Positions 1-32,454 of a DNA stretch of 32,454 nt are shown in pieces. Under the pieces are notes generated by a model, which was not told the origin of the DNA, did no database searches, and saw only the letters and a program-made list of their open reading frames with translations. The translations under genes were made by a program, and so were the position numbers. This DNA is from Candidatus Bathyarchaeota archaeon (lineage in GTDB: Archaea; Thermoproteota; Bathyarchaeia; Bathyarchaeales; Bathycorpusculaceae). The DNA lies in NCBI GenBank assembly GCA_003141855.1, contig PLNS01000027.1, positions 50,009 through 82,462 of the forward strand. The letters run 5' to 3'. The first letter of the stretch is position 1. Each line of letters begins with the position of its first letter.

Positions 1-378
1 GGAATGGTTGAAATCAAAGCGTCTTACCCAGCAGGAGTAATTGCTTCAACCGCCGATCACCTTAAAGCGGCAGCGGAAGGCGAGAAGTTTGAGTGGGGAA
101 CCCTCTATCCCAACTTTGGTGATGTCGCTGAGAAGGAAGGTTTCCCAGAGGTTGCACGAACTTTTCGTATGGTTGCAAAAGTAGAAGTCTACCATGAACG
201 CAGATACAACAAGTTGCTTGAAAGTCTGCAGCAGGGTAAAGTGTTCAAGAAAGATCAGCCTGTCAAGTGGAAATGCAGGAACTGCGGCTTAGTCATCGAA
301 GGATCCATGGCGCCTGACATGTGCCCAACATGCAATCATCCCAAAGCGTACTTTGAAGTCTGGGTAGAAAACTACTAA
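1..378 (+). CDS. Rubrerythrin, C-terminal part (5' end outside window)
   Basis: Non-heme iron peroxidase that reduces hydrogen peroxide in the cytoplasm of anaerobes, receiving electrons through its rubredoxin domain. The visible 125 residues hold the second half of the four-helix diiron domain, with an EWGTLYPNF segment and the EVYHERRY helix carrying Glu and His iron ligands. A rubredoxin-like tail follows with CRNCG and CPTCNHP cysteine pairs, and the protein ends in FEVWVENY, a usual rubrerythrin end. Family members are about 190 residues long, and the reading frame is open to base 1. The ATG at base 4 is therefore almost surely internal, and about 70 N-terminal residues lie upstream. A T-rich tract follows the stop. 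Family assignment is firm; the true start cannot be seen. Confidence 0.93.
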   Translation, partial: GMVEIKASYPAGVIASTADHLKAAAEGEKFEWGTLYPNFGDVAEKEGFPEVARTFRMVAKVEVYHERRYNKLLESLQQGKVFKKDQPVKWKCRNCGLVIEGSMAPDMCPTCNHPKAYFEVWVENY

Positions 379-386
379 CAACCAAC

Positions 387-400
387 ACTTTTTTTCTTGT
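387..400 (+). terminator. T-tract after rubrerythrin
   Basis: A run of seven T (389-395), then C, TT and G, begins about 10 bases after the rubrerythrin stop. This is typical of archaeal intrinsic termination, which needs only a T-rich stretch. No hairpin precedes it. Confidence 0.4.
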
Positions 401-470
401 TTAAGCACTTTTATCTTTACAGCCCTTTTATATTTTCACAGTTTTTCAACATAATAATGGCTATAAAAAT

Positions 471-600
471 CGCCAATACTGACCTATCCCTCTTAGGGAT
501 TTTTAAGAAACTTGTTTTTGGCTTGATAACTCGTCAATAGCGACCTACCCCCTATAGGTTTCTGCAATGAGTTTCTATTAGGCTCCAAATATGTCCGTTA
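471..600 (+). repeat. Dispersed ~60-base repeat, locus 1 (two units)
   Basis: Two units of an intergenic repeat lie in the gap between rubrerythrin and the next (convergent) gene. The first (471-~510) is degenerate and keeps CGCCAATACTGACCTATCCC. The second (532-597) is well preserved: a GTCAATAGC leader, then GACCTACCCCCTATAGGT and TTTCTATTAGGCTCCAAATA. Close copies occur at 24969-25030 (opposite strand) and 29618-29800. ACCTA and TAGGT form a short inverted pair, and GAG..CTC forms a second one. I see no open reading frame in it. The rest of 379-791 shows nothing I can name. Confidence 0.8.
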
Positions 601-791
601 TTTCAGCTTTTTAGCCTGTAGTGTTTGAATTAAATTTTCAAGCCGAATTTACGCCAGGGTGCTGAGGTTTATGCTGATAAGGACGGATAGACGCAAAATA
701 TAAGAATCAATAAAGCCCGAACTCGTTAGCTCAAGTTATGCAGTAAAAGGAAAAAAGATAGGTGAGTGTTATCTTCGGGCGCTGTATTTTG

Positions 792-1346
792 TTATTTCCA
801 TTCGTAGATTGTAATATTAAATTCCTGCCACATCGGGTCCAAAGCCTCAAAGGTTACGACTGCTATCACATCGTTGAGCCAGCTAAGTTTCTCCGCCATC
901 GTCATGAAACTCCACAAGCCAACGCTCATGGTTTTTCCTTCCACCATCTTAGCAATGTCATAGCCCTTTAGAGTGCCCATTTCTCCAGTCGGCGTATTAA
1001 AGACGCCTATGTCCTTTGCAGTGCCCAGCCCCTTTGGCGGAGTCATGCCTTTGGCGGTTACCGCTAAGAAGCATTCTACACCATTCGCCTGTCCAAAGCC
1101 TTTCACCTGAGCAGTCCATGAGTAGACCTGTTTTACGCCTTCCATGCTGACTGATTTGATGAATCCAGCGCCGCTTTTGCCTTTTCCTTCAAATATTTTT
1201 TGTCCTAAAACCAAATTTTCACCTAAAAGAACCTTGTTGGGTGGAAACTTTAAACGTATGTGGCTGACATGTGGCAACAACAAACAATCAAGAAACGCGT
1301 TAGCAGATGCCAACTCAAAGAAGAGCAAGTGGGAAGCTCTGGGCAC
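792..1346 (-). CDS. Hypothetical protein, likely beta-rich
   Basis: I do not recognise this 184-residue protein. No signal peptide, membrane segment or metal motif is evident. The sequence from about residue 28 is rich in alternating hydrophobic strands and glycine turns (GEGKSG-like and TPTGEMGTLKGYD segments), which would suit a beta-barrel or calycin-like fold; that is an inference. The proposed GTG start follows directly after the stop of the upstream gene, with no spacer and only a weak ribosome site. The first 25 residues look less protein-like than the rest, so the start may lie further in. It is probably co-transcribed with the small gene upstream, and it ends facing the rubrerythrin across a repeat-bearing gap. 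Confidence 0.6.
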   Translation of the reverse strand: MPRASHLLFFELASANAFLDCLLLPHVSHIRLKFPPNKVLLGENLVLGQKIFEGKGKSGAGFIKSVSMEGVKQVYSWTAQVKGFGQANGVECFLAVTAKGMTPPKGLGTAKDIGVFNTPTGEMGTLKGYDIAKMVEGKTMSVGLWSFMTMAEKLSWLNDVIAVVTFEALDPMWQEFNITIYEWK

Positions 1347-1622
1347 TTACTCTTTGCCTTTCTCTTTCTCGTACTTTTCAACCATTCGCTTTACTTTCTT
1401 TTCTAACTGTAACTCATACGCGTGTTCAGGCACCATAGGTGGCAAAGTATCTTTCTTAATCACATCGTTTGGCGGCACAATTCGTCTTTCGCCAGCTTTA
1501 ACGGGTACTTTTTCGCCTTCAATGCAATCTTTAAAGTCTTCTAGCGCTTCCACAATCCAGTAACCTTCACTTTCCGTTACAACCTTGACTTTGTACAATC
1601 CCTTGTAGTAAAATTGACTCAT
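1347..1622 (-). CDS. Hypothetical small charged protein
   Basis: A 91-residue protein of unknown function. It has an N-terminal strand-rich part (YYKGLYKVKVV then YWIVEALEDF), a VKAGERRIVPP segment, and a strongly charged helical tail of Lys and Glu after residue 70. The ATG at 1622 is preferred over an upstream TTG at 1634: a TATA-like ATTTACTTAAAA lies about 26 bases ahead, so the message could be leaderless. The tail ends immediately at the start of the next gene, which implies translational coupling. It lies 41 bases downstream of the beta-CASP nuclease on the same strand and may also be reached by read-through from there. Confidence 0.6.
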   Translation of the reverse strand: MSQFYYKGLYKVKVVTESEGYWIVEALEDFKDCIEGEKVPVKAGERRIVPPNDVIKKDTLPPMVPEHAYELQLEKKVKRMVEKYEKEKGKE

Positions 1623-1663
1623 AAAAATCCACAACTACTAGTTTGGTTTTAAGTAAATAACTT

Positions 1664-3019
1664 TTACTCGACTGCTACAGTTGGATATGGTTGGCTTTTT
1701 TCTACAAGCGTCACTTGACTGCCCGCATTGCCCATGAACTTCTTAAACAACTCCGCATTCTCCGTGTGAACGGGGAAAATCTGTTTGGCATTGATTTTTC
1801 TGAGTGCTGCTTTCAGCTGTAGTGGCATCATGTGCCCAGACACGTGAACGTGGTATTGGGGCAAACCGTAGTGGCTCAGCCAATTAACCAAGCGTTCATA
1901 ATCAATCTCCATCTCCTCGTTGAACGGCTCCGACGCCGACAAAACATAGCAACTGCCCGCCGCAGGCTGAATCGAGATTAGCTCCTCAAAATCATAGAAA
2001 GACACCGCCAAAACCACCTTGCACTGCTGCTTCGAAACCTCGAACACGTCGAAAATTTTTCCATCCCCATCAAAGCGTTCAATCAGCTTGTTTTCCCATT
2101 TGTCGTAGCGCTTCTTCGACTTTCGAAAAATCAATATACCCTCGTCATCAAGCGATGGAACCTGCAAGTGCTTGTCACTGCGAAGTGCATCCAGAAGATA
2201 GGCTTGTTTTAGTGAAACAGCTAAGCACCGATTGTTCTTCTTGGCGATTTTATAGAACGTGTTGAAGCGGTCAATATCTGAGTAACCAAACTCAGCCAGC
2301 ATGATGCCGTCAACTTGTGATGCAATCTTGTCAAGTTTCGCTTCAACCTCGACTTCGTTGGAAACAGTTGCGCCAGTCATGTTGGTGGCTTCAGTCACAA
2401 TTGCCACAGGCTCGGCTTCCTTGGCTTTTTCCACGAACTCGTGCGTCATCTCTGGCTTGGCGCCGTGGTCTCGAAAGTCGCCCGTGTAAACAACTGTACC
2501 GTTTGAGGTGTGAATCAAAAACCCGTAAGCACCTGGGACAGAGTGGTCGACATGGAACGGCTCAATTTCCAAGTTGTCGATTTTGATTTTTTGTCCTGTA
2601 CGGAAAGCGTTAAAGTTGATGTCTGCGACGTTGAACTCCAAGTCTGCACGCCGAATTTCGCTTAGTGTTTGCAAAATCGTTTGTGTTGTTTCGCCGCAGT
2701 ACACGGGAATTTCACGTTTAATAAAAGACAAATAAGCCGAGTGGTCCAAATGTCCGTGGGAAAGGAACATTGCATCTATTTCAGCGGGTGTTTGGTCAAA
2801 CTTGTAAACGCCGTTTATTTGGGGCAGCATGCCGAGTTCTTGCAGGCTTCTCTCGTTTTTTGGCGAAAGAAAGGGCGGCGAATAAAACTGTTTTTTAGCG
2901 GTAAAAGACATGCCGAAGTCAAAGAAAACCTTGGTGTCGCGGTCTTGGAGGAGGATTTTGTTTCCGCCTATCTCGTTGACTCCACCATAGAAAGTTAACG
3001 TCGTCTGATTCTTAACCAT
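1664..3019 (-). CDS. Beta-CASP metallo-beta-lactamase RNase (RNase J-like)
   Basis: A predicted zinc-dependent ribonuclease of the metallo-beta-lactamase superfamily with a beta-CASP insertion. These enzymes process or degrade RNA in the archaeal cytoplasm. Visible motifs are SHGHLDH (residues 87-93, motif 2), a zinc-ligand His in VDHSVPGAYG (near 159, motif 3), TGDFRDHG with Asp181 (motif 4), TEATN near 210 (motif A), HVSGHMMP with His396 (motif B) and FPVHTE with His418 (motif C). The length of 451 is normal for archaeal RNase J-like proteins, and no KH domain is present. Its ATG overlaps the end of the kinase gene by eight bases, so the two are translationally coupled. Exonuclease versus endonuclease activity cannot be read from the sequence. 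Confidence 0.9.
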   Translation of the reverse strand: MVKNQTTLTFYGGVNEIGGNKILLQDRDTKVFFDFGMSFTAKKQFYSPPFLSPKNERSLQELGMLPQINGVYKFDQTPAEIDAMFLSHGHLDHSAYLSFIKREIPVYCGETTQTILQTLSEIRRADLEFNVADINFNAFRTGQKIKIDNLEIEPFHVDHSVPGAYGFLIHTSNGTVVYTGDFRDHGAKPEMTHEFVEKAKEAEPVAIVTEATNMTGATVSNEVEVEAKLDKIASQVDGIMLAEFGYSDIDRFNTFYKIAKKNNRCLAVSLKQAYLLDALRSDKHLQVPSLDDEGILIFRKSKKRYDKWENKLIERFDGDGKIFDVFEVSKQQCKVVLAVSFYDFEELISIQPAAGSCYVLSASEPFNEEMEIDYERLVNWLSHYGLPQYHVHVSGHMMPLQLKAALRKINAKQIFPVHTENAELFKKFMGNAGSQVTLVEKSQPYPTVAVE

Positions 3020-4748
3020 GGGCTTCTCCCTCTATACTTTCGGTTTTTTTGCAAACATCAGAAATAGCGCGCATCGTAGGTGGCGGCGTGAAGATGCTGA
3101 AAACCCTTGTGTACTTGGGCGCTCCAGCTTTCCTCACGTTATACGCGTTTCCGCCGCTTTTCAAGTACCCGTCTATGTAGGCTTTGGCAATCGATTCAGC
3201 CTTACCATTGCTATAGAAGGGTTGCAGATAGTGCCCGCAATAGTAGAGGAACACGGCTATGTCCCAGGCTTTGTCGCCGTCTTGGGTGGCTTGCTCAAAA
3301 TCAATCAGGAAAATGGTGCCATCCTGCTTAATGAGCACGTTATCAGGCTTTGTATCGCCTAAGGAGACATTGTGTGAGTGAACCTGCGCAAGAATCTCGC
3401 CAACCCTGCCTACCTTTCCTAGAACATCTTCGAGGGTTGCTGGGTCTGTTGACGTCGCGAATCTTTTAATGGCTTCACTCAAGTTTTCTCCCTCGATGTA
3501 TTCCATGAACACTATGCGTTCAGCATTGCTAACATGCAAAATCTTAGGAACATTAAACCCTTCATTACGCAAAAACTCGCTAATCGCACACTCCTTTGCC
3601 AGACGTGCTTGACCTGAAACGGCAAACGACCTCGCTCCGAAAGACCACAACGTTAACGGGAACCATTTGAAACCCGACCAATCCTTAAACCGCTTAGCTA
3701 AAACTTTGGTTTCGCCTCCGTTGCCATGGGCGTTGATTAAGTAAACGTCGTTTAGCATGCCGCCGACGGGTTCAACTTCTATGTTGTCGTTCTGTCCCTT
3801 GAGAAGCATCCTTTGAGCAAAACCTTTGACATCAATCTTATCGGACAGAGAAACCAGCCCTTCTGAGGTTGGGAAGAAAACGTATTTCTGAGGGTCCATC
3901 AACCTGCAGGTTGCGTCAGGCTGCCTTATCCAATTGATCTTTTGGGTTCTTAGAAAGACTTCGGTGTTTTGTGAAACAATGTTCATCAGTTGGGGAAGAA
4001 CGCCGAAGATGGATGTGAAAAGTGTTCGAGGCATATTCTTTGACAGGTTTATTATTTTGAGTCTTGGGTTTTGGCATTGAGTATTGAATTTTTTTGAGAT
4101 TGTTACGTAACCGTTTGAGCTGCTTATTTTTTCTTCTGCCTCAAGCTGTTTTAGGGCTTCGTTGTAACTGCTGAGCGCTTGCTCTTCGTTTTGTTGAAGG
4201 TAACTCGTCAGGTTTGTGAGGTCGTAGGCTATTAGGGGGAAAACTCGGATGCGATTGGAAAACACCTCATACATGAAGTACTGTGGCTTAATCTGAATGC
4301 GGTGCGAAAGCTCAGGAAAATTCACCACCAAATTCTCAAGCAACTCTAGAATCAACCGTTTCTTTAGGGCGACTTCTTTCTCATGCAAGTAATCATTGCC
4401 GTAAAGTGCTAAGTGAGGAAAAATAAGTTTGCATGCGATAGCCTCACCAAGAAAACCTCTGTCAATGTCACGCTCAAAAATCCACTGGTCAACCGCAAAA
4501 ACAAAAATCGTTTTGTTATTAACAGTTTTAAGATAACTCATTAGTCTAGGCTGGAAATTATGGATAACCAGCATTACTTCATGGATTGTGCGCTCGTTTG
4601 AAGTTTTCATTGAATAATTGTCTACGAGGACGATGGCGGCGATTTTTGATGACCCAGCGATGTGCCTGCAGAACTCAAGAGTTTGACTGGTCAACTCGAA
4701 GGTTTCGCCGTTGTTTATTTGCTTCAACTGGTCACCTAAGCGCTTCAA
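3012..4748 (-). CDS. Large protein with C-terminal Bud32/RIO-like kinase domain
   Basis: The last ~260 of 578 residues form a small atypical protein kinase fold. They show a VGGMLNDVYLI phosphate-binding strand (327-338), AKRF with Lys352, the hinge FMEYIEGENL, the catalytic loop LGDTKPDNVL (Asp465, Lys467, Asn470) and FLIDFEQA with Asp483 in place of DFG. This resembles Bud32/piD261 and lipopolysaccharide kinases. The first ~180 residues (AIVLVDNYSM, then FAVDQWIFERDIDRG) may be a degenerate nucleotidyltransferase domain, and about 185-280 looks like a helical or winged-helix linker; both are guesses. The start is TTG with a TATA-like TTTAAA about 26 bases upstream, so the message may be leaderless. 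It overlaps the beta-CASP nuclease gene, which suggests a phosphorylation-linked role in RNA metabolism. Confidence 0.8.
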   Translation of the reverse strand: MKRLGDQLKQINNGETFELTSQTLEFCRHIAGSSKIAAIVLVDNYSMKTSNERTIHEVMLVIHNFQPRLMSYLKTVNNKTIFVFAVDQWIFERDIDRGFLGEAIACKLIFPHLALYGNDYLHEKEVALKKRLILELLENLVVNFPELSHRIQIKPQYFMYEVFSNRIRVFPLIAYDLTNLTSYLQQNEEQALSSYNEALKQLEAEEKISSSNGYVTISKKFNTQCQNPRLKIINLSKNMPRTLFTSIFGVLPQLMNIVSQNTEVFLRTQKINWIRQPDATCRLMDPQKYVFFPTSEGLVSLSDKIDVKGFAQRMLLKGQNDNIEVEPVGGMLNDVYLINAHGNGGETKVLAKRFKDWSGFKWFPLTLWSFGARSFAVSGQARLAKECAISEFLRNEGFNVPKILHVSNAERIVFMEYIEGENLSEAIKRFATSTDPATLEDVLGKVGRVGEILAQVHSHNVSLGDTKPDNVLIKQDGTIFLIDFEQATQDGDKAWDIAVFLYYCGHYLQPFYSNGKAESIAKAYIDGYLKSGGNAYNVRKAGAPKYTRVFSIFTPPPTMRAISDVCKKTESIEGEAHG

Positions 4749-4756
4749 TATAGAAA

Positions 4757-4778
4757 CTACGCGTAGATGTATTTAAAA
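4757..4778 (-). promoter_or_regulatory. Promoter of kinase-nuclease operon with 10-base palindrome
   Basis: On the minus strand TGTTTTAAAT (around 4771-4780) serves as a TATA box about 26 bases before the TTG start, predicting a nearly leaderless message. Between the two lies the perfect palindrome CTACGCGTAG (4757-4766), which could be an operator. The operator role is inference only. Confidence 0.4.
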
Positions 4779-4873
4779 CAGGTTAAGTAAACTGTCAAGA
4801 AAACCTGATTAATTTTATTGATCAAAAAGCTATAGCTAAAAATTGCTGGCAAGCGCTAAAAAACTTGCCAGTT

Positions 4874-5278
4874 TTAAGGTATTTCTAACGCCAAATGGCT
4901 TCTGCTTTTGGTGGTTATCATGCCTACGGTTGGTTGCGATATCTCCGTGTTTGTGGTTGTTATTTTTCTGCAGATTAAACTCAGCGAGTCCTCAGTGAAG
5001 TTTAGCATGCTCTGTCCGTCGCTTGTGAGGCTGTAGACTTTTCTGGGTCGTTCAAAATTCATGTTCCAGTGGCTGTCTACATAGCCTTTCTTCTCTAGCG
5101 TGCCCAGCAGCGGGTATATGGTGCTTGGTCCGAAGTATACGCCGAAGTTTTTGCGGATTTTTGTTATCACTTGGTATCCATGCATGGGTTCGGTGCTTAG
5201 GAATTGCAGGACTATTAGGTCCAGCAGGCCTTTCATTAGTTTTGTTGAAACCTCTTTTTGTAAGCTTGCTTTAAACAT
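4874..5278 (-). CDS. PadR-family transcriptional regulator
   Basis: A winged-helix repressor of the PadR family. Residues 14-95 carry the typical pattern: KGLLDLIVLQFLSTEPMHGYQVI, then FGPSTIYPLLGTLEKKGYV as the recognition helix, and the RPRKVYSLTSDGQSML wing. The C-terminal ~35 residues are short and polar, without the long dimerisation helices of larger PadR proteins. The start is clear: CGGAGGAAAAAAAATG gives a strong ribosome site. It is transcribed away from a second PadR gene at 5523, and an operator-like dyad lies 59-80 bases upstream. No obvious target gene adjoins it on this strand. Confidence 0.9.
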   Translation of the reverse strand: MFKASLQKEVSTKLMKGLLDLIVLQFLSTEPMHGYQVITKIRKNFGVYFGPSTIYPLLGTLEKKGYVDSHWNMNFERPRKVYSLTSDGQSMLNFTEDSLSLICRKITTTNTEISQPTVGMITTKSRSHLALEIP

Positions 5279-5336
5279 TTTTTTTCCTCCGTTTGTGTAT
5301 TTTTGTTGAACAGTTTTTCTGTTATACGTGTATACA

Positions 5337-5358
5337 ATATGTCCTTATTCGGACATAT
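5337..5358. promoter_or_regulatory. Putative PadR operator (ATGT...ACAT dyad)
   Basis: ATATGTCC (5337-5344) and GGACATAT (5351-5358) form a perfect 8-base inverted repeat with a 6-base spacer, between two divergent PadR genes. PadR repressors are known to bind ATGT/ACAT dyads, so this is a natural operator candidate. Two weaker dyads lie beside it: TATAC-GT-GTATA (5323-5334), which may also include the minus-strand TATA box, and ACAG-TTTTT-CTGT (5310-5322). Confidence 0.6.
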
Positions 5359-5522
5359 ATTATCTTGAGTGCTTAGTATTACTACACGCCGATATAAACC
5401 CTCATACATAACCAAAGCATACCAAAACATAACCGCGCCATACAACAACCAAAAAAATTAACATAACCTAAATAAATCCAAACATCAACCCCATACACAA
5501 CAACACTAAACAAGGAAAAACA

Positions 5523-5840
5523 ATGTCCGAAACCTACAAAAAACAAATTGTACAACACATAATCAGAAACCTACTAGACATCCAACTCCTAAGAATCATC
5601 CAAACCCAACCAACATGGGGATACAAAATCAAAAAACAAGTGGAAGCAGATTTTAACATAAAACTTAGACACGGAGCACTCTACTCCACGCTAAGCGGTC
5701 TTGAACAGAAAGGCTTCGTTGAAAGCAAAAAACAACAAAAAGACGGTCGGGCAAGAAAAGTGTACACGATAACGGAGAACGGTAAAATCTATTTGCAAAC
5801 ATACTACAGCATTCTGCAGGGACAACTAGAAAGCACATAG
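5523..5840 (+). CDS. PadR-family transcriptional regulator, minimal
   Basis: A second PadR-type winged-helix protein, 105 residues, divergent from the first. It shows NLLDIQLLRIIQTQPTWGYKI (helix 1), LRHGALYSTLSGLEQKGFV (recognition helix) and DGRARKVYTITENGKIYL (wing), ending after a single C-terminal helix. The start ATG follows CAAGGAAAAACA, a moderate ribosome site. The first half of the gene and the ~110 bases before it are strikingly poor in G and T-light on this strand, unlike the neighbouring PadR gene, so the two are not a recent duplication. The DUF996 membrane protein begins 150 bases downstream and is a plausible target, although it has its own promoter. Confidence 0.88.
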   Translation: MSETYKKQIVQHIIRNLLDIQLLRIIQTQPTWGYKIKKQVEADFNIKLRHGALYSTLSGLEQKGFVESKKQQKDGRARKVYTITENGKIYLQTYYSILQGQLEST

Positions 5841-5945
5841 AAAAACCAGTTAATCACTCCAATGTTCATCAAGCCTGCAATGCTTTTGAGTTTTGATGTA
5901 TCACTAACGTACCTGTTATTGTTACCGATGTATAAGCATGAAAAA

Positions 5946-5953
5946 GCTTTTAT
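5946..5953 (+). promoter_or_regulatory. TATA box of the DUF996 gene
   Basis: GAAAAAGC then TTTTATCC fits an archaeal BRE/TATA pair about 40 bases before the ATG at 5990. A GAGGAAAAAAG ribosome site follows, predicting a short leader. Confidence 0.4.
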
Positions 5954-5989
5954 CCTAAGTACTGTGACAGAAACTTAGAGGAAAAAAGA

Positions 5990-6631
5990 ATGACTTTAGA
6001 ATCAAGCAAAACTTTAGGCGGCATAGGCGCAGTACTGATGTTCATCGGCATTTTCCCATACATCAATTACTTCGGCATAATCGAAATTATCGGCGCAATA
6101 CTAATACTAGTTGCTTTACATGACATCGCTAATATTTACCGAGAAAGAGGCATCTTCAGCAATGCCATCTACGGCATAGCCGTTGCCGTAGTGGGCAGCG
6201 TTATTACAGGAATACTTGCACTCGCTGTTGTCCTTTCAAACTTAAAAGATTTGGTAACGCAAATTTATCCTGGCTGGAATGGTGACTGGGCGACACTTCA
6301 AGGTATGACTCCTAACACAACCAACATTGACCCGTCCGCTATCTTTCCACTTATCGGAGGGCTACTAGTGGTTTTGGTCATCGTCTGGGTTGTGGCTATA
6401 ATCGCAGCCTTCTTCATTTGGCGCTCGCTAAAACAAGTCTCAAACAAAACAAACGTGGGCTTATTCGGAACCGCTGGAATACTGCTACTAGTAGGCGCTA
6501 TAATCCCGATATTTGGATTATTACTGATTTGGATAGCCGCACTGTTACTGGCAATTGCATTTTTTACGATGAAGCCTCATGAGCAGCCCATTGCAACCGT
6601 AACATCGCCTCCACCACCAACAACCGTCTAA
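5990..6631 (+). CDS. DUF996-type integral membrane protein
   Basis: A polytopic membrane protein of 213 residues resembling the archaeal DUF996 family, whose function is not known. It opens with SSKTLGGIGAVLMFIG, typical of the family, and has about six hydrophobic segments: ~10-45 (two closely spaced), 55-85, 120-145, 158-180 and 178-195. A polar loop around residues 85-118 (WNGDWATLQG) lies between the halves. The C-terminus is a short proline-rich cytosolic or exposed tail (SPPPPTTV). GAGGAAAAAAGA upstream of the ATG is a good ribosome site. It follows a PadR gene, and PadR proteins often control membrane proteins, so regulation by its neighbour is likely but unproven. A T-rich tract follows the stop. 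Confidence 0.8.
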   Translation: MTLESSKTLGGIGAVLMFIGIFPYINYFGIIEIIGAILILVALHDIANIYRERGIFSNAIYGIAVAVVGSVITGILALAVVLSNLKDLVTQIYPGWNGDWATLQGMTPNTTNIDPSAIFPLIGGLLVVLVIVWVVAIIAAFFIWRSLKQVSNKTNVGLFGTAGILLLVGAIIPIFGLLLIWIAALLLAIAFFTMKPHEQPIATVTSPPPPTTV

Positions 6632-6653
6632 AAACCAAACAAGTTCCTATCTA

Positions 6654-6668
6654 TTTTTTTCTTTTTTT
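6654..6668 (+). terminator. T-tract after DUF996 gene
   Basis: TTTTTTTC followed by seven T, starting 22 bases after the stop, is a strong archaeal-type transcription stop. No stem is needed or seen. Confidence 0.5.
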
Positions 6669-6677
6669 AAAACACAA

Positions 6678-6692
6678 CTGAATAAATTTCAG
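6678..6692 (+). promoter_or_regulatory. Inverted repeat ahead of the VIT-like gene
   Basis: CTGAA-TAAAT-TTCAG is a perfect 5-base dyad. It sits just upstream of AGTTAATAATTATC, the probable TATA box of the next gene (start 6727). The position suits an operator, but no cognate regulator is identified. Confidence 0.3.
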
Positions 6693-6726
6693 AAACAGTT
6701 AATAATTATCGTGGGAAGCACGTTTT

Positions 6727-7203
6727 ATGAGATTACCCAAAGACCCAAGCAAATTTAGTTTTGGCGCCACATCATCAACCGTTACTAGCCTGGGAATAAT
6801 TTTCGGGCTTCTGTCATCTGGCAACCCCCAAGCCAGCATAATAGGCTCTTTGCTTGTGATAGCTGTTGCAGACAACATAGCTGATTCTCTTGGAATACAC
6901 ATTTACCGAGAGACAACAGCTACAAAAAAAGAAAACACCCGAATGTTCACAATTAGCAACTTTTTAACCCGATTCGGCATTACCTTCACCTTTGTTGCGT
7001 TGTTTGCGTTCTTGCCCCTAGAATGGGCTGCCACGTCCTGCATGGTGATAGGGCTGGGAATACTGGTTTTCCTAAGCTACCTCATCGGTGTTCAACGCAA
7101 AACCAGCACAATAAGAGAGATTCTCATCCATCTCGGTGTTGCCCTCCCCGTAATAGTAATCAGCCATTTTCTAGGGCAACTAATATTCACCATATTTGGG
7201 TAA
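6727..7203 (+). CDS. Small VIT/CCC1-like membrane protein
   Basis: A 158-residue membrane protein with a likely VIT (vacuolar iron transporter/CCC1) relationship. Those proteins move Fe(II) or Mn(II) across membranes. The first half (FSFGATSSTVTSLGIIFGLLSSG, then GSLLVIAVADNIADSLGIHIYRE) matches the family's first two helices and the acidic loop in a shortened form. Two or three further helices follow (76-93, 97-118, 128-157). The large cytosolic metal-binding domain of plant and yeast VIT proteins is absent, as in other short archaeal members. The start ATG is 20-30 bases after a TATA-like TTAATAATTA, so the message is probably leaderless. Substrate is not determinable from the sequence. Confidence 0.65.
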   Translation: MRLPKDPSKFSFGATSSTVTSLGIIFGLLSSGNPQASIIGSLLVIAVADNIADSLGIHIYRETTATKKENTRMFTISNFLTRFGITFTFVALFAFLPLEWAATSCMVIGLGILVFLSYLIGVQRKTSTIREILIHLGVALPVIVISHFLGQLIFTIFG

Positions 7204-7346
7204 ACTCGCACTTGTCAAGAATGCTTTATTTGTGGGAGGAACGAATCCCAGCCTTAGGGCTTAGTAATTTTTTACTACTTGTTTCTTCACTCATCTTTTA
7301 TCCCTAATTTCTTATTGCCACTGTCTAGTTATAAGCTTTTAGATGT

Positions 7347-8858
7347 TTAATCTAGAGGCAGTTGAATAATGAATTTAGCTCCTTTCCCTTCTTCACTTTC
7401 AAAACCAACGGTTCCATTTAATGCCTCAACTAAACGTTTTACAACAGCTAAACCTAAGCCTTGTCCCTTTGCTTTTGTGGTAAACATCGGAGTAAAAAGT
7501 TTGTCCTTTATATGCTCAGGAATGCCAACTCCAGTATCCGTAACTTCGACCTCTGCATTACCTCCAACTCTATAAGCTCCAATCAATAGTTTTCCTCCAT
7601 TTAGCATAGCCTGAATTGCGTTTGTTATAAGATTAGTTAGTATACGTGAAATTAGGGTCGGGTCGCTCCTCAGTCTTATTGAAGGGTCAATTTCAAATGA
7701 GCACTGTATGTTATCTGGAATACTCATAGGCTTGAGGACGTTAATAGTCAATTCATACAAGTTGACGTTAATGTGTTCAGGCTTGAGTAGCTTGTAATAA
7801 TCCTGCAAATCAGCAACTATCTTGTTAATATAGCCAATGTTATTCTCAATGCTATCTAAGCTTTCGATGGCATCCTGCTTTGATTTGCCATCAGACATAG
7901 AAACTACCGCCTCCCTAAGCAAATAAACATCGCTAATCATGCCCTGTAACGGATTGCGAATGTCGTGCCCAACCATCCCCGCAGTAGCGCCAATAGCCGC
8001 TAAACGCTCGGAATCCTTCAACTTTTTAGTGCGTTCTTCTACTATCTTCTCCAAATCGTTAGCGTACACTTCAAGTTTTTCTTGCAGTTCCTTGCGGTCT
8101 GTAATATCTCGAACGAAAATTAAAATACCGTCAGCCGTGGGAAAAACATTATATTCAAACCAACCTTTCACGATGCGACTTTTATAATCAAAACGTTTGG
8201 GAATTTTTGTTCGTAATACTTCTCTATAAATCTCTTCAAAAATTGACCCTCTATCATTTGGAAAGAACTCCCAAAGGTTCCGCCCGATTAGATTTTTGGG
8301 TTCAAAACCATAAATTGTCGCTATTCGTTTGTTCACATAGGTAAAATTCAAATCGCTATCCAAAGCAAAAAACCCATCACCAATGCTTTCCAGAATATCA
8401 CTTGTCTTTTTTGCTTGCTTTGACAACATTTCTTCAGATTTCTTGCGCTCAGTAATATCTTCACCAGAACTCAACGTTCCAATAAGTTGCCCTTTTTCAT
8501 CTTTTAGCTCGACATTGTACCAGCTTATTATTCGCCTTTCGCCGCTTTTGGTGACGACATAATTTTCATGATGAATGGGCATTAGGGATTTTCCTTGTAC
8601 CCAATCATCGAAGAACTTGCGGATTTCCTTCCTCTCTTCAGTCAGCAAGAGAGCTTCCCAGTTCTTCTCTTTTAATTCTCCTTCTTTGTATCCTAAAATT
8701 TCATAACCTTTTTTGTTTAGAAAGGCTATTTTGAAATGCTTGTCTAATGCTAGAAGTATATTTCCAGCAATATTGAGGTAGCTTTGCTCTATGTTTTTTT
8801 GGTTTATAAACTCCTGATTAGTGTTCTTGCGTTCGTTTTCTGCCAAAAAAATCCTCAA
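7347..8858 (-). CDS. PAS-PAS sensor histidine kinase (orphan)
   Basis: A soluble sensor kinase of 503 residues without membrane segments. It has PAS 1 (about 25-137, ending SSGEDITERKK), PAS 2 (about 150-258, ending FVRDITDRKE), a coiled coil (258-285), HisKA with phospho-acceptor His298 in VGHDIRNPL, and HATPase_c with the N box NLITNAIQAM (409-418), G1 DTGVGIP (441-447), F box FTPMFTTK and G2 GQGLGLAV. All catalytic motifs are intact. No response-regulator gene is nearby, so it is an orphan. No heme or flavin motif is evident in the PAS domains. The predicted start is TTG, about 26 bases after the TATA-like GCTTATATCC on the minus strand, which suggests a leaderless message. Confidence 0.93.
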   Translation of the reverse strand: MRIFLAENERKNTNQEFINQKNIEQSYLNIAGNILLALDKHFKIAFLNKKGYEILGYKEGELKEKNWEALLLTEERKEIRKFFDDWVQGKSLMPIHHENYVVTKSGERRIISWYNVELKDEKGQLIGTLSSGEDITERKKSEEMLSKQAKKTSDILESIGDGFFALDSDLNFTYVNKRIATIYGFEPKNLIGRNLWEFFPNDRGSIFEEIYREVLRTKIPKRFDYKSRIVKGWFEYNVFPTADGILIFVRDITDRKELQEKLEVYANDLEKIVEERTKKLKDSERLAAIGATAGMVGHDIRNPLQGMISDVYLLREAVVSMSDGKSKQDAIESLDSIENNIGYINKIVADLQDYYKLLKPEHINVNLYELTINVLKPMSIPDNIQCSFEIDPSIRLRSDPTLISRILTNLITNAIQAMLNGGKLLIGAYRVGGNAEVEVTDTGVGIPEHIKDKLFTPMFTTKAKGQGLGLAVVKRLVEALNGTVGFESEEGKGAKFIIQLPLD

Positions 8859-8878
8859 ATATATTCACCCTTTTTGGG

Positions 8879-8888
8879 GATATAAGCG
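8879..8888 (-). promoter_or_regulatory. TATA box of the histidine kinase gene
   Basis: On the minus strand GCTTATATCC lies 21-30 bases before the proposed TTG start at 8858. The normal TATA-to-start distance then puts transcription initiation on the start codon itself. Confidence 0.4.
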
Positions 8889-9025
8889 ATGCGATTAGTT
8901 TAGTAATCTCAAAACCTACTATTTTCTTTGGGGATGCAAGACAGAGTCCTTGGGTCGAGGAGGGTGGCCTTTAGGGAAGTGTATTCGCTACCTGAGGTGT
9001 TTTTGCTTGAATCTCTAATTTTCGA

Positions 9026-9307
9026 TTAGAAATGTAAGATAAATCTAAGCAACAATACTACAGAAGTAAATGTAACTACAGTTATCACAAGCAGACCTAA
9101 TGTTTTTTTTATTTTAACTTGTTTTCGGTGTTTATGTTGTTCAAGCCTTAAGTCAGAGCGGTTTTTAGCTCCTAACAAACTTAAAAAAATACGTTGAAAA
9201 GTGGGCATGCCTTTGCCTTTAGCTCCGACAAATTCTCTTTTTGTGCTTCTTTCTACTTTTTTTGTCTTTTTTCTTTTCCATCGGTCGTTAATCTGCTTTA
9301 GATTCAT
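9026..9307 (-). CDS. Small basic protein with C-terminal membrane anchor
   Basis: An unrecognised 93-residue protein. Residues 1-66 are very basic (WKRKKTKKVERSTKREF, KHRKQVKIKK), and residues 68-91 (TLGLLVITVVTFTSVVLLLRF) form one hydrophobic helix. The layout suggests a tail-anchored protein with a nucleic-acid- or membrane-binding cytosolic head; this is inference. The ATG at 9307 is the natural start, although no strong ribosome site is seen. A small stem TCTAAT-TTTCG-ATTAGA (9014-9030) covers its stop codon and may help end the transcript. A similarly basic short reading frame lies at 10008-10196. Confidence 0.5.
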   Translation of the reverse strand: MNLKQINDRWKRKKTKKVERSTKREFVGAKGKGMPTFQRIFLSLLGAKNRSDLRLEQHKHRKQVKIKKTLGLLVITVVTFTSVVLLLRFILHF

Positions 9308-9482
9308 TGCTTGTCGCCTTAGTGCCTAAAAGTATGTCTATTTTTATTTATATGGTTTTTTGGGTCTTGGGGTGCCAAAGAACGGCTTTCTTTACTCTTA
9401 TGCTGACATAGAGTAATTCTTTGCTTCTTTTCCAAAGAAGGATAAGTAGTTTGTTGGAGATGCTTTTCCATAATTTGCCTGA

Positions 9483-9779
9483 TTATTCTTCTACTGGAGT
9501 ATTCGTTTTGCTGTTAGCTATTTGCCGTTCTAACTCATCATATGGTTTTTTGATACGTTTTACCGTTTTTGTTAGTTCCTCTATGATGTCTTTAAAAGGT
9601 GATATGAGTTTTCCAGTAGTTCCCCAAGTATCTAAAAGGTTTTTTCTTTGTTTAGCGTCTTCCTTCCAAAGTTCTATGAAGTGTTCTCCAATTTTTTCAT
9701 TTTCTCCTGCTTCGGGGTCGGCTGTGTTGCAGTTTCTTTTTAAGTGTCTTAGCAGTTTTCTTGATGGTTGATTCTTCAT
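9483..9779 (-). CDS. Hypothetical helical protein
   Basis: A 98-residue highly charged and probably all-helical protein, not recognised. The central WKEDAKQRKNLLDTWGTTGKLISPFKDIIEELTK region and the tail KKPYDELERQIANSK have heptad-like spacing. No cysteine motif, signal peptide or membrane segment is seen. It is preferred over the opposite-strand frame because of its charged, helix-like composition. A TATA-like GATAAATATT lies about 35 bases upstream of the ATG, inside the left arm of the inverted repeat at 9809-9905, so that structure could affect its expression. Reality as a gene is moderately supported only. Confidence 0.45.
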   Translation of the reverse strand: MKNQPSRKLLRHLKRNCNTADPEAGENEKIGEHFIELWKEDAKQRKNLLDTWGTTGKLISPFKDIIEELTKTVKRIKKPYDELERQIANSKTNTPVEE

Positions 9780-9808
9780 AGGCGTTCCGTTTCATCCATA
9801 GCATTACG

Positions 9809-9905
9809 TTGACAATATTTATCTGACTGGGATGTTGTTCTATCTGCGGGGAATGATGTCGCCGTCCCAGTCTGATAGGGAAGATGAAGAATAAAATATT
9901 GACAG
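9809..9905. repeat. Long imperfect inverted repeat
   Basis: TATCTGACTGGGA (9820-9832) and TCCCAGTCTGATA (9865-9877) pair with one mismatch around a 32-base loop. Flanking copies of the AATATT word (left TTGACAATATTT at 9809, right AAATATTGAC from 9893) pair again outside an asymmetric bulge. The element could fold as one hairpin in RNA or be a decayed small mobile element. It overlaps the promoter region of the gene ending at 9483. Nothing else is seen between 9780 and 10007. Confidence 0.5.
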
Positions 9906-10007
9906 ACCCCAAAACAAGCGCCTTGATAAATAAAACTCAAACAGACAAAGATAGATAATACGTAAAAAGTGGATTGGAGAAGCAAACAAGTAAGTTAAGG
10001 CAGAGCG

Positions 10008-10196
10008 CTATTTTTTGCCTTTGCTCGCGTGTTTGGCTGGAAGTGAGACCTGTTTTCTATCTTTTCGCTTCTGGTCTTTTTCTCGCATTATTTTCTTATG
10101 CTGTTCTAACCCTTCAGCTTTCTTTGCTTTCCTAGACAAAATCTTCAACCTTAGCAAGCAATAGAAAACAACGGCACTCAAAAACCTTGCCCCCAA
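10008..10196 (-). CDS. Possible small lysine-rich protein
   Basis: A 62-codon frame whose last 45 residues (LKILSRKAKKAEGLEQHKK onward) are strongly basic and helix-forming, ending in KHASKGKK. Similarly basic short proteins in archaea bind nucleic acids or ribosomes, but no family is recognised. The start is uncertain: TTG at 10196, or an internal TTG before KILSRK. No clear promoter was found, so confidence is low. Confidence 0.3.
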   Translation of the reverse strand: MGARFLSAVVFYCLLRLKILSRKAKKAEGLEQHKKIMREKDQKRKDRKQVSLPAKHASKGKK

Positions 10197-10213
10197 ACCC
10201 CATGGCTTGCAGT

Positions 10214-10227
10214 AATATTTAATAAAT
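10214..10227 (+). promoter_or_regulatory. TATA box of the zinc-ribbon gene
   Basis: TAATATTTAATAAATAA is a strong AT-rich archaeal promoter core centred about 26 bases before the ATG at 10246. This predicts a leaderless message and supports a real gene there despite the broken frame. Confidence 0.45.
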
Positions 10228-10245
10228 AAAACAGTTTACGCTAAG

Positions 10246-10407
10246 ATGGGGAGAAGAAAAAACGCCCAGCGTTGAAATACGTTGTCCAAAATGCGGTTCA
10301 TCTGCGGTTGAGAGAAGCAAGAACCAGGAGTGCCGTTGTACTAAGTGTGGGGGACTCTTTTATTTTGTTACTCCGCAGTGTGGTTCCCAAACTGATTTGG
10401 AAAGATA
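10246..10407 (+). pseudogene. Zinc-ribbon protein gene with apparent one-base insertion
   Basis: The ATG at 10246 starts MGRRKNAQR and stops at 10273-10275. Beginning at 10262 in the +1 frame, the sequence reads TPSVEIRCPKCGSSAVERSK and on to a CRCTKCGG knuckle, ending ...DLERYNL-stop at 10407. Removing one A from the six-A run at 10257-10262 joins the two into a 53-residue basic-headed zinc-ribbon protein with CPKC and CTKC pairs. The good promoter and intact ribbon argue for a real gene. The break is either a sequencing error in a homopolymer, a true mutation, or a +1 recoding event. Two-cysteine-pair ribbons of this size occur in transcription- or ribosome-linked small archaeal proteins; the exact function is unknown. 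Confidence 0.55.
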
Positions 10408-10480
10408 TAATCTCTAAAGCGCGTAGAGCGTTTTTTTTCGTGCGGTTTTGGGTGAATCCGTGTTTTTGACCATCAACTTT

Positions 10481-10514
10481 ATATGAATAAATATTCATAT
10501 GAATTATTATTCAT
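10481..10514 (+). promoter_or_regulatory. ArsR-type operator overlapping promoter
   Basis: ATATGAATAAATATTCATAT (10481-10500) is a 9-base perfect dyad with a 2-base centre, containing TGAA-N6-TTCA as in SmtB/ArsR operators. A second dyad ATGAAT-TATT-ATTCAT (10499-10514) overlaps its end. The TATA box (TTTATATG, 10478-10485) lies inside the first, so bound repressor would block the basal factors. Autoregulation by the adjacent ArsR protein is the obvious reading. Confidence 0.75.
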
Positions 10515-10860
10515 GCGATTAAAGGAAAGATGGAACAAAATGAAAAAAGGGCTAACAAAAATCTGCCACCGCTTCTTCACCAACCTAGCAAACCCCACCC
10601 GCCTCGCCGCACTCGAACAACTAATGGACAAACCCATGAGCGTAAACGAACTCGCAACCGCACTCGGACAAGAACAAAGCATGATCTCGCACAACCTCAA
10701 ACCCCTACTCCAATGCAACCTCATCACCATCCAAAAACAAGGCAAAAAACACATCTACACCGTCAACCAAGAAACCCTAAGCCCAATCTTTGAAGCCATC
10801 CAAAACCACGCCCAAAAATTCTGCCCCACAGGCGGAAAATGCCTAAAAGGAGAAAACTAA
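10513..10860 (+). CDS. ArsR/SmtB-family repressor
   Basis: A winged-helix metal- or redox-responsive repressor. FFTNLANPTRLAALEQLMDKPMSVNELATALG and QSMISHNLKPLLQCNLI form the helix-turn-helix core, GKKHIYTVN the wing, and FCPTGGKC near the C-terminus supplies two cysteines that could bind metal or an Fe-S cluster or form a disulfide. The ATG at 10513 is chosen over the one at 10483: the upstream one lies in the operator, and 10513 is about 30 bases after the TATA box, as for a leaderless gene. An ATG at 10540 is also possible. It is the first gene of an operon with a ferredoxin (1-base gap) and a zinc protein. The coding strand is rich in A and C. Confidence 0.9.
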   Translation: MRLKERWNKMKKGLTKICHRFFTNLANPTRLAALEQLMDKPMSVNELATALGQEQSMISHNLKPLLQCNLITIQKQGKKHIYTVNQETLSPIFEAIQNHAQKFCPTGGKCLKGEN

Positions 10861-10861
10861 C

Positions 10862-11515
10862 ATGATAAAAAGAAAAATCGTAAACATAAACGAAAACCTC
10901 TGCAACGGATGCGGCAACTGCATCCCCAAATGCGCAGAAGGCGCCCTCCTAATAGTAAACGGCAAGGCAAAAATAATCAAAGAAACCTACTGCGACGGCT
11001 TAGGTGCCTGTTTGGGGCAGTGCCCTCAAGGAGCAATAACCATAACCGAACGCGAAGCCGAAGCCTTCAACGAAGCGGAAGTGCATGAGCATCTTAAAAA
11101 TAAGACAAGTCCCGCTTCAGAAATGAACATCCCAGCCAATGCGGCACCGCAAAAGCTCCAGTGGCCCATAAAACTAAACCTTGTCCCAATAAAAGCGCCG
11201 TTCTTCGAAAACGCCGACCTGCTACTTGCCGCTGACTGCGCCCCTGTTGCCCTCAAAAACTTCCACGACACCCTGATGCCTGGGAAACGAGTCATCATAG
11301 GCTGCCCCAAATTCGACGACGCCAGAGCATACGCCCAAAAACTAACAGAAATCCTCAAACAAAACAACATTGCCAGCATAACCGTCGTCCACATGGAAGT
11401 GCCCTGTTGCACTGGCTTAAAATGGGCAGTAAACAAGGCGCTTGAAGCCTCAGGCAAGCAAATTCCAGTTAAAGAGTACGAGGTAAAAATTGGGGGTGAA
11501 ATCGTTGAGCTCTAA
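10862..11515 (+). CDS. Ferredoxin-domain protein with C-terminal cysteine domain
   Basis: An iron-sulfur protein of 217 residues. The N-terminal 2[4Fe-4S]-type domain has one complete motif (Cys14, 17, 20, 24). The second reads C44-DGLGA-C50-LGQ-C54-P, where Leu47 replaces the usual cysteine, so that site may hold [3Fe-4S] or use an odd ligand. The C-terminal domain (about 105-217) carries ADLLLAADCAPVAL, VIIGCPKFDD and HMEVPCCTGLKWAV; this arrangement recurs in stand-alone anaerobe ferredoxins of unknown partner. The protein is cytoplasmic. It lies one base after the ArsR stop with a GGAGAAAACTAAC leader, and overlaps the next gene, so it is a tightly coupled middle gene. A role in redox or metal stress under ArsR control is inferred. 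Confidence 0.88.
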   Translation: MIKRKIVNINENLCNGCGNCIPKCAEGALLIVNGKAKIIKETYCDGLGACLGQCPQGAITITEREAEAFNEAEVHEHLKNKTSPASEMNIPANAAPQKLQWPIKLNLVPIKAPFFENADLLLAADCAPVALKNFHDTLMPGKRVIIGCPKFDDARAYAQKLTEILKQNNIASITVVHMEVPCCTGLKWAVNKALEASGKQIPVKEYEVKIGGEIVEL

Positions 11516-11759
11516 AGACAAACCCGTGGAAAAGAACCCTCAAACCTGCCCTGGACTGCGCGACCTCCTCCAGCCTAAACCAGCCTACATTAAATGCCAC
11601 GTTTGCGGCGGCGACCTGGAAATTTGGAGCGACGAAGACAAAACAACCTGCCCCGAATGCAGAGCCGAATGGAAACGCCCCGACAAAGCAGCCGCCTGCC
11701 TAGAATACTGCCAATACGCCGACAAATGCAGAGGAATAATAGAGTCCAGAAAAACCTAA
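11496..11759 (+). CDS. Small zinc-ribbon protein
   Basis: An 87-residue cysteine-rich protein. It has CPGLRDLLQP near the N-terminus, a KCHVCGGDLEIWSDEDKTTCPEC zinc-ribbon in the middle (two CxxC pairs) and a C-terminal CLEYCQYADKC cluster. The pattern of a ribbon followed by a CLEYC..ADKC tail is typical of small accessory proteins beside ferredoxins in anaerobes, whose role is not established. The start is GTG at 11496, with TTG at 11490 as an alternative; either overlaps the ferredoxin gene by about 20 bases. It is the last gene of the ArsR operon. Confidence 0.75.
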   Translation: MKSLSSKDKPVEKNPQTCPGLRDLLQPKPAYIKCHVCGGDLEIWSDEDKTTCPECRAEWKRPDKAAACLEYCQYADKCRGIIESRKT

Positions 11760-11793
11760 CCAAAGTCTAAGGTATTGTAATATAAACCTCACG

Positions 11794-11826
11794 AGGTGAC
11801 TACATTTGCGTAATTTGTAGTCACCT
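11794..11826. repeat. Inverted pair of the AGGTGACTACA word, 3' side of fic
   Basis: AGGTGACTACA (11794-11804) and TGTAGTCACCT (11816-11826) are perfect 11-base inverted copies with an 11-base spacer, touching the stop codon of the Fic gene. The same 10-base word GGTGACTACA occurs twice more upstream of that gene, at 12775 and 12806. It may act as a transcription-stop hairpin for the Fic and ferredoxin operons, as a protein-binding site, or as an insertion boundary. Confidence 0.7.
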
Positions 11827-12764
11827 TATTTGAGCATTTTTTTGAGTGCACGGTATTCTTTTAGCATGAGTTCTAATGTTGGGCGTATATTGTGGTCTTT
11901 TTCGTATGCTTGTAGTGCGGCGTAGTATTGTGTTCGGTTTTTTAGTTCAATATTTAACGGTGGCAGGTTATGTTTTAGCAATATGTTGTTTAAGATTAGT
12001 CTTCCTACTCTGCCGTTTCCATCTTGGAATGGATGGATAATTTCAAACTGATTGTGGATTACGCCAGCTAAAACTAACGGTGGATATTTGTTCTTGTTTT
12101 GGTAGTACCATTGCGTCATTTCTTTGAGCAGTGGGCTTACTTGTTGAGAGGGTGCTCCTCGATGCACAACATTTCCATAGGCATCTGCAACTACTACTTC
12201 TACGCCTTTTGCCCTGAATTTTCCAGCAAAGTGCTTTGAATTTTTAAAAACTATCCTATGGAGCTTTTTTACGAGTTTTAGAGAAACATGCTCGTCGGTT
12301 CTGCGTATGTAGTCAACTGCTTCGGCAACACCGTAAGTTTCGGCAATGTCCTCTTTGGTTTTATCTTCTGGCCAGCCCTTGTTTTGAAGTATGTCTTTGA
12401 CTTCTTTGGCTTCCACAAAAGAGCCTTCGATGGCATTCGTATCATAGGTGAAGGCTTCCTTGAACCTGTTCCAGTCAAATTCAGAAAGATGGCGCACGCG
12501 CAGTTCCCCACGGGCCTCAAGAGTCGCAAGTTCATTCAACTCAAAAGGTGAAAGCGCGGTGACGAAGGGGTCATGTATCTCCTTTGTCTTCGCAATTCTC
12601 CGCTTAAGCTCAGTTTCAGCGGTTTTCCTTTTTGACTCAAGTTCTGCAGAGGACAAATCTGTGCCAAGGAATACCCTAACTTTCCTGACTCTACCGCCTT
12701 CCCTGAAGGAATGCGCTAGGTAATACTTTTTTGAACCTGATTTTTCCCGAACCTCAAGATGCAC
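11826..12764 (-). CDS. Fic-domain AMP-transferase, class II
   Basis: A 312-residue Fic protein that would transfer AMP (or another nucleotide moiety) from NTP to a protein hydroxyl. The active-site loop HPFQDGNGRVGR (about 244-255) is complete. The N-terminal inhibitory motif TNAIEGS (about 112-118) marks a class II, self-inhibited enzyme in which the Glu blocks ATP until relieved. The first ~60 residues (KYYLAHSFREGGRVRKVRVFLG) form a basic beta-hairpin region of the type that precedes archaeal Fic domains and may bind nucleic acid or target. The GTG start is about 26 bases after AAATTTAAATTT, so the message may be leaderless. No antitoxin gene is adjacent. The gene stands alone beside tRNA-Val, with four copies of one 10-base word around it. 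Confidence 0.93.
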   Translation of the reverse strand: MHLEVREKSGSKKYYLAHSFREGGRVRKVRVFLGTDLSSAELESKRKTAETELKRRIAKTKEIHDPFVTALSPFELNELATLEARGELRVRHLSEFDWNRFKEAFTYDTNAIEGSFVEAKEVKDILQNKGWPEDKTKEDIAETYGVAEAVDYIRRTDEHVSLKLVKKLHRIVFKNSKHFAGKFRAKGVEVVVADAYGNVVHRGAPSQQVSPLLKEMTQWYYQNKNKYPPLVLAGVIHNQFEIIHPFQDGNGRVGRLILNNILLKHNLPPLNIELKNRTQYYAALQAYEKDHNIRPTLELMLKEYRALKKMLK

Positions 12765-12774
12765 AGTATAAATT

Positions 12775-12815
12775 GGTGACTACACAAATTTAAATTTTCT
12801 GCACAGGTGACTACA
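12775..12815. repeat. Two direct GGTGACTACA words in the fic promoter
   Basis: GGTGACTACA occurs at 12775-12784 and 12806-12815, 31 bases apart (about three helical turns). The two copies flank the TTTAAATT promoter core of the Fic gene. The same-face spacing suits cooperative binding of a regulator. Two more copies sit at the other end of the gene. Confidence 0.65.
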
Positions 12816-12874
12816 AAACAATTTACCCAAACCACCAAAAAACAAACTACATCGAGCAAAACAAAAGCACTTTG

Positions 12875-12952
12875 TGGTGGGCCGGACCGGATTCGGACCG
12901 GCGACCTTCTGCACGTCAAGCAGATGTCCTAACCAGGCTAGACGACCGGCCC
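12875..12952 (-). tRNA. tRNA-Val (anticodon GAC)
   Basis: Read on the minus strand, a full cloverleaf is visible. The acceptor stem is GGGCCGG with CCGGCCC, discriminator A, and an encoded CCA (12875-12877). The anticodon stem is TCTGC/GCAGA with loop TTGACGT, giving anticodon GAC (12915-12917). The T arm is GCCGG-TCCGAAT-CCGGT, with C replacing the usual second T of the T loop. No intron is present. A TATA box lies upstream at 12982-12990. Confidence 0.93.
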
Positions 12953-12981
12953 ACATTTTTTGCATCTGTTTACGCTGTTTT

Positions 12982-12990
12982 CCTATATAG
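12982..12990 (-). promoter_or_regulatory. TATA box of tRNA-Val
   Basis: On the minus strand CTATATAGG is centred 34 bases before the mature 5' end, as expected for an archaeal tRNA promoter with a short leader removed by RNase P. Confidence 0.6.
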
Positions 12991-13122
12991 TCGCTTCGTC
13001 TTGTGAGGCGATGCAATACTTGATTTTCCAGCTTGTATTAAACCATTTCCCAAATGCTTGCTTACTATGACAGCAAGTTTTAAGCCATCTCACGCATAAT
13101 ATGTGAATCTGGGTAAGAGGCT

Positions 13123-14373
13123 ATGGCTGCAACGGACGAAGTGCTCTCGTTACTAGTTGAATTCATAAACAAGAATTCTAACGTCGTTGACGTCCAATGG
13201 GACCGACGCATGAGCCCGCGCCTGCTGGTTAACCCCTACTCGGAAAAATACGAAGAAAGAAAAACCGTAGCCCACTATCTACTGCTCGCAGCCTCAATAC
13301 TTGACGATACAGTGGTAGGGTACCCAGAAAACGCCCGAATGCTCATGGTGTACCTGCATGAAGCTTTCGGCAACAACCTATTCGAAATCAAAAAAGCACA
13401 CCTCTTCGAAGAAGAAATAGTGAAAGCTGACTTCTACCACGATTTAGGCCCAAACAAGAAAGCCGCCTCAGAAATTTTAGCCCAAATCAACCTGTTCGTC
13501 AAACTTAAAGCAGAAAAAAACCTGCTAAAATACGCTCAAAAATTCACTAAGCCCAAAGACTTCATCGAGGATATGGCACAAAACGTCACTGCGTTCAGTG
13601 GACCGCATAAGGATCGCGCTTGTATTTACATGCGGTGGATGGTGCGTCCCCAGCCTGACCTGCAAATCTACGACCACCTCCTGCCAGAAGACCTCTACGT
13701 GCCCTTAACAAAAGAGAACGCTAACGTCGCAGCCAGTTTAGGAATAATAAATTCCGCTTCACCATCGTTATGGAGAGACGAGCCAACAGCTGCGGAAGCT
13801 AGACAAAAATTAACTGATTTTGCAAAACGGCTCTTCCCGCAAGACCCCGCGAAGGTTGACTACCCATTTTTCCTCTTAGGCAGATGGCTCAAGCAAAAAA
13901 CCCTAAACCGCTACACACTCAAAACTGCGCTCGACTTCCTTGACCGCATGCAAAAAATCACTGGGCAGTCACAGGCGTATTACCAAAAGATGAGTCGCTA
14001 TAAAAGCGGATGGGAGAAAAAAACCGCCCTCACCCTTTTGAGGATGCACATTCCATTCGGTTACGAAACAATCAGTTTCCCCCTGCCAAACGAAGTTTAC
14101 ACTCCGGATTTTATTTTGGAGAAAACTGTTCAGGGAAGAAAAATAGTCCTTGAACCGCATTTTGAAATGACCAAAAAGCAAGCCCGCAAATATGCTCTCT
14201 TCAAACGGACTTACGGGCACAAATTCCTCCTAATCCTTCTGCTGAAAAACGACTTGATACCCATGTACCATCAACGCAACATATTAACTGATGATGTCTG
14301 TGATGATGTTTGGCCGATTGAGTTCATTCACTTGTTAGCGGAGAAAATTAGAAGGGGAACTTATGGTGAGTAA
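13123..14373 (+). CDS. DUF2400/HhH-like domain fused to a putative PD-(D/E)XK nuclease domain
   Basis: A 416-residue protein. The middle part (about 140-255: FTKPKDFIEDM, RACIYMRWMVRPQPDLQIY, LYVPL.., ASLGI, VDYPFFLLGR) resembles the DUF2400 family, which is thought to be related to HhH-GPD DNA glycosylases. The C-terminal ~120 residues look like a restriction-type nuclease core: Glu298 in GWEKK, VYTPDF with Asp329, IVLEPHFE with Glu344, and a KYALFKRTYGHKFLLILLL strand. His346 stands where the catalytic Lys is usual, so activity is uncertain. Both assignments are from pattern memory and moderately sure. The protein is probably cytosolic and DNA-directed, possibly in repair or genome defence. 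The gene is solitary, with ATG at 13123 and a weak GTAAGAGG leader. Confidence 0.6.
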   Translation: MAATDEVLSLLVEFINKNSNVVDVQWDRRMSPRLLVNPYSEKYEERKTVAHYLLLAASILDDTVVGYPENARMLMVYLHEAFGNNLFEIKKAHLFEEEIVKADFYHDLGPNKKAASEILAQINLFVKLKAEKNLLKYAQKFTKPKDFIEDMAQNVTAFSGPHKDRACIYMRWMVRPQPDLQIYDHLLPEDLYVPLTKENANVAASLGIINSASPSLWRDEPTAAEARQKLTDFAKRLFPQDPAKVDYPFFLLGRWLKQKTLNRYTLKTALDFLDRMQKITGQSQAYYQKMSRYKSGWEKKTALTLLRMHIPFGYETISFPLPNEVYTPDFILEKTVQGRKIVLEPHFEMTKKQARKYALFKRTYGHKFLLILLLKNDLIPMYHQRNILTDDVCDDVWPIEFIHLLAEKIRRGTYGE

Positions 14374-14450
14374 TAACCTGTTTACGAACGCTTTTCGCTG
14401 AAATCATGAGGCTCTAAAGTCTTAAAAAATTCTTTCTTGATGGCAAAGGA

Positions 14451-14460
14451 TTTTTATATA
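14451..14460 (+). promoter_or_regulatory. TATA box of the FkbM methyltransferase gene
   Basis: GGATTTTTATATAAAC is a strong BRE/TATA match centred about 36 bases before the ATG at 14492. The predicted short leader carries GCCGAGGT as ribosome site. Confidence 0.55.
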
Positions 14461-14491
14461 AACTCAAGCATATGGAGCCGAGGTATTGAAT

Positions 14492-15286
14492 ATGACTGCG
14501 TTCGCTGCCAAAGCCTTTGATAAAATAAGGATACAGATAGAAGATATTGTTTGGCACAGAAGTGCACGCGGTACTGTAGTAATTTTTTTGAACATAATTT
14601 ACCGTCGAAGGTTTCCGTTACCAGTGGCAGTGTATGAGCATTTTACTAAAACCGATGAGGCAAACGGTGACGACGATTTTGGAGATGAAACTTTTCTAGT
14701 TGATTATATGATACCCGAACAGGGTAAGTGCCTTGTTGATGTTGGAGCAGCCACTGGATTATGGACTTTGTTTGTTGCAAAGAAGGGGGGGCCGGTATAT
14801 TCTTTTGAACCAAGCCCCAAATCGTACGTTGTATTAAAAAGAAAAACGCAAGCATACCCAAATGTCCACGCTTACCCTTATGCTTTAGGCGATAAAGACA
14901 GCATTGGACGATTGGGTTTAGCTGCTTTCTCTTTAAGCGGTACCATGGATGCAGAAATTAAGGGTCTCCATAAAGGCGGAACAATCGATATACCTGTACG
15001 CTCTTTGGATAGTTTAGGCATCGCCAATATTGGTATAATTAAAATCGACACTGAAGGCTATGAAACCCCAATATTACAAGGCGCTAAAGCGACAATTGAA
15101 AAACAGAGACCGCGGTTAATTATTGAAGTTCATAGAGGAACAGGTAAAGCAGCAAAAACCTTCGCTGAAGAGCTCCAAAAAATAGAAGGTATCCTGAAAG
15201 CTTATGGTTATACTTGGGTTCTGCATAACCGGCAAATAAGCTTGCGTGACATACAGCCCCACTTAATAGCTGAGCCCAAAGCTTGA
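14492..15286 (+). CDS. FkbM-family SAM-dependent methyltransferase
   Basis: A class I methyltransferase of about 264 residues, probably methylating a hydroxyl on a sugar, lipid or small molecule. LVDVGAATGLWTLFVAKKG is the SAM-binding glycine loop, VYSFEPSPKSYVVLKRK the second strand with its acidic ribose ligand, and IIKIDTEGYETPILQGA the hallmark FkbM motif. The C-terminal RPRLIIEVHRG completes the fold. FkbM enzymes often sit in glycan or polyketide clusters, but no such genes adjoin this one, so the substrate is unknown. ATG 14492 has GAGG eight bases upstream; TTG 14486 is an alternative. It is a single gene with its own TATA box. Confidence 0.88.
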   Translation: MTAFAAKAFDKIRIQIEDIVWHRSARGTVVIFLNIIYRRRFPLPVAVYEHFTKTDEANGDDDFGDETFLVDYMIPEQGKCLVDVGAATGLWTLFVAKKGGPVYSFEPSPKSYVVLKRKTQAYPNVHAYPYALGDKDSIGRLGLAAFSLSGTMDAEIKGLHKGGTIDIPVRSLDSLGIANIGIIKIDTEGYETPILQGAKATIEKQRPRLIIEVHRGTGKAAKTFAEELQKIEGILKAYGYTWVLHNRQISLRDIQPHLIAEPKA

Positions 15287-15295
15287 GATAGATTG

Positions 15296-15304
15296 CTATA
15301 AAAA
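15296..15304 (+). promoter_or_regulatory. TATA box of the small metallopeptidase gene
   Basis: TTGCTATAAAAACT lies about 30 bases before the ATG at 15330. That distance gives a leaderless or near-leaderless message. Confidence 0.5.
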
Positions 15305-15329
15305 CTAGTTCGCAGCTACTGTTGATTTA

Positions 15330-15674
15330 ATGGCGCAGGAAAACTTCAAACCCTTGGTGGTTTGGCTTATTCTCAACGGTAAACCAGAAGACGCCCTTGA
15401 ACTATTAGCGAAGAAATACCAGGTCAATGTTCCTGACTTAAAAGTGGGCTTACCCAAAGGACACAAAATTAAAGCGTACGGCTGCTACACCTCCAAGAAC
15501 CAGACCATCTCAGTGTTAAACAGCGACGTATTGGTCAACCCCTTCGTTGTCATCCATGAATTCTACCATCACCTGCGCAGCAAATCCGTGGATAGAATGC
15601 ATAAGGGCACCGAGAAAAACGCTGACAAGTTTGCCCTGGATTTCATCGGAGCCTACAAAGCTGCAGCCACATGA
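15330..15674 (+). CDS. Small HExxH metallopeptidase-like protein
   Basis: A 114-residue protein with a zincin signature: VVIHEFYHHL gives His76, Glu77 and His80, and Glu95 in GTEKNADKFALDF is placed 15 residues after the second His, as in gluzincins and IrrE/ImmA-like peptidases. The N-terminal 65 residues are a small alpha/beta region (VVWLILNGKPEDALELLAKKY). No signal peptide or membrane segment is visible, so it should act in the cytosol. At this size it is a minimal protease domain; it may cleave a specific regulator, as ImmA does, but no partner regulator is adjacent. Its stop is four bases from the end of the convergent JAMM protease gene. Confidence 0.75.
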   Translation: MAQENFKPLVVWLILNGKPEDALELLAKKYQVNVPDLKVGLPKGHKIKAYGCYTSKNQTISVLNSDVLVNPFVVIHEFYHHLRSKSVDRMHKGTEKNADKFALDFIGAYKAAAT

Positions 15675-15678
15675 ACGC

Positions 15679-16071
15679 TTACTCCTCAGTAATTTGAAGG
15701 GACAATTTTTCTCCCTGACAATTATACGCTACTACATCCTGTTGGCTCGCATATGGGTAGCCTACTATCATCATTATTCTGCCAAAGAAATGGTTAATAT
15801 CCACGTCTGAAAACGTTTTATTTCCCGACGGATGCGAATGGACGGTGCCTACGAGAGAGAAATCCATAGGCAACAGATGAAATGGGTAACTAGCAAACCC
15901 GTATCCATAGGTTGCTAGGGGTGGAATTATGAGGTCTGTTATGCGTATGGTGTCTTTGCTTTTTTTGCCTCGCAGCATGAGGATGGTTTCTTTGGGGTAG
16001 AGTTGTCTTGCGCCTTCAAAGATTGAATCCAAAAGTTCAAAGCTCATAGACACAGTTACAAGGTTTGCCAT
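15679..16071 (-). CDS. JAMM/MPN-domain metalloprotease
   Basis: A 130-residue stand-alone JAB1/MPN domain with a full JAMM motif: Glu28 in YPKETILML, then VHSHPSGNKTFSDVD, giving His78, His80, Ser88 and Asp91 (HxHx7SxxD). Such archaeal enzymes hydrolyse isopeptide bonds of ubiquitin-like modifiers or act on related small-modifier and sulfur-carrier proteins. No ubiquitin-like, E1-like or E2-like gene lies in the window. All catalytic residues are present, so it should be active. The start is ATG 16071; TTGTAAATG about 26 bases upstream may be its TATA box. It is convergent with, and nearly touching, the HExxH peptidase gene. Confidence 0.92.
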   Translation of the reverse strand: MANLVTVSMSFELLDSIFEGARQLYPKETILMLRGKKSKDTIRITDLIIPPLATYGYGFASYPFHLLPMDFSLVGTVHSHPSGNKTFSDVDINHFFGRIMMIVGYPYASQQDVVAYNCQGEKLSLQITEE

Positions 16072-16163
16072 GGAACGCCCAGTACATTTACAAGTTAATT
16101 ACCTTTACTGCAAAAGCACTAGAAAACAGAAATAAACAACCAGTCGCATTACAGTTAAAAAGA

Positions 16164-16248
16164 GCCGGGATGGCAGAGTGGTTAACGCGCGGGCCTTGAG
16201 AGCCCGTGGACCTTCTGGTCCGCATGGGTTCGAATCCCATTCCCGGCG
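16164..16248 (+). tRNA. tRNA-Ser (anticodon TGA)
   Basis: A class II tRNA of 85 bases. The acceptor stem is GCCGGGA with TCCCGGC, and the discriminator is G, as expected for serine. The anticodon stem CGGGC/GCCCG holds the loop CTTGAGA, giving anticodon TGA (16197-16199). The long variable arm is GGACC-TTCT-GGTCC, and the T arm is ATGGG-TTCGAAT-CCCAT. CCA is not encoded, unlike in the tRNA-Val here. No intron is present. Confidence 0.95.
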
Positions 16249-16317
16249 CTTAATTGTATTTTGAATTGCTCGCTCGGTTTTATTTTCGTGGTCTCAACGA
16301 TTACTGCCAAAGAGGAG

Positions 16318-18405
<2,088 letters not shown>

Positions 18406-18474
18406 AGAAGAATCAGTCTCCTATCTTACAGTGGGATTTGTAGCTTATTAGATGTTAATAAAAAAAGAAGAATT

Positions 18475-19110
18475 TTAGTAGATGTATGTTGCAGTTGCAG
18501 TTATACTGTTAGTGGCAGTCTGGTTCGTGTTACCGATTTTAACTACCACTGTGCCTGGCAAGACTGGAAATAAGGCGGTTCCTGATGTTCCTAACGTTTG
18601 GTTATAGTCAAAGTTGGTTTCTCCATAGCTGTAGATGACTTCAGCGTAGGTTGTGTTTGCTGAGGCAGTTGCTTGAACAACAATGTACCCCGCGTAATCT
18701 AATTGGTTGTTCCAAACAGTTGTGGTAGTGTTAGCATCTTGGACAAAGTTAGCGTCGTACAAGGTTCCTGAAGTCTGTAACTGCAGAATTTTTTCTAAAG
18801 ATAACATATCCGCGTTTGTGGTTGTTAATGTATCGTTCAAGGCTAATAATTGTTGATTTAAGTAGGCAATTTGCGTTACATACGTTGATGCATTAGCAGT
18901 GTTAGCAAGCCTGTCTTCCAGAGATGCAATCTGCGCTTGCAACGAGCTAATCGTACTGTCTTTCTCAGCTAATTGCGCTTGTGAACCATTTGGTTGGTAA
19001 ATCGCGATTACGCCGACTAAGCTAGCGGCAAGTATTACGCATATTACTGCTAGTGCAATGACTACGATTTTTGGGTTGCTTTTCTTTTGGACGTTATTTT
19101 CTTGGCTCAT
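18475..19110 (-). CDS. Membrane-anchored surface protein with coiled coil
   Basis: A 211-residue protein with a short basic cytosolic head (1-14), an uncleaved signal-anchor helix (about 15-38, IVVIALAVICVILAASLVGVI), and an exterior part. The exterior part starts with a heptad-rich coiled coil (about 44-108, LAEKDSTISSLQAQIASLEDRLAN), which is followed by a beta-sandwich-like domain (110-211). Several N-x-S/T sites (NAS, NDT, NTT, NQT) suit archaeal N-glycosylation. No enzyme motif is seen. It could be an S-layer-associated or pilin-like spacer protein, but there is no class III signal peptide. The TATA-like TTTTATAC on the minus strand is about 45 bases before the ATG. The gene is monocistronic. 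Confidence 0.7.
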   Translation of the reverse strand: MSQENNVQKKSNPKIVVIALAVICVILAASLVGVIAIYQPNGSQAQLAEKDSTISSLQAQIASLEDRLANTANASTYVTQIAYLNQQLLALNDTLTTTNADMLSLEKILQLQTSGTLYDANFVQDANTTTTVWNNQLDYAGYIVVQATASANTTYAEVIYSYGETNFDYNQTLGTSGTALFPVLPGTVVVKIGNTNQTATNSITATATYIY

Positions 19111-19232
19111 ATGCTCTCATCTGCTTTTCTCTACGCAATAGGCATACTATGTATAAAAGATTTTTTCCAGATTCAACCCAACCAGTTACCGAAAAAAGAA
19201 AAGCAGCATGGCTAAGCGGGGTTGCCTTGAGT

Positions 19233-19673
19233 TTAGTATTTTACGCTCAGGTAAAACAGTATCAGCAATGCTGCCATTTCAAAGAGGTCGGGAAGGAATG
19301 CGAAGGGACCTAACCCGAATATGCCGAACCCTGCGAATCCGATTACGAACGGGCTCCATGTTATGTCTTTTATTAGGAAGAACAAGGCGAAAAGCGACAG
19401 CCCAATTGTGAATTCCGATTTCGTTTTGAGGTAAATGCTCACATAGTTGACAATTAAAATGATGGTAAGAACGATGTTAACAGTGGAAAACACGGTTCGA
19501 GCAATGTAGTATAACTCAATATCGGCAGGGTTAGGCATGTAATGCCTAGGTGTAAACGGAAAGTTGGGACTTCTCAGCTGACTAGTCTGATAGGTCGCTA
19601 TTATAACCGCTACCGACGCAGTTAAAACTAACAAAACCGTAAGCAATACCAAGATTGTTTGTTTTCTATTCAT
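19233..19673 (-). CDS. Four-helix membrane protein, partner of winged-helix regulator
   Basis: A 146-residue integral membrane protein of unknown function. Hydrophobic segments lie near 7-27, 57-77, 88-105 and 112-145, and the loop between the first two is proline- and aromatic-rich (NFPFTPRHYMPNP). The ATG at 19673 has GAGGGAGAAACA as a clear ribosome site, so the in-frame TTG at 19691 is not used. It starts 31 bases after the end of a winged-helix regulator gene on the same strand. Such a regulator plus small membrane protein pair is common in archaea, where the membrane partner may be sensor or target; which one applies here is not known. Confidence 0.65.
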   Translation of the reverse strand: MNRKQTILVLLTVLLVLTASVAVIIATYQTSQLRSPNFPFTPRHYMPNPADIELYYIARTVFSTVNIVLTIILIVNYVSIYLKTKSEFTIGLSLFALFFLIKDITWSPFVIGFAGFGIFGLGPFAFLPDLFEMAALLILFYLSVKY

Positions 19674-19703
19674 TGTTTCTCCCTCTTGCATGTTCTCCTT
19701 TTT

Positions 19704-20006
19704 CTACCTTTTCCCGATTTTCTTCACAATCTCCTCAAACAAGGCGTAATTGTCCTCCAGGGTTTGCGACAGAAAATATGTTGCGCCATACCGGTCTCCG
19801 ATAGAAGTGACCATTCTGTTCTTCTCTAAGACCTCAAGGTGATGCCGCATCGTTTTATAATCCATCTTTAGCAAAGTCGCCAGTTGATTAGCGTTCTGCG
19901 GAGTTTCCTTTAACGCCAAAATTATTTTTGCACGGGTCGGTCCGCCTCTGGTACCTGCAATTAGCCATCCTAGCAGGTATTTTAGCGAACGCGCATTTGC
20001 AGACAT
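19704..20006 (-). CDS. Winged-helix (ArsR-like) transcriptional regulator
   Basis: A 100-residue DNA-binding protein. GGPTRAKIILALKETPQNANQLATLLKMDYKTMRHHLEVLEKNRMV is a classic ArsR-like helix-turn-helix; the wing is DRYGATYFLSQTL. The short C-terminal helix (EEIVKKIG) probably dimerises. No metal ligand cysteines are present, so the signal is not obviously a metal. GGAGACCTAAAAA before the ATG is a good ribosome site. A perfect palindrome covers its own promoter, which indicates autoregulation. It is the first gene of a two-gene unit with a membrane protein, divergent from a secreted-protein gene. It is the best local candidate to control the shared promoter box at 20107 and 21291. Confidence 0.85.
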   Translation of the reverse strand: MSANARSLKYLLGWLIAGTRGGPTRAKIILALKETPQNANQLATLLKMDYKTMRHHLEVLEKNRMVTSIGDRYGATYFLSQTLEDNYALFEEIVKKIGKR

Positions 20007-20037
20007 TTTTTAGGTCTCCGTGCCTTGTGTTCTTTTC

Positions 20038-20054
20038 GTCAGATTTAATCTGAC
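20038..20054. promoter_or_regulatory. 17-base palindrome over the regulator promoter
   Basis: GTCAGATTTAATCTGAC has perfect 8-base arms around one central base. Its centre, GATTAAATC on the minus strand, sits where the TATA box of the winged-helix gene (start 20006) should be. It is a strong autoregulatory operator candidate. No second copy was noticed in the window. Confidence 0.65.
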
Positions 20055-20106
20055 TGAAGTAATAAATGTGTGCTTTCAAACGCTTGGATAATGCAGTTTG
20101 GGTCAA

Positions 20107-20155
20107 AATTAGGTGCCAATTTGGGTGGAATCTTGAAAAATCCCTTAATAATTTA
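20107..20155 (+). promoter_or_regulatory. Conserved promoter box A (secreted-protein gene)
   Basis: AATTAGG, then ATTTGGGTG, then TTGAAAAATC (BRE-like) and TTAATAA (TATA). It aligns without gaps to 21291-21339 ahead of the ABC/HtrA operon, with 35 of 45 positions identical by eye. The TATA part lies about 52 bases before the start at 20198. Confidence 0.6.
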
Positions 20156-20197
20156 CTGCTCACCGTTTCTTGAACAATGGAGGTGAAATATCAAGAT

Positions 20198-20734
20198 ATG
20201 AACACAAAAACTAAAGCCTTAGCTTTACTTTCAGTCATAGTCGTCGCAGTAGTTGCAGGTTCATTAATTTTTGCTACCCAATCAATAGCTAAAGCTGACC
20301 CAACTGCCTCAGTTGCAACCGACTCAGAAACGACACCTTCAGCTGTAAATGCAAGCGACAACGGCTTTAACAATGGACAAATGGCGTTTGTAATGGAACC
20401 TAGATTCGGCATGGGTCACAGAGGACCTGACCGAGGCTTCGGAGGATTTGGCCCTGAAGCAATTCAAGTCAGCAGTGACTTTACAGCGAACGTAACTAAC
20501 ATCGCGAAAAATGACAGTGACGTACAAAACCTCCTCAACCAAGGCTACAACATAACTTCAATCCACCCAGTAATCAGCACAGTAGTTGACGGGAACGGCA
20601 ATGTGGTAACAAAGGCTTCCACCGCAGACTTAACCTTGCAAGGGACGAATGGCAGAGCATTCGTGGTAGTTGACCTAGACCAAGCAAAGGTTACAAAGAT
20701 CGTGACTTTCACCGTGACAGAAATCAACAAGTAA
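20198..20734 (+). CDS. Secreted protein with signal peptide
   Basis: A 178-residue exported protein. KTKALALLSVIVVAVVAGSLIFATQSIAKA is a classic signal peptide, with probable cleavage after an A-x-A-like site near residue 32. Next comes a Ser/Thr-rich linker, a Gly/Arg/Phe/Met-rich stretch (FVMEPRFGMGHRGPDRGFGGFG), and a compact C-terminal domain (about 88-178; VTNIAKNDSDVQNLLNQGYNI, then TVVDGNGNVV and AFVVVDLDQAKVTKIVTFTV) that resembles PepSY-like or small archaeal extracellular folds. The start at 20198 is set by a perfect GGAGGTGA ribosome site ten bases upstream; an ATG at 20177 would lie before it. It shares promoter box A with the ABC/HtrA operon and may be its substrate or sensor. 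Exact function unknown. Confidence 0.8.
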   Translation: MNTKTKALALLSVIVVAVVAGSLIFATQSIAKADPTASVATDSETTPSAVNASDNGFNNGQMAFVMEPRFGMGHRGPDRGFGGFGPEAIQVSSDFTANVTNIAKNDSDVQNLLNQGYNITSIHPVISTVVDGNGNVVTKASTADLTLQGTNGRAFVVVDLDQAKVTKIVTFTVTEINK

Positions 20735-20747
20735 ATACCAAACTAAC

Positions 20748-20777
20748 TTTTCTTTTTTTTCAGTTTCCTTTTTTTTT
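20748..20777 (+). terminator. T-rich terminator after secreted-protein gene
   Basis: Three closely spaced T runs of 4, 8 and 10 bases start about 14 bases after the stop codon, a strong archaeal termination signal. Confidence 0.55.
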
Positions 20778-21023
20778 AAGTATTTTTAGTGTGTGTTTAG
20801 CTGTTTTTTAGCGGTTGTTTGATGCTGAAACCTATGTGCGCGGGGTTTCTTGGAGGAATTTACAGTGTTTTTTCTGGGGCTTTTGATGTTTTCTGGCGGG
20901 CTCTATTGTTGGCGGTTGCAACTGATTCTTTCCGATGGCTTTTCAAAAAAACCTCGCAAAATGCTCCTTTTGAAAAAACCAGCTTAAATCAACAACGGAG
21001 AAAAGAAGTTGTTGCTGTTGTTG

Positions 21024-21058
21024 TTGTTGCAACTCGCCCCCAGCACCAGTTGCAACAA
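21024..21058. repeat. Perfect 11-base hairpin in a gene-poor gap
   Basis: TTGTTGCAACT (21024-21034) and AGTTGCAACAA (21048-21058) pair perfectly around a C-rich 13-base loop, preceded by a GTTGTTGCTGTTG microsatellite. It lies in the 640-base gap 20735-21382, where I see no convincing gene. It may be a small structured RNA or a chance product of the GTT repeats. Confidence 0.4.
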
Positions 21059-21290
21059 TCAACACCTACAAAACTAACCTTCAACGCAGAAAAACAGCCA
21101 AACTCCAACGACAACGCCAACACGGTGAAAAATGCCACGCCAACTTTTTAAAAGCCAAGTCAAAAAAAAACCAAGCAAAATAAAATCAGTGAAGCCCATC
21201 TAAATACACACTATTTTTATTTTTTATAAGTGACGAGTATTCTTCAGGAAACTTTTCTCTTTTTTATGTTTTAGCATGTAACCGCTGGGC

Positions 21291-21339
21291 AATTAGGGTT
21301 AGATTTGGGTGAGATTTTGAAAAATCGTTTAATAACGCT
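21291..21339 (+). promoter_or_regulatory. Conserved promoter box B (ABC/HtrA operon)
   Basis: This is the counterpart of box A at 20107: AATTAGG, ATTTGGGTG, TTGAAAAATC and TTTAATAA in the same spacing. Transcription should start near 21358, which leaves a ~120-base leader containing a small reading frame before the permease gene. Confidence 0.6.
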
Positions 21340-21382
21340 TTGGAGTTAAGCAGCATCGGCAATCAAGGAGAGATTTGAAAAA

Positions 21383-21487
21383 ATGGAAAAGGCCATAAGC
21401 CCAATAACTGCCCAAAAAAATCCCCTTCAAGTCTCTTCTTGTTTGTCTGTTATGTTCATAAATGAAAGGTGCTATATGTGGGAATAA
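21383..21487 (+). CDS. Possible 34-residue leader peptide overlapping the permease start
   Basis: An ATG preceded by CAAGGAGAGATTTG opens a 34-codon frame (MEKAISPITAQKNPLQVSSC, then a hydrophobic stretch) that stops at 21485-21487, just inside the permease gene. It lies about 25 bases after the predicted transcription start. Such an overlap could couple translation of the permease to that of the leader. Real translation is unproven. Confidence 0.35.
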   Translation: MEKAISPITAQKNPLQVSSCLSVMFINERCYMWE

Positions 21488-22935
21488 TCAATAGAGCGAT
21501 AAGGAATATTTCAAGAAGAAAAATTCGAGCATTACTAGTAATTATTGCGTTAGGCTTTTCGATGGCCATTATGATTTCAATTCCTGCTGGCGTTTTAGCT
21601 AACCAGCAGACTGCAACGGACTTAGCTTCGAACCTAAGCAACACTATAACCCAAACTGGGCAATCGATTAATCAGACATTAACCCAGATTGATTGTAGTT
21701 TAGCGTCTAGTTTTTCAGGTTTTGGTTTTCAAGCGCCCAATTCAACCAACTTTGATCGTAGTCAATTAGGTCAGTCTGGTCAGGGAAGCGGCACCGGGCG
21801 GACTTTTGATCCTAGCCAATTTGGCGGAGGCGGTACGCGTGGTCAATTTGGTGGCGGCGCGTTTGGAGGGGGACAAGCAAGCCCCATGAACCAGACCCTT
21901 TACAATGACATTAACAGTAGCATCTCGGGAGTTGTAGCTGTTGAGCCTATACTGCAAGCTTCAGAAGGCAACAACGAAACTATGTCCATGTTTGGACGAA
22001 CATTTACCCGTCAAATAACCTCGTACACAATTGAAGGAATTCCGTTAACCTCCGATCTTATCGATAACTACCCAATACTGACAACAAACATAACTGCTGG
22101 ACGAAACCTACAGGCTGGCGATAGCGGAGTAGTTCTGCTAAGTGAAAATAACTCGGCGTACTTCAACGCAGACGTCGGTGACACGATTCAAATTCTCGAC
22201 CAAGACTTCACGGTAATAGGCATACATGGCACATCGTCAGTTTCAGACCAGTTAACACTATACATGAACCTATCTGATGCTCAATCCGTAACAAACAACA
22301 CTGGCTACATCACAAGTTTTCGAGTGTTCGCACAAAACAGCGATGTCGTAACTCAGGTCGCTCGCTCCATAAGCTCTCTACACTCTGAGCTTACCGTCAC
22401 TACAGGTCAAGAACGCTTAACCCAACTTCAAACCTTACAATCAACATATAACACTGCATTGGATAGCGCGCAAGCTTCTATCGGACAAACACAAACAACC
22501 GCATTTGAAGAAATCATCGTTGTAGTCGCTGCAACAAGCCTGATAGTATTATTTGTAATGCTCTACACGGTTAGGGAGCGAACTAAGGAGATTGGCACGC
22601 TTAAAGCGATTGGATTCAGCAACTCGACGGTAATGGGGCAATTCATGCTTGAAGGCATCCTGCTAAGCGTAATCGCTGGTGTAGTTGGCATTGCAATAGG
22701 CATCGTAGCTGCACCTGCGCTCTCGTCTCTTCTGCTTCCGAGTATAAACCTGTTCGGAAACACCGCGGCCGCAGGCTTCACAAGAAACGTCATGCCAACT
22801 GCCGCAGCATCCGTGAATCTGGAGCTTGTCTTGATAGCGTTCGGCGCTTCAGTCGCACTTGGCGCCTTAGGCAGCTTGTACCCCGCATGGAGAGCAGCAA
22901 AAATTAGACCAGCAGAGGCGATGAAGTATGAGTAA
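21478..22935 (+). CDS. FtsX/MacB-type ABC transporter permease
   Basis: The membrane subunit of a MacB/LolE-like ABC system. A first helix (about 18-40, RALLVIIALGFSMAIMISIPAGV) is followed by a large exterior domain (about 40-340) with a Gly/Gln/Phe-rich insert (GQFGGGAFGGGQAS), then three C-terminal helices of the FtsX domain (EEIIVVVAATSLIVLFVMLYTVRERTKEIGTLKAIGFS, then two more), ending YPAWRAAKIRPAEAMKYE, a typical end. Such proteins use ATP for mechanical work on exterior partners rather than classic import. The GTG at 21478 follows AAAGGTG by six bases; a GTG at 21469 is also possible. The stop overlaps the ATPase start by eight bases. The Gly-rich insert is unusual. Confidence 0.93.
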   Translation: MGIINRAIRNISRRKIRALLVIIALGFSMAIMISIPAGVLANQQTATDLASNLSNTITQTGQSINQTLTQIDCSLASSFSGFGFQAPNSTNFDRSQLGQSGQGSGTGRTFDPSQFGGGGTRGQFGGGAFGGGQASPMNQTLYNDINSSISGVVAVEPILQASEGNNETMSMFGRTFTRQITSYTIEGIPLTSDLIDNYPILTTNITAGRNLQAGDSGVVLLSENNSAYFNADVGDTIQILDQDFTVIGIHGTSSVSDQLTLYMNLSDAQSVTNNTGYITSFRVFAQNSDVVTQVARSISSLHSELTVTTGQERLTQLQTLQSTYNTALDSAQASIGQTQTTAFEEIIVVVAATSLIVLFVMLYTVRERTKEIGTLKAIGFSNSTVMGQFMLEGILLSVIAGVVGIAIGIVAAPALSSLLLPSINLFGNTAAAGFTRNVMPTAAASVNLELVLIAFGASVALGALGSLYPAWRAAKIRPAEAMKYE

Positions 22936-23737
22936 ACCTGTACTGCAAATAGAAAATCTGTGCAAATCTTTCACGCTTGGCAAACGAGACATCAATGCCT
23001 TATCCAACCTAAATCTACAGGTAAACGCTGGCGAGTTTGTGGCAATCATGGGTCCCTCAGGCTCAGGCAAAACCACCCTGCTCAACGTCATCGGCTGCAT
23101 TGACAAGGCAACCAGCGGTCAAGTGCTTTTGGATGGTATTGATGTAGGTAGCATGCCTGAGAGTCAGCTCTACAAGATACGGCGCGATAAGATGGGTTTC
23201 GTGTTCCAAACTTTTAACCTGTTACCATACCTGAACGCTCGTGAAAACGTCGAGTTACCCATGGAAGGCAAAATCAAATCAAAAACTGAACGTAAGAAAC
23301 GGGCAAGCGAACTGTTAGCGATGGTTGGGCTTTCAGGCAGAGAAAACCACAGGCCTCAACGCCTAAGCGCAGGCGAACAGCAACGCGTCGCCATCGCAAG
23401 GGCTTTAGCAAACAACCCCGCGATTATCCTTGCTGACGAGCCTACAGGAAACCTTGACAGCCAAAACAAGCAAGAAATCATCAAGCTGCTCGCAAACCTA
23501 AACCTAACGCAGGGCACAACCATAATCATGGTCACGCATGATAGCCAAGCTGCAAACCACACCGAACGAATGCTCCTGCTCAAAGATGGAAAAATAGTCA
23601 AAGAAAAGGAAGGTCTGCATTTAGCGAAAAAGAACAATAAATGCCCAAATTGCGGAAGCACTATTCAAATGAATGACGAAACCTGTCCCGCCTGCAAGAA
23701 GCCTATCTTTTCAAGTGATGAACTCTTCTCAACTTAA
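22928..23737 (+). CDS. ABC transporter ATPase with zinc-ribbon tail
   Basis: The ATPase partner of the preceding permease, in the MacB/LolD class. Motifs are Walker A GPSGSGKTT (42-50), Q-loop Gln94 in FVFQTFNLLPYL, signature LSAGEQQR (146-153; Ala replaces the first Gly of LSGGQ), Walker B IILADEPTGNLDS and His204 in MVTHD. Residues 232-269 add a C-terminal zinc ribbon with Cys239, Cys242, Cys253 and Cys256 (KCPNCGSTIQMNDETCPACK), absent from ordinary LolD/MacB ATPases. That tail might dock a partner or sense metal; this is inference. ATG overlaps the permease end (ATGAGTAA), so the two are translationally coupled. HtrA follows 12 bases later. Confidence 0.95.
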   Translation: MSKPVLQIENLCKSFTLGKRDINALSNLNLQVNAGEFVAIMGPSGSGKTTLLNVIGCIDKATSGQVLLDGIDVGSMPESQLYKIRRDKMGFVFQTFNLLPYLNARENVELPMEGKIKSKTERKKRASELLAMVGLSGRENHRPQRLSAGEQQRVAIARALANNPAIILADEPTGNLDSQNKQEIIKLLANLNLTQGTTIIMVTHDSQAANHTERMLLLKDGKIVKEKEGLHLAKKNNKCPNCGSTIQMNDETCPACKKPIFSSDELFST

Positions 23738-23749
23738 AGTGGGTTTTTT

Positions 23750-24964
23750 ATGGAGCCTTTACCTTTTCCTTCAATTCCGCCTGCCCCGCAAAAGACTAGG
23801 CGTTTTTCAGCAGTGATGATAGTTGTTCTTCTACTTGTTGGATTAGTTGCAGGCGGGTTAATCGGTTACGCAATCACTTATTCGGATTTCAACGCGAAAC
23901 TCACAAATCTGCAAGGACAACTTGGTTATTCCTCAAATGGCAACTCCACGGCGTATCCTAATGTGGTATTCTTGCTTGGGGATAACGTTTCGCTCTCCAA
24001 CCTCTACCAGCAGGTTAAGTCTTCAGTGGTTGTAATCCAAGACCTTGTACCCCAATACAGCTTCTTCGGAAAACTTGCAGGCTACAGTCTACAGCAGGGT
24101 TCAGGCTTCATAACCCAAGTAGACAATCAATTAATCATAGTCACCAACAACCATGTCATAGAAAATGCAATCAACGAAACAGTAACCTTCGCAAACGGCG
24201 ACGCTTACCCAGCGAAAGTGTTGGGTTCAGACCCTCAAGCTGACCTCGCAGTTCTCACCATAACACCAATGCCCAGCGGTCTAACACCGTTAGTTCTTGA
24301 TAGTTCGGATTCTTTGCAGGTCGGTGAACCCGTTGTTGCGGTAGGTTCTCCCTATGGCTTGTCAGGAACGTTAACTACGGGCGTAATCAGCGCGACGGGG
24401 CGAACAATCACTGAAGCTTCAAGTTCAAGCCAAAATGGTCAAACTATTCCCGATATTATTCAAACGAGCACTGCAATTAACCCTGGAAATTCAGGCGGTC
24501 CACTGCTTACTTACGCTGGCGAAGTCGTCGGCATAACAACCGCTGGTATTAGCAACTCTCAGGGTTTAGGTTTTGCGATTCCGTCGGACACGATAATGCG
24601 TGAACTAGGCTCGTTGGTTACTTCGGGCTCATACACTCAGCATCCATCCATAAACGCAGTGGGAACAGACATGAATTACCAAATCGCCCAAGCCATGGGA
24701 ACCAGCGTCACCTACGGATGGCTCGTTGAAAGCGTTTCAGCGCAAAACAGCCTCAAAGCAGGCAACACCCAAACAACAATCCTTGGCTCAAGAGTAATAA
24801 TCGGCGGCGACATCATAACAGCCATCAACGGAGCAAGAATAACCAACACCGACGACCTCCTATCCTACCTCGAACAACACACGCTTCCAGGCCAAACCGT
24901 CAATTTCACAGTAATACGAAACGGGCAAACCCAAACAGTCCCAGTAACCATAGGAACAGCTTAA
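23750..24964 (+). CDS. HtrA/DegP-like membrane-anchored serine protease
   Basis: A 404-residue trypsin-like protease facing the outside of the cell. The short proline-rich head (1-14) is cytosolic; residues 20-42 form the membrane anchor (VMIVVLLLVGLVAGGLIGYAI). The protease domain (about 75-290) has the catalytic triad in TNNHVIENA, DPQADLAVL and NPGNSGGPLL. One C-terminal PDZ domain (about 300-400, with SRVIIGGDIITAINGARITNTDDLLSYL) should bind exposed protein tails. All catalytic residues are intact. It is cotranscribed with the FtsX/MacB-like pair, suggesting envelope protein quality control or processing of a surface substrate. No strong ribosome site precedes the ATG, so translation may be coupled to the gene before it. 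Confidence 0.95.
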   Translation: MEPLPFPSIPPAPQKTRRFSAVMIVVLLLVGLVAGGLIGYAITYSDFNAKLTNLQGQLGYSSNGNSTAYPNVVFLLGDNVSLSNLYQQVKSSVVVIQDLVPQYSFFGKLAGYSLQQGSGFITQVDNQLIIVTNNHVIENAINETVTFANGDAYPAKVLGSDPQADLAVLTITPMPSGLTPLVLDSSDSLQVGEPVVAVGSPYGLSGTLTTGVISATGRTITEASSSSQNGQTIPDIIQTSTAINPGNSGGPLLTYAGEVVGITTAGISNSQGLGFAIPSDTIMRELGSLVTSGSYTQHPSINAVGTDMNYQIAQAMGTSVTYGWLVESVSAQNSLKAGNTQTTILGSRVIIGGDIITAINGARITNTDDLLSYLEQHTLPGQTVNFTVIRNGQTQTVPVTIGTA

Positions 24965-24968
24965 CCAG

Positions 24969-25030
24969 CATATTTGGAGCCTAATAGAAATAGCATGCAG
25001 AAACCTATAGGGGGTAGGTCAGTTTGGCAG
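24969..25030 (-). repeat. Dispersed ~60-base repeat, locus 2 (one unit, inverted)
   Basis: On the minus strand this reads GCCAAACTGACCTACCCCC, then CTATAGGTTTCTGCATG and TTTCTATTAGGCTCC, with AAATATG at the end. It matches the units at 532-597 and 29618-29680 over nearly the whole length, in opposite orientation. It fills the gap between HtrA and mtnP. The hairpin TGGAG..CTCCA of the other copies is lost here through base changes. Confidence 0.8.
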
Positions 25031-25084
25031 TTTTCAAAGTCAAACACATGTTTAGAAGCCTGATGCTTGTTTTTTAGTCGCTAT

Positions 25085-25092
25085 TTTTATAA
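25085..25092 (+). promoter_or_regulatory. TATA box of mtnP-apt
   Basis: GCTATTTTTATAAGG sits with its core about 26-30 bases before the ATG at 25117. This predicts a leaderless message and makes that ATG, not the upstream TTG, the start. Confidence 0.55.
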
Positions 25093-25116
25093 GGTGAACG
25101 CTTGAAGTTAACTGTC

Positions 25117-25902
25117 ATGCAAGCTGAATTTGGAGTAATCGGCGGAACAGGTCTCTACGACCCTAAACTACTCAAAAACGTCAAGGAAGTAGTGGTGGAA
25201 ACGCCTTATGGAAAGCCTTCTGACGCCATAACCGTCGGCGAATTGGGCGGCAAATGCGTCGCGTTCCTGCCCAGACACGGCAAAAAACACACCATACGCC
25301 CCACAGACATCAACGTTCGAGCCAACATTTTCGCGCTAAAAAAGCTCGGTGTCAAACGTATTCTGGCGCCTTCAACCGTCGGCTCATTGCGCGAAGAGTA
25401 TCATCCCGGAGAAATCGTCTTCGTGGACCAATTCATCGACCGCACAACACGACGCGAACAATCCTTCTACACCGAGGGCAAGGTTTGCCACATATCCGTC
25501 GCTGAACCCATGTGCCCCGAAATCAGAAAAACCATAATCTCAGTCGCCAAAAACATGGGCGTTAAAATGCATGAAACCGGCACATACGTTTGCATTGAAG
25601 GACCGCGCTTCTCCAGCAAAGCTGAATCCAAAATGTACCGCCAATGGGGCGCCGACGTGGTCGGCATGACGCTGGTTCCGGAATGCGTACTGGCAAGGGA
25701 AGCCGAAATCTGCTATGCATCCATATCAACCGTTACCGACTATGACGTTTGGAAGGACCACGTGGTCTGCGTGGACGATATCTTGGCAACCATGAAGAAT
25801 AACGTTGAGAATGTTAAGCGTATAATCGCTGAAACCGTCGCCAAAATGCCCGCCGAATGCAGTTGCGTATGCAACCAAGCATTAAAAGGGGCATTCGTTT
25901 AA
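25117..25902 (+). CDS. mtnP: S-methyl-5'-thioadenosine phosphorylase
   Basis: A cytosolic purine-nucleoside phosphorylase family enzyme that splits methylthioadenosine with phosphate into adenine and methylthioribose-1-phosphate. IGGTGLYDPKLL is the phosphate-binding start, LPRHGKKHTIRPTDINVRANI the MTAP hallmark, APSTVGSLREEYHPGEIVFVDQFIDRT the next conserved block, and CIEGPRFSSKAESKMYRQWGADVVGMTLVPECVLAREAEI the nucleoside site. The C-terminal CSCVC pair may be a CxC disulfide-type motif, as in heat-stable archaeal enzymes. Length (261) is normal. The start is ATG 25117, supported by a TATA box at leaderless distance; TTG 25102 is less likely. It heads a unit with apt, which would recover the released adenine. 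Confidence 0.95.
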   Translation: MQAEFGVIGGTGLYDPKLLKNVKEVVVETPYGKPSDAITVGELGGKCVAFLPRHGKKHTIRPTDINVRANIFALKKLGVKRILAPSTVGSLREEYHPGEIVFVDQFIDRTTRREQSFYTEGKVCHISVAEPMCPEIRKTIISVAKNMGVKMHETGTYVCIEGPRFSSKAESKMYRQWGADVVGMTLVPECVLAREAEICYASISTVTDYDVWKDHVVCVDDILATMKNNVENVKRIIAETVAKMPAECSCVCNQALKGAFV

Positions 25903-25921
25903 CCAAGGAGAAAAAAGCAAG

Positions 25922-26467
25922 ATGAACAAAACCGATAAAACCGTAGACCTTAAAAGTAAAATCCGAAGAATCCCCGAGTTCAAAGGCGTAGTCTTCTGGG
26001 ACATAACTCCCCTCTTAAAAGATAAACAGTGCTTTCACGAATGCATCAAACAGTTAGCCGACCATTACAGGGGCAAACCAATCGACGTCATCGTTTCAAA
26101 CGAGGCAAGAGGCTTCATCATCGGCGCTCCATTAGCTTACGAATTGGGCGTGGGCTTTGTTCCCGTCCGCAAAAAAGGCAAATTACCATACAAATGCGTG
26201 GACTTAACCTACAAAAAAGAGTACGAATGCGACACCATCGAAATCCACCAGGACGCCATAGAGAAAGGACAGAACGTTCTGTTAATCGATGACTTATTAG
26301 CCACGGGCGGAACCGTGAAAGCCAACATTGAATTGGTTGAAAAATTAGGCGGCAAAGTTGTTGGCTTAGGCTTCCTTATCGAGTTGGGTTATTTGGGTGG
26401 ACGAAAAGCAATTGGCAACAAACACGAAATCTACTCGCTAATCCAGTTGAAAACCACAAACGGATAA
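25922..26467 (+). CDS. apt: Adenine phosphoribosyltransferase
   Basis: Converts adenine and PRPP to AMP in the cytosol. FKGVVFWDITPLLKD is the typical APRT entry segment, SNEARGFIIGAPLAYELGVGFVPVRKKGKLPYK the base- and substrate-binding block, and NVLLIDDLLATGGTVKANIELVEKLGG the PRPP loop with its two acidic residues. Length (181) is normal and no domain is missing. GGAGAAAAAAGCAAG upstream of the ATG is a good ribosome site; the gene lies 19 bases after mtnP and is surely cotranscribed. The pair recycles the adenine of methylthioadenosine formed in polyamine and related SAM reactions. The 278 bases after it hold no gene I can support. Confidence 0.96.
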   Translation: MNKTDKTVDLKSKIRRIPEFKGVVFWDITPLLKDKQCFHECIKQLADHYRGKPIDVIVSNEARGFIIGAPLAYELGVGFVPVRKKGKLPYKCVDLTYKKEYECDTIEIHQDAIEKGQNVLLIDDLLATGGTVKANIELVEKLGGKVVGLGFLIELGYLGGRKAIGNKHEIYSLIQLKTTNG

Positions 26468-26656
26468 CAGGCATTAAGCTATGTAAGGTTCGGGCTTGGC
26501 ATAAGAAAGCACAAGTCAAGCTCCATTCCTCCACTTCCTCCCAGATGGCGAAAAAATAATTTGCGAATGGGACTTTGCTCTCGTCATGCTTCCTGTGGAT
26601 AAAAGCGGGTTTCGCCAAGCCCCAGCTTCTTCCAGCTGCAAGTTAAACATTTGAAC

Positions 26657-26671
26657 CCGATTTTATATCGG
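26657..26671. promoter_or_regulatory. Small dyad in the apt-RAM gap
   Basis: CCGAT-TTTAT-ATCGG is a perfect 5-base dyad, extending to AAC..TTT with one mismatch, in an otherwise featureless gap. It is about 75-90 bases before the RAM-domain gene; an operator role is a guess. Confidence 0.25.
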
Positions 26672-26745
26672 TTTGTTGTTGTAGCGTGACAGCAACGCAG
26701 GTTTAATAGTGATTCTGGGATAGTTAGTTTAAGTAAATTTTTGAG

Positions 26746-27057
26746 GTGGATTTTTTGGAGAATGTTTTTGTAGATATGGGCACAGAAATTAGCAGTAAAT
26801 ATTCTAAAGAAGAAACTTTTGACAAGCCCAAGAGGAGCGCTTTTGTTTTTATCACGGCAGAATCCGATGCTAGTCACTTGGCACTTGAAGACTTAAGGAA
26901 GATTGATGAGGTAAAAGAAGTTTATCTTGCTCACGGCGCCTATGACCTTATCGCCAAGGTTAGCGGCGAATCTTTTGACCACCTTCGAGAGATTATTCAT
27001 ACAAGAATAAGAAACCTGAGCAACATCAAATCAACGTTGACTCTAACGGTAATCTAA
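26746..27057 (+). CDS. Stand-alone Lrp/AsnC RAM-domain protein
   Basis: About 103 residues carrying only the ligand-binding half of Lrp/AsnC regulators. The RAM domain runs from about residue 30 to the end: RSAFVFITAESDASHLALEDLRKIDEVKEVYLAHGAYDLIAKV, then SFDHLREIIHTRIRNLSNIKSTLTLTV. No helix-turn-helix precedes it. Such stand-alone proteins bind amino acids or other small effectors and can modulate full-length Lrp proteins by mixed assembly. The start is uncertain: GTG 26746 or ATG 26776, either of which keeps the whole domain. A TATA-like GTTTAAGTAAAT lies just upstream. It is convergent with, and overlaps the end of, the next gene by four bases. Confidence 0.85.
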   Translation: MDFLENVFVDMGTEISSKYSKEETFDKPKRSAFVFITAESDASHLALEDLRKIDEVKEVYLAHGAYDLIAKVSGESFDHLREIIHTRIRNLSNIKSTLTLTVI

Positions 27058-27449
27058 ACATTCGGCAACATACATTGCCAATCTAGATGCCTTTGCAACG
27101 CTGCCAAGTACTCAGCAAAAAATACTTCTTTTCTTTTCGATTTATAAGCAAAACCTTTTACTTTGCTTTGAAGTTTTTCCATGATTTTTAACTCAACAAG
27201 TTTAGCTGCATCGCCGAAAATCGATTCAATCGCATCCGTGAAGCCTTCAATCATGCTGGGAATTTGTTCTTTTTTTATGCCGTGCTTATTTTCTAGGTAA
27301 CTGTAAATGGCTTGCTTAACGTTTTCTCCGAGAGTTGTGAAGACTTCGTCGATTGCTTCTGTTACTGCTGTTTCAAAATTGATTTTAAAGGGTTCTTTCT
27401 CGCCCATTAGGTCGAAAGGTATTGTTAGGTTGGTTAGTTGTCGGCTCAT
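27054..27449 (-). CDS. Helical protein, possibly NitrOD5-like output domain
   Basis: A 131-residue all-helical protein. After a short strand-like head (LTNLTIPFDLMGEKEPFKINF) it reads AVTEAIDEVFTTLGENVKQAIYSYLENKHGIKK and then IPSMIEGFTDAIESIFGDAAKLVELKIMEKLQSK. That central pattern resembles the helical NitrOD5-type output domains attached to archaeal sensory proteins; the likeness is from memory and moderate. Here it stands alone with no sensor domain. CAGGAAATAAAAATG is an acceptable ribosome site. A 10-base perfect inverted repeat lies 56-89 bases upstream. Its stop overlaps the convergent RAM-domain gene by four bases. Confidence 0.55.
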   Translation of the reverse strand: MSRQLTNLTIPFDLMGEKEPFKINFETAVTEAIDEVFTTLGENVKQAIYSYLENKHGIKKEQIPSMIEGFTDAIESIFGDAAKLVELKIMEKLQSKVKGFAYKSKRKEVFFAEYLAALQRHLDWQCMLPNV

Positions 27450-27504
27450 TTTTATTTCCTGCTTGTTGTTGTGTTCTGCTTAGCTACAGTTGTATCTTGA
27501 CTGT

Positions 27505-27538
27505 TAATATATCAGTTGTTTTTTAATTTGATATATTA
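27505..27538. promoter_or_regulatory. 10-base inverted repeat upstream of helical protein gene
   Basis: TAATATATCA (27505-27514) and TGATATATTA (27529-27538) are perfect inverted copies with a 14-base T-rich spacer; a third GATATAT word follows at 27547. The minus-strand gene starts 56 bases away. It may be an operator or contain the TATA box. The gap 27450-27622 holds nothing else recognised. Confidence 0.4.
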
Positions 27539-27622
27539 CCAAAACCGATATATACAAAAAAGAAGCATACCCCAAAGCAAGATAGACGCTATCAAATAAA
27601 CAAAAAGTTTACCTTAGATAAA

Positions 27623-27778
27623 TTACTGACTTGCGATGTTGACAACAGCTGATTCTTCTGGGTTGATGCCGGCGGTTGGGTTATATTGCTGCTTTTTCCT
27701 TAAACATTCATGAATGTGTTTCCAAAGCATGTAGCGGGTTCTCCAAGCTGGCGCATCGCAGAACGGGCAAGTGAACAT
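27623..27778 (-). CDS. Small C2HC zinc-finger protein
   Basis: A short protein with a clear finger: FTCPFCDAPAWRTRYMLW then KHIHECL, i.e. C-x2-C-x13-H-x3-C, close to a eukaryotic-like C2H2 finger with Cys as last ligand. It is followed by a polar tail. The ATG at 27778 gives about 51 residues; an in-frame TTG at 27862 would give 79, but the extra N-terminus looks poor. A TATA-like ATTCATATAC on the minus strand and GGGTGG ahead of the ATG fit expression. Small single-finger proteins in archaea often bind DNA or protein; no target is known here. Confidence 0.45.
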   Translation of the reverse strand: MFTCPFCDAPAWRTRYMLWKHIHECLRKKQQYNPTAGINPEESAVVNIASQ

Positions 27779-27909
27779 TGGTTGAGTCAAACATACCACC
27801 CTTAACCATGAACGCGCCTTCCGCGCGTATATGAATATGTGACTGCAGTTAACCGACAACAAATAATCTGTTTAAACTCTTGACTTTTTGATAAAGGTAT
27901 CCATAATAC

Positions 27910-27917
27910 TTTATAAA
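27910..27917 (+). promoter_or_regulatory. TATA box of the cysteine-rich small gene
   Basis: ATACTTTATAAAATCC is a very good archaeal promoter core. Transcription should start near 27937, just before GGAAGTGA, the ribosome site for TTG 27953. Confidence 0.5.
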
Positions 27918-27952
27918 ATCCCTCTCGTTAACTATTATTGGAAGTGAATTTT

Positions 27953-28216
27953 TTGCCAAGCTATTTAGTTAATTCGGCCATTCTGTGTTCAGGCAAAGAC
28001 CCAAGAGCCTGCGCAGAAGGAGCAGCCAAAATGCTTGCCAAAGGAAAAATCAAAGACATCGAAGCGAAAACTTGCTATTGTTGCGGAGCAGAAAATCGAG
28101 TAGCATTCCTCATTGAAGGACCAAGCGAGGACGCCGTATTGCATGTTATACAAGAACAACTAGACATTCCTGTAGCTTCAATCATGGAAGCTGAGGAAGT
28201 CTCAGTCCTACCGTAA
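27953..28216 (+). CDS. Small cysteine-containing hypothetical protein
   Basis: An 87-residue protein with no family I recognise. The N-terminus carries SAILCSGKDPRACAEGAAKM, then a charged linker (AKGKIKDIEAKTCYCCGAENR) with a CYCCG cluster, then a beta-alpha-beta-like second half (VAFLIEGPSEDAVLHVIQEQLDIPVASIMEAEEV), which would fit a ferredoxin-like alpha/beta fold. The five cysteines could bind metal or a cluster. GGAAGTGA five bases before TTG 27953 sets the start; TTG 27938 is an alternative. It has a strong TATA box and stands alone between unrelated genes. Confidence 0.6.
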   Translation: MPSYLVNSAILCSGKDPRACAEGAAKMLAKGKIKDIEAKTCYCCGAENRVAFLIEGPSEDAVLHVIQEQLDIPVASIMEAEEVSVLP

Positions 28217-28318
28217 GCATAAGCCTCAATCAACCATTTAGTTTGGAAAACGCTAGTGCCCACAGCGACCTCCCCTCCCCTTAAATGTACTAAAAACCAG
28301 CGGTAGCTACAAAGACGA

Positions 28319-28861
28319 TTATGTTTTAGCAGCTTTCAAGTAAACCTCAAAATCCCGCTCCGAAAACAACACAAAAATGACCCTTTCAAGCCTATCTTCT
28401 TTTTCTAAAAACGCCTTAACTGTAGCCAAAGCTATGCGACTAGCTTCTTCAATGGGGTAACCGTAAGCTCCAGTGCTAATTGATGGAAACGCAATGGTCT
28501 TAAGCCCTTTAGCAACGGCAAGTTTTAACGTGTTCCTATATGCCTGCTTTAAAAGTTCAGCTTCAACATGAAAGCCTCCGAGCCAAACTGGACCAACGGT
28601 GTGAATAACATGTTTGGCTTTCAGGTTGCCGCCTGAAGTAATGACTGCTTTTCCCGTGGGCAATCCATCAGGCCACTCAGTTGCACGTATGAGTTTGCAT
28701 TCTTCAAGGATTTTTGGCCCACCCTTTCGGTGAATGGCTCCGTCCACTCCGCCGCCTCCCAGAAGCGTCGAGTTAGCCGCGTTCACTATGGCGTCAGCTT
28801 CAACGTCTGTTATGTCGCCTTTAATTAGTTCGAGCTTAGCGTTTCCAACTTGAAATTCCAT
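28319..28861 (-). CDS. Macro-domain protein (MacroD/YmdB-like ADP-ribose hydrolase)
   Basis: A single macro domain of about 180 residues that would bind ADP-ribose and probably remove it from proteins or O-acetyl-ADP-ribose. It shows LIKGDITDVEADAIVNAANSTLLGGGGVDGAIHRKGG (the ADP-ribose pocket and catalytic loop), then TGKAVITSGGNLKAKHVIHTVGP and FPSISTGAYGYPIEEA. The key Asn and Asp of the MacroD group (NAAN and GVDGAIH) are present. The ATG at 28861 is likely; GTG 28870 is possible. It follows the LysE gene by about 30 bases on the same strand and is likely co-transcribed, although the functional link is unclear. Confidence 0.95.
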   Translation of the reverse strand: MEFQVGNAKLELIKGDITDVEADAIVNAANSTLLGGGGVDGAIHRKGGPKILEECKLIRATEWPDGLPTGKAVITSGGNLKAKHVIHTVGPVWLGGFHVEAELLKQAYRNTLKLAVAKGLKTIAFPSISTGAYGYPIEEASRIALATVKAFLEKEDRLERVIFVLFSERDFEVYLKAAKT

Positions 28862-28891
28862 GGATACCACTTACCTCAAAAGCCTATATAA

Positions 28892-29524
28892 CTATGCCAA
28901 CAGCGACCACAACGCCGAGCCCATAAAGTACGCTCCGAAACCAATGAACACAGCCACGCAAAAAAACGTAATTCCCATCCGCGTGCGCTCAGTCCAGAAC
29001 CGCTGGGACTTAAAAATCAGCAAAGCCACCACAGTGTACCAGGAGAAATCAGCTAACCAATGAACCCCTGCAAAGACTGAAAACCCTAACAGCCCAAAAA
29101 GTTTAGCGTTCAAAATAAGGGTGGTCCCGATGGTTAACCACCATAGGATGAAACCTGCGTTTGCAGCTGTCGTCCATACTCCTGCAAGCACTGAATCCTT
29201 TTTCAGATTAACGGTTGCCTCTTCTTGTTTGTGCCTGTTCCGGAAAGCTTTCAAGCCCATAAAAATCATTAGCAAACCCCCAACCAAACCCACTGCAGTC
29301 TGCACAAAACTGGGAATGTCAAATTGGCTTAGCACAAAGAAAATCAGAAACATCAATGGAAACTCGACAATCCCATGCCCAACCGCTATTAAAGCGCCTG
29401 CCGTTTTGCTTTTTGTAGCCTTCTTTATTGTGATTGCGAATAAGGGGCCAGGCATCAGAACACCTGACAGCGAAATGAGCAACACTGAAGCTAAGAACAA
29501 ATAGAAATCGGTTATAAACTCCAA
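28892..29524 (-). CDS. LysE-family amino-acid exporter
   Basis: An integral membrane protein of 210 residues with about six helices. SLSGVLMPGPLFAITIKKATKSKTAGALIAVGHGIVEFPLMFLIFF is the conserved LysE/RhtB entry segment. It is followed by GLVGGLLMIFMGLKAFRN, a charged cytosolic loop (NRHKQEEATVNLKKDSVLAGVWTTAANAGFILWW) and three more helices. LysE proteins export lysine, arginine, threonine or similar compounds; the substrate cannot be told. The start is TTG at 29524. It comes before the macro-domain gene in one unit, and its upstream gap is filled by the dispersed repeat array at 29618-29800. Confidence 0.9.
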   Translation of the reverse strand: MEFITDFYLFLASVLLISLSGVLMPGPLFAITIKKATKSKTAGALIAVGHGIVEFPLMFLIFFVLSQFDIPSFVQTAVGLVGGLLMIFMGLKAFRNRHKQEEATVNLKKDSVLAGVWTTAANAGFILWWLTIGTTLILNAKLFGLLGFSVFAGVHWLADFSWYTVVALLIFKSQRFWTERTRMGITFFCVAVFIGFGAYFMGSALWSLLA

Positions 29525-29617
29525 GCTTCAATCCCCCCCTCATTAACGCCTTCAATCCATTTTTGCATGGTCAGCTATAAGCCTTCACTCTTTCTCAGAT
29601 CGTTTGAACCTAAAATC

Positions 29618-29800
29618 GCCAATACCGACCTACCCCCTATAGGTTTTTGCATGGAGTTTCTATTAGGCTCCAAATAGGTTCGTACCAACCTACCCTCTAT
29701 CGTTTCAACATAGAACCTCTAATAGGCTCCAAATATGTCCGGCTCTACCCCTCTATAGGTGTACTGCAATGATTGGATATTAGGACCCAAATATGCCTTG
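29618..29800 (+). repeat. Dispersed ~60-base repeat, locus 3 (three tandem units)
   Basis: Unit A (29618-~29680) is near the consensus: CGCCAATACCGACCTACCCC, CTATAGGTTTTTGCATGGAG and TTTCTATTAGGCTCC. Unit B (about 29681-29739) and unit C (about 29740-29800) are more diverged, but keep the ACCTACCC / TCTACCCC, AATAGGCTCC / TTAGGACCC and AAATATG blocks. The spacing is 60 and about 55 bases, with conservation across whole units, so this is not a CRISPR array. It fills the 297-base gap between the LysE and Tsr3 genes. Confidence 0.8.
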
Positions 29801-29821
29801 AAAGTCAAATATACAAGAGCA

Positions 29822-30400
29822 TTACTCAAACACATTCTTGCTTGGCTCGCGTTTTTGGGGTTTTAATAGCCGAGTTTGCATTTCTACAATGTCAGCGCTA
29901 TCCTTAGCCGTCACGTAATTGTCAAGTAACATTTGGTTTAACTCGAAAAATGTGTGCCCCCACGGGAAAATCAACAAAACATCCTCAGCCTCCTTCTTGA
30001 AACCAGCAATGTACAAAGCCGCCGCGATGGCTTCGGCAGTTGTTAGCTTGGTAAGCTTGCCAAAATTAACCGGGTTACCGGCAATCAAAATGGGTAAACA
30101 TCTGCTGGTTCCCTTAACGTGTTTCCCCATAACTTTCTGGGCATGCTCCCAACTGCAATCTAGTGCTGCCAACCCAAACTGTTCAAGCCTTTCCTTATCC
30201 GCTGGAGAAAACGCAATTTCGCCAAAAGGGTTCAGCACGATGGCTCTCTTTGGCAAAAACCTTGCACTTGTAACTATTCTGGCAAGTCCTCGGCGTTTCA
30301 GCCTCAACGCAGTGTTTTTTTTAGGGTCATCTTGAGCGGCGTGATAAATGGTAATCCTTACTGGCAAAATTGGCTTTTGATCTTCAGAGTCAGTTTCCAC
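29822..30400 (-). CDS. tsr3: Tsr3-type rRNA aminocarboxypropyltransferase (DUF367)
   Basis: A cytosolic enzyme that transfers the aminocarboxypropyl group of SAM to a hypermodified uridine of small-subunit rRNA late in ribosome assembly. RITIYHAAQDDPKK is the N-terminal block, RAIVLNPFGEIAFSPAD and LAALDCSWEHAQK follow, and the signature CLPILIAGNPVNFGKLTKLTTAEAIAAALYIAGF and FPWGHTFFELNQMLLDNY are all present. The GTG at 30400 overlaps the end of nnr by 11 bases; a TTG about 12 codons later is another possible start. The gene is thus coupled to nnr. It ends just before the repeat array at 29618-29800. Confidence 0.93.
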   Translation of the reverse strand: METDSEDQKPILPVRITIYHAAQDDPKKNTALRLKRRGLARIVTSARFLPKRAIVLNPFGEIAFSPADKERLEQFGLAALDCSWEHAQKVMGKHVKGTSRCLPILIAGNPVNFGKLTKLTTAEAIAAALYIAGFKKEAEDVLLIFPWGHTFFELNQMLLDNYVTAKDSADIVEMQTRLLKPQKREPSKNVFE

Positions 30401-31931
30401 TTGGGTTACGCACCTTCAAATGACTTCTCGGGTTCTCTAAAACTCTTGGAATCCACTCAAGTAGGTCTGTTGCAACAATGTGAAAACCAATCTCGTTTGC
30501 AACGAAATCACCTGCGGCGCCATTCACAAATGCCCCCGCTACAGCAGCCTCAAAGGCATCAACCTTCTGCGCCATCAAACCGCCAACAATCCCGCTGAGA
30601 ACATCACCCGTTCCACCAACAGTCATGCCTGGATTACCCGTAAAATTCAATTTTGCCCTTTCAGCATCACATATGATGTCAACTTTGCCCTTTACTAAAA
30701 CGATGGCATTTAGTTTTTTGGCAGTTTTCTGTATTGCCAAGACGCGTTCTTCTTGGGGTTCAGGCAACGGTTCACCCGCAAGTATCTCATATTCGCCAGC
30801 ATGGGTGGTCAAAACAAGAGGCACTTTTAGGGGTCGTTTGAATTTGGCGAAGGCTTTTAATCCGTCAGCGTCCAAAAGGAGGGGTTTCTTTACCTTTTCA
30901 ACCTCTTCAACGCAAGCCTTGACGAATTTGGCGGTTTCTGGGTTCAAACCCAAGCCTGGACCCATGGCAACTGCGTCAACCATGCACAAGTAAGGCTTGA
31001 TTGTCTCCATGTTACTTGGCTTTAGGTTGTCACCGTCTAACTTTATGGTTATCAAGTCAGGAGACATAGACGATATCGCGTAAGCGGTCTTTGCTGGAGC
31101 CGCAAGATACACAATGTCCACGCCTGTCCGCTGGGCAGCCAACGAAACCAGCGTTGGCGCACCCGAGTAAACCTCGCTGCCACCGATAACTAGCAGTCGT
31201 CCGAAGTCGCCCTTGTGAGATGTTGGGCTGCGCGGTTTAGTGGCAAGATAAACATCGCCTGGACCCGCAAACCGCTCCATTTCCGAAGGTAAACCGATGT
31301 CGGCTACGACGAGTTCGCCAACATATTTCTTGGCTTTTTCCAAGCCCAACTTTGCTTTATGAAATGTTATGGTGAGGTCGGCTTTTACGGCGGTGCCTAA
31401 CACTTCGCCCGTGTCGGAATCGATGCCTGTGGGCACGTCAACCGCAATCTTGAAGCCGTTTAACGAGTTAATGTATTCGACTACTTGGGAAATTGGCGGT
31501 TTTAGTTTTCCTTTAGTTCCGGTTCCCAGCAAGGCATCAATAACTATACCAGCATTCACGTTAGGTATAAGTGAACTGTCTGTAACCTCAATCAAGATTA
31601 CCTTACCCTGAAGCGACTGAAGAATACCCCAATTGCTTAATGCTGCTTCATGATTAATATCGCGACCCCTGCCAACTAAAACCACTGTAACCTCAAAACC
31701 TGCGGCTAAAAGATGCCTGGCTACAACAAAGCCGTCGCCGCCGTTTCCGCCTAAACCGCAGAAAACCGCTGCTTTCTTGTTCTTTTGGAAGCGCGTGATG
31801 GTTTCTTGAGCGATGCTGCGTCCAGCGTTCTCCATTAGTTGAAGCAGGCTAATGCCGAAGTATTCAGCGTTGATTTCTAGGGTGCGCATTTCGCGGCTTG
31901 TAATGGATGGGGTTTTGTTTTTTGCTTGCAT
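30390..31931 (-). CDS. nnr: Bifunctional NAD(P)H-hydrate epimerase / dehydratase
   Basis: Repairs damaged NAD(P)H: an N-terminal YjeF_N epimerase domain (about 10-215) interconverts the two hydrate forms, and a C-terminal ribokinase-like dehydratase (about 225-510) restores NAD(P)H using ADP. The first domain shows LMENAGRSIAQE, FCGLGGNGGDGFVVARHLL and AVDVPTGIDSDTGEV. The second shows KGDFGRLLVIGGSEVYSGAP, VAMGPGLGLNP, LLLDADGLKAF, VLTTHAGEYEIL and GNPGMTVGGTGDVLSGIVGGLMAQ. The 513-residue fusion length is normal. The ATG at 31931 is a clear start. Its end overlaps tsr3. Confidence 0.96.
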   Translation of the reverse strand: MQAKNKTPSITSREMRTLEINAEYFGISLLQLMENAGRSIAQETITRFQKNKKAAVFCGLGGNGGDGFVVARHLLAAGFEVTVVLVGRGRDINHEAALSNWGILQSLQGKVILIEVTDSSLIPNVNAGIVIDALLGTGTKGKLKPPISQVVEYINSLNGFKIAVDVPTGIDSDTGEVLGTAVKADLTITFHKAKLGLEKAKKYVGELVVADIGLPSEMERFAGPGDVYLATKPRSPTSHKGDFGRLLVIGGSEVYSGAPTLVSLAAQRTGVDIVYLAAPAKTAYAISSMSPDLITIKLDGDNLKPSNMETIKPYLCMVDAVAMGPGLGLNPETAKFVKACVEEVEKVKKPLLLDADGLKAFAKFKRPLKVPLVLTTHAGEYEILAGEPLPEPQEERVLAIQKTAKKLNAIVLVKGKVDIICDAERAKLNFTGNPGMTVGGTGDVLSGIVGGLMAQKVDAFEAAVAGAFVNGAAGDFVANEIGFHIVATDLLEWIPRVLENPRSHLKVRNPSGN

Positions 31932-32454
31932 GTTGACGCCTAATTATTATTGTGTCTGGTTTAAAGATAAGCATATCCTTGAGCCGTATACAAAAGCATC
32001 CCCCAAACACAGAAACCGTCAACAATTCACTTCTTGGTCCTCTCCGAAAAACGCCAAAAACATCGAAACTAAACGAACCTTATATATACATACAAACCCC
32101 GCAAAGAAACAAGCCTAAACAAAATAAATTAACGGCTGAACCGCTTAAAATTTTGGCTAAAAGTTCCCCGAACAGTTATCTCCCAAGAAAAAATACCCCG
32201 TCTTGCCTGCTACATGTGAATCTTTCTGCGAAAATGGCTATTGATGACGCCTTTGGGTGAGTGTGGAAGCGTAAAAGAGGTCGGGAAGTAGATTTTTAAT
32301 ACAAAACTTCTCGTTAAAGCTTGCTTGCAGCTGTTTTTCTCGCAATTTTATTTGTTGGCTGCGTCTTGTTTTGCCTCCTCGACCCATCTCTTTAGCCTGC
32401 ACAGTTAAAGTTTGGTGTTTTTGGGCTTTTTGTTTGTACGAAAAACATTCGAAC
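31932..32454. other. Gene-poor right end with an orphan promoter-like site
   Basis: I see no gene I can support here. A strong TATA-like CTTATATATACATAC (around 32088-32102) on the plus strand should start a transcript near 32118, but no convincing reading frame follows. The segment may hold a small RNA or the leader of a gene beyond the window. A low-complexity T-rich stretch follows at 32290-32360. Confidence 0.4.

Follow-up and report, generated by a model that had tools for sequence, protein, structure and literature searches.

Two archaeal transcription activators are among the closest described counterparts of the locus reported here. EarA, the archaellum activator of Euryarchaeota, acts from multiple sites arranged in tandem 5' of a BRE that is weak and A-rich (PMC5512572, PMC10665913), and in Pyrococcus furiosus an operon for an ABC exporter is activated by TFB-RF1 (PF1088; PMC5937170). 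Here, we describe a locus of the Bathyarchaeia in which one promoter box precedes both a secreted protein and an operon encoding an ABC exporter and an HtrA protease. In bacteria, regulons for envelope quality control are well known, among them sigmaE, Cpx, and LiaRS. To our knowledge, little has been described of archaeal envelope quality control, and a literature search for a Bathyarchaeia regulon of this kind returned no paper.

Gene neighbourhood and its conservation

The analysed stretch of DNA (the window) comprises 32,454 nucleotides of contig 27, in a genome of 2.39 Mb and 96% completeness. Named relatives of its ABC protein, at 75–88% identity, belong to Candidatus Bathyarchaeota and Candidatus Bathycorpusculum. 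The genes considered here are arranged as follows.

18475..19110, minus strand: g211, an N-terminally anchored secreted protein, likely the third regulon member in the window
19233..19691, minus strand: g152, a small membrane protein with about four TM segments as judged by eye, usually adjoining the HTH gene
19704..20006, minus strand: ArsR-fold winged HTH regulator (HTH; PF01022), the candidate box-binding protein
20198..20734, plus strand: SecP, composed of a signal anchor, a disordered Gly/Met/Arg-rich linker, and a C-terminal alpha2-beta4 domain
21469..22935, plus strand: FtsX/MacB-type permease (PF02687 and PF12704 above cut-off)
22928..23737, plus strand: MacB/LolD-like ABC ATPase with a probable C-terminal zinc ribbon (PF00005, 122.9 bits)
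23750..24964, plus strand: membrane-anchored HtrA protease with a PDZ domain (PF13365, 114.2 bits; PF13180, 39.1 bits)

A preliminary description of this DNA had named the same gene products, and the family searches agree with it: an ArsR-fold HTH, an FtsX/MacB_PCD permease, an ABC ATPase, and a trypsin-like HtrA with a PDZ domain. For SecP, the most likely start is the ATG at 20198, which follows GGAGGTGA in a layout common to the relatives, and is likelier than the start at 20177 given earlier.

The genes remain neighbours in relatives of families f1 and f9, as the preliminary description supposed. The order HTH, SecP, FtsX, and ABC is identical in five congeners, with HtrA next wherever the contig extends to it. 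Among 20 further neighbourhoods from both families, HTH and g152 lie beside SecP, FtsX, and ABC in most, often together with HtrA. The arrangement differs in family f9, where HTH, g152, SecP, FtsX, and ABC run in one direction and HtrA is divergent. The neighbourhood of HTH and the membrane protein, SecP, permease, ATPase, and HtrA is thus kept across genera and families of the order. Homologues of g211 adjoin the HTH-g152 pair in two genomes, G004 and G023. A DsbH/DUF255 thioredoxin-domain protein (16318–18405) often neighbours this pair within the genus; no box was seen there.

Two repetitive elements were also observed. A MITE-like insertion occupies positions 20788–21212, between SecP and the FtsX promoter, and ends in 13-bp terminal inverted repeats (AGTGTGT[G/A]TTTAG) with a 6-bp ATTTTT duplication; two more related stretches (78% and 70%) occur in the genome, and the SecP-FtsX distance in congeners is about 400 bp shorter than here. 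A short dispersed repeat (CGACCTACCCCCTATAGGTTTCTGCA..GAGTTTCTATTAGGCTCCAAATA) is found at three places in the window, namely at about 541–589, at 24965–25030 on the minus strand, directly 3' of HtrA, and at 29626–29674.

A promoter box specific to few genes

The preliminary description reported that two 49-base segments upstream of SecP and FtsX align without gaps at roughly three of four positions. Positions 20107–20155 and 21291–21339 are identical at 35 of 49 bases (71%) in a gapless alignment, the best 49-mer pair on the plus strand of the window, the dispersed repeat aside. The core TTTGGGTGRRATYTTGAAAAATC has two matches in the window, with 0.00 expected. Genome-wide searches were made by patterns and covariance models. 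Allowing up to three mismatches, TTGGGTGRRATYTTGAAAAATC is found at exactly two places in the 2.39-Mb genome, compared with none for the reversed control. When the whole genome was scanned with a profile built from 30 boxes (R2), only three sites were significant. Two of them, FtsX (46.0 bits, E 1.1e-11) and SecP (44.3 bits, E 3.6e-11), belong to the R2 training set, and the third lies on contig C25 (27.4 bits). The boxes of the window are the following.

20107..20151, plus strand: SecP regulon box and TATA box, ATTAGGT / ATTTGGG / ATCTTGA at 11-bp pitch, then TTAATAA
21291..21335, plus strand: box and TATA box of the FtsX-ABC-HtrA operon, ATTAGGG / ATTTGGG / ATTTTGA at 11-bp pitch, then TTTAATAA
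19151..19182, minus strand: variant box upstream of g211 (GTTGGGTTGAATCTGGAAAAAATCTTTTATAC), a weak R2 match (12.4 bits, E 0.37)

The g211 variant (TTGGGTnnAATmTGGAAAAAA) is recognisable 5' of g211 homologues in relatives. The C25 site precedes a secreted, C-terminally anchored protein of 313 amino acids that matches no Pfam family. Other two-repeat sites in this genome (on C23, C9, C15, and elsewhere) were dismissed, as they stand outside any promoter context. The shared box is real and specific to few promoters of the genome. With three significant sites in this genome it is no general promoter element, and the earlier statement that the likeness goes well beyond the needs of BRE and TATA is borne out; the box does not stand before most genes.

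Architecture of the box

Aligned into a profile, the sites give rATTagGGnnnaaATTTkGGTntAATTyTGAAAAAyccTTTAATAA. Sites were chosen by the core TTTGGGTnnnATTnTGAAAAAT with up to three mismatches, so that the conservation of the core stems partly from selection. Neither the ATTnGG further upstream nor the TATA box belonged to the selection pattern, and the ATTnGG is kept nonetheless. Structurally, the box spans 45 bases and consists of three direct repeats, ATTAGGG-ATTTGGG-ATTCTGA, at 11-bp pitch, directly 5' of BRE/TATA. Upstream of TATA, the self-correlation of the profile peaks at 11 bp (0.56, against 0.08 +/- 0.11; reached in 0 of 300 shuffles), which identifies the repeats as three direct copies one helical turn apart. 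In three genomes (G009, G011, and G018), the box of an FtsX or HtrA promoter is short by about one 11-bp unit with the remainder kept, as would be expected for candidate modular binding sites. About 50 sites align almost without gaps at a nearly constant distance from TATA, the position known from EarA and TFB-RF1; the tandem organization is that of EarA rather than the palindrome of TFB-RF1.

The box across the order

In the six genomes compared first (this genome and the five congeners), both the SecP and the FtsX promoter carry the box in six of six cases. Further genera included, SecP promoters carry it, and so do the FtsX promoters of most f1 genomes. Where HtrA forms a separate unit, it has a box of its own (five loci: L063, L068, L070, L028, and L075). 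A blind search with R2 in 163 genomes of the order returned at least one match at E <= 0.05 in 106 genomes, with one to eight sites in each. Outside the training set, the box precedes FtsX-ABC(-HtrA) in ten genomes (G103, G075, G060, G125, G019, G124, G020, G015, G014, and G017) and others, and HtrA alone in G016 and, with longer leaders, in G049 and G047. The other R2 targets comprise secreted or anchored proteins, a Cthe_2159-domain surface protein, a membrane protein of about 220 amino acids that adjoins a VTC-like enzyme as read by eye, and the g211 homologue, before which G112 has a strong match.

In relatives (L131:1999-4000, L149, and L140), the box stands before the Cthe_2159-domain surface protein, close to the membrane protein and the VTC-like enzyme, and a second box precedes the membrane protein of about 220 amino acids, which looks like another surface module of the regulon.

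Could the likeness of the two promoters have arisen by a recent promoter duplication, or be ordinary core-promoter conservation, with no shared regulation? The two copies are 1.2 kb apart, and their likeness peaks over TATA and the upstream A-run. However, several families retain the box at orthologous promoters, HtrA genes that have moved still carry it, and, unlike core promoters, it has only three significant sites in this genome; its upstream ATTnGG, outside the selection pattern, is conserved as well. We regard such an origin as highly improbable. The box is very likely the switch of a cell-envelope regulon, kept at the same genes across many related genera. The regulon of secreted and envelope genes proposed in the preliminary description is thereby upheld as to the shared box and the conserved neighbours, and proves wider than was claimed.

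The candidate regulator

The HTH protein matches PF01022 (HTH_5) with 37.5 bits against a cut-off of 22, consistent with an ArsR fold, and its recognition-helix region is nearly invariant across the order. Its best NCBIfam models are the SdpR autorepressor and ArsR/SmtB, all far below cut-offs; for the SdpR subfamily (NF033789), it scores 31.6 against 100. The partner protein g152 matches no Pfam family. Judged by sequence and position, the neighbouring ArsR-fold HTH is the prime candidate for the protein that reads the box. The preliminary description had also noted a palindrome in the HTH promoter. The winged helix itself stands, but the five congeners do not share the palindrome TCAGATTTAATCTGA, which was rejected as a conserved operator.

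Across the 163 genomes, an HTH orthologue and a strong box occur together in 66, the box alone in 7, the HTH alone in 12, and neither in 78 (Fisher p 1e-24, a value inflated by the relatedness of the genomes). Several of the seven genomes with a strong box and no HTH match are incomplete or contaminated. Among those with HTH only, G004 and G023 have a weaker box of the g211 type, and G018 has a shortened box. Genomes that lack the HTH also lack the FtsX operon, which indicates that the module comes and goes as a whole. As it is lost as a unit, the co-occurrence was rejected as proof that the box is read by the HTH. No obvious covariation was seen between box variant and recognition helix.

Inverted rather than direct repeats are the usual binding sites of ArsR-fold dimers. 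The 11-bp direct repeats are atypical in this respect, and together with the seven genomes that have a strong box and no HTH match, and with sites far from the HTH such as that on C25, they speak for a reader encoded elsewhere, either another winged-helix protein or an alternative TFB that has a BRE preference of its own, with the HTH regulating something else. Against this, almost all genomes that have the SecP/FtsX cluster show the HTH-g152 pair next to genes with a box, and HTH and box co-occur in the proportions given above; we consider a distant reader improbable.

The sign of the regulation is a separate question. On the same box and regulon, a repressor (the HTH or another factor) might occlude BRE/TATA until released by a signal. 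In favour of this, BRE directly adjoins the third repeat and the A-run, most proteins with an ArsR fold repress transcription, and the nearest models of the HTH, distant as they are, point the same way. The box nevertheless lies mostly upstream of BRE, where archaeal activators bind, and its tandem organization ahead of an A-rich BRE is like that of EarA promoters (PMC10665913, PMC5512572). Repression is an unlikely reading; activation by the adjacent HTH is favoured, since the box sits 5' of BRE/TATA and is reminiscent of EarA promoters and of TFB-RF1.

Exporter operon products and SecP

The permease matches the FtsX C-terminal domain (62.1 bits) and the MacB periplasmic core (29.1 bits), both above the Pfam cut-off. 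The best NCBIfam scores of the ATPase are to DarD, LolD, and MacB, all below cut-off (LolD 237.5 against the equivalog cut-off of 307.75; MacB 238.4 against 966). In HtrA, the motifs VTNNHVIE, SDPQADLAVL, and GNSGGP form an apparently intact His-Asp-Ser triad. Trypsin-like domain, triad motifs, and PDZ domain place it in the HtrA/DegP superfamily, while its score stays below the cut-off of the DegP subfamily TIGR02037. These assignments suggest that the operon products may extract or export surface proteins and degrade them.

The SecP family is present in 39 of the 163 genomes. Its C-terminal alpha2-beta4 domain (about 20459–20731) is modelled by AF2 with a pLDDT of 94.8, and Foldseek returned no significant match among known structures. 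The nearest folds, all with non-significant E values, are the N-terminal region of copper amine oxidase, with the higher TM scores (0.55–0.60), and PepSY-type domains (3nqz and 5boi, E 0.17–0.18, TM 0.43–0.45). Pfam PepSY was found in 1 of 29 SecP members, at E 0.08. SecP was accordingly not assigned as a PepSY protein, the fold being suggestive without a significant match, and matches to PB2 cap-binding and CdtA in the fold and sequence searches were at chance level. A PepSY-like role, as a protease inhibitor or a chaperone for HtrA, would be a guess only, and the roles put forward in the preliminary description (substrate, sensor, or chaperone) are likewise putative. A second module on C15 (L163:1298-3173) parallels the SecP-HTH-g152 arrangement: it contains a Gly/Met-rich secreted protein with weak PepSY matches, an HVO_0163-type HTH, and a DUF7471-like small membrane protein.

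A predicted structured leader in the FtsX transcript

The location of its TATA box puts the predicted start of the FtsX transcript near 21355, and a hairpin follows just after.

21358..21447, plus strand: structured 5' leader, a covarying stem of about 20 bp with the near-invariant loop GGCCATAAGCCCAA-n-AACTGCCCAA

The hairpin has a folding z-score of -4.0. Across 11 genomes, 13 of 24 pairs show pair-keeping changes on both sides, and 92.7% of cells are paired, compared with 38–54% in slid controls. Rfam gave no match at the hairpin and three weak matches nearby, far below gathering scores. A small ORF was rejected as an explanation, because congeners differ by indels of 0, 1, and 2 nt in the loop, which no reading frame survives.

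In congeners, a model of the leader (R3) matches at FtsX, or at HtrA in the absence of FtsX, and also in a second ABC-FtsX operon of G011. This genome holds a second copy at C15:35088-35176 (L163:7089-7177, minus strand; 88 bits), away from genes of the ABC-FtsX type. A TATA-like sequence lies 5' of that copy, and the congener G077 has a hairpin at the equivalent place; it is possibly a stand-alone small RNA. Long hairpins with a different loop occur in FtsX leaders of other genera, too. The reverse complement of the loop contains TTGGGC twice at 11–13 bp, resembling the box repeats.

Our best guess is that the leader binds a protein or a ligand. A two-layer regulon, in which a new order-wide activator acts on the triple-repeat operator and a new class of structured RNA senses via the loop GGCCAUAAGCCCAA..AACUGCCCAA, is a tentative extension that we put forward with reserve.

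Proposed mechanism

We propose that the box serves as operator to a dedicated cell-envelope regulon of Bathyarchaeia and is most likely read by the adjacent HTH as an activator, and consider this probable. The three direct repeats (ATTnnGn), 11 bp apart, would present one DNA face directly 5' of BRE/TATA, on which several small winged-helix copies, most likely of the adjacent ArsR-fold HTH, could bind side by side. The bound HTH would then recruit TFB/TBP and activate transcription. SecP, the MacB-type ABC exporter (FtsX permease and ATPase), the membrane-anchored HtrA, and further secreted proteins would be switched on jointly; the latter would include g211, the anchored 313-aa protein of C25, and, in relatives, the Cthe_2159-domain protein. 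Paired with the HTH, g152 is hypothesized to be a sensor that releases or holds it in response to a putative physiological trigger, perhaps the envelope stress suggested in the preliminary description. The products may act on misfolded or surplus surface proteins, extracting or exporting them and degrading them.

Comparison with known systems

The locus provides a precise operator, a candidate regulator, a target set of exporter, protease, and secreted proteins conserved over the order, and a candidate RNA regulator. Its gene content resembles the bacterial MacB/LolCDE and DegP/HtrA systems, with an FtsX/MacB_PCD permease, a LolD/MacB-like ATPase, and an HtrA-PDZ protease in one operon. In contrast to these, all scores here are below the NCBIfam cut-offs, the promoter box is different, and the archaeal cell has no bacterial outer membrane. 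SdpR/SdpI-type pairs consist of an ArsR-fold regulator and a membrane sensor. The HTH gene beside the small polytopic membrane protein g152 recalls such a pair, but differs from it in the HTH score, far under the SdpR cut-off, and in a g152 without a Pfam family.

Among archaeal regulators, TFB-RF1 is alike in its small regulon, made up of its own-locus operon and a putative ABC exporter, and in a motif kept across an order at a conserved distance upstream of BRE/TATA (PMC5937170). Its motif, however, is one palindrome (TCTGAANTTCAGA), whereas the box described here has three direct repeats, and the targets here include HtrA and secreted proteins. With EarA, the locus shares tandem sites directly 5' of an A-rich, presumably weak BRE, cell-surface genes as targets, and a restriction to few promoters. 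The EarA motif is of the TACATA type and serves other targets.
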